From positions 992,001 through 1,056,000 of the forward strand of contig NZ_JAKGTQ010000001.1 in assembly GCF_021568285.1 (NCBI RefSeq): 64,000 nucleotides of DNA. The letters run 5' to 3'. Position 1 is the stretch's first letter; every line of letters starts with the position of its first letter. The position numbers and the translations under genes are program-made. The notes beneath the pieces were generated by a model, which was not told where the DNA came from, made no database searches, and saw only the letters and a program-made list of their open reading frames with translations. Below, in pieces: positions 1 to 64,000 of the stretch. This DNA comes from Rheinheimera sp. UJ63. GTDB lineage: Bacteria > Pseudomonadota > Gammaproteobacteria > Enterobacterales > Alteromonadaceae.

Positions 1-398
1 ATAGCGCGTTTTAAGCCATTGTTCACCGCGTGCATGATTTGGTCAAAGTCGATGCCCCGCGTTAAATCGATTAATAGCTGAGGGGCAAAACGTACCTCGA
101 TATAATTGACGCCCTCGGCTTGGTTATCTAACGCCAGTTCATAAGCCGCTTGCTCTAAGTTTTCCGGATCGCGCAGCACCGCACAGGTATATTGAAAGCA
201 GTGTAGATACTCACCTAAATTTTGGTAACGGTCTTTAAACACCAACTCTTTGAGGCCACTGATACTTTGTGACGGCAATGCCACCTGACTGCGCTGCGCC
301 ATCTCAATTAAACTGTCTAAACGCAGGCTACCATCCAGATGCAAGTGCAAGTCGGATTTCGGCATATCTTTAATAAAATCGGCAGAGTATCTGGGCAT
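1..398 (-). CDS. add: adenosine deaminase, N-terminal part (runs off the left edge)
   Basis: Translating the reverse strand from ATG at 398 gives an open frame through base 1, 132 residues and a partial codon. It hydrolyses adenosine to inosine and ammonia in purine salvage in the cytoplasm. The N-terminus carries the metal-binding pair in SDLHLHLDGSL (His18 and His20), followed by the family-typical segment EVRFAPQL about residues 110-117. The active-site His, Glu and Asp of the C-terminal half lie outside the window. The family is firm. Adenine deaminase is a close relative and cannot be excluded from this part alone. Confidence 0.85.
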   Translation of the reverse strand, partial: MPRYSADFIKDMPKSDLHLHLDGSLRLDSLIEMAQRSQVALPSQSISGLKELVFKDRYQNLGEYLHCFQYTCAVLRDPENLEQAAYELALDNQAEGVNYIEVRFAPQLLIDLTRGIDFDQIMHAVNNGLKRA

Positions 399-620
399 AA
401 TGATTCCTTCTAATAATCCATGCAGAATAGCATAGAAGCGCCGGCCTGATCACGTTGCAAGCTTATCCGCTAGCCGGCCCCACGATGCAGAAACCGCGCT
501 AATTTATATTTAAGGTAGTGACGTAATGGGGATAAGCTATTGCTGGGTGCAGGCAGGTATCAGTTTCAGTCGGTAACAATTGAAGATATCAAGATGTGTA
601 GCGGTAGTGATGTTTTGCGT

Positions 621-648
621 TAAAAACAGCGCCAGCATAACTGGCGCT
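621..648 (-). terminator. Rho-independent terminator of the chemotaxis receptor gene
   Basis: On the minus strand an 8-bp stem AGCGCCAG/CTGGCGCT with a 5-nt loop (628-648) is followed by GTTTTTA (627-621). It lies 10 nt beyond the stop codon of the receptor gene. Confidence 0.75.
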
Positions 649-658
649 ATCTAACACC

Positions 659-2278
659 TTACACTTTAAAGCGGCTAACCAACTCGTTTAGTTGCGTCGC
701 TAAACGGGAAAGCTCTGAAGCACTGGCCGTGGTTTGATGCGAGCCAGTTGCCGTTTGATTGGCGAGATCGCTAATGGTAATAATATTTCGATCAATTTCC
801 CGCGCCACTTTCGATTGCTCTTCGGCTGCGCTGGCGATAACGTGGTTTTGATCACTAATACTGGTAATGTTTTCCGCAATACGCGTTAACGCCGTGGCGG
901 CTTCAACTGCCACGTTTTGTGCATTATCCACATTGCTGCTAATTAAGCCCATTGCACTAACGGCTTCTTTTACCGAGGCTTGCACCTGATTAATCATTAA
1001 CTCAATTTCACCGGTCGAGGTTTGAGTGCGATGCGCTAAACTACGCACTTCATCGGCAACCACGGCAAAACCACGGCCGGCATCCCCCGCCCGCGCGGCT
1101 TCAATGGCAGCATTCAGGGCCAGTAAGTTCGTTTGCTCTGCTACGCTACGGATCACCTCTAATACCTGGTTAATCGAAGACACTTTTTCAGCTAAGACAT
1201 TAATCACACTGGTACTTTGCCGGACATCGGCATTCATCTTGTCGATAACAGTGCGGGTTTGCAGTACTTTTTTACTGCCATCTTCTGCTAAGGCAGCGGA
1301 TTGAATAGACGCTTCCGAGGTTTGCATGGCCGTTGCCGCCACTTCATCCACCGCAGAGCTCATTTCGGTTATCGCAGTAGCGGCTTGTTGCACTTCATCA
1401 TTTTGAAGTTGAATAGCACGAGCGGATTCATCCGTCACCGCATTTAACTCTTCCGCTGCAGAAGCCAGCTGACTGGCTGAGCTAGAGATATGACCAATCG
1501 CTTCACGCAAATTAGTTTGCATTTGCGCTATGGCTTGCGCCAATGTCGTCAGTTCATCATTACCATCACGACAAACATCCCGCGTTAAATCACTGTCGGC
1601 AATAAACTGGGCTGACTCAATAACCTGCGATAAGGGCTGATTAATGCTTTTGGAAATCACCAGCGCTATCGCGACAGCAATAATGACGGCTAACACAATT
1701 AAAGCGATGACAATCCACTTAGCGCTTTCATAAGCCGCAATCGAAGCGGTTCGAGCATCAGCGACCGACTGCTGATTTATGCTGGTTAACTTTAACAAAT
1801 CTTGGGTAATGGTATTCGCTAAGCCATTCATCTGTGGCAACAGATCTAAGGCTGCACCCGTTTCATCTTGCTTTAGTAAATCAATCACTTGCTGTTGAAT
1901 ATCTAAATAACGTTCTTCTGCTTTTTTAAAGTCAGTAAACACTTGTCTTTCTTCTGCAAGCGTAATTGCACTTTCATAAGCTGATACGTTATTCTTAACT
2001 TCTGCCCGGACATTTTCAACTAATTGTAAGGTTTCGCCTTCACGTCGAATATCGGTTGTTAACATCAGTCTTAAGGTAAATACCCGCAAGCGGGTCACAT
2101 TTAGATTTAAGTCTGCCAAGTTCATCAACGAAGGTAGAATATTGGTTTCGACTTGACTCGCTCGGGCGCGAATATCAGACATCGTGTTCAGGTTATATAC
2201 GCCTAAACCCGCTAACATCAAGACGAGCGCCCCAAATGCGCTGAGCAATCGTTTTTGAATACTTAATGACCTGAACAT
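659..2278 (-). CDS. methyl-accepting chemotaxis protein
   Basis: Transmembrane chemoreceptor that signals to the CheA/CheW complex. From the chosen start (539 aa) the order is: short cytoplasmic tail, TM1 about 9-30, a helical periplasmic sensor of about 155 residues (four-helix-bundle type, ligand unknown), TM2 about 187-209, HAMP about 209-263, and the long cytoplasmic signalling coiled coil. The hairpin tip, about 376-416, contains [18 protein letters not shown] and [13 protein letters not shown] start at ATG 2278 because AGGAAC sits 5 nt upstream. An ATG at 2290 in the same frame has no ribosome site. It stands alone, with its own terminator, and no che genes are nearby. Confidence 0.93.
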
Positions 2279-2728
2279 AAGGTTCCTCATTGATTTATTT
2301 AGAGATAGTTTACGCCAATAAAAACTACCCCATAAAATAAAGGGTCTGTTTATGACTTTACTCTAGCAGTAAATACGCGGTATGGCAGCTTTTAATCGGC
2401 AATGTTGTTATAAATCCAATACTAACAACCACTGCCCCGTCTCTTCGCAATGTTATCGAGTAAACCAATTTGACCAGCCTGCCGCTTGCCACATCGCTAT
2501 TATGCCTTGAAATGTTGAGTCACATTTTGCCGTACGAAACGAACCGTATGCATAGGGATTGGACTGATAAAAGCAAACTTGCATAAACTTCAGCTTTTTT
2601 AAGGCCGTGTGATTTAACAACGAGAGAAAGACAAGCAGGACGAAAAATATGGCGATACATAATGACATTACAGAGAATAAACAAACAGAAGTGAGTGTGG
2701 CAAAGGAGGATATAGCGCAGAAATAAAA
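2279..2728. other. 450-nt spacer between the receptor gene and tRNA-Leu
   Basis: No convincing gene. Open frames that run through here (for example 2453-2809 and 2520-2879 on the minus strand) read across the tRNA and lack family features. A 25-codon frame at 2648 on the plus strand is too short to support. The receptor promoter should lie in the left half. I looked for a sigma-28 type box (TAAAGTTT with GCCGATAA) and did not find a good one. Confidence 0.5.
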
Positions 2729-2815
2729 TGGTGCCCGGGGCCGGACTTGAACCGGCACGAGGTTTCCCTCGAGGGATTTTAAATCCCTTGTGTCTACCGA
2801 TTTCACCACCCGGGC
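2729..2815 (-). tRNA. tRNA-Leu (anticodon UAA)
   Basis: The minus strand folds as a class II tRNA of 87 nt with an encoded CCA end. The acceptor GCCCGGG (from 2815) pairs with CCCGGGC. The anticodon stem is AGGGA/TCCCT around the loop TTTAAAA, giving anticodon TAA. There is a short variable arm, and the T-loop GGTTCAAGTCC is canonical. It closely resembles E. coli tRNA-Leu(UAA). Confidence 0.97.
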
Positions 2816-2850
2816 AACGAGTACTGATTAGTACCGACAGAACGGCGCGA

Positions 2851-2879
2851 ATATTATGCAAGCTCAGCCACTTTTGCAA
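2851..2879 (-). promoter_or_regulatory. promoter of tRNA-Leu with GC-rich discriminator
   Basis: On the minus strand: -35 TTGCAA (2879-2874), 17-bp spacer, -10 TAATAT (2856-2851), then TCGCGCCG as discriminator. A GC-rich discriminator is the hallmark of stringently controlled stable-RNA promoters, so ppGpp control is likely (inference). Confidence 0.7.
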
Positions 2880-3031
2880 GTGATTTCTGAAATTATCTGC
2901 TAATCAGCGCGCAACTGATGCTTTATCGAACAAAATCAACTGTGTCAGCCCTTCACGACAACGATTTCACGCCAGCTTCAGCTAACGCTCAGCCTCTTTA
3001 CAGGGCTTATTATAAATTTTCCAGAAACACA

Positions 3032-3061
3032 TTGATCAGGATCAAAATCTGAGCGTACAAT
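3032..3061 (+). promoter_or_regulatory. FNR-type box and candidate promoter of the regulator-cytochrome bd operon
   Basis: TTGATCAGGATCAA at 3032-3045 matches the FNR consensus TTGAT-N4-ATCAA exactly. A -10 like TACAAT lies at 3056-3061. With TTGATC (3032-3037) as -35 the spacer is 18 bp, which would put the FNR box on the -35 element. That suits repression, or activation of a slightly downstream start. Which applies cannot be settled from sequence. Confidence 0.7.
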
Positions 3062-3063
3062 AG

Positions 3064-3081
3064 TTTCAGAAATTTCTGAAA
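3064..3081. promoter_or_regulatory. 18-bp perfect palindrome, candidate operator of the GbsR-like regulator
   Basis: TTTCAGAAATTTCTGAAA is a perfect inverted repeat lying 20 bp before the regulator start and just downstream of the candidate -10. The half-motif TTTCTGAAA recurs at 2884-2892, and a near match TTCCAGAAA is at 3019-3027. Position and symmetry suggest autorepression by the dimeric winged-helix protein encoded next (inference). Confidence 0.55.
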
Positions 3082-3100
3082 GTTCAGTAAGGACTGATTT

Positions 3101-3655
3101 ATGCAAATGACACCAATGATTGAATCCTTTGTTTACCACTTCGGTGAGATGGGAAGTCGCTGGGGATTTAACCGCACCGTTGGGCAAATTTATGCCTTGC
3201 TGGTGGTGAGTGAAGAGCCGATCTGCGCTAATGACATTGCCGAGTTATTGGGTATTTCTCGTGGCAACGTCAGCATGGGTTTAAAAGAGCTGGGCAGCTG
3301 GCAGCTAGTGCAAGTGCAACATAAAGCCGGTGATCGCAAAGAATACTATTGTTGTCGTGGCAGTATTTGGGACATGGCCAATAAGGTGTTTGAAGAGCGC
3401 CGTAAGCGTGAAATGGACCCAACGCTGTCACTGCTGCGCGACATTATGATGGATGAAGCGGCAAATAAAGAAGAGCGCTTCGCACAACAACGCATTACCG
3501 AAATCCATGATTTGCTCGAAAACATTACCGACTGGACACAAAGCTTGCAGTCGTTATCGCCTGAAAAGTTAAACACCTTAATGAAGCTCGGCTCTGGTGT
3601 TGGCAAGGTGTTGGAATTTACCGAAAAGTTTCGCTCGAAAAAAGACGCTCAATAG
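3101..3655 (+). CDS. GbsR/MarR-family winged-helix regulator
   Basis: 184-residue cytoplasmic DNA-binding protein of the GbsR subgroup of MarR regulators. The winged helix is about residues 30-95, with recognition-helix region NDIAELLGISRGNVSMGLKEL about 44-64. It is followed by a wing and a long helical dimerisation tail. Start ATG 3101 has AAGGA 7 nt upstream. Only 18 nt separate its stop from the cytochrome bd genes, so it is probably cotranscribed with and controls them. The upstream palindrome is the obvious operator. The ligand or redox signal is unknown; two adjacent Cys (YYCCRG) near residue 84 could be redox-active, but that is speculation. Confidence 0.85.
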   Translation: MQMTPMIESFVYHFGEMGSRWGFNRTVGQIYALLVVSEEPICANDIAELLGISRGNVSMGLKELGSWQLVQVQHKAGDRKEYYCCRGSIWDMANKVFEERRKREMDPTLSLLRDIMMDEAANKEERFAQQRITEIHDLLENITDWTQSLQSLSPEKLNTLMKLGSGVGKVLEFTEKFRSKKDAQ

Positions 3656-3673
3656 CGTATTGCTGAGGTGGTT

Positions 3674-5050
3674 ATGTTAGACACGTTAATTCTGTCGCGT
3701 ATTCAATTTGCGGCCAATATTAGTTTTCATATCCTGTTCCCAACCATTACCATTGCCTTAGGTTGGTTGTTATTTTACTTCAAGTTACGCTTCGACTTTT
3801 CAAAGCATCCGGTTTGGATGCGCGCTTATCGCTTTTGGGTAAAAGTGTTTGCGCTAACCTTTGCACTGGGTGTCGTTAGCGGCATTACCATGTCGTTTCA
3901 GTTTGGCACTAACTGGCCTGGTTTTATGGAAACCATCGGTAATATTGCTGGGCCCTTACTGGCCTATGAAATCTTAACGGCGTTTTTTCTTGAAGCTACC
4001 ATGCTCGGCATTATGCTATTTGGTTTTCATAAAGTGCCGCGCTGGGCGCATACCCTTGCCACTTTTTTAGTCGCCTTAGGCACCACCTTCTCGGCATTTT
4101 GGATCTTAGTGCTGAATTCATGGATGCAAACGCCTGCCGGTTTTGAAATGCGCGATGGCGTAGTGCATGCCACCGACTGGTTAGCGATTATTTTTAACCC
4201 GTCTTTTCCCTATCGTTTTATGCATATGTTGCTGGCCTCGGCCCTCACCGTTTGTTTCCTCGTGGCGGGTATTTCTGCCTATCGCTTATTGCGTGGCGAT
4301 AATAAAAAAGCGCCGAAACTAACGCTGAAAACGGCCCTATTTACGGCCGCAATTTTAGCGCCCACCCAAGCTTTGGTCGGTGATTTTCATGGCTTAAACA
4401 CCTTAGAACATCAACCGCAAAAGATCGCGGCGATGGAAGGGATTTGGCATACCGAAAAGGGCGCACCACTGGTGTTATTTGCCATTCCCGATGCTGAAAC
4501 CCAGCAAAACCGCTTCGCGATTCAGATCCCCAAACTCGCCAGTTTAATTTTAACGCACGATGCGGATGGCGAACTGAAAGGCTTAAATGAGTTTGTCGGC
4601 GAGCATCCGCCCGTTGCGCCGGTGTTTTATAGTTTCCGCGTTATGGTGGGTATCGGCATGTTAATGCTGTTAGTGGCGTGGTGGAGCAGTATCAAACTGG
4701 TGCGGCATAAAACGCTGACACCGCTGCATTTAAAAGTATTGATCGGTATGACGTTCTCGGGCTGGATAGCCACCCTAGCCGGCTGGTATGTCACCGAAAT
4801 TGGTCGGCAGCCCTACTTAGTATATGGCTTATTAAAAACACGTGACGCGGTAACTACCGTGCCGAGTGAGCATGTCGCGCTAACCCTAGGCTTATATTTA
4901 GTGCTGTATGCCGTGTTGCTGGTGCTCTATATCAAAACGCTGTTCTGGTTAGCCAAGCGTGCGGTAGAAGTAGAAGAGTATGATCTGACGATGCCAGGTT
5001 TACCTGAAAACGCGCCAGCCACTGACAAAGCCACAGGAGCTTCAGCATGA
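3674..5050 (+). CDS. cydA: cytochrome bd quinol oxidase subunit I, short-Q-loop (CIO) type
   Basis: Catalytic subunit of a membrane terminal oxidase that oxidises quinol and reduces O2 to water with high affinity. From ATG 3674 (458 aa) the haem ligand His19 (NISFHILFP) and the proton-path acidic residues Glu99 and Glu107 fall at the same numbers as in E. coli CydA. The second axial His is in RFMHMLLAS (residue 184). GWYVTEIGRQP near the C-terminus is conserved. An upstream GTG at 3668 is in frame, but GAGG at 3665-3668 is spaced only for the ATG. The protein is about 60 residues shorter than E. coli CydA, which fits the cyanide-insensitive CioA group with a short quinol loop. It overlaps subunit II. 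Confidence 0.95.
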   Translation: MLDTLILSRIQFAANISFHILFPTITIALGWLLFYFKLRFDFSKHPVWMRAYRFWVKVFALTFALGVVSGITMSFQFGTNWPGFMETIGNIAGPLLAYEILTAFFLEATMLGIMLFGFHKVPRWAHTLATFLVALGTTFSAFWILVLNSWMQTPAGFEMRDGVVHATDWLAIIFNPSFPYRFMHMLLASALTVCFLVAGISAYRLLRGDNKKAPKLTLKTALFTAAILAPTQALVGDFHGLNTLEHQPQKIAAMEGIWHTEKGAPLVLFAIPDAETQQNRFAIQIPKLASLILTHDADGELKGLNEFVGEHPPVAPVFYSFRVMVGIGMLMLLVAWWSSIKLVRHKTLTPLHLKVLIGMTFSGWIATLAGWYVTEIGRQPYLVYGLLKTRDAVTTVPSEHVALTLGLYLVLYAVLLVLYIKTLFWLAKRAVEVEEYDLTMPGLPENAPATDKATGASA

Positions 5051-6054
5051 TGAATTGGTTAACGGCAGAACATTTGGCCCTGGTTTTTGGTGGCCTAACG
5101 GCCCTGTCGATTTTACTTTATGCCATTTTAGATGGTTATGATTTAGGTGTCGGCATCACCCTACCGATGGGCAACGAAGCTTGGCGCGATACGGCCATTG
5201 CCTCGATTGGCCCGTTTTGGGATGCCAATGAAACCTGGCTCGTATTGGCGGTAGGTTTGTTACTGGTTGCCTTTCCCGCCGCGCACAGCGCTATCTTACA
5301 TGCATTATATTTGCCCACGGCCATGTTACTCATCGGCTTAATTTTACGCGGTGTTGCCTTTGACTTTCGGGCTAAGGTAAAAACTCAGCGTAAAGTGTAC
5401 TGGGATTACACCTTTAAAGTCGGATCGCTGTTGGCAACCTTCAGTCAGGGCTTTATGTTGGGCATTTATGTGATGGGTTTACAGTATCATACGGGCAGTA
5501 TTATTTTCGCTTGCTTCAGCGGTCTGTGTGTTACCGCCGCCTATGCGATGATTGGTAATGCCTGGTTGATTGGCAAAACCAGCGGTGAACTGCAACTGCA
5601 TGCCATTAAGCACTGTAAAATAGCGGGGGTGTTAACGCTAAGCGGGATCTTGGCGGTGAGCCTGATTAACCCTATGGTCAACGCTAACGTGTTACAAGTA
5701 TGGACTGAACCGCCATTAGCCTATTTCTTTGCTGCGATCCCGCTGCTGTGCTTTGCCATGTTTGTGATTGGTTATTTGGCCTTAAAACGTTTGCCACTGC
5801 CAAAAGATGCCGGTGCTTGGTTGCCTTTTGCCATTTGTAACGTGATTTTTATCAGCAGCTTTATCGGTTTAGCCCTAAGTTTCTATCCGTTTGTCGTGCC
5901 AAACCAAATGACGCTTTATCAAGCAGCCAGCTCGCGGGAATCGCTACTGATTATTTTCTTTGGCGCAGTAGTGGTCATTCCGGTGATTGCGGCCTATACC
6001 GCAGTAGCCTATTACGCGTTTAGAGGTAAGGCTGACGGCTTGAAGTATTATTAA
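5047..6054 (+). CDS. cydB: cytochrome bd quinol oxidase subunit II
   Basis: 335-residue integral membrane partner of subunit I, needed for haem assembly. The N-terminus contains LDGYDLGVGI and GPFWDANETWLVLAVG, matching the CydB segments DGFDMGVG and APHWDGNQVWL. About eight to nine membrane helices follow. Its start ATGATG overlaps the stop of cydA (ATGA), so the two are translationally coupled. No small CydX-like frame follows: the next element is a terminator. That absence agrees with the CIO type. Confidence 0.95.
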   Translation: MMNWLTAEHLALVFGGLTALSILLYAILDGYDLGVGITLPMGNEAWRDTAIASIGPFWDANETWLVLAVGLLLVAFPAAHSAILHALYLPTAMLLIGLILRGVAFDFRAKVKTQRKVYWDYTFKVGSLLATFSQGFMLGIYVMGLQYHTGSIIFACFSGLCVTAAYAMIGNAWLIGKTSGELQLHAIKHCKIAGVLTLSGILAVSLINPMVNANVLQVWTEPPLAYFFAAIPLLCFAMFVIGYLALKRLPLPKDAGAWLPFAICNVIFISSFIGLALSFYPFVVPNQMTLYQAASSRESLLIIFFGAVVVIPVIAAYTAVAYYAFRGKADGLKYY

Positions 6055-6062
6055 TGTCTTGT

Positions 6063-6103
6063 TGGCAGGCATGTGCTAAACACATGCCTGCCACAATTTT
6101 ATT
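6063..6103 (+). terminator. terminator of the cytochrome bd operon
   Basis: 13-bp perfect stem TGGCAGGCATGTG/CACATGCCTGCCA (6063-6075, 6081-6093) with a 5-nt loop, followed by CAATTTTATTT. It sits between convergent cydB and yqhA and runs into the yqhA stop codon. Confidence 0.85.
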
Positions 6104-6626
6104 TCTGTAGTTCTTTAATAATCTCTTTATCGCTAGGTTTATCGCGCAAAATTTTATCTAAGTAACCCATCGCAAAAGCCGACAACACAAAAGTAATGTG
6201 GATCAATAAGTACCATTTAATCTTATCGTTATCGATAGATTCGGTATTCATAAACACTTTTAGCAAATGAATGGACGAGATTGCAACAATAGACGCCGCT
6301 ACCTTGTTTTTCAGTGAGTTAGAGTCTAACTTACCCAACCAACCTAACTTGTCATCATGGCCGTGTAAGTCGAGCCGCGAGACAAAGTTTTCATAACCGG
6401 AGAACATCACCATCACCAACAAACCACCGACCAAAGCAATATCAATTAAGCTTAGGGTGATCAGGATCAGTTCTACTTCTTTCATGCTAAAAATCATTGG
6501 GATAACATGAAATATTTCCTGAAAAAACTTAATGGCTAATGCCATTAAACATAAACTCAAACCCAGATATATCGGCGCCATGATCCAGCGCGTGCCATAC
6601 ATCAGTCTTTCAAAGTAACGTTCCAT
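6099..6626 (-). CDS. yqhA: YqhA/UPF0114 family membrane protein
   Basis: 175-residue inner-membrane protein closely matching E. coli YqhA. Shared segments include [36 protein letters not shown] and [19 protein letters not shown]. Four membrane helices are apparent: about 12-32, 50-75, 105-125 and 138-157. Its function is not established. Start ATG 6626 is preceded by GGAAATTGC, a fair ribosome site. It is single, convergent with the cyd operon. Confidence 0.92.
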
Positions 6627-6698
6627 GCAATTTCCTGTTTATCGGTTTAAGTAAGCTGTCGCGCATGTAAACACGAGCGACGGGCAACTGCGAGCATT

Positions 6699-8000
6699 TT
6701 ATTCCCAAGCAATAGAAGACGGCAACTTCGGCGTTGACAACAAACTCATAAAACGTTGCCAGCGCTCATCTTCAGAGCCGCCTTGCTCGATATAATTTTT
6801 CACTAAATCTTTGCCCCAATTGTAGTTGATCACATAAGCGCCATAGGTATCAACAAACCGGATGCCTTGCTTGGCTTCTGCTTCACTTTGCAACAAGTAA
6901 CGTTGGCGTAAGCTTTGTGCCGTTGCCGCATCAATTTCACCATTGAGGTATAACCGCGCAATTTCATTACCGGCATAGCTTAGTTGAGCCATTAACTTTA
7001 AAAATTGCTCATACTCTGCAGCCAACGCAGCATCTAAGCCCGCTAACGGATAGAGCACATCGCGCTCGAACTGCATCTTTTGCTCACCAGGGAACGCCAT
7101 ACTAATACCATAGTTTGCCGTACCTTCCGCGATTAACGACTGCGGGCTAAACAAGGGGTAAACGCTAAATTCGACCCACTGTAACTCGTTTTTTAATTTC
7201 TGCTCTAACAATGCATTATAGGTGTGATGCCCTGGATACCCTTCATGACACCCCAAGTCGACCGCGCGCGAGATATCAATGGGCCGCTCGATATTAATTT
7301 GGATCAGACTATAAGCCGCACCTTGATACCAGTTATAGCCACTCCAAGGTTTGTCTTCGACAAACTCCAACGTAAAACGCTCCTGCTGGGGTAAATCTAT
7401 GCGACTGAGCGTGCGAGACTGACACTCCGCTATCGCCCGCTCAAAGACCTGCTGTTGTTTATCTTGCGGGATCACAAAGCCCGCGCGGTATGCAACCACT
7501 CGCTCGGTTAAATCCCCCTCGCCTGGCACTAGCGCATCTAGCTCGGCTAAAACAGTATCAAAACTGGCCAAATCACGTTGCGGCGGCAAGGTGTCATACA
7601 ATTGTTGTGCTTGTTGCTCAAAACTGGCCCGCTCGCCCGTTGCCAGCGTTTGCGCATGGCTGACTAAGGCCGTTAATTGCGTAATTAAATAGTGCTGGCG
7701 TAATCGTAGCTGCGCATCCGTTGTACTTAACGCCCTGATTTCAGCCTGTAAAGCACTGCCCGCAGTGGCAATCTCTTCCGCTGATTGCGCAGCCGTTTTG
7801 GCCTGTTCTGCCCATTCTGCAGGGCCATAATAGGCATCGACATAACTTTTATCATGCTCGCCCAGTGCTAAAACTAAACTGACATAACGCTGAGCCAAAG
7901 GCGACCACGCATCTGTTGTCACAACGGGTTCTGGCGCTTTTTGACACGCGCCCAGTAATGTGGCCATGGTTAGGGCCGAGAAAATCAGTTTCATCTGCAC
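6699..8000 (-). CDS. DUF885 family lipoprotein, putative zinc peptidase
   Basis: About 433 residues. The N-terminus is a lipoprotein signal (hydrophobic stretch ending TLLGAC, lipidation Cys near residue 19). The body is helical and carries HEGYPGHH (residues about 252-259), a metal-binding motif typical of DUF885 proteins, related to HExxH metallopeptidases. A later Glu-rich helix (SLIAEGTANYGI) probably supplies the third ligand. I start at GTG 8000 because AAGGA lies 6 nt upstream. ATG 7994 is the alternative, and both keep the lipobox. Likely a periplasmic membrane-tethered peptidase; the substrate is unknown. Confidence 0.8.
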   Translation of the reverse strand: MQMKLIFSALTMATLLGACQKAPEPVVTTDAWSPLAQRYVSLVLALGEHDKSYVDAYYGPAEWAEQAKTAAQSAEEIATAGSALQAEIRALSTTDAQLRLRQHYLITQLTALVSHAQTLATGERASFEQQAQQLYDTLPPQRDLASFDTVLAELDALVPGEGDLTERVVAYRAGFVIPQDKQQQVFERAIAECQSRTLSRIDLPQQERFTLEFVEDKPWSGYNWYQGAAYSLIQINIERPIDISRAVDLGCHEGYPGHHTYNALLEQKLKNELQWVEFSVYPLFSPQSLIAEGTANYGISMAFPGEQKMQFERDVLYPLAGLDAALAAEYEQFLKLMAQLSYAGNEIARLYLNGEIDAATAQSLRQRYLLQSEAEAKQGIRFVDTYGAYVINYNWGKDLVKNYIEQGGSEDERWQRFMSLLSTPKLPSSIAWE

Positions 8001-8153
8001 AAGACGTTCCTTAAAAATCAGCAAGCCTTAATCTAACGTTGTCGCGGCTTGGGTGCAACGTGGTTAAGTAAAGAGCCCATCGAAAATCGAACAGCACACT
8101 GAAAATTGCGCAGCCTACAACCAAAGTTTTTATCCATTTAGCCATCTATACTG

Positions 8154-8182
8154 TTGCACTGCAAAAATAACCATGTTATTAA
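8154..8182 (+). promoter_or_regulatory. promoter of the leucine operon
   Basis: -35 TTGCAC (8154-8159), 17-bp spacer, -10 TATTAA (8177-8182), followed about 35 nt later by the leader peptide gene. Placement upstream of the attenuator makes it the natural leu promoter. Confidence 0.6.
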
Positions 8183-8217
8183 TATGGCGTTCTGTAAATA
8201 AGGCAGCAATACAGTAA

Positions 8218-8298
8218 ATGAATTCTTCAGTTGTGACATACATCATTAGCCTACTCCTCGTGCTCCTCTGCGCTGCACGGGGTCGTGCTTATTGGTGA
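8218..8298 (+). CDS. leuL: leu operon leader peptide
   Basis: 26-codon frame from ATG 8218 to TGA 8298 that holds five Leu codons in a stretch of six (LLLVLL, all CTA or CTC) and ends in ARGRAYW. Ribosome stalling at these codons under leucine shortage would free the antiterminator downstream, as in enteric leuL. Its sequence differs from E. coli LeuL, but the design is the same. The ribosome site is weak (AAGG 14 nt upstream). Confidence 0.8.
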   Translation: MNSSVVTYIISLLLVLLCAARGRAYW

Positions 8299-8349
8299 GC
8301 GTTCACTACCGATAAACTAAAACCCCGTGCCTTGGCCGGGGTTTTTTTA
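8275..8349 (+). promoter_or_regulatory. transcription attenuator of leuABCD
   Basis: Terminator: AACCCCG (8321-8327) pairs with CGGGGTT (8337-8343), with an inner GCC/GGC, followed by seven T. Antiterminator: GCACGGGGT (8275-8283) is exactly complementary to ACCCCGTGC (8322-8330), the left arm of the terminator. GCACG/CGTGC (8275-8279, 8284-8288) can form a small hairpin that keeps the antiterminator arm busy. The leader peptide overlaps these arms, so a ribosome stalled at the Leu run versus one finishing at 8298 selects between them. Confidence 0.82.
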
Positions 8350-8396
8350 TTACTTCCGGCATGTTGTACGCCTAAGGCCATTAAAAGGAAAGCGTG

Positions 8397-11055
<2,659 letters not shown>

Positions 11056-11056
<1 letters not shown>

Positions 11057-12462
11057 TGGGCCAAACGCTATATCAGAAGATTTATCAAAGCCATGTTGTG
11101 GGTAAAATTAATGCCAGCACCGATTTATTATATGTAGACCGGCATCTGATCCACGAAGTGACCTCGCCTCAGGCTTTCTCAGGTTTAAAATTGGCTGGGC
11201 GTCATGTTCGTCGTATCGATCTGACTTTTGCCACCATGGATCACAACGTATCCACGCAAAAGCGCAGTTTAGATGCCGCCGGTGAAACCTCGCGCAAACA
11301 ACTTGAAGCGCTGGCCGAAAACTGTGCCGAAAACCAGATCCCGATTTTGGATTTAACCCATCCCGATCAAGGCATTGTGCATGTTATTGGCCCTGAGCAA
11401 GGCTTAACGCAGCCGGGTATGATCATCGTGTGTGGCGACTCGCACACCTCAACGCATGGCGCTTTTGGTGCCTTAGCTTTTGGCATCGGTACTTCAGAAG
11501 TGGAACATGTGTTAGCCACACAAACACTGCCACAACAACAAGCTAAAACCCTGAAAGTCGTGATCAATGGTCAATTATCTGCACATGTCACCGCAAAAGA
11601 CGTCGCCTTAGCGGTAATTGGTAAGCTCGGCACTGCTGGGGGTAATGGTTATGTTGCCGAATTTACTGGCGATACCATCAGCGCCATGAGCATGGAAAGC
11701 CGCATGACACTATGCAATATGAGCATTGAGATGGGCGCAAAAGCCGGCTTGATCGCGCCAGATGACGTTACTTTTGCTTATTTAAAAGATAAAGCCAATG
11801 CGCCTCAAGGTGAACATTGGCCTGCCGCAGTCAGTTATTGGCAAAGCCTGCATTCAGATAGCGATGCGGTATTTGATCAAACCGTGCAGATTAATGCCGC
11901 CGATATCGCACCGCAAGTGACTTGGGGCACCAGCCCTGAGCAAGTCATTTCGGTCGATACGCCGGTGCCTGCCCCAGAAAGTTTTGCGGACGAAACGAAA
12001 CGCGATGCCGCAGCACGAGCGCTGCAGTATATGGGTTTAAGTGCCGGTCAAAAATTAACAGATTGCCAAGTAGATGTAGTGTTTATTGGTAGCTGTACCA
12101 ACAGCCGCATTGAAGATTTACGTGCCGCCGCCAGTGTGATTAATGGCAAAACCGTCGCGGCGGGCGTACGCGCGTTAGTCGTACCCGGCTCAGGTATTGT
12201 GAAACGCCAAGCCGAAGCTGAAGGCTTAGCCGATATCTTTAAAGCTGCCGGTTTTGAATGGCGTGAACCCGGTTGTTCAATGTGCCTAGGCATGAATGAC
12301 GATCGCGTAGAAGCCGGTCAACGTTGTGCCTCTACGAGCAACCGTAATTTTGAAGGCCGCCAAGGTCGTGGCGCACGCACCCATTTAGTTAGCCCTGCTA
12401 TGGCAGCGGCCGCGGCAATTGCCGGTAAATTTGTTAATATCACGCAAGGAGACTGGGCATGA
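11056..12462 (+). CDS. leuC: 3-isopropylmalate dehydratase large subunit
   Basis: 468 residues; with LeuD it isomerises 2- to 3-isopropylmalate through a [4Fe-4S] cluster. Cluster cysteines are visible in [13 protein letters not shown] and in [11 protein letters not shown]. The aconitase signature [19 protein letters not shown] is about residues 129-147. The C-terminus [17 protein letters not shown] is typical. It overlaps leuB by one base and leuD by four. Confidence 0.97.
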
Positions 12463-13061
12463 GTCAGATTTTTAAAGCCGGGTTAGTCTGCCCATTAGAT
12501 AAAAACAATGTGGATACGGATCAGATCATCCCAAAACAGTTTTTAACCTCAGTCAGCCGTGATGGTTTTGCCGAAGCGCTATTTTATGATTGGCGCTATG
12601 TGGCAGACGGCGTCCCGAATACCGACTTTGTGCTGAACTTCCCGCAATACCAAGGCGCGTCTATTTTGTTAACGCGGGCAAACTTTGGCTGTGGTTCAAG
12701 CCGCGAACATGCGCCGTGGGCACTGCAACAGTATGGTTTTCAAGTGATTATCGCCGAGAGCTTTGCCGATATTTTCTTTAATAACAGCGTGAATAACGGC
12801 ATGTTATTAATTCAGCTAAGCAAAACCAATATTGAACTGCTGTTTAAACGCTGTGCCCAAGGGCCGCAACAATGGCAGATCGATTTAGCTAGCCAAGAAA
12901 TTCTGTTTGGTAATAACGCCGCAATGGGATTTAGCATTGACCCAGATATTAAACAACGCTTATTAAGTGGCTTAGACTTTATCGGCTCCAGCGAGCAACT
13001 AGGTGCAGAAATTTCCGCCTTTGAAGCACAGCGCAAAGCCCGTTTACCCTGGTTAGGCTAA
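12459..13061 (+). CDS. leuD: 3-isopropylmalate dehydratase small subunit
   Basis: 200 residues, the swivel domain of isopropylmalate isomerase. Motifs: [13 protein letters not shown] about residues 18-30, and [13 protein letters not shown] about 77-89, which binds the substrate. The start ATG at 12459 overlaps the end of leuC (ATGA), so the subunits are made in step. Last gene of leuLABCD. Confidence 0.97.
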
Positions 13062-13071
13062 AACGGTATTC

Positions 13072-13105
13072 GTCACAAGCAGCCAATCATTTCGCTGCTT
13101 GTGAC
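13072..13105. terminator. hairpin between convergent leuD and the next gene
   Basis: 12-bp perfect stem GTCACAAGCAGC/GCTGCTTGTGAC with a 10-nt loop. Neither side has a good T-run, so it is a likely but imperfect bidirectional terminator. Confidence 0.5.
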
Positions 13106-13106
13106 A

Positions 13107-14072
13107 CTATTCTGGATTGACTAGCAATAGCATATTGCCAAACTCTAACATCTGCTCAGCGCTTTGCACCTGCTCTGGCCACTCACCTTGCTGTAACTGC
13201 ACAAAACTTAACGGTTGCTCTAATTTAAATTGAAAGGTTAACGCGCGCGGATCGGCCAAAAAAACCAATAACGGCTGGCTAATGGCACTCGGTAAGCTGG
13301 GATGCTGCGTTAAAAACTGCTCTAACTGCCCTTTTAACGCTTCCACTTGTGCGGTTTGCTCGGTTTGCCGGAGCGCCTGATACAAGGCTTGTAAAAATCC
13401 CCCATTAACGATATTCAACTGCCCTTCTGCTACTAAACCTTCGGTTAAGGCTTGTGTTAACTGCTGACTATAAGCATCCGACTGACTGAATACTTGCTGC
13501 GCTTCAGCGTCCATCGCCGTCCACTGTTTGGCAAACTGCCAAAACCGCTGCATCTTTTGCATCTGCAATTGAAAATTTACCGAGAAGCCCTCGCCAATAT
13601 ACAATTGCTGCGTTAAACGCAAGTTGCCGCTTTTCCCCGAGTAATGATATTGATAATCCGTATTGATGAATAAGCCTTTGGCGAGTTTGGCCAACTCGGG
13701 CGGCAAAAACACCTGCATCCCGTCAGAGAGTTTTAACCCCACAATCGATACCTGACCATTATCGGCTAACGTACCCGGCTCAAAGCCACGTACTTGCAGC
13801 TGCGCTACTTCTGCCAAAACACCGACGGCCGCCACATCAACTTGAACACCTTCAATCCGGTAATCATCTTGCCAATAATTGGCTTTAATCCGCTGATAGC
13901 TCAAACTTAGCCCAGGCATCAAGCCAGCAGACGCCATTTCAGCATAAGATTGGTTAATATAGTCAATTTGCTGGCCAATGATCTTAGCCGCTTGGTAATT
14001 AACATACTGATAGATAGCCACGCAAACCACTGCGGCTAAGCCAATGCCTAATAACAGTTTATTCTTTCGCAT
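13107..14072 (-). CDS. membrane-anchored periplasmic protein of unknown function
   Basis: 321 residues from ATG 14072; the TTG at 14078 in the same frame is less likely. One N-terminal membrane helix (KLLLGIGLAAVVCVAIYQYV) is followed by a large soluble region with beta-rich and Gln-rich helical parts and no catalytic motif I recognise. The layout (anchor plus secreted domain) resembles DUF945/YdgA-type envelope proteins, but the similarity I can see is only architectural. Monocistronic, convergent with leuD. Confidence 0.6.
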   Translation of the reverse strand: MRKNKLLLGIGLAAVVCVAIYQYVNYQAAKIIGQQIDYINQSYAEMASAGLMPGLSLSYQRIKANYWQDDYRIEGVQVDVAAVGVLAEVAQLQVRGFEPGTLADNGQVSIVGLKLSDGMQVFLPPELAKLAKGLFINTDYQYHYSGKSGNLRLTQQLYIGEGFSVNFQLQMQKMQRFWQFAKQWTAMDAEAQQVFSQSDAYSQQLTQALTEGLVAEGQLNIVNGGFLQALYQALRQTEQTAQVEALKGQLEQFLTQHPSLPSAISQPLLVFLADPRALTFQFKLEQPLSFVQLQQGEWPEQVQSAEQMLEFGNMLLLVNPE

Positions 14073-14268
14073 ACTCAAACCAACCCCAAAAAAATCTTGC
14101 CTACCATAGGCGATGTGCCGCGAAAAGTCATGCGCTTTGTCGACACAGGTTCGACCTTTATGTATTTGTTAGATTAACCTGCTGCGATTTACAGCAAAGG
14201 ATGTTGCCACAGCACCATCAATGTTAAAATGCATGCCGCTCGCCATACCAGACAGGACGGATAACGCA

Positions 14269-14901
14269 GTGACAGACTATTTCCATTGGTTCGATTTATT
14301 AGGCATCGCTGTATTTGCTGTGTCGGGTACTTTGGCAGCATGGCGTAATCACATGGATGGCTTCGGCGTGATTGTATTAGCCACCGTTACCGCCATTGGC
14401 GGCGGAACACTGCGCGATCTCATTTTAGATGTGCCGGTGATCTGGATGAACAATAATAGCTATTTTTTTGCCATCTTTGCCGCAGCCGGTGCCACCATCT
14501 TACTGGTACGTAATCGTCTGACCATTCCCAATAATACGTTACAAATTGCCGATGCCATTGGGCTGGCCTTTTTTGTGATTATGGGTACGCAAAAAGCGCT
14601 GGATCACGGCACCTCGACCATGGTGGCCATTATGCTCGGCACCATGAGCGGCGTGTGTGGTGGCATGATCCGTGATGTACTGTGCCGGGAGATCCCCATG
14701 GTGTTTCGCGGCGAGCTGTATGCTTTTACCTGTATTTTTGGTGGTGCGGTGTATACCAGCCTATTGGCGCTGCATATCGCCCCTATTTATGCCATGCTCG
14801 CCGGTATGACAAGCCTGCTATTACTGCGCTTAGCCGCCATTAAATGGCAACTGACCATTCCGGTATTTGGCCGCAACTCTCAGGAGTTGAACGAGCCTTA
14901 A
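14269..14901 (+). CDS. TRIC-type (YicG/UPF0126) membrane channel
   Basis: About 210 residues with seven membrane helices arranged as two repeats. Each repeat carries a glycine-rich signature: AIGGGTLRDLILD about residues 42-54 and GVCGGMIRDVL about 127-137. These match E. coli YicG and the trimeric intracellular cation channel family, which conduct K+ or similar cations. I start at GTG 14269 because the family begins at this point (YFHWFDLLGIAVFAVSG). An ATG at 14221 in frame would add 16 residues not seen in homologues. The specific ion is not known. Confidence 0.8.
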   Translation: MTDYFHWFDLLGIAVFAVSGTLAAWRNHMDGFGVIVLATVTAIGGGTLRDLILDVPVIWMNNNSYFFAIFAAAGATILLVRNRLTIPNNTLQIADAIGLAFFVIMGTQKALDHGTSTMVAIMLGTMSGVCGGMIRDVLCREIPMVFRGELYAFTCIFGGAVYTSLLALHIAPIYAMLAGMTSLLLLRLAAIKWQLTIPVFGRNSQELNEP

Positions 14902-14952
14902 TCGTTAAACAATAGCGCCCCTGATCGCTAAACTTTTTTAACTTACCTTGCG

Positions 14953-15026
14953 GTTGCTGCATATCTTTTAGCAGCAACATTGCTTTATCCCACTTAGTGC
15001 GCATACTTAGATTAGGCAATGTTGCT
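14953..15026 (+). promoter_or_regulatory. leader with two mutually exclusive hairpins before the N-ATPase operon
   Basis: GTTGCTGC (14953-14960) pairs with GCAGCAAC (14971-14978). AGCAACATTG (14973-14982) is also exactly complementary to CAATGTTGCT (15017-15026). The two structures share the middle arm and cannot form together. The first is followed by only a short T-rich stretch, so it may be a weak terminator of the TRIC gene or a switch for the atp operon. Function is inference. Confidence 0.4.
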
Positions 15027-15053
15027 CTATCTCAGTAATCCTTCCTCAGGTGA

Positions 15054-16862
<1,809 letters not shown>

Positions 16863-16866
<4 letters not shown>

Positions 16867-17198
16867 CCAAACACGAGAGCTCGGAAGAACAAAAACAGCA
16901 GCAAGCATTGTTGCAGCAGGTTCACCATAAAGCCAAACGTAAACTGAAGGCGCAGCGAAGTCAGTCCGGGGTGTGGTTTGGTCTTGGCATGATGGGGTTA
17001 ATTGGTTGGTCCATCGCGGTCCCCACTCTATTGGGCACCGCCCTGGGTATGTATTTAGATGACAAATTACAGGATCAACGTTCCTGGACTCTGGCGTTAT
17101 TGCTTGCAGGCTTGGTAATAGGCTGTTTTACCGCGTGGCAATGGCTAAACAAAGAGGGCCTGGCCATGCACCAAGAAAAGGAAAACGATGATGAATGA
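16863..17198 (+). CDS. atpQ: N-type ATPase AtpI-like subunit AtpQ
   Basis: 111 residues. A basic, Gln-rich N-terminal cytoplasmic helix (about 1-35) is followed by two membrane helices (about 38-60 and 72-92), with GTALGMYLDD between them as in AtpI-family proteins. AtpI-type proteins help assemble the c-ring. ATGA overlap with atpC. Confidence 0.85.
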
Positions 17199-17529
17199 TC
17201 TGTTACTGGCGCAGGGTGTCACAATGATGTCGGTGCTCAGTGCCATGCTAAGTGGCCTATTGATTGGGCTGGTATTTTTTTATGTGCTTTGGCTTACCAC
17301 ACAGCAAGGGCTGCTTTCTGCAAGGCCTTTGTTGTGGTTTTTGGGTGGCTTTATAGTGCGACTTACTCTAGCCGGTTGCGGTTTTTATCTGGTCGGGCAG
17401 CAACATTGGCCACTTTGGTTGGCCTGTCTGGTTGGCTTTTTAGTCGGTAGAACACTGTGTTATCGCTGGCGCGTAAAGTCCAGTGTGTCTGCCACGATTA
17501 GCACAACGGGAGATGAAGGATGCAATTAA
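17191..17529 (+). CDS. atpR: N-type ATPase subunit AtpR
   Basis: 112 residues from ATG 17191, which has AAGGAA 7 nt upstream (ATG 17188 is too close to it). Three membrane helices are visible, with arginines inside or at the edge of helices two and three (GGFIVRLTLAG, FLVGRTLCYRW). AtpR occurs only in N-ATPase operons; its membrane arginines have been suggested to interact with the c-ring carboxylates during assembly. Overlaps both neighbours. Confidence 0.85.
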   Translation: MNDLLLAQGVTMMSVLSAMLSGLLIGLVFFYVLWLTTQQGLLSARPLLWFLGGFIVRLTLAGCGFYLVGQQHWPLWLACLVGFLVGRTLCYRWRVKSSVSATISTTGDEGCN

Positions 17530-18209
17530 CGCCCGATGAACTGATTTACTGGCAGTTTGGCTTTATTAAGCTCAATGCGACGCTAGTGTATACGTGGTTA
17601 GTCATGGCGATTTTAGTCATTGGCTCAAAATTAATTACCCGAAAGCTGGCAACCGGCTTAGCCCGATCGCGCTGGCAAAACTTGCTGGAAATGGTCGTTA
17701 CCACGCTGGTAACACAAATCGCGCATATAGGTTTGGAAAAGCCCAAACATTATTTAGGCTTTTTAGGTAGCCTGTTTTTGTTTGTTGCCACGGCTAATTT
17801 ATTGACCGTATTTCCGGGCTTTGAAGCACCAACCGGCTCCTTATCCACCACCATAGCGCTAGCTTGCGCTGTATTTATTGCCGTGCCTTTTTATGGGATC
17901 CATGAAAAAGGACTGCAAGCCTATTTAGCGTCTTATACCGAACCGACTTGGATTATGTTGCCCTTTAATATTATTGGCGAGTTGTCTCGCACCTTGGCGC
18001 TAGCGGTCAGACTTTTTGGTAATGTGATGAGCGGTTCGATGATTATTGCCATTTTACTGGTCATCGCCCCACTGATTTTCCCATTATTAATGACCGCGCT
18101 GGGGCTACTGACCGGCATAGTACAGGCCTATATCTTTTTTGTGCTGGCGGCCGTTTATATTGCTGCCGCAACCCAGCGCATCGAGCAAAAATCCACTACA
18201 TCACACTGA
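17520..18209 (+). CDS. atpB: N-type ATPase a subunit
   Basis: 229 residues, the stator channel subunit of Fo. About five to six membrane helices; the essential arginine is in LALAVRLFGNVMSGSM about residues 160-175, equivalent to Arg210 of E. coli. It starts inside the last codons of atpR (10-nt overlap). Confidence 0.93.
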   Translation: MQLTPDELIYWQFGFIKLNATLVYTWLVMAILVIGSKLITRKLATGLARSRWQNLLEMVVTTLVTQIAHIGLEKPKHYLGFLGSLFLFVATANLLTVFPGFEAPTGSLSTTIALACAVFIAVPFYGIHEKGLQAYLASYTEPTWIMLPFNIIGELSRTLALAVRLFGNVMSGSMIIAILLVIAPLIFPLLMTALGLLTGIVQAYIFFVLAAVYIAAATQRIEQKSTTSH

Positions 18210-18218
18210 GGTCGCTTT

Positions 18219-18500
18219 ATGGATAGTCTTACATTAATCGCACTGGCATCAATTATTACCGCCGGCTTAACCATTTCAATAGGGTGTATTGGACCGGCTC
18301 TGGCGGAGGGCAAAGCCGTCAGTACCGCGTTAAGTGCCCTAGCGCAACAACCTGATGCATCGGCAACCATCACCCGCACGTTATTTGTGGGCTTGGCCAT
18401 GATTGAATCCACCGCCATTTATTCTTTTGTTGTCTCCATGATTTTGCTGTTTGCTAACCCCTTTTGGAATCACTTTAGCACTATCGTGATTGGAAATTGA
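18219..18500 (+). CDS. atpE: N-type ATPase c subunit (rotor ring)
   Basis: 93-residue double-helix proteolipid. The ion-binding Glu63 lies in MIESTAIY. Ser64, Thr65 and Tyr68 match the Na+-ligand pattern E-S-T-x-x-Y of Na+-type c subunits. In helix one the usual Gln is replaced by Glu30 (GPALAEGKAV), giving two carboxylates per site, as is typical of N-ATPases. The polar loop reads AQQPD instead of ARQPE. Whether it carries Na+ or H+ cannot be decided from this alone. Confidence 0.93.
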   Translation: MDSLTLIALASIITAGLTISIGCIGPALAEGKAVSTALSALAQQPDASATITRTLFVGLAMIESTAIYSFVVSMILLFANPFWNHFSTIVIGN

Positions 18501-18501
18501 C

Positions 18502-19368
18502 ATGATCATTGACTGGTTTACCGTTGGCGCTCAAGCACTGAACTTTTTAATCTTGGTGTATTTGCTAAAACGCTTTTTATACCATCCTATTTTGCAGGCT
18601 ATTGATGCTAGAGAAAAAGTGATTGCCGACAAAATAGCCGCAGCAGAGCAATTAAAAACCGCAGCCGAAAAACAGCAACACGCGTTGCAACAACAGCAAC
18701 AAGCATTTGCTGCAGAAAAACAAACACAGCTGCAGCAGGCCATCGCAGAGGCTGAAAAGCAACACGCTGTGTTACTCACCGACGCCAAGCAACAAGTTGC
18801 TTTACTACGCCAACAAGCCATCGCGGATCTTGATCAAGAAATACACACGTTACACACGCTAATTGCTGAGGAAAGTTTGCAGCAGATTTATGCGAATAGC
18901 GCAAAAGTCCTGCAAGACCTCGCCGGAATTGAATTACAGCAACGTATGTTTGAGGTGTTTATTGTACGCTTAAAGCATGTTCTAGCAGAGCCGCCCGCAG
19001 CTGATGTCGCTGAGCAGCAAACCGCCCTACTCAATCACTTAAAGCAGCCTGCGGTTGCCGTGACACTGCGAAGTGCAGAGCCCCTGTCACCCGAGCAGCA
19101 AAATAGCATCACGACATGTTTAACTGCCCTGATACCTGATACTAACCAACAGCGTTCGCCAATAAAGTTTGTCGTTGCAACCGACTTAATTTGTGGTATT
19201 GAGCTGGTGATGGAGGGTTGGAAATTGTCCTGGAGCAGTGAAGATTATTTAGCGTCGCTGCAAGCATCTGGCCAAGCGTTATCCGCTTTATTGCCTGAAA
19301 AAGCCGCCCAGCCAGCAACTAAACGCGCCTTGCCGATGCCTACCGAGCCCAATAATGATGGCAACTAA
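18502..19368 (+). CDS. atpF: N-type ATPase b subunit with delta-like C-terminal domain
   Basis: 288 residues from ATG 18502 (GGAA 6 nt upstream), almost twice the usual b length. One membrane helix (about 4-26) is followed by a long Gln/Ala-rich coiled coil to about 140. The C-terminal domain has LRSAEPLSPEQQNSITTCL and DLICGIELVMEGWKLSWS, resembling the C-terminal part of delta/OSCP (SA.PL, Q..I...L, L.GGI..). There is no separate delta gene, so this protein probably carries that role (inference). Confidence 0.9.
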   Translation: MIIDWFTVGAQALNFLILVYLLKRFLYHPILQAIDAREKVIADKIAAAEQLKTAAEKQQHALQQQQQAFAAEKQTQLQQAIAEAEKQHAVLLTDAKQQVALLRQQAIADLDQEIHTLHTLIAEESLQQIYANSAKVLQDLAGIELQQRMFEVFIVRLKHVLAEPPAADVAEQQTALLNHLKQPAVAVTLRSAEPLSPEQQNSITTCLTALIPDTNQQRSPIKFVVATDLICGIELVMEGWKLSWSSEDYLASLQASGQALSALLPEKAAQPATKRALPMPTEPNNDGN

Positions 19369-20890
19369 ATCGCAAAGCTTACAACAACAGGTTAATCACC
19401 TGTTCAAACAACTCGACCAACGCCGAGAAGCCTTAAAACCAACCTTACAACTGCAAGAAATTGGCACGATCAAGCAGGTTAGTGCCGGCGTCGCAGTCGT
19501 CAGCGGCTTACCGACGGTAGGTTATGATGAGTTATTACGCTTCCCGGGTGATATTTACGGTATCGCCTTTAATATTGATGAAGACGAAATTGGTGTCGTA
19601 CTGTTAGGCGAGTATGCCGCATTAAAGGCTGGTGATCTTGTTTATCCTACCCGACGGGTGATGGATGTGGCAGTGGGCGATGCCTTACTGGGCCGGGTTA
19701 TAGATCCCCTGGGCAGGCCGTTAGATGGTCTAAAATCACCAAAACTAACACAGCGGCTGCCAATAGAGCGGCAGGCGCCAGCCATCATTCAACGTCTCCC
19801 CGTTACTCAGACTTTGCAAACCGGCTTAAAAGTCATCGATGCACTGATCCCAATTGGTCGCGGGCAGCGTGAGTTGATCATGGGTGATCGCCAAACCGGT
19901 AAAACCGCTATTGCCATCGACACTATTTTAAATCAACAAGGCAAGGATGTATTGTGTGTGTATTGCGCCATAGGACAACGTAGCGCGTCAGTCGCGAAAA
20001 CCTTGGCCACTTTGCGCAGTAAAGAGGCGATGGCTTATACGGTGGTTATGGTTACAGAGGGTAATAGTGCGCCAGGTCTTGATTATATCGCGCCCTATGC
20101 GGCGACCAGTGTAGGCGAATTCTTTATGCAGCAGGGCCATGATGTGCTGATTGTCTATGACGACTTGACGCAACATGCCCGCTCTTATCGGGAACTGTCG
20201 CTGCTGCTGCGCCGACCACCAGGACGAGAAGCCTTCCCTGGGGATATTTTTTATTTACATTCCCGCCTACTCGAACGATCAACCCACCTTAATGCAAAGC
20301 AAGGTGGTGGCTCGATGACAGCCTTACCCATCATCGAAACCGAAGCCCAAAATATGTCTGCTTATATCCCCACCAACCTCATTTCCATTACCGATGGTCA
20401 AATTTATTTGTCGCCAACCTTATTTGAACTAGGCGTGTTACCTGCAGTAGACGTGGGGAAATCCGTGTCGCGAGTAGGCGGTAAAGCACAAAGTGACAGT
20501 TATCGTAGTATCGCCGGTGATCTGAAGTTGGCCTATGCCCAATTTGAAGAATTAGAAAGCTTTGCGCGCTTTGGCGCCCGTTTAGATGAAGGGAACTTAC
20601 AACTGATTCAACATGGCCTGCGGATCCGTGCCTGTTTAAAACAAAACGAAGCGACGCCATTATCACAAATTGCCCAAATGCTGGTGCTATTGTCGTTAAA
20701 AGCCGGTTTGTTTGACACTATCGCCCTAGATGAGATGGATCAGGCACAACTTACCCTGATTGCTATGCAAGAACAGTTACCCACAGCCTTGCTGCAAGCA
20801 TTGGCCAGCGGCGACAAACTCAGCGCTGCCGACAACCAGCAATTGCTGGATTTGTGCCAACAAGCACTCGATCAGGCAAGCCACAACTAA
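19355..20890 (+). CDS. atpA: N-type ATPase alpha subunit
   Basis: 511 residues, regulatory nucleotide-binding F1 subunit. P-loop GDRQTGKTAIAIDTILNQ about residues 170-187, LLLRRPPGREAFPGD, and PAVDVGKSVSRVGGKAQ in the C-terminal part. ATG 19355 is followed by a second ATG at 19358. It overlaps the end of atpF by 14 nt and the atpG start by 1 nt. Confidence 0.95.
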   Translation: MMATKSQSLQQQVNHLFKQLDQRREALKPTLQLQEIGTIKQVSAGVAVVSGLPTVGYDELLRFPGDIYGIAFNIDEDEIGVVLLGEYAALKAGDLVYPTRRVMDVAVGDALLGRVIDPLGRPLDGLKSPKLTQRLPIERQAPAIIQRLPVTQTLQTGLKVIDALIPIGRGQRELIMGDRQTGKTAIAIDTILNQQGKDVLCVYCAIGQRSASVAKTLATLRSKEAMAYTVVMVTEGNSAPGLDYIAPYAATSVGEFFMQQGHDVLIVYDDLTQHARSYRELSLLLRRPPGREAFPGDIFYLHSRLLERSTHLNAKQGGGSMTALPIIETEAQNMSAYIPTNLISITDGQIYLSPTLFELGVLPAVDVGKSVSRVGGKAQSDSYRSIAGDLKLAYAQFEELESFARFGARLDEGNLQLIQHGLRIRACLKQNEATPLSQIAQMLVLLSLKAGLFDTIALDEMDQAQLTLIAMQEQLPTALLQALASGDKLSAADNQQLLDLCQQALDQASHN

Positions 20891-21777
20891 TGGCAGAATC
20901 GATACCCGTCATCCAGCGAAAAATCGACAGTGCAACCGATCTAAAATCGGTCGTACGCACCATGAAAGCGATGGCGGCTGCCAATATCAGTCAATACGAA
21001 CAGGCCGTTTTGGCGCTTGATGATTACTATATGACGCTGGAGCTGGCCTTAACGGCAACACTGAAACAGCAAACAACACAGCAACACCGTTATCAACGGC
21101 AAAAAACGCCGCAGTTTATTGGCGTTATCGTCTTGGGGTCTGATCAAGGCTTGGTAGGTCAGTTTAATGATCAACTAGCAGAGTTTACCAATTCAGCACT
21201 CGCCAAAATAAACGGCAAAAAACGGATCTGGGCAGTCGGGGAGCGGATACGACCGTTGCTTACTGGCGACAGCCTGCAGTTCGGCCAAACTTTTGCGTTA
21301 CCAGACAGTATCCATGCCATTAGCCCTTTTATCTCGGCTATGCTGTCGGAAATCCAAACATTGCAGGAAACTGGGGCGCTGGAACATGTTTATTTGTTTA
21401 ACAACACCCCCATCGCTAACGCTCGCTATCGTTGTCAAATGCAGCCACTGTTACCGCTGGACAAACAGTGGCAACAACAACTCGCCACCAAACCCTGGCC
21501 AGGCCGCTGTTTGCCACAATTATTGAATGATCCCTCTCTCACTGTTGCTAAACTGCAAAGTGAGTTCCTGTTTATTTCCTTGTTTCGGGCATGTGCCCAC
21601 TCTTTAGCCAGTGAAAATGCCAGTCGTTTACTGGGGATGCAGCGAGCAGAAAAGAACATTGATGAGCTGCAAACCGAGTTGAAACAACACTTTCACCACC
21701 TCCGGCAAAGTGGTATCGACAACGAACTCTTTGATTTGATTGGTGGCTTTGAAGCCTTGCATACCGAGCGCAACTAG
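20890..21777 (+). CDS. atpG: N-type ATPase gamma subunit
   Basis: 295 residues from ATG 20890, which overlaps the atpA stop (TAATG). The N-terminal helix VIQRKIDSATDLKSVVRTMKAMAAANIS and the C-terminal helix with NASRLLGMQRAEKNIDEL form the rotor shaft. The middle Rossmann-like domain contains LGSDQGLVGQFN. Last gene of the operon; fumC follows after 55 nt with its own ribosome site. Confidence 0.93.
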   Translation: MAESIPVIQRKIDSATDLKSVVRTMKAMAAANISQYEQAVLALDDYYMTLELALTATLKQQTTQQHRYQRQKTPQFIGVIVLGSDQGLVGQFNDQLAEFTNSALAKINGKKRIWAVGERIRPLLTGDSLQFGQTFALPDSIHAISPFISAMLSEIQTLQETGALEHVYLFNNTPIANARYRCQMQPLLPLDKQWQQQLATKPWPGRCLPQLLNDPSLTVAKLQSEFLFISLFRACAHSLASENASRLLGMQRAEKNIDELQTELKQHFHHLRQSGIDNELFDLIGGFEALHTERN

Positions 21778-21832
21778 CAAATTCAGTTTACTGCAACTAG
21801 GCTTAAGGGACCCTTTAGCCACAGGAGTGACT

Positions 21833-23203
21833 ATGTCTACCCGCACCGAACGCGATTCAATGGGCGAGTTACAAGTGCCAAGTAGCGCGCTTTACCAAGC
21901 ACAAACGCAACGCGCCGTGCAAAACTTTCAAATCAGTCCAAAAACGCTGCCGCTGAGCTTTATTCAGGCTTTGCTGCAAATTAAACAAGCCGCAGCCCAC
22001 AGCAATGCCCAATTGGGATTGCTAAACACCGCTCAGGCCAATGCCATTGTCAAGGCGGCTGAAAAGCTACTCAGTAACACTGATTTAAGCCAGTTCCCCG
22101 TCAGTGTTTATCAAACCGGCTCGGGCACCAGCAGCAATATGAACGTGAATGAAGTGCTGGCGACCGTGGCGAGTCAATTGTCTGGCGAGCGCATTCATCC
22201 CAATGATCAGGTCAATTTAGGCCAAAGCAGTAACGACACTATCCCCACGGCGATACAATTGAGTAGCTTATTGGCGTTAGAGCAGCAATTATTTCCAGCA
22301 ATACAGACCTTAGAACAGGCAATTAACACAAAATCTGCAGAGATAGGTCATATTGTCAAAACCGGCCGCACCCATTTAATGGATGCCATGCCGGTGACCT
22401 TTGCGCAAGTGCTCGGCGGCTGGCACCGTCAGCTGAGTCATGCGCAAACCCAGTTACAGCAGCAAGTGCCGCTGCTAAGCCAATTAGCGCAAGGCGGCAC
22501 GGCGGTAGGTTCTGGTATTAATGCGCATAAAGATTTCGCCGCCCTGTTTGCCAAGCAACTAAGCCAACAAACCGGCTTAAGCTTAACGCCCAGCTCTAAC
22601 TTCTTTTTTAATTTAAGCTCGCAAGATGGTGCGCTCGCGCTCTCCGGCGCGTTAAAAACCTTAGCCGCAGCAATGTTAAAAATCGCTAACGATTTACGCT
22701 GGATGAACTCTGGGCCGTTAGCAGGCCTAAGCGAAATTAGCTTAGCGGCTTTACAACCGGGTTCGTCGATTATGCCGGGTAAAGTCAACCCGGTGATCCC
22801 CGAAGCGGTGGCGATGGCTTCTGTGCAAGTGTTTGCCTGTGATACCGCCATTAGCATGGCGGCGCAATCGGGTAATTTTGAGTTAAACGTGATGCTGCCA
22901 CTGGTGGCCGATAATCTATTAGAAGCGATCAGTTTACTCAGTGGCAGTTGCCAAGCATTGGCCACACAAGCCATAGCGGATTTTACGGTTAATGAGCAGC
23001 ATATTGCGCAAACGGTGGCGAAAAACCCGATCTTGGTGACCGCACTCAACAGTAAAATTGGCTATGACCAAGCCGCTGCGATTGCCAAACAGGCTTATCA
23101 GCAGCAACGTCCCATTATTGATGTGGCGGCGGAACTGACCGAATTAAGCAGAGATGAGCTAAAGGAGCTATTAGATCCAAAGCAATTAACGGGAGAATCG
23201 TAG
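21833..23203 (+). CDS. fumC: fumarate hydratase class II
   Basis: 456 residues from ATG 21833 (AGGAG 5 nt upstream). Converts fumarate and malate in the TCA cycle without an Fe-S cluster. Motifs: ERDSMGELQVP at the N-terminus, GSGTSSNMNVNEV (about residues 98-110), KTGRTHLMDAMPVTFAQ and the signature GSSIMPGKVNPV about 317-328 with the catalytic Ser loop. Class II is the heat- and oxygen-stable type. It follows the N-ATPase operon in the same direction. Confidence 0.95.
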   Translation: MSTRTERDSMGELQVPSSALYQAQTQRAVQNFQISPKTLPLSFIQALLQIKQAAAHSNAQLGLLNTAQANAIVKAAEKLLSNTDLSQFPVSVYQTGSGTSSNMNVNEVLATVASQLSGERIHPNDQVNLGQSSNDTIPTAIQLSSLLALEQQLFPAIQTLEQAINTKSAEIGHIVKTGRTHLMDAMPVTFAQVLGGWHRQLSHAQTQLQQQVPLLSQLAQGGTAVGSGINAHKDFAALFAKQLSQQTGLSLTPSSNFFFNLSSQDGALALSGALKTLAAAMLKIANDLRWMNSGPLAGLSEISLAALQPGSSIMPGKVNPVIPEAVAMASVQVFACDTAISMAAQSGNFELNVMLPLVADNLLEAISLLSGSCQALATQAIADFTVNEQHIAQTVAKNPILVTALNSKIGYDQAAAIAKQAYQQQRPIIDVAAELTELSRDELKELLDPKQLTGES

Positions 23204-23259
23204 CAACAAGATCCGATATAATCTTTTCACCTGAGCACAAGAAGTTAGCTTAAGCAAAC

Positions 23260-23880
23260 ATGACCACCTACACTACCCTGGCCGCGCCGGTTGAGCATCG
23301 GCTCACTGAAAAGAACAGTGATTTTCTGACCTTTTTGCAGCCGATCACTGATCGTGAGATCGCCTTGCAGTGGCTACAGCATTATCGTGAACGCTACAAA
23401 GATGCTAATCACGTATGCTGGGCCTATATTATTGGCAATACTCGCCAGCCTTTAACCCAAGCCTTTAGTGATGATGGCGAGCCCAGCGGCACCGCCGGTA
23501 AACCGATGTTGCATGTACTAACTGAGCGCGAATTAGGTAATACCTTGGCCGTAGTCGTGCGCTATTTTGGTGGGGTGAAACTGGGTGCGGGTGGCCTGGT
23601 GCGCGCTTACTCGGCTGCGGTGTCGCAAGCCGCTAATTTAGCTGAGTTAACCACTGTTAGCCCGCAAAGCGAGTTAACCGTTCGGGTTAGTTTCGCCGCT
23701 GAAGCCCGCTTGCGACAAATGCTACAGCAATACGGCGGTGAAGTCTTAGCGATTCGGTATCAACAACAAGTGGAGATCAGTATTCGCCTACCCGAGCAGG
23801 CCGAGGATGAGTTTATGCAACAACTGAATAATCTGACCGCCGGCCAAGCGCAGATCATCACCCCCTCTTGCAGCAAGTAA
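23260..23880 (+). CDS. yigZ: YigZ/IMPACT family protein
   Basis: 206 residues. An N-terminal UPF0029/IMPACT domain carries the signature FSDDGEPSGTAGKPML followed by VVVRYFGGVKLGAGGLVRAY about residues 69-115. The C-terminal part is an EF-G domain V-like fold. It matches E. coli YigZ. The biochemical role in bacteria is not settled. TATAAT at 23217-23222 may be its own -10, but no -35 is obvious. Confidence 0.92.
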   Translation: MTTYTTLAAPVEHRLTEKNSDFLTFLQPITDREIALQWLQHYRERYKDANHVCWAYIIGNTRQPLTQAFSDDGEPSGTAGKPMLHVLTERELGNTLAVVVRYFGGVKLGAGGLVRAYSAAVSQAANLAELTTVSPQSELTVRVSFAAEARLRQMLQQYGGEVLAIRYQQQVEISIRLPEQAEDEFMQQLNNLTAGQAQIITPSCSK

Positions 23881-24014
23881 CCTTTGTGGATTCCACACTC
23901 GCCCCTGGCGCGCATTCATGCTGCATTGCTCAGATCGGTTAAAACGCTAACTAAAAAGATAACACCCGTTATAGCGCCAGCAACCTAGCTAACCTTTCAA
24001 ATAAAAATAAATTG

Positions 24015-24043
24015 TTTACACTATTTAATTAATTGTGTATCAA
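24015..24043 (+). promoter_or_regulatory. candidate promoter of the S41 protease gene
   Basis: -35 TTTACA (24015-24020), 17-bp spacer, -10 TATCAA (24038-24043) in a very AT-rich stretch, 67 nt before the start codon. Confidence 0.4.
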
Positions 24044-24109
24044 TATGACTAAACATCACCTACCTCGTTAAAAATTCAAACTGCTTCGGCTGTTTTTAAA
24101 GGATTATTT

Positions 24110-26296
24110 ATGAAGAAGTTTTTGATAAGCCTGCTACTTTACTCACTGAGTTTTTTAATGCTGGCACAAGCTCCTAACCTGGAGTTTTCAGCAACCAACA
24201 TTAATACACCAAATGGCTGGTTCGTTAATGGTAGTGAGCCAAACCTCTTAAGTGACCAACATCCCACGCAAACCGCGCAAAGTTTACGCCTGAGCCGAGC
24301 CAAACCCACCACCAAGGATGACTATGCGTTTGCAATGATGCAAATACCCTTTAGTTATATTGGCAAGACGCTGACCTTAAAGGGGTGGATTAAAACGGAA
24401 CCTGCTACTGAAAATGGCAGCCCTGCACTTTGGATCAGGCTAAACGGCAATGGCAACGCACTGGCTTTTGCAAATACGGCAGAGAGCCCCGTTAAGGTGA
24501 GCCAAAACTGGCAGCAGGTTGAACTATCAATAGATGTGGTAGCAGAGGCAGAAAGTCTTAGCTTTGGTGTTTTTTTAAGTGATGTAGGTGAAGCTTATTT
24601 TGCCGATCTGCAGTTAACGCTTGATGGCATCCCCATAGCACAAGCTAAGCAGCGTGTTTTTGTAGCAAACGCATCGCACGAATTTGAACAGGAATCTGGC
24701 ATTCGCATCACTAATCTAACCAGCACACAGCAGCATAACTTAGCGGCATTAGGGAAAGTCTGGGGCTTTATAAAATATTTTCATCCAGAATCGGCAAAAG
24801 GCAATGTCAGTATGGATGCTGAGTTATTTCGCTTGTTGCCCCAAGTACTCTCTGTATCTGCTCAAGGTAAGGATCAAATATTGCTTGATTGGATCAAGGC
24901 ACTTGGCGAAATAACACCTTGTCAGCAATGCAAAAATCATCAAGATGCCGCATTAATTCATCCTGCACAGTTCTGGCAAAGTTGGGGCTTATCCGCTGAA
25001 CTGAACCAGCAACTCGCCACAATTTATGCCACCGATATTCCACAGCCACATTACTGGGTAAAAAAAGCAGCTGGTGTTGGCAATCCCACTTTTAATGAAA
25101 AAGTATACCCTGATATCAACTACCAAGATTCCGGCTTTAGGTTACTCACCTTATACCGACTATGGAATATCATTCAATACTACTCACCCTACCGTGATTT
25201 AACAGAACAGCCTTGGGAAAAGGTTTTACAGGATGCGATACCGGCAATGCTGCTGGCAAAAACAGAACTAGAGTATCAGCTGGCATTATCCCAAGTAATT
25301 TATGCCATACATGATACGCATACCCAGTTAAAGCTTAATAATGCGAACCTGATAACGAACTATGTTGGTGGCAAAAGGCCGCCTGTAGACGTGCGCTTTG
25401 TTGAGCAGCAAGCGGTTGTCTACAAAGTTTATCAGAACGCACCAGACATTAAGGTAGGCGATATCATTACTCAAATTAATGGTCAGCCGGTTAGTGAGCG
25501 CTTAGCCTATTTACAACCGTTGGCGGCAGCTTCAAATGAACCTACCCGCCTAATGAAAATGTCTAGTTTGTTGCTTAATAGCAACGAGGAGCAATTAACC
25601 GTAAAGGTGTTACGAGGGACAAAAGAACTAACAATACCATTACCATTGTTGGCGAGAAATGCGATTAAGCGCCAATACTATTATAACGAGCATGGTGACA
25701 CAGCCTATCAGCGACTGAGCCCTGAGATTGGCTATATCCGCTTAGATAAAATGGCTGATGTAGATGTCGATACCATGATACAAGAACTTGCTGACACCAA
25801 AGGGCTGGTGATCGATATTCGTAACTATCCATCACAGTTTGTGGTTTTTAATCTTGGCCGCCATCTTTATCCAAAGCCTTTCGAGTTTGTACGCTTTACT
25901 AATATGCAAGCGGATCATCCAGGCAAGTTTACTTGGACACCAGCATTAAGTGTTGGCGAAACTAACCCAAACTATTACCAAGGTAAAATAGCGATCTTAA
26001 TTAACGAGCATAGCCAAAGCCAATCTGAATATACCTCGATGGCTTTACGTGGTGCGCCTAAAGCCAAGGTGTTTGGCAGCACCACCGCAGGGGCAGATGG
26101 GAATATATCGCATATTCCTCTGCCAGGTGGTCATTCAACATGGTTAAGCGGTATTGGCGTATTTTATCCAGATAAAACCCCAACACAGCGGATTGGCATT
26201 GTGTCTGATGTTGAAGTGAAACCCACTATTGCAGGGATAGCCGCAGGCCGCGATGAAGTACTGGAACAAGCGCTGCTGTACTTAAAAGCGAATTAA
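24110..26296 (+). CDS. secreted S41-family peptidase
   Basis: 728 residues with an N-terminal signal peptide cut after about residue 21 (MLAQA). A jelly-roll-like domain of about 150 residues follows (SLRLSRAKP to YFADLQLTLDG), then a helical tricorn-core-like linker (GKVWGFIKYFHPES, RLWNIIQYYSPYRDL). A PDZ-like segment (YQNAPDIKVGDIITQINGQPV) is about 440-465 and the S41 domain is at the C-terminus. The catalytic Ser is in INEHSQSQSEYTSMAL about 630-645, followed by GSTTAGADGNISHIPLPGG. ATG 24110 is preceded by AAAGGATT. Substrate unknown. Monocistronic. Confidence 0.88.
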   Translation: MKKFLISLLLYSLSFLMLAQAPNLEFSATNINTPNGWFVNGSEPNLLSDQHPTQTAQSLRLSRAKPTTKDDYAFAMMQIPFSYIGKTLTLKGWIKTEPATENGSPALWIRLNGNGNALAFANTAESPVKVSQNWQQVELSIDVVAEAESLSFGVFLSDVGEAYFADLQLTLDGIPIAQAKQRVFVANASHEFEQESGIRITNLTSTQQHNLAALGKVWGFIKYFHPESAKGNVSMDAELFRLLPQVLSVSAQGKDQILLDWIKALGEITPCQQCKNHQDAALIHPAQFWQSWGLSAELNQQLATIYATDIPQPHYWVKKAAGVGNPTFNEKVYPDINYQDSGFRLLTLYRLWNIIQYYSPYRDLTEQPWEKVLQDAIPAMLLAKTELEYQLALSQVIYAIHDTHTQLKLNNANLITNYVGGKRPPVDVRFVEQQAVVYKVYQNAPDIKVGDIITQINGQPVSERLAYLQPLAAASNEPTRLMKMSSLLLNSNEEQLTVKVLRGTKELTIPLPLLARNAIKRQYYYNEHGDTAYQRLSPEIGYIRLDKMADVDVDTMIQELADTKGLVIDIRNYPSQFVVFNLGRHLYPKPFEFVRFTNMQADHPGKFTWTPALSVGETNPNYYQGKIAILINEHSQSQSEYTSMALRGAPKAKVFGSTTAGADGNISHIPLPGGHSTWLSGIGVFYPDKTPTQRIGIVSDVEVKPTIAGIAAGRDEVLEQALLYLKAN

Positions 26297-26420
26297 CACC
26301 GCCAGTACAGGCAAAGTCCAGAGCAAATCGGCAGTAAATAGCGCGCTGCTGTTTTGCTTTTGCACCCAAAGCCCTATGCCGCTTGCTGCCGTGCTGCGGT
26401 TTAAATAACCATTCCACACC

Positions 26421-27596
26421 ATGGATGCACGAATGAGTAGACTACCCCAGCTTGATATGATCCGCGGCTTTGCTGTGCTTGGCCTGATTTTGATGAATAT
26501 CTATGCCTTTGCGCTGCCGCCGCTTTACTCCCATAGCCTGCATTGGTCCGAAGGTGTCAGCTCGCTGGATACGCTGCTGTTTAGTGTGCAAACGCTGCTG
26601 TTGCAAGGTCGTTTTTTAACGCTATTTAATTTGTTGTTTGGTGTCAGTTTATGGCTTATTTACCAACGCTATGGCATCGCCTATGTAAAACGCCGATTAT
26701 ACTGGCTGGCGCTGTTTGGTTTACTGCATGGCTGGCTATTGTGGTTTGGCGACATTTTACTGTGGTATGCGTTAGCCGGGCTTTTTATGCTTTACCGCGG
26801 CTACCTAGCGTTAGATAGTGCAGCGCTCTGGCGTAAAGCACGCCAGTTTTTTGTGCTTGGCTTGTTGCTACCGGTATTCTATGCCGGTTATCTCTGGTTT
26901 GACCCGACCGTAATCACCCCGATGGACAGCGATGAACTGCTAAGACAACAGCAATTATGGACCGGGCCTTATCTTGCACAAGTTATCGAAAACATCAGCT
27001 TCAGCGGCTATTACGCCATATCTTATCTACTGTCGATGTTCTGGTATAGCCTGGCTTTAATGTTATCGGGGATCGCGCTATTTAAGACACAATGGTTTCA
27101 GCGAGGCTTTAGCCCTGTGGTCACTGCTGGATTATTTGCCGTTGGTTTGTTATTGAGTGCCAGCATTGTTTATTTGGATTATCGGACTGATTATTTTTAC
27201 GATCTGAATACCGCCCTGCCCTGGAGTTACTTAGCCGAAGTATTGATGGCACTGAGCTTTGCAAGTGCGCTGATCCATCTAAAACAGCAGCCCCTGTTAC
27301 AGCGTTGGTTAATTCCCTGTGGCCGCTTGGCCTTTAGCCTATATCTTACCCAAACCGTTTTAATGGTGCTGCTATTTCGCGTGCTGCGCCCCGACTGGTT
27401 CGCCAGCTTAGACAGGTTAGCCTTAACCGCGATTGCCTTGGGCATGATAGCCTTGCAATTGCTGCTCAGCCGCTGGTATCTGCAACGTTTTCAACAAGGG
27501 CCGCTTGAATTACTGTGGCGGCATTTAAGCAAACAACCCGCCGCGGTGGCGAGTGCTGGTAATTATCATCATTCCATGGATAATAACGGCCAATAA
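26421..27596 (+). CDS. DUF418/YeiB-family membrane protein
   Basis: 391 residues with about ten membrane helices. The N-terminus RLPQLDMIRGFAVLGLILMNI is the hallmark of DUF418 proteins, and the C-terminal DUF418 domain holds GRLAFSLYLTQTVLM. YeiB-type proteins are of unknown function and are related to acyltransferase-3 membrane proteins. Neither ATG 26421 nor ATG 26433 has a clear ribosome site. It ends only 44 nt before the SMC-like gene and may share its transcript. Confidence 0.85.
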   Translation: MDARMSRLPQLDMIRGFAVLGLILMNIYAFALPPLYSHSLHWSEGVSSLDTLLFSVQTLLLQGRFLTLFNLLFGVSLWLIYQRYGIAYVKRRLYWLALFGLLHGWLLWFGDILLWYALAGLFMLYRGYLALDSAALWRKARQFFVLGLLLPVFYAGYLWFDPTVITPMDSDELLRQQQLWTGPYLAQVIENISFSGYYAISYLLSMFWYSLALMLSGIALFKTQWFQRGFSPVVTAGLFAVGLLLSASIVYLDYRTDYFYDLNTALPWSYLAEVLMALSFASALIHLKQQPLLQRWLIPCGRLAFSLYLTQTVLMVLLFRVLRPDWFASLDRLALTAIALGMIALQLLLSRWYLQRFQQGPLELLWRHLSKQPAAVASAGNYHHSMDNNGQ

Positions 27597-27606
27597 TTGA
27601 AAACGA

Positions 27607-27627
27607 CAGCGCCTGCAGTAGGCGCTG
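27607..27627 (+). promoter_or_regulatory. hairpin immediately before the SMC-like gene
   Basis: 8-bp perfect stem CAGCGCCT/AGGCGCTG with a 5-nt loop ends two bases before the Shine-Dalgarno AGGAAA (27630-27635). No T-run follows, so it is a poor terminator. It could limit translation or stop partial readthrough from the upstream gene (inference). Confidence 0.35.
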
Positions 27628-27640
27628 ACAGGAAATGCTT

Positions 27641-30600
27641 ATGTCACAATTACTTCGTATTGTGCTGATCCATACCCACCTGCCCGGTGTGGTCGAATTA
27701 CAGTTGGATCAACACACCAATATTTGTGGTACCAATGCCTCAGGCAAAACCACCTTACAACGCTTAGTGCCGGTATTTTATGGTGAGCAGCCCAACCGCG
27801 TAGTACCGAAAACCCGTAAAAAATTCGATGAATTTTACCTGCCGTTTTCTAACAGCTACTTAATTTATGAATATCAGCGCGAGAGCGGTGATATTTGCCA
27901 AGTGGTACTGACCCGGAAAAGCGAAGGCGGTGTTGACTATCGCTTAGTGGCCGCGGCTTATCAAAGCGACTTTTACCTGACGCAAAGCGATGAAGGCGTA
28001 AAAGCACTCAGTTACAGCGATTGGGCCAGTGCCATGCGCGCTCGGCCGGATGTGCAAGTGTCAGCCAAAATCAGTGCCACCAGCGAGTACCGCAGTATTA
28101 TTCAAAATGATGCGGCGGCATTGCGTGGTAACAACGCCGATAGCGTAAAGCTAAGGCGTTTAGCCGCAACCTTTAGCTTGGTTAGCAGTGGCCATAAATT
28201 ACGCCACATTGAAAAGCTGGTGAGCGCCGTGCATGCCAAAGAAGGCAAAATGGACACGCTAAAAGCCATGCTGGCCGCTATTTTTGAGGAAGATGGCGTT
28301 ACCTTACCTACCACTAAGGTTAAAAACACCAAGGCGCGCGAGTGGATCCAGCAAATGCGTCAGTCGATGCGGTTGGACAAGCTACAACAAGATTTTGAGC
28401 GCTTAAAGCAATTAGCACTGCAGTTAGATGGCGCCGAAGGGCAGCTCAGTGCATTGTTACCGTTGTTACAACAAGATGAGCAACAGCAGAAACTGCGTAA
28501 GGCCGATGCCGAACAGCAGGTTAATCAGTTACGGGGTGAACTGCTGGTGTTAAAAGAACACTTTAATGCACAGCAACTTGAACACAATGGCAAACTGAGT
28601 AAAACCGAAGCCGATTTGCATGAAACCAGTGCGCGTTTAGATCAGTTACAACAGCGTTTCGATGATTATGACGCCAAAGATATGCCTAAGCTGCAACGCG
28701 ATACTGATGCTCTGCCCCTGTGGCGCGACACCTTGCAAGAAGTGGTCGAGCAGTATCAATTAATGGTGGAACAGCATGGTGATTTAGAACGGCAGTTAGA
28801 ACAGCGCAAAGCCAAACTGGCCGAAGCGTTTAATCGCTTAAGTGAGCAGCATCGTGCCAAAGCGCGGCAATTACAGCAGCAAAAAGACCAGACGCGGGAG
28901 CAGCAAGAAAACAAACTGGCGCTACTCGAACAAAGCTTTCAAAGCCGCTTACAACAAGCCCAACAACAATTTGCGGACCAACTGACGCAACTGAGCAGTG
29001 CCATTGCCGTACTTCAAAGCCAGTTGAATACTTCCCCCCTCACCGAAGCTGAACACGATGAATTGCGTGCGGCCGAACTGCGTTTAGAGCAAGCCCAGCA
29101 GCAAGCCCAACAGCAAGCTCGGCAACTCCAGCAGTTGCAACAACAGCATCAAAAGGCTCGGCAAGAGCGTGAACAGGCTAATCAGCAGTTAGAGCAAAGC
29201 CGCAAGGGGCTGCATAGCGCCGAGCAACAATTACAGCAACTCAACCGACAACTGACACCGGAACAAGGAAGTTTGCGCCACTACTTGCGCTTGCACTATA
29301 ACGGCTGGGAGCAAAAGCTAGGCAAGGTGATCGATGAGCGCTTATTAGAACGCCAAGACTTACAGCCGCATTTGGCGGAATTGAGCGACAGCCTCTATGG
29401 TTTAAAGGTAGATCTCAGCGCCATTGATACCCCCGATTATGCACAAGATGAAGCGGCCATTCGCCATCGTATTCAAACGGCAGAGCAACAGCTACAACAA
29501 GCCCAGGCCAACAAGCTGCAAGCCGAAAAGCTATTAAAAGAGCGTTTCGAACAGGCCGAGCTGTGTCGTGCTCAAGTGGAGCAAGCCGAGTGGCAACTCA
29601 CTCAATCTGAACAAAACATTGACTATGCCCGTGACGCTCGCAATCGTTTACAAGCACAGCAACGCGAATTAACCAAACAACGGCAAAGCAGTGTGCGCGA
29701 TACGTTGCAAAGCCAGCAGCAACAACTGGAAAAATTAAAGCAGCAGCAACAAGCTGATTTAGGCGCGCTAAAAGAAGATCATCAAAGCCAAAAGCTTGAA
29801 TTAAAAACCGACTGGCAAGCAGAGTTATACGTTTTTGATGAACAAATTGACGAATTAGAGCGTCAACTTGAGCACAAACGCGACGATAACAAAAATCAAA
29901 TTAAAGACCTGCAACAAGCCTTTAATGAAGAGTTATCGGCAAAAGGCATTGATCCGCGTCGTTTAACTGAGCTGAAGCAAAAACAAGATCAGCTAAAAAC
30001 TGACATCAAAGCCACAGAGAATCGTCATGATGAACTGAATAATTGGCAAAAATTTATGGCGCTGGATTGGCAACAATTGCGGCCCCAGTTGCTCGCTCAA
30101 GAAACCGAATTAAAACAACAACAACGCAGCGGTAAACAAGCTTTAGAGCAGTTAAAAGCAGAATACAGTGCTCGCCAAAAGCAGCTAGAAGAACAAAAAC
30201 GCCAGCAACAAGAGTTGATGAGCCAAGCAGAACAGTTACTTAACCAATTAAAACCGGTACTCACTAAACTGCAAGAACTGCATTTAGCCAGTATTACCCC
30301 TGCAACCATGGCACCGTCTGCCGACAGTGTTGAGCGCTTAGCTCGCGCCAATGAAGCCTTAGAGCAGCGTAGCAAATTGGATAGCGCTTTAAAATTTGCC
30401 TTCGAGCAGTTTGAAACCGTGCTGAGCAAAGATGCTGGCCCAGAGTTTTTAGACCGGCTCGAGCATGAAAAACGCAAATTGCCGGATTACGCCGGTAAAC
30501 GCCAACAACTGCCTATTTTGCAAAACCTGCTAGAAATCTTAAAAGGTGCGCAGCAGCAATTACTTGAAATGGGCGAGAACATTGGCGGCGATTTAAAGAA

Positions 30601-31306
30601 ATTCTTCACGGTGTTTAGTGATATTAACCGCCGTATTGCGCTGCAAAGCCGCCGGTTAAGTGAAGCGGTGGCGGATGATCTGGTACTAGAAGGCATTAGC
30701 CGCTCTGAAGTACGTATTTTATCAACCATTGACGAGTTGGGCTTTTGGCAACCATTGAAACAGTTCGCCAAATTGTATGATGATTGGGCGGCGTCAGGTA
30801 AGGCATTGCCATCAGAACATTATTTGAATGCCCTAGCTGATGTGGTCGATTTACTGCGCGCTGACGAGCAATACAGCATCGAATCGCTGCTCAGGTTAGA
30901 GCTACATTTAAGCGAAGGGGGCTCGGAATTAGTCATTAAAAACGATCGGCAACTGCTGGAATCGTCTAGTCATGGTATGGCTTACCTGATTTTATGTAAG
31001 TACTTATTGGCGTTCACCCGTCTCTTACGTGGCGAAGCTAAAGTGATGATCCATTGGCCGATTGATGAAATTGGCACCTTGGCCTACCACAACGTCGAAA
31101 AACTGTTTGCGGCCTGTAGCAGCAACGATATTGTCATTGTGGGAGCTTTCCCTAATCCAGAATCCGACGTGTTAATGCTGTTTCAACATCGCTATTTAAT
31201 TGAGCCGAGCCAACAAGATCCAAGCCAGCGCCAGCTTAAACGCATTCAGCCGAAAGTCAGTCGTTTAGCCGAGCGATTAGCCCAGAAACAGCAGGAGGTA
31301 AGCTAA
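27641..31306 (+). CDS. SMC/MukB-like ATPase of a Wadjet/MksBEFG-like operon (JetC/MksB-like)
   Basis: 1221 residues from ATG 27641 (AGGAAA 5 nt upstream). ATPase head: Walker A GTNASGKTT at 30-38. Two long Gln-rich coiled coils run about 245-540 and 610-1000. Between them is a compact hinge, about 541-598, with LRHYLRLHYNGWEQKLGKVI and SLYGLKVDLSAID, a pattern I associate with DUF3584/JetC-like proteins. At the C-terminus are an ABC-signature-like SSSHGMAYL (about 1108-1116) and a Walker B with catalytic Glu in MIHWPIDEIG (Asp1142, Glu1143). It would form a DNA-extruding dimer with the next two proteins. It is not RecN or SbcC by hinge and partners. Family call is from memory of motifs. Confidence 0.8.
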   Translation: MSQLLRIVLIHTHLPGVVELQLDQHTNICGTNASGKTTLQRLVPVFYGEQPNRVVPKTRKKFDEFYLPFSNSYLIYEYQRESGDICQVVLTRKSEGGVDYRLVAAAYQSDFYLTQSDEGVKALSYSDWASAMRARPDVQVSAKISATSEYRSIIQNDAAALRGNNADSVKLRRLAATFSLVSSGHKLRHIEKLVSAVHAKEGKMDTLKAMLAAIFEEDGVTLPTTKVKNTKAREWIQQMRQSMRLDKLQQDFERLKQLALQLDGAEGQLSALLPLLQQDEQQQKLRKADAEQQVNQLRGELLVLKEHFNAQQLEHNGKLSKTEADLHETSARLDQLQQRFDDYDAKDMPKLQRDTDALPLWRDTLQEVVEQYQLMVEQHGDLERQLEQRKAKLAEAFNRLSEQHRAKARQLQQQKDQTREQQENKLALLEQSFQSRLQQAQQQFADQLTQLSSAIAVLQSQLNTSPLTEAEHDELRAAELRLEQAQQQAQQQARQLQQLQQQHQKARQEREQANQQLEQSRKGLHSAEQQLQQLNRQLTPEQGSLRHYLRLHYNGWEQKLGKVIDERLLERQDLQPHLAELSDSLYGLKVDLSAIDTPDYAQDEAAIRHRIQTAEQQLQQAQANKLQAEKLLKERFEQAELCRAQVEQAEWQLTQSEQNIDYARDARNRLQAQQRELTKQRQSSVRDTLQSQQQQLEKLKQQQQADLGALKEDHQSQKLELKTDWQAELYVFDEQIDELERQLEHKRDDNKNQIKDLQQAFNEELSAKGIDPRRLTELKQKQDQLKTDIKATENRHDELNNWQKFMALDWQQLRPQLLAQETELKQQQRSGKQALEQLKAEYSARQKQLEEQKRQQQELMSQAEQLLNQLKPVLTKLQELHLASITPATMAPSADSVERLARANEALEQRSKLDSALKFAFEQFETVLSKDAGPEFLDRLEHEKRKLPDYAGKRQQLPILQNLLEILKGAQQQLLEMGENIGGDLKKFFTVFSDINRRIALQSRRLSEAVADDLVLEGISRSEVRILSTIDELGFWQPLKQFAKLYDDWAASGKALPSEHYLNALADVVDLLRADEQYSIESLLRLELHLSEGGSELVIKNDRQLLESSSHGMAYLILCKYLLAFTRLLRGEAKVMIHWPIDEIGTLAYHNVEKLFAACSSNDIVIVGAFPNPESDVLMLFQHRYLIEPSQQDPSQRQLKRIQPKVSRLAERLAQKQQEVS

Positions 31307-31926
31307 TGTTACAACATGGACCTTTATTAGAGCGCCTGCTGGCCGGTGATTTTATTTGTCAGATCACTGATGAAGATGCTTATCGGCATTTAAGCCAAGA
31401 ACAAACGCAGCAAGAGATTAACCATTATTTACGCCCACTGAATCGCCGCTTAGTCAGTAACGATGATCACAGTGTGTATTTCTTAGGGTTTCATGAGCTA
31501 ACTAAAGAGGCACGTGAACACTTAAGCAGCCAATTTTCTTTAACCGTACAATCTTTGCTGCCGTTATTAGAGTGGCTACAACTGGTGCAAGAAACCTTAG
31601 GCCGCGACAGTGCGCTGACCGCTGGTGATACGATTAAATTGCAAGAGTTTGTGCTGCGCACCGAAGATAACCAAAGCTTGCGCCAGCGTTTAAATACGCT
31701 TGCCAGCGATCGCTTTTTTAATAGCCAAAGCGAGCAGTTAGATAACCAGGTTAAACTGATTTTCCGCCGCTTAAAAGAGCACGGTTACTTATTACAACCT
31801 CATGCTGAACGCCAGTACTATGTGGTTACCGGTAAAATTGATTACCTTATTGATCTCATTCGTTTTATCCGCGATGAAGAGCATTTGCCGGTTGATGACA
31901 CCCCCACTCAAGAGGCGCTGATCTAA
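31306..31926 (+). CDS. MukE/JetB/MksE-like winged-helix partner of the SMC-like ATPase
   Basis: 206 residues, no membrane or catalytic motif. It looks like two small winged-helix units. The first is LLERLLAGDFICQITDEDAY to NRRLVSNDDHSVYFLGF (about 7-62); the second includes VKLIFRRLKEHGYLLQP and a strand RQYYVVTGKIDYLIDLIRFI (about 148-188). This is how MukE and DUF4194 proteins look. Size, position after the SMC gene and TAATG coupling support the call; sequence similarity itself is weak. Start at 31306 overlaps the preceding stop. Confidence 0.65.
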   Translation: MLQHGPLLERLLAGDFICQITDEDAYRHLSQEQTQQEINHYLRPLNRRLVSNDDHSVYFLGFHELTKEAREHLSSQFSLTVQSLLPLLEWLQLVQETLGRDSALTAGDTIKLQEFVLRTEDNQSLRQRLNTLASDRFFNSQSEQLDNQVKLIFRRLKEHGYLLQPHAERQYYVVTGKIDYLIDLIRFIRDEEHLPVDDTPTQEALI

Positions 31927-33167
31927 TGGCGCCTTTAGAACCGGCTATCGCTTCAAACCTATTTAGCATCGGCGCTGAACGTTTAGCGTTATTGGGCAAG
32001 CATCATAAAGCCTTGATGCAAGGTTATGTCGATGGCTTTATTGACGAAAGTGCTTTTAGCGAAGGGGCGTTAAAAAAACTGATTGCTGCGCGCATCTTAT
32101 GGCGCCCAGATGAACAGCAACCGTTGGCGCTACGGCCATTAGTTAGTGAATTAATTGCCAGTATGGTGGCTGATGAAAACCGCCGTCAGATCAATGCCGA
32201 CGTTGCTGAAAAGCTAGAGCAGATCCGCAACCGAGTACAAGCCTATCGTGATGCCCAGTTTAAAGGCGATTACAGCGTGGCCGAGCTACAACTGCAACGC
32301 TTAACCGAACATGTGCATGACTTAAGTGGCCAGTTTGAAGAAGCCATCGACAGCTTATGGCATCGGCTTAACAGCGACTTTGGCTTTGTCAGTAGCCTCG
32401 ATGATAAAATTCGTGAAAACGAACGCGCGCAAAAACAATTACGCCGCTTACTCGATGGTTTAGATTTACTCGACTTTCACGAACTGATTGAGTTGTCGGA
32501 AGGAAATAATCACCTGCGAAAACTGCTGGTCAGTCAATTGCAAAACCAATTAAGCTCGCATCACAGCAGCTTATTAGAAGTACAAAAACGCTTGGTCGAA
32601 CTGCTGGCAAAATTCCGCCAACAACAAGCCCGCTCGTTGTTAATTGCTAATATGGCCGCGTTTTTACGGCAGCACCCTAAATATCAGCCTGCCGATTATC
32701 CTCATCGCAGCGACGTGCCTAGCTTGTTTAACCAAGCTGCCAGTATTAAACCGCAAGCCGCCATTGCGCTAGATAAGGCCACAGAGCGACAAGTGCTGGC
32801 AGAATTAGTTAGAGCACTACCACGCCCAAGCAGCGTGACCATAACCGATACACAAAGCGCCAGCTTTAGCTTGCTGCTGCAAGACGAAGAAATTGCTGCG
32901 CGTCAGCAAGCGCTGAAAACGGATGTTGAAAACTTTTATCTGCGGGTGATTGATCAAGGCGGCAAGATCAGTGCCTTAGATTATCTGAGCACTCAGCAAT
33001 TAAGCTGGGATAGCGAGATCTGGCTGTATCAGATCATAGCCGAATATCAGGCGTTACCGCTGGATGAAAAACAGATGTTTAGCATCACACGCGAAGAAGC
33101 CCCAGCCAGTGCCTTTAACGGCCTGTTGCTGATCCGCGATATTAATATTGGTTTAAAGGCAGCCTAA
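31926..33167 (+). CDS. MukF/JetA/MksF-like kleisin candidate
   Basis: 413 residues, soluble and largely helical. The N-terminal part (about 1-80) resembles a winged helix (GALKKLIAARILWRPDEQQPLALRP). Long helices follow (VAEKLEQIRNRVQAYRDAQF, KQLRRLLDGLDLLDFHELIEL, and about 205-240). The C-terminal beta-containing region, about 300-413, could be the ATPase-cap winged helix. This order matches MukF/DUF3375 kleisins that bridge the two SMC heads. No catalytic motif is seen. Coupled on both sides by TAATG. Confidence 0.6.
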   Translation: MAPLEPAIASNLFSIGAERLALLGKHHKALMQGYVDGFIDESAFSEGALKKLIAARILWRPDEQQPLALRPLVSELIASMVADENRRQINADVAEKLEQIRNRVQAYRDAQFKGDYSVAELQLQRLTEHVHDLSGQFEEAIDSLWHRLNSDFGFVSSLDDKIRENERAQKQLRRLLDGLDLLDFHELIELSEGNNHLRKLLVSQLQNQLSSHHSSLLEVQKRLVELLAKFRQQQARSLLIANMAAFLRQHPKYQPADYPHRSDVPSLFNQAASIKPQAAIALDKATERQVLAELVRALPRPSSVTITDTQSASFSLLLQDEEIAARQQALKTDVENFYLRVIDQGGKISALDYLSTQQLSWDSEIWLYQIIAEYQALPLDEKQMFSITREEAPASAFNGLLLIRDINIGLKAA

Positions 33168-34027
33168 TGCAGGCGGCACTCGGCTTACAGGCGCTGAACT
33201 GGCTGGCACAGCTAGAGCAGCGCCTTAAGCGCGATGGTCAGGTTGCCATTAGCAGCAAGGGCAAAGTCGCTCGACAAGTTATTGCTTGGTGTATCGAGCA
33301 ACAGTTACTGCCAAGCCACAGCGCCAACTTACCCGTTGTGCAGTTTAATCTGGCACTATTAGCACACATTGCCGAAGCACAACTGCAATTACAGCAAGTT
33401 TGTTTTCGCGCTAAGGTCAGTGAGCAAGATCGGCTGCAGCAAGCAGAGTACGCTAACCAAGAGCTGAAAAGTGCCGGGGCTAGCCCGCGACAAACCAGAG
33501 TATTGCTGAGGCTGAATACTGCCATCTCGCAAGCGGGGTTAACCATAGCAACCGTTGATCTTGATTGGCGTGAGCTGCAGCTAGGCGATTATGACGCCTT
33601 AGTCATCGTCGAAAACCTCGATTGTTTTTATCAGCTCACGCGCTTTCGCTTACACCACCGCTACCCAAACCCGCTGGTGATCTATCGGGGCGATAGCCAC
33701 TATAGTAGCGGTGGAAAAGCCCTGAACGACGCATGGCAACACACCGGCAAACCTAGCCTGTATTTTGGTGATGCCGATTTAGCGGGGTTAGCTATTGCCT
33801 TTAGCCTGCACTGCCAAAGCATCCTGTTACCTGAGTTTGCACAGTTTAAGCAATGTGCTAGCGTCGACATGCAGGCTGATCAGCAATTAAAGTATCAAGA
33901 TCAGCTGTTACGCGCAGAGGTTCATCCCGCATTTAAACCCTATCAACAGCTTATTTGTCAGCAATTAAAGGGCTTGCGCCAGCAGCAAATGCAAGGCTTG
34001 GCGCTTTATGCCATTAACTTGCGCTAA
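33167..34027 (+). CDS. TOPRIM-domain protein, JetD/MksG-like nuclease candidate
   Basis: 286 residues. The C-terminal half is a TOPRIM-like fold: DALVIVENLDCFYQL (Glu149), the middle strand LVIYRGDSHYSSGG, then LYFGDADLAGLAIA with the DxD pair Asp202 and Asp204. This matches the order E...G...DxDxxG of JetD (DUF2220), the plasmid-cleaving subunit of Wadjet. The N-terminal 130 residues are helical and DNA-binding-like (SSKGKVARQVIAWCIEQQLL). It is about 100 residues shorter than JetD proteins I know. Last gene of the coupled operon. Confidence 0.7.
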   Translation: MQAALGLQALNWLAQLEQRLKRDGQVAISSKGKVARQVIAWCIEQQLLPSHSANLPVVQFNLALLAHIAEAQLQLQQVCFRAKVSEQDRLQQAEYANQELKSAGASPRQTRVLLRLNTAISQAGLTIATVDLDWRELQLGDYDALVIVENLDCFYQLTRFRLHHRYPNPLVIYRGDSHYSSGGKALNDAWQHTGKPSLYFGDADLAGLAIAFSLHCQSILLPEFAQFKQCASVDMQADQQLKYQDQLLRAEVHPAFKPYQQLICQQLKGLRQQQMQGLALYAINLR

Positions 34028-34029
34028 CA

Positions 34030-34053
34030 CAGCGGCTTGAAAGTAAGCCGCTG
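34030..34053. terminator. hairpin after the TOPRIM gene, between convergent genes
   Basis: 9-bp perfect stem CAGCGGCTT/AAGCCGCTG, 6-nt loop, without a T-run on either side. Probable structural end of both transcripts, weak as an intrinsic terminator. Confidence 0.45.
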
Positions 34054-34062
34054 CCAAAGCCG

Positions 34063-34341
34063 TTATGACTCTACTTTGTCGACAGGGGCTAACTTCGCTT
34101 TCGCGGCGAGCTTATGACTCAGTTTGCCCGTTACCGCCCAAGCGAGCAGAGCAAACCACGCTATCCAAGACATGCCTGCCGGAATGTTTAACAGCGCGAT
34201 TTTACCCAAATGCTGCCGATTAAAAATTGCGGCTAACACGCTGGGTAAAAACCAGACGGCCAGAAACAACACACCAAAACCGACTAACCCAAGGGTGTTC
34301 ATTTGTTGTAGTTCAGCGATGAAGGCATTAATGGTATCCAT
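34063..34341 (-). CDS. small membrane protein of the superinfection-immunity family
   Basis: 92 residues with two membrane helices: about 15-40 (LGLVGFGVLFLAVWFLPSV) and 50-72 (NIPAGMSWIAWFALLAWAVTG). The pattern FLPSVLAAI...R.H...I..LN...G.SWI.W...L.WAVTG fits the T4 Imm-like family found in phages and many bacteria. It may be transcribed with the amidohydrolase, whose stop lies 11 nt upstream. In phage T4 such a protein blocks entry of superinfecting DNA; chromosomal members have no proven role. The position next to a condensin-like defence candidate is suggestive only. Confidence 0.7.
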   Translation of the reverse strand: MDTINAFIAELQQMNTLGLVGFGVLFLAVWFLPSVLAAIFNRQHLGKIALLNIPAGMSWIAWFALLAWAVTGKLSHKLAAKAKLAPVDKVES

Positions 34342-34352
34342 GGTATAACTCC

Positions 34353-35804
34353 TTATTTTGTGGAAGTCGCCGCGATGTCGGCGGTAGGTAAAAATTGGTT
34401 AGCCGCGTCTTGTAACGAGGCCACAGTGTGCAATTTGCCGCCTTGCACCACGCTCTGAATACGTTGTAATGCGCTTAAATCCTGCAAGGGGTTATCTGCT
34501 AACACGATAAAGTCTGCCGCATAGCCTGCACTCAACTGGCCAATCTCTTGGCCCAAACCCAAGTGGCGTGCTGCATCACTGGTGGTTAATTGCAGTACCT
34601 GCCAAGAGGTTAGGCCTGCTTGTAGATGTAATTGCATTTCACGCAATAAAAATGGGCCACTACTAACCGCATCAGTACCCAGTAATAAAGGTACACCGGC
34701 TTCATATAGGCGGCGGATCAACTCCAGTACTTTGGGTAGTTGCTGCTGTGCAGCCGCGAAATCTTGCTCGGTCCAGTTGTATACCAACATGCCCATATTG
34801 GCGCGCCAGCTTTGCCGCACATCAGGATGCAATACGCTTAGCGCATGCTCTGGATATATTTGGTTTGAATCAGCAAAGTGATAGAGCAATTCATTGAAGG
34901 TCGCAGTCAGATCCACCCGAATCTGTTTCTCAGCCAAAGTACGAAACAACCTTTGTAAGGCTGGGCTGTCAAAATCGACATACTCAAACCACTGATAAAC
35001 ATAGCGGGTGTCGTAGGGGTTCTTGCGCAGCGCTAAATACTCGGTACGCGCCGGTTCCGCTAACAACTCGGCACTGGTCGGTAAAGCATGCGTTAAGGCA
35101 TCAATACCCAAATCGGCCGCATATTGCCAGCTAACGCCATCTAAATGCGCGATGGTTTTTAAGCCCGCCGCTTTTGCTAACTTAATACCTTGTGCCAACT
35201 CGGCTTGCGTTAAGCCCTGATATAACTTTATAACGTTAACACCGAGTGCTTGCTGCCGTGCGATCTCGGCTTGCCAACTGGCTTCAGTACTTGGATAAAC
35301 TGAACCGCCAATAATGGGGGTTGGCTCAAACACTTCACCGGCGTATAGCATTCTAGGCCCTAGCCAAGCCCCCTGTTGCTGCTTGGCAACATAATGCGCA
35401 TTGGCGGCCGCTTCACCAGCTGGATTAAAAATGGTGGTCACACCCGCCGCTAAGGTGGTTAAAGCATGGTACTGCGTAAGCTCTGGCGTGCCCGTCACCG
35501 CTAACACCGGTTGGCCGTTGCGCATTTCTAACCGATGCGGCCCTGCGGTCATATGCAAATGAGCATCCACCAGCCCCGGCAACACATACTGCTGCTGTAA
35601 ATCGATCTGCGTGGTCGCTGCAGGTAACGCTCCTTGACCGCTTTGCACAATACGCCCGGCTTTAACTAACAACCAAGCATCACGGGTTTGTTGCTGTGTG
35701 GCCGGCTCGATGACCGTTGCATTGTGGTAAAGCACCGTATCAGCCAGCACACTTTGGCTCAGTAGTGCCGAAAAAAATAACGGCTTGATAACACCCTTTC
35801 TCAT
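34353..35804 (-). CDS. secreted amidohydrolase
   Basis: 483 residues with an N-terminal signal peptide (PLFFSALLSQSVLADT, cut about residue 21). Metal-dependent hydrolase fold: VLPGLVDAHLHMTAGPH (HxH pair), HLDG with a metal His in the middle (KTIAHLDGVSWQYAA), LTHALPT, and the late catalytic Asp in LLLGTDAVSSGP. The beta-sandwich parts at both ends (AGRIVQSGQG, AADFIVLADNPL) complete the fold. Likely a periplasmic imidazolonepropionase- or prolidase-like enzyme; substrate unknown. Start ATG 35804 has AGGAGCG upstream. Confidence 0.88.
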   Translation of the reverse strand: MRKGVIKPLFFSALLSQSVLADTVLYHNATVIEPATQQQTRDAWLLVKAGRIVQSGQGALPAATTQIDLQQQYVLPGLVDAHLHMTAGPHRLEMRNGQPVLAVTGTPELTQYHALTTLAAGVTTIFNPAGEAAANAHYVAKQQQGAWLGPRMLYAGEVFEPTPIIGGSVYPSTEASWQAEIARQQALGVNVIKLYQGLTQAELAQGIKLAKAAGLKTIAHLDGVSWQYAADLGIDALTHALPTSAELLAEPARTEYLALRKNPYDTRYVYQWFEYVDFDSPALQRLFRTLAEKQIRVDLTATFNELLYHFADSNQIYPEHALSVLHPDVRQSWRANMGMLVYNWTEQDFAAAQQQLPKVLELIRRLYEAGVPLLLGTDAVSSGPFLLREMQLHLQAGLTSWQVLQLTTSDAARHLGLGQEIGQLSAGYAADFIVLADNPLQDLSALQRIQSVVQGGKLHTVASLQDAANQFLPTADIAATSTK

Positions 35805-35869
35805 TACGCGCTCCTGTTGTTGCGTGAATCTTTTGTCGGTTATCTAATAAGTCGTGCGAGTTGAAAAAA

Positions 35870-35905
35870 CTGTTACAAAAAAAATTATTTTTATTTTTGT
35901 AACAG
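35870..35905. promoter_or_regulatory. palindrome between divergent amidohydrolase and ECF sigma genes
   Basis: CTGTTACAAAAA (35870-35881) and TTTTTGTAACAG (35894-35905) are perfect inverted arms of 12 bp around an AT-rich 12-nt centre. Each arm contains GTAAC, which resembles the AAC-containing -35 of many ECF promoters, reading outward on both strands. Candidate autoregulated divergent promoter or repressor site (inference). Confidence 0.45.
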
Positions 35906-36008
35906 TTAGCACGTTGCGGCAGACTAGAACTAAAAAATGGCTCACGCGCGATCAGGCGATGCAGCCGAATCACTTAAGGATAAGTCGCTATGGTTTTAGT
36001 AAAGCATT

Positions 36009-36512
36009 ATGACTGTTGATCTCGCGCTGCAACTTTGGCTGCAGTATCAAGCCGCGATTAGCCGCACGTTAATGAGCTATGAAGCCGATCCGTCTTTACG
36101 CCAAGATTTGGCACAAGAAGCCTATCTGGCCTTGCATCGTTCAGCAGAGAAATTAAGCCAAGTAGAGAATAAACGCGCCTATTTGTTTCGAATTGTGCAT
36201 AACGTAGTGGTCGACCATATCGCCGGATCGACCCGCATGGCGTGGCAACCGTTAGAAGAGCAGCATCTAAACGAATTACAAAGCGATTGCCCCTCAGTGG
36301 CATTTTCCTCACAGCAACAAAACAATGTGTTGTTACAAGCCGTGCGGCAATTGGCACTATCCCATCGGCAAGTACTTACCTTGGCGATGGAAGATATTGA
36401 TGAAAAAGAGATCGCCGATATTCTCGGCATCAGTTACGGTGCCGTGCGAGTAAGAATGAATCGCGCCAAAACGGCTTTACAGGAGATCTTGCAACATGCA
36501 ACCGCCCTTTGA
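36009..36512 (+). CDS. ECF-type RNA polymerase sigma factor
   Basis: 167 residues. Sigma region 2 is about 15-75 (DLAQEAYLALHRS, KRAYLFRIVHNVVVDHI). Region 4 is about 105-160 (LALSHRQVLTLAMEDIDEKEIADILGISYGAVRVRMNRAKTAL, with the helix-turn-helix in EIADILGISYGAVRVRMNRA). It overlaps the next gene by 17 nt, the usual arrangement with an anti-sigma partner. Which signal it answers is unknown. The region upstream contains a striking palindrome. Confidence 0.9.
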   Translation: MTVDLALQLWLQYQAAISRTLMSYEADPSLRQDLAQEAYLALHRSAEKLSQVENKRAYLFRIVHNVVVDHIAGSTRMAWQPLEEQHLNELQSDCPSVAFSSQQQNNVLLQAVRQLALSHRQVLTLAMEDIDEKEIADILGISYGAVRVRMNRAKTALQEILQHATAL

Positions 36513-37077
36513 TTTTAAGCAGCTCAGCAAAGCGTGGCAGCAACAACCAACGCAGCCACTGGCCACGGATTTACGCGCAGCCAAACGCCAGCAAAATTAT
36601 CAACGTTGGCAATACTGGGCCGAACTCGCTGCTGCGGGGCTACTGCTCATATTGGGCTGCAGCCAATTGTTCGGGGAGCGAGCCCTATTAGATATGTTTC
36701 TAGCGCTCTTTTTGTTTGCTGGGGCCATAAGCATGGTACTGACCAGCGTGAGCCTGCACCGCCCTTTGCTCAATTATTCTGACTGGAGTAGCCAAGGCTT
36801 GCTGCTCTTTCGTTTAGAAAAATGCCGAACCACCGTGCGCTATTTGCGTTACAACCAATACAGTTGCTTGGCGTTGCTGTTGTTTGTGATAACACTGTGG
36901 GGCTTAGCCTGGTGGCAACCAGCGCAAGTACCAAACATCTTGCTGCAAGTATACAGCTTCTTAGTGCTTCCAGGCTGCGCTTGGGGTTGGTGGCTATTCG
37001 GCAGGAAACGGCAACAAGCCATAGCAAAATTGCATCATTTAGAGAGCTTGTATGAGGAGCTTTATGACGCAGTATAA
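36496..37077 (+). CDS. membrane protein, putative anti-sigma partner
   Basis: 193 residues. A cytoplasmic N-terminus of about 45 residues (PFDFKQLSKAWQQQP) could bind the sigma factor. Four membrane helices follow: about 46-66, 70-90, 120-140 and 148-168. It ends in a basic helical tail. No zinc anti-sigma HxxxCxxC motif is seen. The call rests on gene overlap with the sigma gene, not on family similarity. Confidence 0.6.
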   Translation: MQPPFDFKQLSKAWQQQPTQPLATDLRAAKRQQNYQRWQYWAELAAAGLLLILGCSQLFGERALLDMFLALFLFAGAISMVLTSVSLHRPLLNYSDWSSQGLLLFRLEKCRTTVRYLRYNQYSCLALLLFVITLWGLAWWQPAQVPNILLQVYSFLVLPGCAWGWWLFGRKRQQAIAKLHHLESLYEELYDAV

Positions 37078-37390
37078 GGCACGGCGCTGAGGCGCAAACT
37101 CGTGCTATAACTGCCAGATAAAATGACAAGGTGTTAAGGCCTATTTTATCTTAGCGGGCAAGGCCAACGTGTCTGCAAGAGCGGTTAACCCTGTTAGCGA
37201 ACCTTTTACTGATTACCTTTATTGACTGTTTTTCGGCCGCGCTAAGTTTAATATCAGGTTATGCTAACGGTTTTAGCCAATTTGTGCTTATATTAAAGTA
37301 ACTTAACGCATTATTACTGACTGCCTACGCGCTGGTGATCTCTACCTTTTGTAAATGGTGAGCCAATGCGTTTGCGAAGCACAGGCTTAG
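37078..37390. other. 313-nt intergenic region upstream of glpK
   Basis: No gene seen. It holds an inverted repeat AGATAAAAT/ATTTTATCT (37116-37124, 37143-37151) with an 18-nt loop and no T-run. TTGACT at 37223 and several AT-rich -10-like hexamers (for example TATATT near 37289) have no properly spaced partner, so I do not assign a promoter. A GlpR-like operator was looked for and not recognised. Confidence 0.4.
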
Positions 37391-38905
37391 ATGGCGGGCC
37401 CCCCCATGGCAGCGTATTTACTTGCAATCGACCAAGGTACGACGAGCTCTAGAGCCGTCCTGTTCAACTTACAAGGCCAACCGCAGGCCAGTGTCAGTGA
37501 GACGTTCGAACAACATTTTCCAAACAATGGCTGGGTAGAACATAACCCCGAAGATCTGTGGGCGTCGGTGCTGCGTTGTTGTCAACAAGTACTCGCTAAG
37601 CAACAGATCACGGCAGCCCAGGTAAAAGCCCTGGGCATTACTAATCAACGAGAAACCACGTTGGTTTGGCACAAAAGCACGGGCAAACCCCTTTACCCGG
37701 CCATCGTGTGGCAAGATCGACGCACCAGTGACTATTGTCAGCAACTATTGACCCCACGATTAGCTGACAGCATCAGCAATAAAACCGGTTTACTGCTTGA
37801 CCCTTACTTTTCTGCTAGCAAAATCCGCTGGATCTTAGATAACGTGCCCGGCGCCCAACAACAAGCCGAACGCGGCGAGCTCGCTTTTGGCACGGTAGAC
37901 AGTTTTTTACTTTGGCATCTCACCGCCGGCCAAGTGCATCGCACCGATGCCACCAATGCTTCCCGCACCCTGCTATTTAATATTCACAACCAGCAGTGGG
38001 ACCCAGAGTTACTTGAGATCTTTGGCATCCCAGCCAGTATGCTCCCCGAAGTCATGGATAGTGCTGCCGCCTTTGGCGAAACTGACGCAGCATTATTTGG
38101 TCAGCCTATTGTGATTGGGGGTATGGCGGGGGATCAGCAAGCAGCACTGATTGGTCAAGCCTGTTTTGAACCTGGCATGGCCAAAAGCACCTATGGCACA
38201 GGCTGCTTTTTAATGCTTAACACCGGCGAAAAGCCGCTAAAATCGGCCAATAAGCTGCTGACTACCATCGCTTATCGGCTAGAGGGCAAAGTGACTTATG
38301 CTATCGAAGGCAGCATTTTTATGGCCGGAGCCACCATGCAGTGGATTGTGGAGGGCTTAAAATTATTACGCAACGCGGGCGAGAGTGAAGCCATGGTGCA
38401 ACATGTACCCCATGACCATGGCGTGTTCTTAGTGCCCTCTTTCACCGGTTTAGGCGCTCCGTATTGGGATGCCAACGCCAGAGGCGCTATTCTGGGCTTA
38501 ACCCGCGATACCGGTATCGATAAAATTGTCGCCGCCGCCCTACAATCTGTGGGTTATCAAACTAAAGATTTACAAAAGGCCATGGAGAAAGATGGTCTGC
38601 GCCCCAACGTGCTGCGCGTCGATGGTGGTATGGTTAAAAATAATTGGGTATTAGCTTTTTTAGCCGACATTTTAGGCGCTATTGTCGAGCGCCCAGAGAA
38701 CACCGAAACCACCGCATTGGGTGCCGCTTATTTAGCAGGACTGCACTGTGGGGTTTTTAGCTCTACGACACAACTGGCCAGTTTATGGCATTGCGAACGC
38801 CGCTTTGAGCCAAGTATTAGCGCCGAAGAACGACAACAACTGTATGCCAAATGGCAACATGCGGTGGCACAGGTTCGTTTATCAAACAACGATTTAATCT
38901 CGTGA
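37391..38905 (+). CDS. glpK: glycerol kinase
   Basis: 504 residues from ATG 37391; phosphorylates glycerol to glycerol-3-phosphate. FGGY fold: [15 protein letters not shown] (phosphate loop) at the N-terminus, [39 protein letters not shown], and [20 protein letters not shown] with [27 protein letters not shown] is towards the end. It closely follows E. coli GlpK. ATG 37406 is the start that aligns best with E. coli, but AGG upstream is spaced for 37391. A run of seven C lies between the two. glpD follows after 69 nt; no glpF is present here. Confidence 0.95.
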
Positions 38906-38974
38906 ACAACTGATGATTCAGCAAAACCTCAGCCTAGCAATAAAACCCTATTAGCAAACAGAAGGAAGTTTATC

Positions 38975-40471
38975 TTGGTCATGAAAGTCGATGTGGTGGT
39001 GATTGGCGGTGGCGTAAATGGTACCGGTATTGCGCACGACGCCGCGGGGCGCGGCTTAAAGGTTTTGCTGTGCGAACAAGCCGATTTAGCCTCTGCAACC
39101 TCGTCTAAAAGCAGTAAGTTGATCCATGGCGGCTTACGTTATTTAGAGCATTTTGAGTTTAGCTTGGTCAGAAAAGCCTTAGCCGAACGAGAAATTTTAC
39201 TCAAAAATGCGCCGCATATTATGTGGCCACTGACCTTTTGCTTACCGTATCAAGCCCATTTACGCCCGGTTTGGATGATTTGGTTGGGGCTGTTTCTGTA
39301 CGACCATCTTACCACTCGTCGTAAATTACCGGCATCGCGCAAAGTGCATTTCGATGCCACCAGCCCGCTCGAATCAACCATCAAAGTGGGCTTTGAATAT
39401 GCCGATGGCTGGGTGGACGATGCCCGCTTAGTGATCTTAAATGCCTGTGCTGCACGCTCCCGAGGCGCCAGTATTTATACCCATACGCGCTGCATTCAAG
39501 CACAACGACTAGACGATTATTGGTGTTTAACTTTACGCCATCAAGATAGCGGTGATGTGTTTACCGTGCACAGCAAAGCCGTGGTAAATGCCACCGGACC
39601 TTGGGTTAGCCAGCTGTTTAGCGAAGCTTTTGCGCAACCTAGCCCGCAAGCTATTCGTTTGGTCAAAGGCAGTCATATTGTGGTGCCACGCCTTCATTTG
39701 CAGCCTCAAGCCTATATTTTGCAAAATGAAGATCAGCGTATTGTCTTTGCTATTCCTTATGAAGATCACTTCACGCTGATTGGCACTACCGATGTTGAAT
39801 ACCAGGGTGATCCTGCTGCTGCTAGCATCAGCGCAGCAGAAACAGCCTATTTATTGGCGGTGATTAATCACTATTTTAAACAAAAAATTACCGAAGCCGA
39901 CATTGTACATAGTTTTGCTGGCGTACGCCCTTTGCTCGAAGATGCGTCTAGTTCGGCGCAAAGTGTCACTCGTGACTATAAAATTTTACTCGACAGCCCA
40001 GATGATACCCTGCCGCTGCTCTCGGTATTCGGTGGCAAGATCACCACCTATCGCACTTTGGCTGAGTCGGTCGTTGATCAACTGGCGCCTTTTTTCCCGC
40101 AACAAGGCCCTCGCTGGACTGCCGCCAGTGCCTTGCCAGGTGGTGACTTTACCGATCAAGCCGCACTTAAACAGCATTTGCTGCAACATTACCCTTGGCT
40201 TGCGCCAAGCTTTTGCCAACGCTTGGTTCGCACCTATGGCACCTTAAGCTTTCACATACTGGCAGAAGCACAAACCGAAACCGATCTAGGCCAGCATTTC
40301 TTTGCTGATCTATGGCAAGCAGAAGTGGATTACCTGCGTAGCGTCGAATGGGCGCGCTGTGCAGAGGATATTTTATGGCGTCGCACAAAACTGGGTTTAC
40401 AGGCCACACCAGAGCAAGTGCAAGCCTTAACCGATTACTTACAACATCACCCCCATCCCACAGCAACCTAG
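38975..40471 (+). CDS. glpD: aerobic glycerol-3-phosphate dehydrogenase
   Basis: 498 residues, membrane-associated flavoenzyme that oxidises glycerol-3-phosphate to dihydroxyacetone phosphate and feeds electrons to quinone. FAD-binding VVVIGGGVNGTGIAHDAAG at the N-terminus, SSKSSKLIHGGLRYLEHFEF (about 45-64), and GTTDVEYQGDP and FGGKITTYRTLAE towards the C-terminus. TTG 38975 has AAGGA 8 nt upstream, so it may be the real start. ATG 38981 is the alternative and differs by two residues. It acts directly after GlpK in glycerol use. Confidence 0.95.
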   Translation: MVMKVDVVVIGGGVNGTGIAHDAAGRGLKVLLCEQADLASATSSKSSKLIHGGLRYLEHFEFSLVRKALAEREILLKNAPHIMWPLTFCLPYQAHLRPVWMIWLGLFLYDHLTTRRKLPASRKVHFDATSPLESTIKVGFEYADGWVDDARLVILNACAARSRGASIYTHTRCIQAQRLDDYWCLTLRHQDSGDVFTVHSKAVVNATGPWVSQLFSEAFAQPSPQAIRLVKGSHIVVPRLHLQPQAYILQNEDQRIVFAIPYEDHFTLIGTTDVEYQGDPAAASISAAETAYLLAVINHYFKQKITEADIVHSFAGVRPLLEDASSSAQSVTRDYKILLDSPDDTLPLLSVFGGKITTYRTLAESVVDQLAPFFPQQGPRWTAASALPGGDFTDQAALKQHLLQHYPWLAPSFCQRLVRTYGTLSFHILAEAQTETDLGQHFFADLWQAEVDYLRSVEWARCAEDILWRRTKLGLQATPEQVQALTDYLQHHPHPTAT

Positions 40472-40485
40472 CGAGTCAAAGTACG

Positions 40486-41037
40486 CTAAAGGGCCACACG
40501 CGCTAACACCTTAGCCGGCTGACTCAGCGGCAGGGCGATTATCGCGGCTTCGGCTGATTGCGGAAAGATACCAGTGAGTTCGGTGAAATTGACTTGATGG
40601 GTGACTAAAACGGTCGGTTGCATGACGGTGCTGCTGGCAAAATACGAAATTAACGCTGTGGTTTGCTGTTGACGACTGCCGCGACCAGCGAAAAAAGAAT
40701 TGAGTATCGGTAATGGCTTAACCTCGCCCACTGCCATGTAGGATGCGGTGTCTAAACAACGACACCACTGACTGCTATAAATGCTAATCGGGGCAGTAGT
40801 ACGTTGCCGCAAACGTTGCCCCCAAACCACCGCCTGCTGCTGACCTTGGCTATTGAGGTTACGCTGCGTACTGCAATCTGCCAGCTGAAAATTAGCTGGA
40901 TCGCCAATACCTGGCGCAAGGGCATGGCGCATCACTAATAGCGCCTCACCCTTTTGCCAAGCCTGCCAAGCGGCCTCGGTATCTGCCAACACGTTAGCAC
41001 TAAACAACAGCAATATAAGCCATTTGACAAGTTTCAT
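40486..41037 (-). CDS. secreted histidine phosphatase family protein
   Basis: 183 residues from ATG 41037 (AAGGA 7 nt upstream); longer readings upstream have no ribosome site. Signal peptide WLILLLFSANVLA cut about residue 18. The phosphatase core begins LLVMRHALAPGIGDP, where RHA replaces the usual RHG with the nucleophilic His. DCSTQRNLNSQGQQQA, SSQWCRCLDTASYM and VLVTHQVNFTELTG (second catalytic His) follow. Related to Ais/SixA-type enzymes. Substrate unknown. Convergent with glpD. Confidence 0.85.
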   Translation of the reverse strand: MKLVKWLILLLFSANVLADTEAAWQAWQKGEALLVMRHALAPGIGDPANFQLADCSTQRNLNSQGQQQAVVWGQRLRQRTTAPISIYSSQWCRCLDTASYMAVGEVKPLPILNSFFAGRGSRQQQTTALISYFASSTVMQPTVLVTHQVNFTELTGIFPQSAEAAIIALPLSQPAKVLARVAL

Positions 41038-41273
41038 TAGAGTATCCTTTTCAGGGCGACACATCTTAGTTGCCAGCCGTGATGTACTGCGCAAAACCGT
41101 TGTTTTTATCGCTTGATATAGGCTACGCATTAAAGCGCTAAAACGATTAATCTGAAGCCATTTCGCCATTTACCGAGGCCTATAGCAACTTGAGCGAAAC
41201 TCTAGCCCGTGCGGCTTGCCTTTACCCTTACGAGCTTCTACAGTAGTTTTTTTCGTTTTTAGGATGCTAATTT

Positions 41274-43937
41274 ATGCGCGCCTTATATCTCGCAAGTTGC
41301 CTTGCGTTTCCGACATTAGCCATGGCGGCTTCGCCAACAACAGTGCCGTTTTTTCCCGATAGTCAATATCACAACGATGTTGTCTCAATTGAGCAACGCT
41401 TAGGGCATGCGCTGGGCGAACGCATTTCAGCGCCAGCTGAGATTTTAAGTTATTTTGAAACCCTGGCCAGCAGCTACCCAGAGCGCATCAAATTAGTGAA
41501 GTATGGCGAAAGTTGGCAAGGTCGGCCGTTATTTTATGCGGTGATTGGTAGTGCTGATAACCTTGCCAAATTAGACCGTTTAGAAAGTGATATGCGCCGT
41601 TTGGCCGATCCGCGTAACTTAAACAAAGCCTCTGCAGATGCGCTAATTAATAGCTTACCCGCCAGTGTGTGGCTTGCTGGCGGCGTGCATGGTAACGAAA
41701 TTAGCCCACCGGAAGCGCTGATGGGCCTAGCTTATCATTTACTCGCAGACCAAAGCGCTCAAACCAAAGCCATCTTAGCCAATACCCTGGTGTATATCGA
41801 GCCTATGCAAAACCCGGATGGCCGCAACCGCTTTGTTAGCCGTTATTACGCCACAGTCGGTATCGCGCACTCCGCCGATCGTTTCTCAGCAGAGCAAAAC
41901 GAACCTTGGCCAAATGGCCGCACCAATCATTATCTGTTTGATATGAACCGCGATTGGATCTCGCTGACCCAACCTGAAATCAAAAATCAGGTACGAGTGT
42001 TACAGCAGATGTTTCCGCTGATCTTTGTCGATTCACATGAAATGGGCGGCGATCAAAGTTTTTACTTCAGCCCAGAAGCAGAACCTTACAACCCACTGGT
42101 CACCGGTGCACAGCGTGAAAGCTTAGATTGGTTAGGGCAAAACAACGCCAAATGGTTTGATCAGCTTGGCTATGATTATTTTACTCGGGAAATTTTTGAT
42201 GCCATGTATCCTGGCTACGGTGCCAGCTGGCCACTGTACTATGGCGGCATCGCCACAACCTACGAAATGGGCTCAGCTCGCGGCCATAACTATCGCCGTA
42301 CCGATGGCAGCATTTTAACGTATGCCGATGGCGTACAACGTAACTTTATCGCTTATATGTCTACGCTTGAAACCGCCAGTAAGCGCGCCAAAGACTTGTT
42401 GCAGCGCTTCTACAGCTATCGGCAAACGTCGCTCACTCAGGGTGAGAAAGATGGCATCCGCAGCTATATTTTCCCTGCCACCCGTGATGCCGCTGGCCAC
42501 CAAAAATTAATGGGCGTGCTCACACAACACGGCATTACCGTTAACCAAGCCACGGCCGATTTTCGGGCTTGTGGTAACAGTTATCAGCAAGGCGCTTACG
42601 TGGTGAACACTGCGCAACCGACCTATCAGCTAATTCGTAATCTGCTAGATGACGACGTCAAAATGGCCGAAGCCTTTATTGCTCGCCAGCAAGACCGTCG
42701 CTCGAAAAACCTGCCTGATGAAATTTATGATGTCACGGCATGGTCATTACCGTTGATGTATAACCTAGAGGTTAACCGCTGTAACCGCGCGGTCGATGTG
42801 GCCAGCATAACCGTTGGGCCAGACACCAAACTCGCCGGTAAAGTCACGGATGCCGATGCCCGCTATGGCTATATTGTGCCATGGGGCGATATGGCCGCGG
42901 CGCGTTTGTTAAGCCATGCGCTGCAGCAAGGCTTAACGGTTAAAAGCAGTGACTTGCCATTTACGCACAGCAATGGTGTGCGGTATCCCGCCGGCAGTTT
43001 AATTTTAAGCCATGCAGATAACCCGCAGTTAGCCACTAAGATTCAACAACTTGCTCAAAGCAGCGGTGCTCATGTTACCGGTATTAATAGTAGCTGGATT
43101 AAAGATGGGCCAAATTTTGGTTCAGGCAACGTGCAAAACATCCCTAATGCCAGAGTAGCCCTGTTATGGGATGAACCCGCGAACCCATTAAGCGCCGGTA
43201 GCGCGCGCTTTATCTTAGAGCAAGGCATTGATTACCCAGTAACGGCTATTCGCCCGGCACAACTGTTACGTGCTGAACTGCGCCATTACGATGTACTGAT
43301 TATGCCAGCAAGCCAAGGCAATTATAAACAGGCTTTGGGAGCGCAAGCTCAGCAAAAAATCCACGACTTTGTTAGCCGCGGTGGTGTATTGGTGGCGTTG
43401 GGTAATGCAACCGATTGGTTGATCCAAGGTGAAAAACCGCTACTGAATAGCAAACGTGAATTTAAAGTGAGTGAACAAAAGAAACCCGAAGCTGAAGCGC
43501 AAGTTGCAGGTATGCTGCTAGAAAGCCGCGAGTTGTATCAGCAACGCTTAGAAGCTTTTCAAGCGCAGCCTGATAGCGTGTCTGGCTTTTTAGCGCGAGC
43601 AGAAGTAGACCAAGATCATTGGCTAACCGCCGGTGTACCCGCGAATGTGAACAGCATCTTTGTGGGTAACTTCATCTATCAGCCACTGACGCTGGCACAT
43701 GGTCGTAATGTACTGACTTTCGCATCACCGGAAAAGCTTGTTGCCGGGGGTTTTGTTTGGGAAGAAAATCGCCAGCAAATTGCTCATAAACCCTTGTTAA
43801 TGGTGCAAGCGCAAGGTCGTGGCCAGGTTATTGCGTTTACGCAAGAGCCTAATTTCCGCGCCTATGTCGACGGCATGCACCTGTTGTATATCAACGCGGT
43901 ATTCCGCGGTGCGGCGCACGCCACGCCACTGCGTTAA
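41274..43937 (+). CDS. secreted M14-family zinc carboxypeptidase
   Basis: 887 residues, signal peptide cut after about residue 18 (AMA). The peptidase domain, about 50-380, has zinc ligands His139 and Glu142 in GGVHGNEISPPEA and His255 in FVDSHEMGG. The substrate-binding NPDGRNRF is about 180-187, and the catalytic Glu is in TTYEMGSARGHNYRR. A long C-terminal extension includes a glutamine-amidotransferase-like fold (HYDVLIMPASQGNYK, IHDFVSRGGVLVALGNAT). ATG 41274 follows TAGGATGCTAATTT. Probably periplasmic peptide turnover; followed by a strong terminator. Confidence 0.9.
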   Translation: MRALYLASCLAFPTLAMAASPTTVPFFPDSQYHNDVVSIEQRLGHALGERISAPAEILSYFETLASSYPERIKLVKYGESWQGRPLFYAVIGSADNLAKLDRLESDMRRLADPRNLNKASADALINSLPASVWLAGGVHGNEISPPEALMGLAYHLLADQSAQTKAILANTLVYIEPMQNPDGRNRFVSRYYATVGIAHSADRFSAEQNEPWPNGRTNHYLFDMNRDWISLTQPEIKNQVRVLQQMFPLIFVDSHEMGGDQSFYFSPEAEPYNPLVTGAQRESLDWLGQNNAKWFDQLGYDYFTREIFDAMYPGYGASWPLYYGGIATTYEMGSARGHNYRRTDGSILTYADGVQRNFIAYMSTLETASKRAKDLLQRFYSYRQTSLTQGEKDGIRSYIFPATRDAAGHQKLMGVLTQHGITVNQATADFRACGNSYQQGAYVVNTAQPTYQLIRNLLDDDVKMAEAFIARQQDRRSKNLPDEIYDVTAWSLPLMYNLEVNRCNRAVDVASITVGPDTKLAGKVTDADARYGYIVPWGDMAAARLLSHALQQGLTVKSSDLPFTHSNGVRYPAGSLILSHADNPQLATKIQQLAQSSGAHVTGINSSWIKDGPNFGSGNVQNIPNARVALLWDEPANPLSAGSARFILEQGIDYPVTAIRPAQLLRAELRHYDVLIMPASQGNYKQALGAQAQQKIHDFVSRGGVLVALGNATDWLIQGEKPLLNSKREFKVSEQKKPEAEAQVAGMLLESRELYQQRLEAFQAQPDSVSGFLARAEVDQDHWLTAGVPANVNSIFVGNFIYQPLTLAHGRNVLTFASPEKLVAGGFVWEENRQQIAHKPLLMVQAQGRGQVIAFTQEPNFRAYVDGMHLLYINAVFRGAAHATPLR

Positions 43938-43961
43938 TGGTTTAAGCGTTTCATGGTTCGC

Positions 43962-43998
43962 AAAAAAGCGGCAGGCTGGAAAACCTGCCGCTTTTTTT
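43962..43998. terminator. bidirectional terminator
   Basis: Stem AAAAAAGCGGCAGG/CCTGCCGCTTTTTT (14 bp, 8-nt loop) with T-run on the plus side and A-run on the other, between two convergent genes. Confidence 0.9.
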
Positions 43999-44004
43999 GG
44001 CCCG

Positions 44005-44700
44005 CTACTCGGTGTATTGCTTTACCACGCGTGCTGCCAGTGCGGCATTTTCTAATTTCAAGTTCACCTCTTGTTTTAAGATGATCTGCCCCTGCACGTT
44101 TGAATCGGCACTGATGGTTAAGGTTGCCGGTTTATGCTTATCTTTACCAAACCAGCTAAACCAACTTTTGCGGGCAGTGCGCTCGGCATACACCAGATCG
44201 CCCTGTACTACTGAGCCTGCCAGCAAACTAACATTACCGTTTAACGTCGTTAGATTTCCGGCGATTTGGCTGCCTTCAATTTTCAAGGTGCCATTCACCG
44301 TACTAACATCGCCCGCTACGGTACTGCTGTTGATCACCATGTCGCCATTCACCGTACTCAGTTCGCCCATCACCTTGCTACCTGAGGCCAGTTTAATACT
44401 GCCATTTACTGTTGAGGCCTCTCCGGTAACCTGCGCTCGCTCTGCCAAAGTAATGCTGCCATTTACCGTAGACGCCGATTGTACCTGGCTATCTTCCGCT
44501 AAATTGATGCTGCCATTCACGGTGCTCACCTCGCCCGCTATGCTGCCAGCGGCAAGTTTAATACTGCCATTCACTTTAGAAATATCTTCGATACTTTGCG
44601 GGGCAGTCTCTGCCGCGACCGCAGAAAAAGGCATAACACCACCAACATAACAGGCAGCGAAGGTTAGGCTAACAGCAAGGGTTAAGGTGCTCAGTTTCAT
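44005..44700 (-). CDS. periplasmic STVNG-repeat beta-solenoid protein
   Basis: 231 residues from ATG 44700. Signal peptide of about 30 residues (cut near SAVAAET; FAAC earlier is a poor lipobox). The body is seven tandem repeats of 18-19 residues, each built as STVNGSIxLAxxSxVxGE, from about residue 38 to 170. The [ST]x[VL]NG core recurs regularly, which predicts a right-handed beta-helix like bactofilin or DUF4097-type domains. A short basic loop (SWFSWFGKDKHKPA) and a last beta segment follow. Function unknown. Repeat copies are similar at DNA level too. Confidence 0.75.
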   Translation of the reverse strand: MKLSTLTLAVSLTFAACYVGGVMPFSAVAAETAPQSIEDISKVNGSIKLAAGSIAGEVSTVNGSINLAEDSQVQSASTVNGSITLAERAQVTGEASTVNGSIKLASGSKVMGELSTVNGDMVINSSTVAGDVSTVNGTLKIEGSQIAGNLTTLNGNVSLLAGSVVQGDLVYAERTARKSWFSWFGKDKHKPATLTISADSNVQGQIILKQEVNLKLENAALAARVVKQYTE

Positions 44701-45058
44701 AAATAGTACTCGCAAATAATTAAGATAGGTTGAGCATTGCAAAAACACAGCCAACTTAATAAACCTATTAATAACAGCACCTTAAAAATAGACATCAAAC
44801 TTAAGTTAGTCGTTTTCACTAGAAAATAGTCGAAAACTTTATCAAAACGGCGTTAATTCACTCGCTATGCCAGCACCCGATGTCACATTTTTACGCAGTT
44901 AGCTCTAACGGCAGCAACGCTTTCACCTGCGGTGAGATATTTACTTTTGCAGCACAACAAGCACCTAAAGAAAATGCGCGCCAATTCCGCTAGAGAGCTC
45001 AGCTCACGCTAAAGGGCAGCCCTAGCCAAGCCACCGAAACCTTGTTGCAAATATCATT
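44701..45058. other. 358-nt intergenic region
   Basis: No gene. The left part is AT-rich and should hold the promoter of the repeat protein. The right part contains a degenerate copy of the interspersed palindromic element (44916-44975). Confidence 0.5.
44916..44975 (+). repeat. degenerate copy of the 66-bp palindromic element
   Basis: Aligns with the copies at 45711 and 47054 over about 60 bases: AACGcTTTCaCC, GAGATAttTaCTTTTGCA and CCtAAAGAAAAT are recognisable, with the palindrome decayed. Downstream bases also resemble those after the 45711 copy. Confidence 0.55.
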
Positions 45059-45658
45059 TTAATGATTGATTTGCACTGGCGTTTGCCAGCCTTGTGCTAC
45101 TTTATCCGCACATACCGGATTACCTTCAGCAACCAGTGACTCGGCAAAAAACCATTCTTTAAAGACTTGCCACTCATCATTTATCGGGCTTTGACACTTC
45201 CCATTCACCTGCTCAGCAAATACTGCATCATTACATTGCGGCGTATCATCTAACTTACCGTGATAAGCATACGCATAAACGACCTGACAATGGCTACTGA
45301 CGTAGGTACGAAACACCACTAACCAACCTTGTTGATAACGTACCACACTAAAACTAGGAATATTGTGTTGTACAGCAGTCGCAATAATCTCAGGAGCTTG
45401 CACGTCCTTTAACAGCATTAACTCACCGTTTTGGCGCTGGCGAATTTGAATTGTCTCGCCCCGCCGCCAGGCAAAGCCATCATACTCGGTATCTGCTGCA
45501 GCCTTAGTGAGCGCGGTTAAACCCTTAACATCGCGCTTCACTTCTTGGCGGATAGTGCGCTCTACTTGCGCCGCTTCAGAAAGGGTTTGCATTTTATCGC
45601 AGGCCACTAATAGCCCTAACAGGAATATAACTAACACTATTTTACGCACAATGTTCAC
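45059..45658 (-). CDS. lipoprotein of unknown function
   Basis: 199 residues with a clear lipoprotein signal (VLVIFLLGLLVACDK, lipidation Cys near residue 20). The mature part has a short helix, then beta strands (IQIRQRQNGELMLLKDV, FSVVRYQQGWLVVFRTY). Four Cys (SSHCQVV, PQCND, GKCQS, NPVCADK) could form two disulfides. I recognise no family. It is monocistronic and lies beside the interspersed repeats. Confidence 0.7.
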   Translation of the reverse strand: MNIVRKIVLVIFLLGLLVACDKMQTLSEAAQVERTIRQEVKRDVKGLTALTKAAADTEYDGFAWRRGETIQIRQRQNGELMLLKDVQAPEIIATAVQHNIPSFSVVRYQQGWLVVFRTYVSSHCQVVYAYAYHGKLDDTPQCNDAVFAEQVNGKCQSPINDEWQVFKEWFFAESLVAEGNPVCADKVAQGWQTPVQINH

Positions 45659-45997
45659 CTTAATTTAGCCCTTCGGGGTCAGATACCGAGCCCTCCCGAG
45701 CTCTCAGAGCTTAACGTTTTCGCCGTTGGCGAGATACTTTCTTTTGCATCGCCAAAAGAAAGTATCCAAAGAAAATACCCTAATTTCGCTCGAAAGCCCG
45801 ACTGCTGATGCGTTGCCCAAGGCGAAAACATCACTCGCGCTATGCTTCGTCGCCGCACTCAAACACCCGTTTTCTTAAAACCTTGGCCAACGATGCTCAG
45901 CCGGCTCGCTGCAAGGGGGATAAAATATATTACTGATAAGCCTCAGTATTATTCATGACGACCGCTTAGAATCTGGTAGCAAACATTGTTTATTTTA
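45659..45997. other. 339-nt intergenic region made of repeat sequence
   Basis: No gene. Contains the 66-bp palindromic element (45711-45776), a 131-nt internal segment, and a 52-nt tail (45908-45959) that also occurs beside the second element copy. GGGGTCAGATACC at 45676 resembles sequence often seen next to IS200/RAYT-type elements, but no transposase is present. Confidence 0.5.
45711..45776 (+). repeat. 66-bp REP-like palindromic element, copy 1
   Basis: Begins TTAACGTTTTCGCC and ends AAAGAAAAT. The core is a perfect 14-bp inverted repeat GATACTTTCTTTTG/CAAAAGAAAGTATC around CATCGC. Identical to the copy at 47054-47119 at 65 of 66 positions, in the same orientation. Confidence 0.85.
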
Positions 45998-46444
45998 CTA
46001 AGCTGAAATCGTCCAATGATCGTTCACTTCTTCCAGTTTTAATTGAATACTTTGTGCTGCAGCTTTTGCTTCAGTATCGGCCAGTAAATCCAGAAAGTAG
46101 CTTACTGGGTTATTCTTTTGCTGGATCTCCATATACAGTGAACGTAAAGCTGCATCTGTAGTTCTTGGAATACTTGATTCGCCTTTCTCATAACGGGCGA
46201 TAGTTTGTTCCGTAACGCCAAAACGAGTTCCCAAAATTCTTTGCGATACGTTCATTTCGATACGCAGAAACTTGAATTCCTGATGCGTTAACGGCTTGGG
46301 ACTATCGATAATGGCGCTAGCAATAGTGTTGTGTAGGCCGTTCATGTCATCAATACTGGTGTATTCCTCACCGTCAAACGTCTCGACGGTAAAGCCATTC
46401 ATCAGATACACGTTCGGCAAGCCACTTTCAGTATAATGATACAT
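45998..46444 (-). CDS. HTH-domain antitoxin-like regulator
   Basis: 148 residues. An N-terminal beta region (PNVYLMNGFTVETFDGEEYTS) is followed by a Cro/C1-type helix-turn-helix, about 62-110: LRIEMNVSQRILGTRFGVTEQTIARYEKGES. A helical tail follows. The layout resembles antitoxins paired with DUF4258 or MqsR-like toxins. ATG 46444 has AAGGAAA upstream. It lies 10 nt after the DUF4258 gene in the same operon and probably represses it through the operator at 46801-46839. Confidence 0.75.
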   Translation of the reverse strand: MYHYTESGLPNVYLMNGFTVETFDGEEYTSIDDMNGLHNTIASAIIDSPKPLTHQEFKFLRIEMNVSQRILGTRFGVTEQTIARYEKGESSIPRTTDAALRSLYMEIQQKNNPVSYFLDLLADTEAKAAAQSIQLKLEEVNDHWTISA

Positions 46445-46454
46445 AGAGATTTCC

Positions 46455-46796
46455 TTAACTAATCCACACTGTTACAAGGACAGAACTGGGAGAGTACTGA
46501 TGATTTTTTAATACAACAGTCAGTTCTATCACTGTTCCCGCCGCCATGCCTTTGAGATTAAATTTCCAATCGCCATTCGTTTCCGGATATGGGCCCTCTC
46601 GGAATACGGAGTGTTTGCTTTTCAGCAACGTCAGTATTTGACCGGTGTTTACACCTCGTTCCTGCATCCGTTCTTTAACATGTTTACTCCAGCGGATCCT
46701 ATCCGTGTGTTGCTCAGCCAGATTATTAATGATCTGCCTAGCAGTTACTTCCGTCAGGGGAAGCTCATCTATTCCTTGAGGTTCACTTTGGCTCAT
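46455..46796 (-). CDS. DUF4258-domain toxin-like protein
   Basis: 113 residues. The DUF4258 core is about 35-112: RIRWSKHVKERMQERGVNTGQILTLL, then DWKFNLKGMAAGTVIELTVVL and the last strand VLVTVWIS. The fold is RelE/BrnT-like and such proteins sit in toxin-antitoxin-like pairs. ATG 46796 is preceded by AGGTG. First gene of a two-gene operon with the HTH protein. Toxicity is inferred from context only. Confidence 0.75.
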   Translation of the reverse strand: MSQSEPQGIDELPLTEVTARQIINNLAEQHTDRIRWSKHVKERMQERGVNTGQILTLLKSKHSVFREGPYPETNGDWKFNLKGMAAGTVIELTVVLKNHQYSPSSVLVTVWIS

Positions 46797-46800
46797 GAAT

Positions 46801-46852
46801 CACCTATCAAGTTGACACCTATCATTCTGATAGGCGGTGTGCACATTGTCAA
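46801..46852 (-). promoter_or_regulatory. promoter and operator of the DUF4258/HTH pair
   Basis: On the minus strand: -35 TTGACA (46852-46847), 17-bp spacer, -10 CAGAAT (46829-46824). The -10 sits in an inverted repeat CCTATCA-TTC-TGATAGG (46818-46834). CACCTATCA occurs twice in tandem (46801-46809, 46816-46824). This is the usual geometry of an autorepressed toxin-antitoxin promoter. Confidence 0.65.
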
Positions 46853-46963
46853 TCATTGTTATCCATTCATGCAAACCATTTCCTCCTAACGCTGAATGCC
46901 ATTTGGGGTCAAAACAAAACATTCCTTTAGGATGATGCAGGGCGAGTTAATAGCGAAGTAAAC

Positions 46964-47039
46964 TTTGGCTGGAGACGTCTTTTTCAGGGATGAAAAAGAG
47001 GAGCGTACAAGGATGTATTTAAAGCGTGCTCCAGCCGAA
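46964..47039. repeat. nested inverted repeat
   Basis: Outer arms TTTGGCTGGAG (46964-46974) and CTCCAGCCGAA (47029-47039) match at 10 of 11 positions. Inside is a perfect hairpin CTTTTTCA/TGAAAAAG (46979-46986, 46991-46998). It may be part of the same composite repeat as the 66-bp element 14 nt downstream. Confidence 0.5.
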
Positions 47040-47053
47040 GCTTTACGCAGCGG

Positions 47054-47119
47054 TTAACGTTTTCGCCGTTGGCGAGATACTTTCTTTTGCATCGCCAAAA
47101 GAAAGTCTCCAAAGAAAAT
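47054..47119 (+). repeat. 66-bp REP-like palindromic element, copy 2
   Basis: One mismatch to copy 1 at 45711-45776 (GTCTCC for GTATCC), which breaks one base pair of the palindrome. The copies are direct repeats about 1.3 kb apart and bracket the DUF4258/HTH operon. Confidence 0.85.
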
Positions 47120-47407
47120 GTGGCTGCAAGATGGACAAAGGATTTTACCGAGCAGTCTTAGTATTATTCATAACAAACAGAGCTAAATTAACTTAGATAT
47201 CTCGACGCTTGGTCTCTGTTCCCAAACACTTTGCGCGGCTTTCCGCGCTCGATTTTCGGCTTTTAGCCCAAAAGCCGCAACAACAGCACTCAACCAAGAT
47301 CACACTGCCACTTCGTTACTTTGTAAGCGCATGACGTGGCCAGCCACAGAAAAAATAGGCGTAGCTACAAAGTTGTGGCAAGCTAAATAAATAATAAGGA
47401 GAAGTGT

Positions 47408-47776
47408 ATGCGCAAAGCCATGTTCATTTTCGCCGCCATGACATTAGCGGCTTGCGATAAAAGTGTCACTCAACCATCAGCTCCTAACCCAAGTTATACC
47501 GAAGCAGAGCAGCAAACGTTAGCCGCAGGTAGTGCACGGGCACGCACCTGTGCAGCCTGTCATGGGCCGCGAGGTATCTCTCGTAATGCGATGTACCCAC
47601 ATCTTGCGGGGCGCCCCGCCAGCGAGCTCAATTCGGCGCTCACCGCTTTTCGTGATGGCGATCGTAAACATGCCATTATGAGCCCACAAGCTCGGGGTTT
47701 AACCGATGATGATATTGCGCTATTAAGCCAGTTTTATGCCTTATTGCCGCCCGCAATAGAAAGCCCCGCTCCCTAA
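47408..47776 (+). CDS. lipoprotein c-type cytochrome
   Basis: 122 residues with a short lipoprotein signal (MFIFAAMTLAACDK). Class I cytochrome c domain: haem-attachment CAACH about 48-52 in ARARTCAACHGPRGIS, and axial Met in HAIMSPQARGLTDDDIALLSQFYALL. It resembles the short c553/c4-half cytochromes. It would be a membrane-tethered periplasmic electron carrier. AAGGAGAAG precedes ATG 47408. No redox partner is encoded next to it. Confidence 0.88.
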   Translation: MRKAMFIFAAMTLAACDKSVTQPSAPNPSYTEAEQQTLAAGSARARTCAACHGPRGISRNAMYPHLAGRPASELNSALTAFRDGDRKHAIMSPQARGLTDDDIALLSQFYALLPPAIESPAP

Positions 47777-47779
47777 TCG

Positions 47780-50700
47780 TTAGTCGGCCGTAAACAGCGC
47801 CAGCAAGTCTTCGGCTTGGCCTTGCCATACTTGGCCTTTGCCACCACCCAGTAACTGATCCGATAAGCCCTGCTTATACTGCTGTAATTTTTGTACTTTT
47901 TCTTCAACGGTATTGCGGGCAATCAGCTTGTATACAAACACCACTTTGTCTTGACCAATGCGATGCGCCCGATCGGTCGCTTGGTTTTCAGCAGCGGGGT
48001 TCCACCATGGATCGTAATGAATAACGGTATCGGCGGCGGTTAAATTCAACCCTGTGCCACCGGCTTTTAAGCTGATCAAAAAGACTTCCGTTTCACCATT
48101 TTGGAAGGCATCAATCTGCTGCTGTCGTTGCTTGGTTTGCCCCGTTAATTTACTGTAGCTAATGCCCATGTATTGCAGCTCTTGCTCGATTAAATGCAGC
48201 ATGCTGGCAAACTGACTAAACAGTAATACGCGCCGCCCTTCTTCAATCATTTCAGGCAAGTTTTCTCTTAACCAGCTGAGCTTGGCGTTGTGCTTCACTA
48301 GTTGCGCTTGTTCAATGGGTACTAAGCGCGCATCACAACAAGCTTGACGCAGTTTTAATAAGGCATCTAAAAACTCAATTTGACTGGCCGCTACGCCCTT
48401 GCGCAAAAACAGCTCGCGCACTTTGGTTTCCATAATTAAGCGGATGCTTTCGTACAGATTGCGTTGGTCCGCTTCTAATTCGAGTAGTTGTAATATCTCG
48501 TTTTTCTCAGGTAACTCGGTGGCGACCTGGCTTTTACTGCGCCGCAGCATAAAAGGCGCGATTTTTTGTTTTAACACCTGAGCACGTTCGGTATCCGCAT
48601 GCTTTTCTATCGGCTTACGATACACCTGATTAAAATGCGCTTCGGTACCCAGTAAGCCCGGTAACACAAAATCAAATAACGACTTTAACTCGCCTAAATG
48701 GTTCTCTAACGGCGTACCCGATAACGCTAAACTAAATTCACGTTTTAACGCCCGCACACTTTGCGCTGCCTGACTGCCCGCATTTTTAATATGCTGCGCC
48801 TCATCCAGTATCACTAAACTAAATTCGCACTGGCGATATAAATGCAGATCTCGCACTAACAATGGGTAGCTGGTTACAATTACGTCAAAGTCATCCATTT
48901 GCTCGAACAACGGCCGACGTTTAGCGCCGTAAAGCTGCAGCAAAGATAACTCAGGTGTAAAGCGAGCGGCTTCGTTTTGCCAATTGCCTAATAACGACGT
49001 GGGGCAAACAATTAATGCCGGCTTTTTTAAACGCCCTTGTTGTTTTTCATACAACATAAAGCTGAGCGCTTGTAAGGTTTTACCCAGGCCCATATCATCG
49101 GCTAACACGCCACCTAAACCAAAGCAGCGTAAAAACACCAGCCAGTTAAAGCCCTGCTGCTGATAAGAGCGCAACACGGCATTTAAGCCGCTGGGCAAGG
49201 CCACTTCTTCTATACCTTGGAAATTATGCAGTTGCTCACTTAACCGAGTTAAACGGTTAGCATTTAAATATTGAATCTCAGCTGCACCAGGCGGGGGTAA
49301 GATGGCGGCCTTATAATCCGGTAACTCCAAGGTTAACGGCGACTTTTGTAAATTGAGTAATTCAACGATGGTATCAATCAGCGGCTGAATTAATTGCATC
49401 GGCAAGGCTAATTTGCCCTGTGGCAAACTAAGCCAAATGGTTTGGCCGCTCACTGGTAAACCATATTGCCGCAGCCATTGGCTGATTAACGGTAATAACG
49501 GCACTTGCTGGCCGTTCACATCCACTTGGATACCTAATTCAAAGCCACTTTGCTTACCATCTTGTACTTGCAAATACGGCGTGGCATCGAGGATCTGCAA
49601 ATTAAAATCGGCGGCTTGCTCTACCTGCCAGCCTTGCTGTTGCAAGGTATCAAGCTCCGCCAATAACGGCTGCCATAACTCTGGGTTATCTGGGCCATCG
49701 CCAACATCAAAAGCAGCTAAACGTTCAGCAGGCGGGGCAAGCTCGCAACTAACTAATCCCAGTGCTAACAATTGCTCTAGTGCTGCCACTTCGTTTTCAC
49801 GTTGGCGTTTAATAAACAAGGTTTGATCTGGCAGGCTGATTTCGGTTTGCGCTTGTTTTAAATCGAGTGGTAGCCGCTGTCCGGCATAATCAAAATACAA
49901 TAAGGCGGTGGGTCGTGCCGCTGCATTTGCTTGTTGCACACGCATTTGTAATGCTAGCACCGGAGTGGGGGCAACCGTCACTTGCTGCACGGCAACACCC
50001 TTAGGTACAGGCAAGCTCACTTCTTTAAATAACTGCTGTAATTGCCCCAACCGCGATGATAATTGTTTTAGTGGGATCACCGGCATTTTGGCTAAGAGTT
50101 TAAGCTCGCGCGCACTTAAAGGCGTGTTAACTTCGCCTAGCGAATAATGATCGGTATTTAAGTAACACAGCGGTTCAGTAAAAATAAGATGGTTGGCTTC
50201 ATCATCGGCAATTTGCCAGTGCAGTCGCTGGCCATTTTCGTGCTCTTGCCAATACAGCGACAAATCCTTTGGCTCTTGCCAGGTTAATTCATGCCGAGCC
50301 TCACCAAAAAAACAGCGGCCGGTGGCGAAAAAGGCCTGCAGTAACTCATAGCCCCAGCGGCCTTCTAACACATGCTGATCTTGTGGGTTATGCGAGCGAA
50401 ACACCGTAAGCAAACGATAGTCTTCGGCACTGAGCCAGCTTGGCGGTTGCGGTGCCACCAGATCGTATTTTCCTAAAGGCTGACCTTTACTATAGCCACC
50501 CTTTTTCAAAATTTTCACCCGCCGCGGATACAATTGTAAGCCACTGTGACCGTAGCTCAGCAGATACAGCATGGTATCTTCAACTATTTCTTTGTTGGGT
50601 GCTTGCTGTTGTTCCACCTCGGCAAACCAATTATCGACCTGCAGCATGGGTAATTGCTTAACCCGTAATTGTTGCTGCGCATAATCACGCTTTAAGCGCA

Positions 50701-50998
50701 ATAACACCGCCAACACATGCTTGCAGCGAAAACCAACAGGGCAGCTACAACGCGCTTCTAATTGCCAACGACCATGATGCTGTTCTAAAGACAAATGTTG
50801 CCGATAAGGCGCAAAGCCCGCTCCCCATACTTGGGCACTGATCTCACTTAAATCATCATTGTATTCGAGCTTCAACACCTTACCGGCCTGCAAATAGGCC
50901 TTCGCGCGGTGGATAGTGGCAGTGTCAAACCATTGCGTCAGGTTCGCATCGCTTAGCGGGAATAAATTGGTGTCTTCACCTTTGGTGTGATCAGTCAA
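47780..50998 (-). CDS. SNF2-family helicase with SWIM zinc finger
   Basis: 1072 residues. The N-terminal SWIM motif CSCPVGFRCKH (Cys84, Cys86, Cys92, His94) could bind DNA or protein. A long middle domain follows, then the two RecA-like lobes: Walker A DDMGLGKTLQALSFML about 630-645, ALIVCPTSLLGNW, DEAQHIKNAGSQAAQ (DEAQ box), LALSGTPLENHLGEL, VLLFSQFASMLHLIEQEL, LISLKAGGTGLNLTAADTV and the arginine-finger region QATDRAHRIGQ. It is likely a DNA-translocating ATPase in repair or transcription recycling (RapA/HepA relatives). No nuclease partner is adjacent. Confidence 0.93.
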   Translation of the reverse strand: MTDHTKGEDTNLFPLSDANLTQWFDTATIHRAKAYLQAGKVLKLEYNDDLSEISAQVWGAGFAPYRQHLSLEQHHGRWQLEARCSCPVGFRCKHVLAVLLRLKRDYAQQQLRVKQLPMLQVDNWFAEVEQQQAPNKEIVEDTMLYLLSYGHSGLQLYPRRVKILKKGGYSKGQPLGKYDLVAPQPPSWLSAEDYRLLTVFRSHNPQDQHVLEGRWGYELLQAFFATGRCFFGEARHELTWQEPKDLSLYWQEHENGQRLHWQIADDEANHLIFTEPLCYLNTDHYSLGEVNTPLSARELKLLAKMPVIPLKQLSSRLGQLQQLFKEVSLPVPKGVAVQQVTVAPTPVLALQMRVQQANAAARPTALLYFDYAGQRLPLDLKQAQTEISLPDQTLFIKRQRENEVAALEQLLALGLVSCELAPPAERLAAFDVGDGPDNPELWQPLLAELDTLQQQGWQVEQAADFNLQILDATPYLQVQDGKQSGFELGIQVDVNGQQVPLLPLISQWLRQYGLPVSGQTIWLSLPQGKLALPMQLIQPLIDTIVELLNLQKSPLTLELPDYKAAILPPPGAAEIQYLNANRLTRLSEQLHNFQGIEEVALPSGLNAVLRSYQQQGFNWLVFLRCFGLGGVLADDMGLGKTLQALSFMLYEKQQGRLKKPALIVCPTSLLGNWQNEAARFTPELSLLQLYGAKRRPLFEQMDDFDVIVTSYPLLVRDLHLYRQCEFSLVILDEAQHIKNAGSQAAQSVRALKREFSLALSGTPLENHLGELKSLFDFVLPGLLGTEAHFNQVYRKPIEKHADTERAQVLKQKIAPFMLRRSKSQVATELPEKNEILQLLELEADQRNLYESIRLIMETKVRELFLRKGVAASQIEFLDALLKLRQACCDARLVPIEQAQLVKHNAKLSWLRENLPEMIEEGRRVLLFSQFASMLHLIEQELQYMGISYSKLTGQTKQRQQQIDAFQNGETEVFLISLKAGGTGLNLTAADTVIHYDPWWNPAAENQATDRAHRIGQDKVVFVYKLIARNTVEEKVQKLQQYKQGLSDQLLGGGKGQVWQGQAEDLLALFTAD

Positions 50999-51161
50999 AT
51001 TGCTCGGCTCTCTTTACATTGCACTTAGGCAACACGCCCAAAAGATGGGCGCGAACAAAAGCTCTATGCTACCGCAAACGCCGAGCAGACCAAAGCACTG
51101 CCGACAGAAATAGGTACTTTTTCATTGTTCTGTCATTGGGCAGGCTTGGTTGAGGTCTGTT

Positions 51162-52844
51162 TTAGAAGTAATAGCTCAATTGCAGTGATAAATAGTCATC
51201 GCGTTGCAACCAATACAGCGGATCGTTGATTTGCTCACTTTGAAATAACCAGGCATTAATGCTTAAGCGCAGGCTATCGGTTAAACGCCGTGAACCTTCC
51301 AGTTTTATACTGCGGCTTTGACCTTCATCTAAATCTTGTAAAACGCCGACCAAGAAACTCGAACCGGCCACATCATTCAGTGCCAAGCGCCAGCCGATGA
51401 ACAGATCATTTTGCCCGGGCATACTGGCTGTTTGGCCGCGACTGTCATACTGATATTCGACAATCCAGCCGAGATCCCACACCTGTTGCAACACACCATA
51501 TTGGGTAAACTCAAAACCCGCAGTGGCAGCGGCATATTCATCCACTCCCAAGCGCCGATAAATCGATTCCATTTTCCATAACCAATCGCCCTGCACCCAT
51601 TGCAGATCAAGCCCATATTGCTCCATTTGATAATACAATGGCTGTAACTCACCGCTGACGGTGGGTTGCAATAAGGGTTCGCGACTGGTGCCGCTAAAAA
51701 AGCTTAAACCGACATCTAAACCCGAAAAACGATGGGCGTAACGCAAGGCAACATCGAGGTTATTTTTCGCTTCGGACGACTCATACCAGGCTAAATCATG
51801 GTTTACCGCTAACGGCGTAGCTAAACGGCCCGCTAAACCGGGAAATTGCCGTTCACGAAAGTAAGGTAAAACGTAGATATCTAAGGTACCCGCGCCAGCA
51901 CTGCGACGCAGGGCAAGCATCGGTTGCCCTAACTTAGCCTCTAGCTCAACGCCGGCGGTCACATCCGTTTGGTTAATCACGTCAACTAAATGCTGTGACT
52001 CACTAACGCCCCAAAAAATGGTGTCTAAACCTACTTTTACTTCCCAACCATCTTGCACATATCGCCAATAGGCTTGTTGAAAATCAATAAGATGGCTTTC
52101 ACTGTCGCGCTGATGCCAACGTAAGTAAGGCTCTAAATTAACACTGTGCTGCCGACTGGCGTCTTCATAAGACCATTGGCCACGATAACTCAGCATGCTG
52201 TGCTGTTTGCTACTGGGCTGCAAGCCGCTTTGGCTAAACATGCGCTGCGTAAAATCCAGCTCATGTTGCCAACGCCAACTGCCCTGTGGCTTGGGCGCAG
52301 GGGCTATTGCTGCAGTTCGAGCAGAAGTATTAGCCGTAGCACTGCTGTTATTTGCCGGTAAGGTGGCGCGAGCAGGCGCTGCGCTGCTCACCGCTGTAAC
52401 AGATGGTACTGTGGCCGCAGGCGGGCTTACTGGGCTAACAGCAGCACGGCTATTACTTGCCATAACCTCAGGGTTAGCCGCAGTGACAGCGCGTTTCGGT
52501 TCAGCTATCGCTTTGCCTGGCAACGCTTGACGGGCTAATTGCTGTTGATACCACTGCGCGGCAAAGGTCACGTCAGTGGCTAACATTTGTGCTTTGTCAG
52601 GCACGGTTAATTCCGCACCTTTTAAAAGATAATTGACATTGTTATCGCGAAACGCTTTTGGGTTTTGCTGCCATAAAGCATACATCACTTGCGCCATGCT
52701 AACTTGCTCATCCGGCCTAGCCGCAAGCGCCAAACGCCATAGTGTGCTCTCAGCCGTAATGGGCCCCAGTGTCGCTGCGTGCAGCGGTAAGCTACCCGTA
52801 AGTAAGGTCACAGCGCAGCAAAGGTTTGCGATGGTATGTTTCAT
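51162..52844 (-). CDS. FimV-core domain fused to an outer-membrane beta-barrel
   Basis: 560 residues from ATG 52844. Signal peptide cut near LPLHAAT. Residues about 28-85 match the FimV N-terminal core (STLWRLALAARPDEQVSMAQVMYALWQQNP, NNVNYLLKGAELTVPD). A Pro/Ala/Ser-rich linker to about 190 follows. The rest is a series of amphipathic strands ending in the barrel signature SLQLSYYF with terminal Phe, like DUF1302 porins. The FimV core in pilus proteins binds peptidoglycan or partners, so it may anchor the barrel (inference). Third gene of the envelope operon, 16 nt after the LolA-like gene. Confidence 0.8.
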   Translation of the reverse strand: MKHTIANLCCAVTLLTGSLPLHAATLGPITAESTLWRLALAARPDEQVSMAQVMYALWQQNPKAFRDNNVNYLLKGAELTVPDKAQMLATDVTFAAQWYQQQLARQALPGKAIAEPKRAVTAANPEVMASNSRAAVSPVSPPAATVPSVTAVSSAAPARATLPANNSSATANTSARTAAIAPAPKPQGSWRWQHELDFTQRMFSQSGLQPSSKQHSMLSYRGQWSYEDASRQHSVNLEPYLRWHQRDSESHLIDFQQAYWRYVQDGWEVKVGLDTIFWGVSESQHLVDVINQTDVTAGVELEAKLGQPMLALRRSAGAGTLDIYVLPYFRERQFPGLAGRLATPLAVNHDLAWYESSEAKNNLDVALRYAHRFSGLDVGLSFFSGTSREPLLQPTVSGELQPLYYQMEQYGLDLQWVQGDWLWKMESIYRRLGVDEYAAATAGFEFTQYGVLQQVWDLGWIVEYQYDSRGQTASMPGQNDLFIGWRLALNDVAGSSFLVGVLQDLDEGQSRSIKLEGSRRLTDSLRLSINAWLFQSEQINDPLYWLQRDDYLSLQLSYYF

Positions 52845-52860
52845 AGGCAATAACGCACGC

Positions 52861-53664
52861 TTAACGCGCCCGCTCCAAAGCACTTACATCAAAATCGGCA
52901 GCAGTACGGCCGGTTTGAAAACGCATACTTTCTAACAGCAACTCGGTACTTTTACCGGTTTGTTGGTTCTCCATTACCAAGCGATGTGGCCGCCAAAACT
53001 TATCTAAATACAGCTGATAATCGTAGGTGGTTAAGGTTTTTAATAGGCTATCTTTACGATCATAATATTCTGCGCGCTGCACCCGATAATGCTCGGTATC
53101 GACCCAAACCAAAATTTTGCTATAACCCGAAAAACTGTCTGTTGGCGTTTGCTCTACCACAAAGCACTGTAATTGCTCTGCACAGGCTTCGTCACGAAGA
53201 TAACGGAAACTGAATTTCTCTAATTCAAAACTGGTCATATCTTCATAAGCAAACTCACTGGCCATAAAAGGGCCAGATTTATTGCGACTGGCAATACGCC
53301 GCGTGCGTTTAACGCTGGGTAAATATAACCACTGTTCATCTTCAGCCGTGGGGTGAGCATGGGTTAAAAAAGCGGAACCGCGCACATCCATGGGCTCATC
53401 AAAAATGGTCAGCGACTTATCACCATCACCTTGCACTTCAAGGGCTAAAGCCCGCATCCGTCTGACACTTTCACGACCTTGAGCGTTACGTAAGGTCATC
53501 TGCAATTCGCTTTCACTGTCACCCCAGCCGCGATCACGCATTTTTTGTTCTTTTGCAATTTGTAAGCCTTTGGCTTGCGCCTCATCTTGCGCCGCCACCG
53601 GCGCCCAAGGTGCACACAGCATCGCAACGAACAACAGGCTGCGAGATGTTAGATTATTTAGCAT
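52861..53664 (-). CDS. LolA-like outer-membrane lipoprotein-sorting family protein
   Basis: 267 residues from ATG 53664 (GGGAG 8 nt upstream). Signal peptide ending PVAAQ. The mature protein is an incomplete-barrel LolA-like fold with LYLPSVKRTRRIASRNKSGPFMASEFAYED, a highly conserved segment of this family, and YDRKDSLLKTLTTYDYQLYLDKFWRPHRL. It would carry a hydrophobic molecule across the periplasm. It overlaps the end of the MMPL transporter gene by 11 nt, so the two act together. Confidence 0.85.
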   Translation of the reverse strand: MLNNLTSRSLLFVAMLCAPWAPVAAQDEAQAKGLQIAKEQKMRDRGWGDSESELQMTLRNAQGRESVRRMRALALEVQGDGDKSLTIFDEPMDVRGSAFLTHAHPTAEDEQWLYLPSVKRTRRIASRNKSGPFMASEFAYEDMTSFELEKFSFRYLRDEACAEQLQCFVVEQTPTDSFSGYSKILVWVDTEHYRVQRAEYYDRKDSLLKTLTTYDYQLYLDKFWRPHRLVMENQQTGKSTELLLESMRFQTGRTAADFDVSALERAR

Positions 53665-55948
53665 GCTTAGCTCTCCCAAATTTGCCAACTTGTAACAAGA
53701 CGGCGGGTAAAAATAATAAATCGATGATCAGTGCCACCATAATAATGCCGGATGTCAGCAAGCCCATATCGAAATTCAAACGGAAGCTCGACAGCATCAA
53801 CACCGCAAAACCACTGACCAGTACCAAGGTGGTAATCCAAAGCGCGCGGCCAACACTGTGAAAAGCAAAGCGCACGGCTTGTTCGTTATCTTGGCCCTCT
53901 TTGCGGGCATAGCGATACTTGGTTAAAAAGTGCACCGTATCATCAACAATAATACCGAGGCTCATACCGGCGACCACTGACAACGCCAAGTTCACTTCGC
54001 CAACTAATAAACCCCACAAACCAAAACCAATAATCGCTGGCACTAAGTTTGTTAATAAACTAATTAAACCCAGCCGCCAAGAACGCAACGTAAACAGTAA
54101 TAATAACGAAATTAACACCAACGCCGCCGGTAAGGTTTTCAGCATAGACGCCATATTGCGCTCGCCGATATGAGCGAACATTAGGGCGGCACTGGCAGCC
54201 GATAGCTGGTATTCCGGCCATTGCTCGGCAAAATATGCTAAAGCACGCTCTTCTAAAGCAATTAACTCTTTGCTGCCTAAATTGTATAAGGTGGCACTTA
54301 ACCGCGTGGCACTTTTATCAATGTTTAACTGATTATTTAAATCGAGGCCAAAAGGTAAGGACATTTCATACAATAAGATATATTGCGCTGCTTCTTCGGT
54401 GGAATGGGGTAAACGGTAATAGGCCGGGTCATCCTGATGCATATTGCGATTGAGCTTTTTCAGAATATCGGTGAAAGTGTTTACGTGCATCACTTCCGGT
54501 TGCTCAACTAACCAGTCACTAAACTGTGCCACGGCCAACAGCATTTCTGGTTGATAAACCGCGCCTTCCCCGTCGCCCTTCACTTCAAAATCCATCAAAG
54601 TAAAGCCACTGAGGTTTTCTTCTAAAAAGTCATTCGATTGACGAAATGAAGTACTGGTAGAGAAATACTCATTGGGCTCGTCATTCACTTTATTTAAGGT
54701 TAATAAACCTGAACACACGATAGTAAAGGTAATAAAGCCAAACATGATCGGCCGCTGCCAGCGGATCACAAACAGCGCCAGTTTATCCATGGCATTCAGG
54801 CCGCTTTCAACATGGTCCGGCTCATGAAACGGTAAGGCATTCATCAATAATGGCAGTAAGGTCAGGCTGAAAATACAGGCTAAAACCACACCAATAGCCG
54901 TTAAATTACCCAGATCACGTAAAATTGGCACTTCGGAGAAATTCAGGGTTAAAAAGCCAATCGCGGTCGTGACACTGGTGATCACTACCGGTAACCAATT
55001 GCGTTCTAAACTGTACTGAATGGCTTGCTGCTTGCTTTTCCCTTCGCTCATCGCAAATTGCATCCCGGCCAGTAAATGTACCGAATCAGCCACCGCTAAA
55101 GTCATTAAAATAGTTGGCACGTTCACCGTGGCGGTACTCATAAAAATACCGAGCCAACCGGCTATACCTAAGGTGGTGACTACCGTAACAATTAAGATGA
55201 TGATGGTCACTAACGAGGCATAAAACGAGCGGAAGAGCCAAGCCAGCATCAATGCTATGACCAACAACATCATGGGTACTAAGCGCTTCACATCGGCTTC
55301 TGCTTCTGAGGCAAAGGCATAGTTCATGGCAATAATGCCGGTGTGGTAAAACTCGACGTCGGGATACTGTGCAGCAAATTGGTCCGTCAGCGCCATCACC
55401 GCCGACCAAATTTCATCTACCTGCGCTTGCCCAGTAGGTTCGGGTAATTGCACCGTAATATTGATTGCCGTCACTGCCCCATCGGCGGCAATTAATCGAT
55501 CACGAATAATCGGCTCGTTTAAGGCAATGTCACGAATACGAGCTAACTCGGCATCATCCAAGGTGCGTTCAGCATTCACCAGATCCTGCACCCGTAAATC
55601 ATCATCTTCAGCTTCGGTATGTTGAAAATTACTAATTGAATCAATACGAATAGAGTAAGGTGTTTGCCAAGCGGCATTGGTAAAGTCTTGCACTAATTGC
55701 AGCACATCGGCTTGAAACACATTGCGATCTTTTGGTGCAATACCAATCAGCACATTGTCACTTTTATTAAACTCTTGCTGCATTTGTTCAAAGGCTTGCA
55801 GCTGCGGATTATCCGGCCCAAAGAAAATGCGGTAATCGCCACGAAAATACAGTTGATTTAAACCGGCACTAAACAGGGCAATAATCAACAACAGCGCAGA
55901 TAACACCGACCAAGGATGGCATAAAACAAAAGGACGGGATGGGGTCAT
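53654..55948 (-). CDS. MMPL/RND-superfamily transporter
   Basis: 764 residues, about twelve membrane helices in two repeats, each preceded by a large periplasmic loop. Segments: N-terminal helix LSALLLIIALFSAGL; sterol-sensing-like core VNVPTILMTLAVADSVHLLAGM and its second copy GMSLGIIVDDTVHFLTKYRYA, where the paired Asp in IIVDD are proton-relay residues. Closest to MMPL/HpnN-like lipid exporters, not drug-efflux RND pumps: shorter and without a membrane-fusion partner. First gene of a three-gene operon with LolA-like and barrel proteins. Confidence 0.88.
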   Translation of the reverse strand: MTPSRPFVLCHPWSVLSALLLIIALFSAGLNQLYFRGDYRIFFGPDNPQLQAFEQMQQEFNKSDNVLIGIAPKDRNVFQADVLQLVQDFTNAAWQTPYSIRIDSISNFQHTEAEDDDLRVQDLVNAERTLDDAELARIRDIALNEPIIRDRLIAADGAVTAINITVQLPEPTGQAQVDEIWSAVMALTDQFAAQYPDVEFYHTGIIAMNYAFASEAEADVKRLVPMMLLVIALMLAWLFRSFYASLVTIIILIVTVVTTLGIAGWLGIFMSTATVNVPTILMTLAVADSVHLLAGMQFAMSEGKSKQQAIQYSLERNWLPVVITSVTTAIGFLTLNFSEVPILRDLGNLTAIGVVLACIFSLTLLPLLMNALPFHEPDHVESGLNAMDKLALFVIRWQRPIMFGFITFTIVCSGLLTLNKVNDEPNEYFSTSTSFRQSNDFLEENLSGFTLMDFEVKGDGEGAVYQPEMLLAVAQFSDWLVEQPEVMHVNTFTDILKKLNRNMHQDDPAYYRLPHSTEEAAQYILLYEMSLPFGLDLNNQLNIDKSATRLSATLYNLGSKELIALEERALAYFAEQWPEYQLSAASAALMFAHIGERNMASMLKTLPAALVLISLLLLFTLRSWRLGLISLLTNLVPAIIGFGLWGLLVGEVNLALSVVAGMSLGIIVDDTVHFLTKYRYARKEGQDNEQAVRFAFHSVGRALWITTLVLVSGFAVLMLSSFRLNFDMGLLTSGIIMVALIIDLLFLPAVLLQVGKFGRAKHAK

Positions 55949-56114
55949 GCAGCGAGCTCCGGGGCTTTTTTATTTTAAAAGTTGTACTTCAGTGTACACC
56001 CTAATTATCGGCCGATGATTACAAGCCATGAATATTTTTCTTTTTGCACACCTTGCTTGCAAATAATTTACAATTAAATAAACTTATTTTATGTCTGCTT
56101 GCTCTGGGTGCATT

Positions 56115-57617
56115 ATGTCACTGGCCATTATTTATAGTCGGGCACGTTATGCCTTAGCCGCGCCGTTGGTAACGGTCGAGGTTCATCTCAGTAACGGTTT
56201 ACCGGCGTTTCAGTTAGTGGGTTTACCCGAAACCTCGGTTAAAGAAGCCAAAGACCGGGTTCGTAGCGCGTTAATTAACAGTGGCTTCAACTTTCCGGAT
56301 AAGCGCATTACCGTTAATTTGGCCCCTGCCGACTTACCCAAAGAAGGTGGCCGTTTTGATCTAGCTATTGCGCTGGGTATTATTGTCGCCTCGGCGCAAT
56401 TGCCTGAAAACTGCACCGCGAATTACGAGTTTTGTGGTGAATTAGCCCTTTCGGGTGAGATCAGACCGGTGCTGGGCGAGATCCCGTTAGCCATTGCTTG
56501 TCGTGATGCTGGCCGTGCCGCCGTGTTACCCATGGCCAATGCCCAACAAGCTTGTTTAATCCCTGATGCACAAATTCATGGTGCTGAGCATTTGCTACAA
56601 GTGCATAGTTTTTTATTAGCACAACAACCGCTGCCCGCCATTCCGCCACTGCCGCCGCCACCACTTAAAATGCAAGCTGATATGGCCGATGTAAAAGGTC
56701 AGCAACAAGCCAAACGTGTGCTAGAAATTGCCGCGGCAGGTGAGCATAACTTATTGATGTTTGGCCCTGCTGGCACCGGAAAATCGATGTTGGCACAGCG
56801 CCTCGCCAGTATTTTACCGCCACTCACCGAACAAGAAGCGCTGGCCACCGCGGCGCTTTATTCTATTGCCGGTCAACCGCGTGACCAACAAAGCTGGCTA
56901 CAACGGCCCTATCGCGCACCGCATCATACCGCCTCAGCAGTGGCTTTAGTGGGCGGCGGCTCTGTACCGCGACCTGGCGAGATTTCTTTAGCGCATCATG
57001 GCGTGTTGTTTTTGGACGAGCTGACTGAATTTCCACGTAAAGTGCTAGATGTATTACGCGAACCACTCGAAACCGCGCATATTCATGTTTCACGCGCCGC
57101 GCGCCAAGCAGAGTTTCCAGCCCAGTTTCAGCTAGTCAGTGCTTTAAACCCCAGCCCCACCGGCCATCACGAAGATGGTCGCAGCAGCCATGAGCAAGTA
57201 TTACGGTATCTGAACCGTTTATCCGGGCCTTTTTTAGAGCGCATCGAATTACAAATTGAAGTACCGCTGCTGCCCGCCGGCACGCTCAGTAGCCAACAGG
57301 CTGAAGAAAGCAGTGAGCAAGTGCGGCAGCGAGTGATTGCGGCCAGAAATATTCAACTAACCCGTCAAGGCAAAGCGAATGCGCGGCTACAAGGCGGCGA
57401 ATTAATGCAGCATTGTCGGCTTAGCGACGTAGATAGTCAGTTTTTAGAAGAGACATTACAGCGGTTAAAGTTGTCAGCACGTAGCTTTCATAAGCTACTT
57501 AAGGTGGCAAGGACCATTGCCGACTTACAACAAAGCCCACAGATTAGCCGACCACATTTGTTAGAGGCGATCAGCTATCGGGCACTGGAAAGACTGATCC
57601 AATATCTAAAACAGTAG
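56115..57617 (+). CDS. comM: ComM/YifB family AAA+ ATPase
   Basis: 500 residues from ATG 56115, where E. coli YifB also begins (MSLAIIYSRA); an ATG at 56091 adds eight residues. An N-terminal Lon-protease-like domain (VEVHLSNGLPAFQLVGLPE) is followed by an Mg-chelatase-type ATPase: Walker A GPAGTGKSMLAQRLASILP, Walker B HHGVLFLDELTEFPRKVLD, and GSVPRPGEISLAHHG. In naturally competent bacteria ComM is a branch-migration helicase used in transformation. Not in an operon. Confidence 0.93.
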   Translation: MSLAIIYSRARYALAAPLVTVEVHLSNGLPAFQLVGLPETSVKEAKDRVRSALINSGFNFPDKRITVNLAPADLPKEGGRFDLAIALGIIVASAQLPENCTANYEFCGELALSGEIRPVLGEIPLAIACRDAGRAAVLPMANAQQACLIPDAQIHGAEHLLQVHSFLLAQQPLPAIPPLPPPPLKMQADMADVKGQQQAKRVLEIAAAGEHNLLMFGPAGTGKSMLAQRLASILPPLTEQEALATAALYSIAGQPRDQQSWLQRPYRAPHHTASAVALVGGGSVPRPGEISLAHHGVLFLDELTEFPRKVLDVLREPLETAHIHVSRAARQAEFPAQFQLVSALNPSPTGHHEDGRSSHEQVLRYLNRLSGPFLERIELQIEVPLLPAGTLSSQQAEESSEQVRQRVIAARNIQLTRQGKANARLQGGELMQHCRLSDVDSQFLEETLQRLKLSARSFHKLLKVARTIADLQQSPQISRPHLLEAISYRALERLIQYLKQ

Positions 57618-57639
57618 CCCGATAGGTTAAAACATTATG

Positions 57640-57656
57640 CCGCTATTAGCGGTTTA
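57640..57656. terminator. small hairpin between convergent comM and pyrC
   Basis: CCGCT/AGCGG with a 3-nt loop, followed by TTTAAA on the plus strand. Short stem, so only a weak candidate. Confidence 0.35.
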
Positions 57657-58685
57657 AACTAAACGCCAATGCAGCATTTCACCAGCAAAAAATGGCACGA
57701 TCGGCTGGCCATTCGCCAAGGTTATTTCGGTCGGTACCTGCCACTGTTGTTTTTGTAAAGTGATGCTACCGCTATTGCGAGGTAAACCGTAAAAGTCTGC
57801 GCCATAATGGCTGGCAAAGCCTTCCAGCTTTTCTAGGCAACCCAACTCATCAAACACCTGGGCATACAACTCAATGGCGCTATGAGCACTGTAACAACCG
57901 GCACAACCACAAGCTGACTCTTTGCGATGCTTTTCATGCGGCGCAGAGTCTGTACCCAGGAAAAACTTACTCGAGCCACTCGCCACCGCGGCGCGCAAGG
58001 CTTCTTGATGGGTACGACGCTTTAAAACCGGTAAGCAATAATTATGCGGCCGCACGCCACCTACTAATAAATCGTTGCGGTTTAACAATAAATGTTGTGG
58101 TGTGATGGTCGCGGCCACATTTGCAGAAGCTTCCGCTACAAAGGTTGCGGCATCAGCCGTGGTAATATGCTCAAACACCACCTTTAATTGTGGTAAACGT
58201 GTAACAATATGCTGCAAATAGCGGTCAATAAACACTTTTTCACGGTCGAAAATATCAATATCGTGATCAGTCACCTCACCGTGGATCAACAGCAACATGC
58301 CCACTTCGGCCATGGCTTCAAACACCGGATAAAGCGCGTCAAGTGCTGCTACACCCGAGGTAGAGTTGGTTGTTGCTCCAGCAGGATATAATTTAGCCGC
58401 CACCACGCCCGCCGCTTTCGCTTCAATAATATCTTGCTTGCTGGTTTTATCGGTTAAATACAATGTCACTAAAGGTTGAAATTCACTGCCCGCTGGCCGT
58501 GCCGCGAGGATGCGCTCGCGATAAGCCATCGCTTGTGCTGCGGTGGTCACGGGCGGTACTAAGTTAGGCATAACAATAGCGCGACGAAAGACCCGAGCCG
58601 TGGCCGGAACAGTTTCTAACAGCATATCACCGTCGCGAAAATGCAGATGCCAATCATCAGGGGTTTGAATGGTTAAAGTGGTCAT
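57654..58685 (-). CDS. pyrC: dihydroorotase (class II)
   Basis: 343 residues from ATG 58685 (CGGAG 7 nt upstream). Third step of pyrimidine synthesis, cyclising carbamoyl-aspartate. Zinc ligands: His13 and His15 in [11 protein letters not shown], the carboxylated Lys in [16 protein letters not shown], and the late Asp in [31 protein letters not shown] is characteristic of the E. coli PyrC type. Length agrees with the family. Confidence 0.96.
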
Positions 58686-58796
58686 TAGAATGCTCCGGCA
58701 GGATGTCAAAAGTGCCTTATGATAGCAGGGAAGCAGAAATGAAGAAATTACCCAGGTCGTTTTTCAAGCCGCACTGCGACTTTTCTCAGGCATTGC

Positions 58797-58825
58797 TTTA
58801 GTCACTGCGTCGGCTCTGCTACACT
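58797..58825 (+). promoter_or_regulatory. promoter of the small acidic protein gene
   Basis: Extended -10 TGCTACACT (58817-58825) with TTTAGT (58797-58802) at 17-bp spacing. Confidence 0.45.
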
Positions 58826-58852
58826 ATTTTGTAGCAAATGAAGGAGCCCACC

Positions 58853-59005
58853 ATGTCAGAATTTGATTTCGATTTAGATCATTTAGATTTCGCAGCCGCC
58901 GAAGACTCTGTCGCAGCCACTCAAGCCGCCGTAGCCGCTGCCGAAAGCGAGCCACAATTTGGCGATGACGATGACGAATGCAGTGGCGGTGCTTGTAAAA
59001 TTTAA
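58853..59005 (+). CDS. small acidic protein with C-terminal CSGGAC
   Basis: 50 residues, too short for ordinary gene finders. ATG 58853 has a strong AAGGAG 7 nt upstream and a promoter-like sequence before it. The N-terminus alternates acidic and hydrophobic residues (SEFDFDLDHLDF), then an Ala-rich stretch, then FGDDDDECSGGACKI. The two Cys spaced four apart could bind metal or form a disulfide. Codon choice is that of a real gene. Its stop overlaps the stop of the convergent exporter gene by four bases. No family is known to me. Confidence 0.7.
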   Translation: MSEFDFDLDHLDFAAAEDSVAATQAAVAAAESEPQFGDDDDECSGGACKI

Positions 59006-60186
59006 GCTCCCTGTGGGCGCAATTGATAATAACGTGTTAATTGCGCCACTAAGATACAGATCGTACCCGCCAGCATCAACAATGAAAACGGCAATGCCGT
59101 ACCGTTGTAAAATACCCCTAATAAAGGCCCTGCCAGTGCGCCTATGCCAAAACGCAACGTTCCAATCACCGCAGTGGCGGTGCCGCTATGCTCTGGAAAC
59201 TTCATTAAAATCATCGCATCGGCATTAGTAGCCATTAGCCCTAAACTGGCCATTAACGGGGCAATACTCAGCACCGTGTACCACAGCCCTAAACCCAGAT
59301 AATTAAATAAGCTTAGTAGTGACGCGCAGCACAAAGCTAACACTAAGCCGACACCTAACATGCGTTGCGGCCCTTGCCGGGTAACCAAGCGGCTGTTAAT
59401 AAAGTTGGCAAGCATTAGCGCCGACACATTAAGCGCAAATAACACCGCGAATAGCTGCTCACTCACGCCAAAGTAACTAATATAAATAAAGGATACGGCT
59501 GTTAAAAACGTAAAAAAGCTAAAAGAGGCAAACATCGAAGTCGCAATATCTGGCCATGCTGCTTTATTAGCAAAAACTTGCCGATAACCACTAAAAAAGG
59601 CGGGTTTTACCACATCGTCTGGCCGTGTGATCTCAGGCAGGAAACGCCAACTTAAACCCACCAATAACAAAGCATAACCGGCTAACACAGCAAAAATAAC
59701 TTGCCAGTTTGCCAACACCATAATGCCACTGCCCAGCGCTGGAGCAATTAATGGCGCCAGCATCATAATCATAGATACATAAGACATACCCTTAGCGGTA
59801 TTGTGCTGATACAAATGCCGCACGATGCCAGGGATCACCACGGTTGCGGCCGCACCACAAAAGGCTTGAGCAGCGCGCCAAACTAAAAAGCTTTCGATAC
59901 TGCTAACAATACTGAGCATAATACTACTCAGTAAAAACCCACAAAGCCCCGCTAGCGCTAAAGGGCGACGCCCCAGCATGTCGGCTAAGGGCCCAAACAG
60001 CAGCATGCCTAAGGCATAAGCAGCCAGATAGATACTAAGCGATTGCTGCACCAAGGCCATAGAGGTGTTGAGATCGGTCACCATGGTTTGCATTGCCGGC
60101 AAATACATGTCGATTGCTAAAGGGGTAATAGCAATTACGGACGCGAGTAGCATAATCAGCCACAGCGAAGGGGTTGGCGCTTTCAT
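59002..60186 (-). CDS. Bcr/CflA-type multidrug exporter (MFS)
   Basis: 394 residues, twelve membrane helices. The N-terminal motif ITPLAIDMYLPAMQTM is typical of the Bcr/CflA drug:H+ antiporters. Loop 2-3 has the MFS signature GPLADMLGRRPLAL, and helix 5 holds the antiporter motif region (MMLAPLIAPALGSGI). Proton-driven efflux of drugs or metabolites from the cytoplasm; substrate unknown. Divergent from a LacI-type regulator that may control it; AGGTACC precedes ATG 60186. Confidence 0.92.
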   Translation of the reverse strand: MKAPTPSLWLIMLLASVIAITPLAIDMYLPAMQTMVTDLNTSMALVQQSLSIYLAAYALGMLLFGPLADMLGRRPLALAGLCGFLLSSIMLSIVSSIESFLVWRAAQAFCGAAATVVIPGIVRHLYQHNTAKGMSYVSMIMMLAPLIAPALGSGIMVLANWQVIFAVLAGYALLLVGLSWRFLPEITRPDDVVKPAFFSGYRQVFANKAAWPDIATSMFASFSFFTFLTAVSFIYISYFGVSEQLFAVLFALNVSALMLANFINSRLVTRQGPQRMLGVGLVLALCCASLLSLFNYLGLGLWYTVLSIAPLMASLGLMATNADAMILMKFPEHSGTATAVIGTLRFGIGALAGPLLGVFYNGTALPFSLLMLAGTICILVAQLTRYYQLRPQGA

Positions 60187-60255
60187 TTGAGGTACCTCCA
60201 GAGGAGCTGCATAGTACCGTTACAACACGATGCTGACTAGCAGGTTTTTTCGTAA

Positions 60256-60271
60256 GAACAAGCGCTTATTC
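60256..60271. promoter_or_regulatory. LacI-family operator candidate
   Basis: GAACAAGCGCTTATTC is a 16-bp palindrome broken at one pair only, with core AAGCGCTT and central CG as in LacI/GalR-family operators. It lies between the divergent exporter and LacI-type genes. Confidence 0.55.
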
Positions 60272-60399
60272 ACCTAAAATACCGTATTGTCGACAGATTT
60301 AGACTGCGTTGAATCTTCTGCCAATAAGCTCTATGATGATGAGGGTTTGTTGAATCTGACACGCTGCAGTGTTTTGACGGTAACCGCATCGAGTAACGC

Positions 60400-61431
60400 A
60401 TGAAAGAAAAAGCTACGTCTTTTGATATCGCCTATTTAGCTGGAGTGTCGCAATCTACCGTTTCTCGGGCATTACGCAATAGCCCGCAAGTGAATCAAGA
60501 AACGCGCGAAAAGGTGCAAGCGATTGCCCGCCAGCTTAATTATAAGGTCGATAAAAACGCCAGCAACCTGCGTAAACAACGCAGTAGTACGCTCGCGTTG
60601 CTGTTATTTGAAGACCCCACCACCGATGAATCCCTGATTAATCCGTTTTTTCTGTCAATGCTGGGTAGCATCACCCGAGCCTGTGCCAAGCGCGGCCAAG
60701 ATCTGCTCGTGTCGTTTCAGCAACTTAGTAACGACTGGCATGCCGATTATGAAGACAGTAAAAAAGCCGATGGTATTATTTTGCTTGGTTACGGCGACTA
60801 TGTGGATTACGAAGAAAAATTAGCTAAGCTGTTAGCGCAAGAAACCCACTTTGTTTGCTGGGGTGCCGAAGTATTAGGCCATCCGGAATTTACTATTCGC
60901 AGTAATAATTGGCAGGGTGGCAAATTAGCCGGCGCGCATTTAATTTCCACCGGCCATCGTAACTTTGCCTTTATTGGTAACGCCTCTGAAGGTAGCCCAG
61001 AGTTTAGTGCTCGTTATCAAGGTTTTATTGAGGCGTTAGTCAGTGCTGGCATTAACGCTGCGGATGTGCCGCACCATGATGCGATCTCCACCGAAAGCGC
61101 CGGCGATATCGCCACCGAGCAACTGTTAAAAAGTGGTCAGCCGGTCGATGCCATTTTTTGCGCGAGCGATTTAATCGCTATTGGCGTGATCCGCTGCTTA
61201 AAACGCAACGGCATTCGTGTTCCGGAACAAATTGCCGTGATGGGCTTTGATGATATCCCTGCCGCCTCTTTTGCCTCGCCCGGTTTAAGTACGATCCAGC
61301 AAGACACCAGCAAAGCCGGAGAAATGCTCGTCAATAACCTGATGAACCTGATTACCAACCAACCGATCACCGATAACCTGATTGAACCTAAGCTGGTGAT
61401 CCGTCAATCTTGCGGTGCCACGTCGGCTTGA
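60400..61431 (+). CDS. LacI-family transcriptional regulator
   Basis: 343 residues. The N-terminal helix-turn-helix is about 5-30 (SFDIAYLAGVSQSTVSRALRNSPQVNQETR) with hinge helix about 45-58 (NYKVDKNASNLRKQ). The periplasmic-binding-like effector domain follows to the end, with VDAIFCASDLIAIGVIRCLKRNGIRVPEQIAVMGFDDIP typical of the family. Effector unknown. ATG 60400 has no strong Shine-Dalgarno. It probably represses itself and the divergent exporter. Its last 28 nt overlap the convergent SulP gene. Confidence 0.9.
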   Translation: MKEKATSFDIAYLAGVSQSTVSRALRNSPQVNQETREKVQAIARQLNYKVDKNASNLRKQRSSTLALLLFEDPTTDESLINPFFLSMLGSITRACAKRGQDLLVSFQQLSNDWHADYEDSKKADGIILLGYGDYVDYEEKLAKLLAQETHFVCWGAEVLGHPEFTIRSNNWQGGKLAGAHLISTGHRNFAFIGNASEGSPEFSARYQGFIEALVSAGINAADVPHHDAISTESAGDIATEQLLKSGQPVDAIFCASDLIAIGVIRCLKRNGIRVPEQIAVMGFDDIPAASFASPGLSTIQQDTSKAGEMLVNNLMNLITNQPITDNLIEPKLVIRQSCGATSA

Positions 61432-63164
61432 GTTGCTAGCTCAACAGATGGCGGCAATGCCTCTAGCGCTTCACGTAAGGTGGCATAAAAGGTTAGCCGA
61501 CCGGGTTCTGCCACTACCCCCGCTTTCGCTAAGGTTTTTAATGGCTGAAATTGCAAGTCGGCAATAATCAACTCAATGCCGTTAGTCTGACAACTGTGTC
61601 GCAGTTTTTCTAAAGCCGCCAAGCCACCGGCATCTAATAGCGTAACGCCATCCATATACAACACTAAACCACGCTGCTTTTCAGCTAACAGCGCAATTTC
61701 TGCAAAAATACGATCGGCGGCGGCAAAAAACAGTGGGCCACTAATTTTTAAGACTTTCCAACCCGCGGGTAACGGTTGACCAATATGCTTGCGACTTGCC
61801 GAGATGTCCGTGACCTTGGTCATGGCGGCGATATCTTTCATAAACAAGATTGTTGCTAACAGAATGCCGGTTGTGATGGCCAGTACCATATCAAAAATAA
61901 CGGTTAGCGACAGACACACCAAGAAAACCCAAACATCACTGCGCGGCGCAGTTTTTAATAGATGCAGTGCCTTGGGGGCCTCACTCATGCCCCACGCCAC
62001 CATCACCAATAACGCGGCCAAAGCCGCCATGGGCATGTAAGCGAGCACAGGGGTTAACAATAATAAGGCCAGCAATACCACAAGCGCGTGGATCATCGCT
62101 GAGATAGGTGATTGCGCACCAGCATTCAAGTTCGCAGCCGAGCGAGCCAGCGCCGCTGTCGCGGTAATACCCCCGAAAAACGGCGTAATAATATTACCGA
62201 TACCTTGCCCCATTAACTCGCTATTTGCACTATGGCGTTGGCCGCTACTGTTATCCAATACCACCGCACACAATAACGACTCAATCGCACCAAGCATGGC
62301 AATGGCAAAGGCGGCGGCCAGCAGATCTTTTGCCAACTGCCAACTAAAACTCAGCGCTACACCATCAGGCCCAGGGCGATTCCAAGGCCAATCAAAATAA
62401 GGTAAATACGACGGCACGCCGGCAGCGACAGCACCATCTTCTGCTATATAAGTAAACCGCGAGGCAATAGTGGGTACATCTGCGCCGAATTGCAGCAATA
62501 ACAACCCTAGCAAGGTGCCGATAAACAATGCCGGTAAATGCGGTGGAATGGGGGTGTGAAGTCGGCGCCAACCAAGCATAACGGCTAAGGTCACTACCGC
62601 CACCAGCAAGCTAGGCCAAGCGGTTTGGGGTAATGCTTGTGCTAACACTAAAATTTTATCGCCAAAATGCTCGGGCAAAGCGGCTAACGGTAACCCCAAA
62701 AAGTCTTTGACCTGCAAAATGACAATAACAATTGCAATACCCGAGGTAAAACCTAAGGTGACTGACTCAGGGATATATTCAATTAAACGGCCCAAGCGCA
62801 ATAAGGCCATAGCGACCAGTAATAAACCAGATAGCACAGAGGCAATTAATAAGCCGCTTAAACCATACTTCACGGCAATAGGGTATAGGATCACCACAAA
62901 GGCGGCGGTGGGCCCAGAAATGCTATAACGCGAGCCTCCGGTTAGCGCAATCACAAAACCGGCGATAATAGCCGTATACAGACCGTATTGCGGCGGCACA
63001 CCCGATGCAATCGCCAACGCCATAGCCAGTGGAATGGCAATAATGCCCACGGTAACGCCGGCTAACAGATCTTTGAATAATTTTTGCCGCGTGTAACCTT
63101 CAGCCAAAATCTCGCGTAGCGCATGACCAATACGCAAAGAAAACAAATGGGCGCGATGAGACAA
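61404..63164 (-). CDS. SulP-family anion transporter with STAS domain
   Basis: 586 residues. Membrane domain about 25-430 with the SulP signature: KDLLAGVTVGIIAIPLAMALAIASGVPPQYGLYTAIIAGF, GGSRYSISGPTAAFVVI, and NSELMGQGIGNIITPFFGGITATAALARSAANLNAGAQSP. A C-terminal STAS domain, about 460-570 (LKISGPLFFAAADRIFAEI, VLYMDGVTLLDAGGLAALEKL), resembles anti-sigma antagonists. Such proteins import sulfate, bicarbonate or dicarboxylates; which one is not clear. No carbonic anhydrase gene is adjacent. Confidence 0.93.
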   Translation of the reverse strand: MSHRAHLFSLRIGHALREILAEGYTRQKLFKDLLAGVTVGIIAIPLAMALAIASGVPPQYGLYTAIIAGFVIALTGGSRYSISGPTAAFVVILYPIAVKYGLSGLLIASVLSGLLLVAMALLRLGRLIEYIPESVTLGFTSGIAIVIVILQVKDFLGLPLAALPEHFGDKILVLAQALPQTAWPSLLVAVVTLAVMLGWRRLHTPIPPHLPALFIGTLLGLLLLQFGADVPTIASRFTYIAEDGAVAAGVPSYLPYFDWPWNRPGPDGVALSFSWQLAKDLLAAAFAIAMLGAIESLLCAVVLDNSSGQRHSANSELMGQGIGNIITPFFGGITATAALARSAANLNAGAQSPISAMIHALVVLLALLLLTPVLAYMPMAALAALLVMVAWGMSEAPKALHLLKTAPRSDVWVFLVCLSLTVIFDMVLAITTGILLATILFMKDIAAMTKVTDISASRKHIGQPLPAGWKVLKISGPLFFAAADRIFAEIALLAEKQRGLVLYMDGVTLLDAGGLAALEKLRHSCQTNGIELIIADLQFQPLKTLAKAGVVAEPGRLTFYATLREALEALPPSVELATQADVAPQD

Positions 63165-63283
63165 AACAGACTCCGCTGATCTGGCCTAAACAATACATCA
63201 CTATAGCGCAGCAATTTTGCTAAACCTATGCACTTTTAGTCTCAGATGGCATAGTTATAAACCCTTTTAACTGCCGCTTAACG

Positions 63284-63310
63284 CAAAAACGCTGTTCGAA
63301 AACAGCGTTT
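63284..63310 (-). terminator. terminator of the cytochrome b561 operon
   Basis: On the minus strand AAACGCTGTT/AACAGCGTTT (10-bp stem, 63310-63287) closes on a TTCG tetraloop and is followed by TTG within a T-run. Confidence 0.8.
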
Positions 63311-63343
63311 AGATTCAATTAGGTGCATTGAGTCGCGATGGCT

Positions 63344-63877
63344 TTATGGTGTTTTTTTTAGCATGCTCGCCAGTACCCCATCACGTTTAATGAAACCATG
63401 CTGCAATGCTGCGCTGATATGCAGAATAATTAACAGCATCAGTAGCAAACTTGCCCAGCCATGCAGCTCGCGTAATAAGCCATAATGGGCTAAATCAGTT
63501 GCTAGCAGCATCGGCAAACTGACATCGAACAGCACCACCGGCAATCCAGCAGCATTTTGCATTAAATAACCCGACAGCGGCATTAACACCAACAACAAAT
63601 AAAAAGCAAAATGGGTGAGTTTCGCGGCCCACTTTTGCCATAACGGCAGCGAACTGGGTAAAGCCGGAACCTGCGTAGTCAACCGCAGATAAATTCGCAG
63701 CAATACAGCACAAGCAGCGAATAACCCAGCCATTTTATGCCACGTAAGCAATTGTTGCTGCCAAACCCCTAATGCACTAACCATCGTTAAGCCAGCCAGC
63801 AATAAAGACAATACTAATGCCGCCATCAGCCAGTGCATCAAGCGCATAGCTAATGAGTACGTTGCCGGATTATTCAT
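63344..63877 (-). CDS. cytochrome b561 family protein
   Basis: 177 residues, four membrane helices with the b561 histidines: RLMHWLMAALV, LTWHKMAGLFAA, LLRELHGWASLLLMLLIILHISAAL. It would pass electrons between quinol and a periplasmic acceptor. Its start overlaps the end of the catalase-like gene upstream (ATGAATAA), so the two are coupled; this pairing of catalase-related peroxidase with b561 is seen in other proteobacteria. Confidence 0.9.
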   Translation of the reverse strand: MNNPATYSLAMRLMHWLMAALVLSLLLAGLTMVSALGVWQQQLLTWHKMAGLFAACAVLLRIYLRLTTQVPALPSSLPLWQKWAAKLTHFAFYLLLVLMPLSGYLMQNAAGLPVVLFDVSLPMLLATDLAHYGLLRELHGWASLLLMLLIILHISAALQHGFIKRDGVLASMLKKTP

Positions 63878-64000
63878 GCTGTTTCCCTACCACTGATTGC
63901 ACTAATACTTCACGCGCTCGGCGCCGATGTGACTCGGCATAAGCAGCAGCGCGCGCACGTAAAATCGGATCGGCGGTTGGCGCAACACCACGAGGTAACA
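63870..64000 (-). CDS. catalase-family peroxidase, C-terminal end (runs off the right edge)
   Basis: Reverse-strand open frame of 43 codons ending at TAA 63870. It includes LPRGVAPTADPILRARAAAY and AESHRRRAREVL. The DPIL.AR..AY..S..RR pattern is the C-terminus of SrpA-type catalase-related peroxidases. The fragment is short, so the call leans on the neighbouring b561 gene, its usual partner. Confidence 0.6.
   Translation of the reverse strand, partial: LPRGVAPTADPILRARAAAYAESHRRRAREVLVQSVVGKQHE

Follow-up and report, generated by a model that had tools for sequence, protein, structure and literature searches.

Organization of the four-gene operon

Four open reading frames lie next to each other on the plus strand of the window, the 64,000-nucleotide stretch of the Rheinheimera sp. 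UJ63 genome that was analysed, in the order SMC, KITE, probable kleisin and TOPRIM nuclease (Table 1). Their joining by TAATG, noted in a preliminary description of this DNA, was confirmed at all three junctions. For the SMC gene, 27641 is probably a better start than 27635, because an AGGA is found at a suitable distance upstream and the corresponding methionine (M3) is conserved; in an alignment of 13 SMC homologues it is nearly invariant. The motifs GTNASGKTT, PIDE, Glu149 and GDADLAG were found as described earlier. An origin of the gene set by chance or as an artefact of annotation was rejected: the SMC protein matches the Pfam family DUF3584 (PF12128) over its full length (819 bits, residues 10-1190), and the SMC-KITE-kleisin order was seen in all 40 loci sampled from the 54 other carriers in the family.

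Table 1. Coordinates of the genes and junctions of the operon within the window
Feature	Position	Strand	Remarks
SMC ATPase (MksB/JetC role)	27641..31306	+	1221 aa from ATG 27641
SMC ORF from first ATG	27635-31306	+	1223 aa
KITE subunit (MksE/JetB role)	31306..31926	+	206 aa
Probable kleisin (MukF/JetA role)	31926..33167	+	413 aa
TOPRIM nuclease (MksG/JetD role)	33167..34027	+	286 aa; E149, D202, D204
TAATG junction SMC/KITE	31304..31308	+	one-base stop/start overlap
TAATG junction KITE/kleisin	31924-31928	+	one-base overlap
TAATG junction kleisin/TOPRIM	33165-33169	+	one-base overlap

SMC, KITE and kleisin subunits

The window SMC carries the P-loop GTNASGKTT, the motif SSSHGMAY and the Walker B motif PIDE, and Pfam scans up to an E-value of 1 detected no family in it besides DUF3584. 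The P-loop, the DE residues and SSSHGMAY are invariant across 13 diverse SMCs. Judged from the sequence, SSSHGMAYL appears to occupy the place where the ABC signature would be expected. The match to the PADLOC model JetC3 reached only 8e-6, and a search of the SMC profile against solved structures gave only weak matches resembling coiled coils.

The 206-aa protein is an MksE/JetB-like KITE subunit. Within its family, 13 of 17 members match MksE (PF21980) and 10 of 17 match DUF4194 at E<=0.05; the window's own protein gave no MksE match at this threshold and scored 24.6 bits against DUF4194, under the cut-off of 32.7. Only one irrelevant chain was retrieved when the KITE profile was compared with solved structures. 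The 413-aa protein is built of a helical N-terminal part with a short pair of strands, long helices, a poorly predicted linker and a C-terminal helix-strand domain. In fold comparison its best matches are chains of MukF entries, a likeness shared with E. coli MukBEF. It had no match among the PADLOC models (JetA kleisins belong to DUF3375), and its profile retrieved nothing meaningful from solved structures. The subunit assignments proposed earlier were thus borne out, that of the 413-aa protein as a MukF/JetA-like kleisin being probable and not certain.

The TOPRIM protein

Pfam scanning of the 286-aa protein up to an E-value of 1 gave DUF7281 and JetD_C (PF09983) only, the latter above the Pfam cut-off, and detected no DUF3322 N-terminal arm of the kind found in JetD and MksG. 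The protein has a Topo VI-A-type TOPRIM fold with the conserved Glu and DxD; alignment of 18 homologues, and of 53, showed no variation at E149, D202 or D204. Against solved structures its profile weakly matched Spo11 (E 0.019) and MksG (E 0.026). Fold, Glu/DxD residues and the JetD_C match together uphold its reading as a Topo VI-A/JetD-type nuclease. The products of the operon and the nearest neighbours scanned include no Topo VI-B-like ATPase partner.

Comparison with MksBEFG, Wadjet and MukBEF

The order mksFEBG is given for Corynebacterium glutamicum, and said to be conserved also in Pseudomonas, in a paper on that system (PMC10123090). Compared with this published order, the order SMC-KITE-kleisin-TOPRIM is indeed reversed, as had been proposed, and the window nuclease differs from that of C. 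glutamicum in having no detected DUF3322 arm. Adjacency of SMC, KITE, kleisin and TOPRIM nuclease genes is shared with Wadjet JetABCD, as presented in a review (PMC10586767), and the nuclease matches JetD_C above cut-off. In contrast to Wadjet, the A-B-C-D order is not kept (the order in types II and III lies outside this comparison), and the present set persists without its nuclease. PADLOC gave weak JetB, JetC and JetD matches among the four proteins, the best at E 5.7e-7, and none for the kleisin; the distance from known Wadjet proteins claimed in the preliminary description therefore stood. Membership in MukBEF was rejected: up to an E-value of 1 the SMC matches DUF3584 only and not MukB (PF04310), and none of the 118 family genomes had a MukB score above cut-off, with one weak match.

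The operon is probably a diverged machine of the MksBEFG/Wadjet class, to judge from these proteins, and not one of Wadjet types I-III. It is set apart from the three types because the gene order differs, because the DUF3322 arm is undetected and because the links to JetA and JetB are ambiguous, the KITE protein falling below the DUF4194 cut-off. The word "undescribed", used of the system earlier, was too strong, since its parts are already named: Pfam has DUF3584, MksE, DUF7281 and JetD_C, and NCBI labels relatives as 'condensin complex protein MksE' and 'Wadjet anti-phage system protein JetD domain-containing'. A literature search returned no treatment of this operon family or of its nuclease loss, and an earlier description may exist; DUF7281 was absent from the literature searched, and none of the papers on DUF3584 was evidently on the present system.

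Distribution in the family

DUF3584 scored over cut-off in 55 of the 118 family genomes, and ScpA was found in 111, including all 55 and the genome of the window. Because ScpA is present in all carriers and MukB over cut-off in none, the operon is an addition to Smc-ScpAB. Across the class, 274 genomes were scanned, of which 7 had DUF3584 and 8 had DUF7281 above cut-off. Presence was all-or-none in 29 of the 35 genera with at least two sampled species (12 all carriers, 17 none, 6 mixed), as compared with a mean of 25 mixed genera, and a lowest value of 15, in 5000 shufflings of presence. Within the window's genus, the kleisin was found in 28 of 31 genomes; the other three had no kleisin match, nor a JetD_C match anywhere in the genome.

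Three related loci (L035-L037), one of which (L036) is from Alkalimonas amylolytica L101, share flanking genes with the window, namely homologues of those at 23260 and 40486. Other members of the genus have different near neighbours, and two loci (L032, L034) adjoin homologues of the window genes at 13107-14901. Inheritance of the operon in the family looks mostly vertical and chromosomal. When 10 window proteins were scanned with PADLOC, nine had no match and the tenth, 14 kb away, was an SNF2-type helicase. The surroundings of the operon in the window do not look like a defence island.

Relatives in E. coli, plasmids and phage

Of 5426 complete E. coli genomes, 11 carry a relative according to a near-identity search with an E. 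albertii copy as query, each time on the chromosome; more distant copies would be missed in this count. PADLOC was applied to one of these E. coli islands, where the operon adjoins Shango (SngA-C), AbiE and PDC-S06 and integrases are annotated. Four full ORFs are retained in 5 of the 11 copies, and the other six have lesions in SMC (3), KITE (2) or TOPRIM (3). Among plasmids, one query retrieved 10 records of relatives and a second query 8. All four genes are also present in one phage, Dolichospermum phage Dfl-JY45; the 21 pattern stretches from viral contigs included no relative.

These copies could be taken to indicate a system devoted purely to defence against plasmids or phage, a distant Wadjet type in which copies without nuclease are dying systems nearing full loss. 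The JetD_C match, the weak JetB, JetC and JetD matches, the setting of the E. coli copies, their decay across several subunits, the copies on plasmids and one phage, and the three genomes of the genus lacking a kleisin match all agree with it. We nevertheless consider this explanation unlikely in view of the pattern of loss in the genus of the window and its relatives. Within the genus, breakage is seen in the nuclease only, and KITE and kleisin are intact in all 28 genomes (themselves selected by kleisin) and SMC in all 21 seen whole. In one group (L050-L071) all three remaining genes are kept although 21 of 22 loci have no nuclease, and the dN/dS of SMC is about 0.03.

Repeated loss of the nuclease gene

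A profile search behind the kleisin gene of the 40 family loci found the TOPRIM gene intact in 9 and as a remnant in 1. Nothing was detected in the other 30; among these, L032 later yielded a 24-residue trace. The survey of gene order among homologues thus confirmed the order of the first three genes, and the fourth was often absent. The 28 kleisin-bearing genomes of the genus comprise 20 with an intact TOPRIM gene, 5 with coding fragments and 3 with no coding remains, namely one clean excision and two traceless cases. Mapping against intact relatives placed the excision in Arsukibacterium tuosuense (L077), where removal of the nuclease is near-exact. Internal or terminal deletions of the nuclease, with breakpoints that differ among the genomes, were found in R. 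pacifica DSM 17616 (L080), R. pacifica BIGb0367 (L081), R. oceanensis (L084) and two MAGs (L087, L088); no trace is left in L097 and L098. The sister genomes L081 and L084 might share a first loss event, and the six different deletion patterns in the genus would be five if they do.

On a KITE-plus-kleisin tree with 27 rows from the genus and 3 from outgroups, the nuclease state has to change at least six times, and five of these changes are forced by well-supported branches. This tree, the second made for the genus, leaves out L099, which is 54% identical and on a very long branch, and two distant outgroup rows. An 86-row tree, in which near-identical loci were thinned and 45 rows have the nuclease, needs 16 changes, of which 11 are forced. 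Loss in the genus has thus been caught repeatedly and between sister species, in which it differs from P. aeruginosa MksBEF.

At the larger scale the direction could be the opposite, a three-gene condensin being ancestral and picking up DUF7281 nucleases. The almost nuclease-free L050-L071 group, with its single nuclease-bearing tip (L068), is what such gain would produce. Within the genus, and there only, it is opposed by fragments or breakpoints at the exact nuclease site in 6 of the 8 nuclease-less genomes, and overall we hold gain to be improbable, though at the deepest split either direction could apply. Among named loci that include the kleisin, taken from the best 80 of 407 confirmed relatives and so leaning to close kin, the nuclease is present in 62 of 77 and absent in 15; three further named contigs end before the kleisin. 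Homologues are thus not confined to loci without the TOPRIM gene; such confinement was what the preliminary description had held to be fatal to a Wadjet-like reading.

No JetD_C match was obtained elsewhere in the eight nuclease-less genomes of the genus, by a model that also misses true members of the family. In a scan for replacement effectors, ten genes behind the kleisin of nuclease-less loci included no nuclease of the JetD kind; they encode a transporter, NYN-LOTUS, HDOD/EAL, deacetylase and pseudouridine synthase proteins, two TerB-like proteins (one under cut-off) and three proteins without family. In 12 of 31 nuclease-less loci there is no same-strand ORF of at least 110 aa within 800 nt. 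Positions relaxed after the loss, sought as a docking patch for the nuclease, numbered 6 in KITE and 15 in kleisin, and were scattered with no clear signal.

Retention and constraint of the motor genes

The KITE (206 aa) and kleisin (413-421 aa) proteins are of full length in 28 of 28 genomes of the genus, for which presence of the kleisin was the entry criterion. Outside the genus, the kleisin ORF of one locus (L126) is only 263 aa long. SMC is of full length in all 21 genomes seen whole, which were paired with whole-SMC loci through identical KITE or kleisin sequence. Seven of these lack the nuclease, and in the eighth nuclease-less genome (L098) SMC was not seen whole.

Of 14 pairs, 13 gave a number for the dN/dS of SMC, and it was 0.025-0.059, including 0.026, 0.026 and 0.031 in the three pairs where both genomes lack the nuclease. 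When neighbouring genes were set against SMC within a pair, the neighbour had the higher dN/dS in 30 of 34 cases, some neighbours recurring across pairs. For TOPRIM the values were 0.115-0.308 (from ten pairs, one of which was entered twice under different names and another was saturated), as against 0.014-0.073 for kleisin in the same nuclease-bearing pairs; a single kleisin outlier, 0.212, also came from a nuclease-bearing pair. From these comparisons of sequence, the three motor genes seem to have a value even without the nuclease. A fast-evolving and often-deleted nuclease fits a part that is costly or engaged in an arms race.

The near-universal presence in the genus, the low dN/dS and the stability of the trio without the fourth gene would also suit a pure chromosome condensin of the MksBEF type, whose TOPRIM protein, with a fold common to Topo VI-A, would be a decatenase or a DNA-repair helper and no weapon. 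The nuclease, however, has a dN/dS about 2 to 22 times that of kleisin in the same pairs, as expected of an immunity gene, the island, plasmid and phage copies carry it, and a Topo VI-B-kind partner is lacking among the products scanned. A purely chromosomal role therefore appears improbable to us.

A proposed condensin with a detachable nuclease

We favour, and regard as reasonably probable, the explanation that the operon encodes an accessory condensin whose anti-plasmid nuclease is detachable and which would serve both the chromosome and defence against plasmids. An SMC dimer with KITE and kleisin would form an ATP-driven extruder of DNA loops, on which the TOPRIM protein, a Topo VI-A/JetD-type nuclease, would ride. 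In four-gene genomes, small circular DNA would most likely be reeled in and cut once extrusion is complete. The same motor may, as an accessory to Smc-ScpAB, also act on the chromosome, and this job would keep its three genes under strong selection even after deletion of the nuclease.

Complex formation, loop extrusion, plasmid cutting and the role on the chromosome are what we infer from the subunits and their relatives. Extrusion, and triggering of the nuclease on a fully reeled small circle, would follow reconstituted Wadjet, the model for loop extrusion and subsequent cutting (PMC10586767 and PMC12647877). P. aeruginosa MksBEF, a Muk-like condensin beside Smc that is likened here by description only, has a reported role on the chromosome (PMC7485682, and the review PMC10586767), and by analogy a chromosome role would be the simplest account of the nuclease-less trio. 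The earlier proposal of Wadjet-like defence thus stands in part: the architecture and the E. coli relatives beside defence genes agree with it, and the near-universal presence in the genus and the nuclease being the part lost do not.

Origin of MksBEF, and perhaps of MukBEF, from defence machines through loss of the nuclease is put forward as a likely or speculative scenario in the review (PMC10586767). We tentatively suggest, as a possibility worth serious consideration, that the operon encodes a two-job condensin whose lineages switch states by deleting the nuclease, the Wadjet-to-MksBEF step having been taken about six times in the Rheinheimera group, mostly recently enough to leave scars. 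Here the step is recent and repeated, and it separates sister species of which one has the nuclease and the other lacks it; this makes the question experimentally testable. The Rheinheimera-group hosts are culturable environmental bacteria. Annotating loci of this kind as purely defence or purely condensin may mislead.

Variation at the nuclease position and in neighbouring genes

In six nuclease-less loci (L052, L060, L061, L063, L067 and L070), a cluster of small genes lies directly 3′ of the kleisin gene. Scans of four of these small genes gave one match to TerB over its cut-off and another below it. A single tip of the otherwise nuclease-free L050-L071 group, L068, carries a nuclease gene, which is either a regain or an old survivor. 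The genome G392, from the same class as the window, has three DUF7281 places, two of which look like adjoining pieces of one broken second copy.

The E. coli island holding the related operon (L182-L192) is adjoined by gsp/yghD genes in the two of 11 copies read far enough for them to be visible, and the ATPase gene of its Shango-like neighbour system is annotated as frameshifted in seven of the 11. The SNF2-type helicase of the window matched PADLOC DpdE with 820 bits (best stretch 440-1050) and also ZorD; it may be an ordinary SNF2 helicase.

Positions of the operon copies and other genes
Feature	Position	Record or note
Small genes 3′ of kleisin	L060:12722-13141	
Small genes 3′ of kleisin	L061:10529-11011	
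Nuclease of L068 (G096)	12521-13375	3′ of kleisin
DUF7281 places in G392	C1:1604478-1604884 and 3483631-3484218	
SNF2-type helicase, 1072 aa	window 47783-50998	− strand
IncC plasmid copy of operon	L181:3349-11099	NZ_OR497351.1
Four-gene set, phage Dfl-JY45	L180:4684-11039	PP438435.1 86907-93262

Copies on a plasmid and a phage

In the IncC plasmid copy, the SMC gene is broken by an insertion sequence. The annotation of the surroundings shows a gene for a TnsD of the Tn7-like kind, together with CBASS-like genes for ThiF, Mov34 and SAVED proteins.

A complete four-gene set is present on the 209 kb Dolichospermum phage Dfl-JY45, the sole match to three protein queries in 50,697 phage records. 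Its SMC scored 653 bits against DUF3584, its KITE matched MksE above the cut-off, its kleisin is 30% identical to that of the window, and its nuclease, with the acidic residues kept, scored 116.8 bits against DUF7281. A phage-borne condensin-nuclease would deserve separate study.
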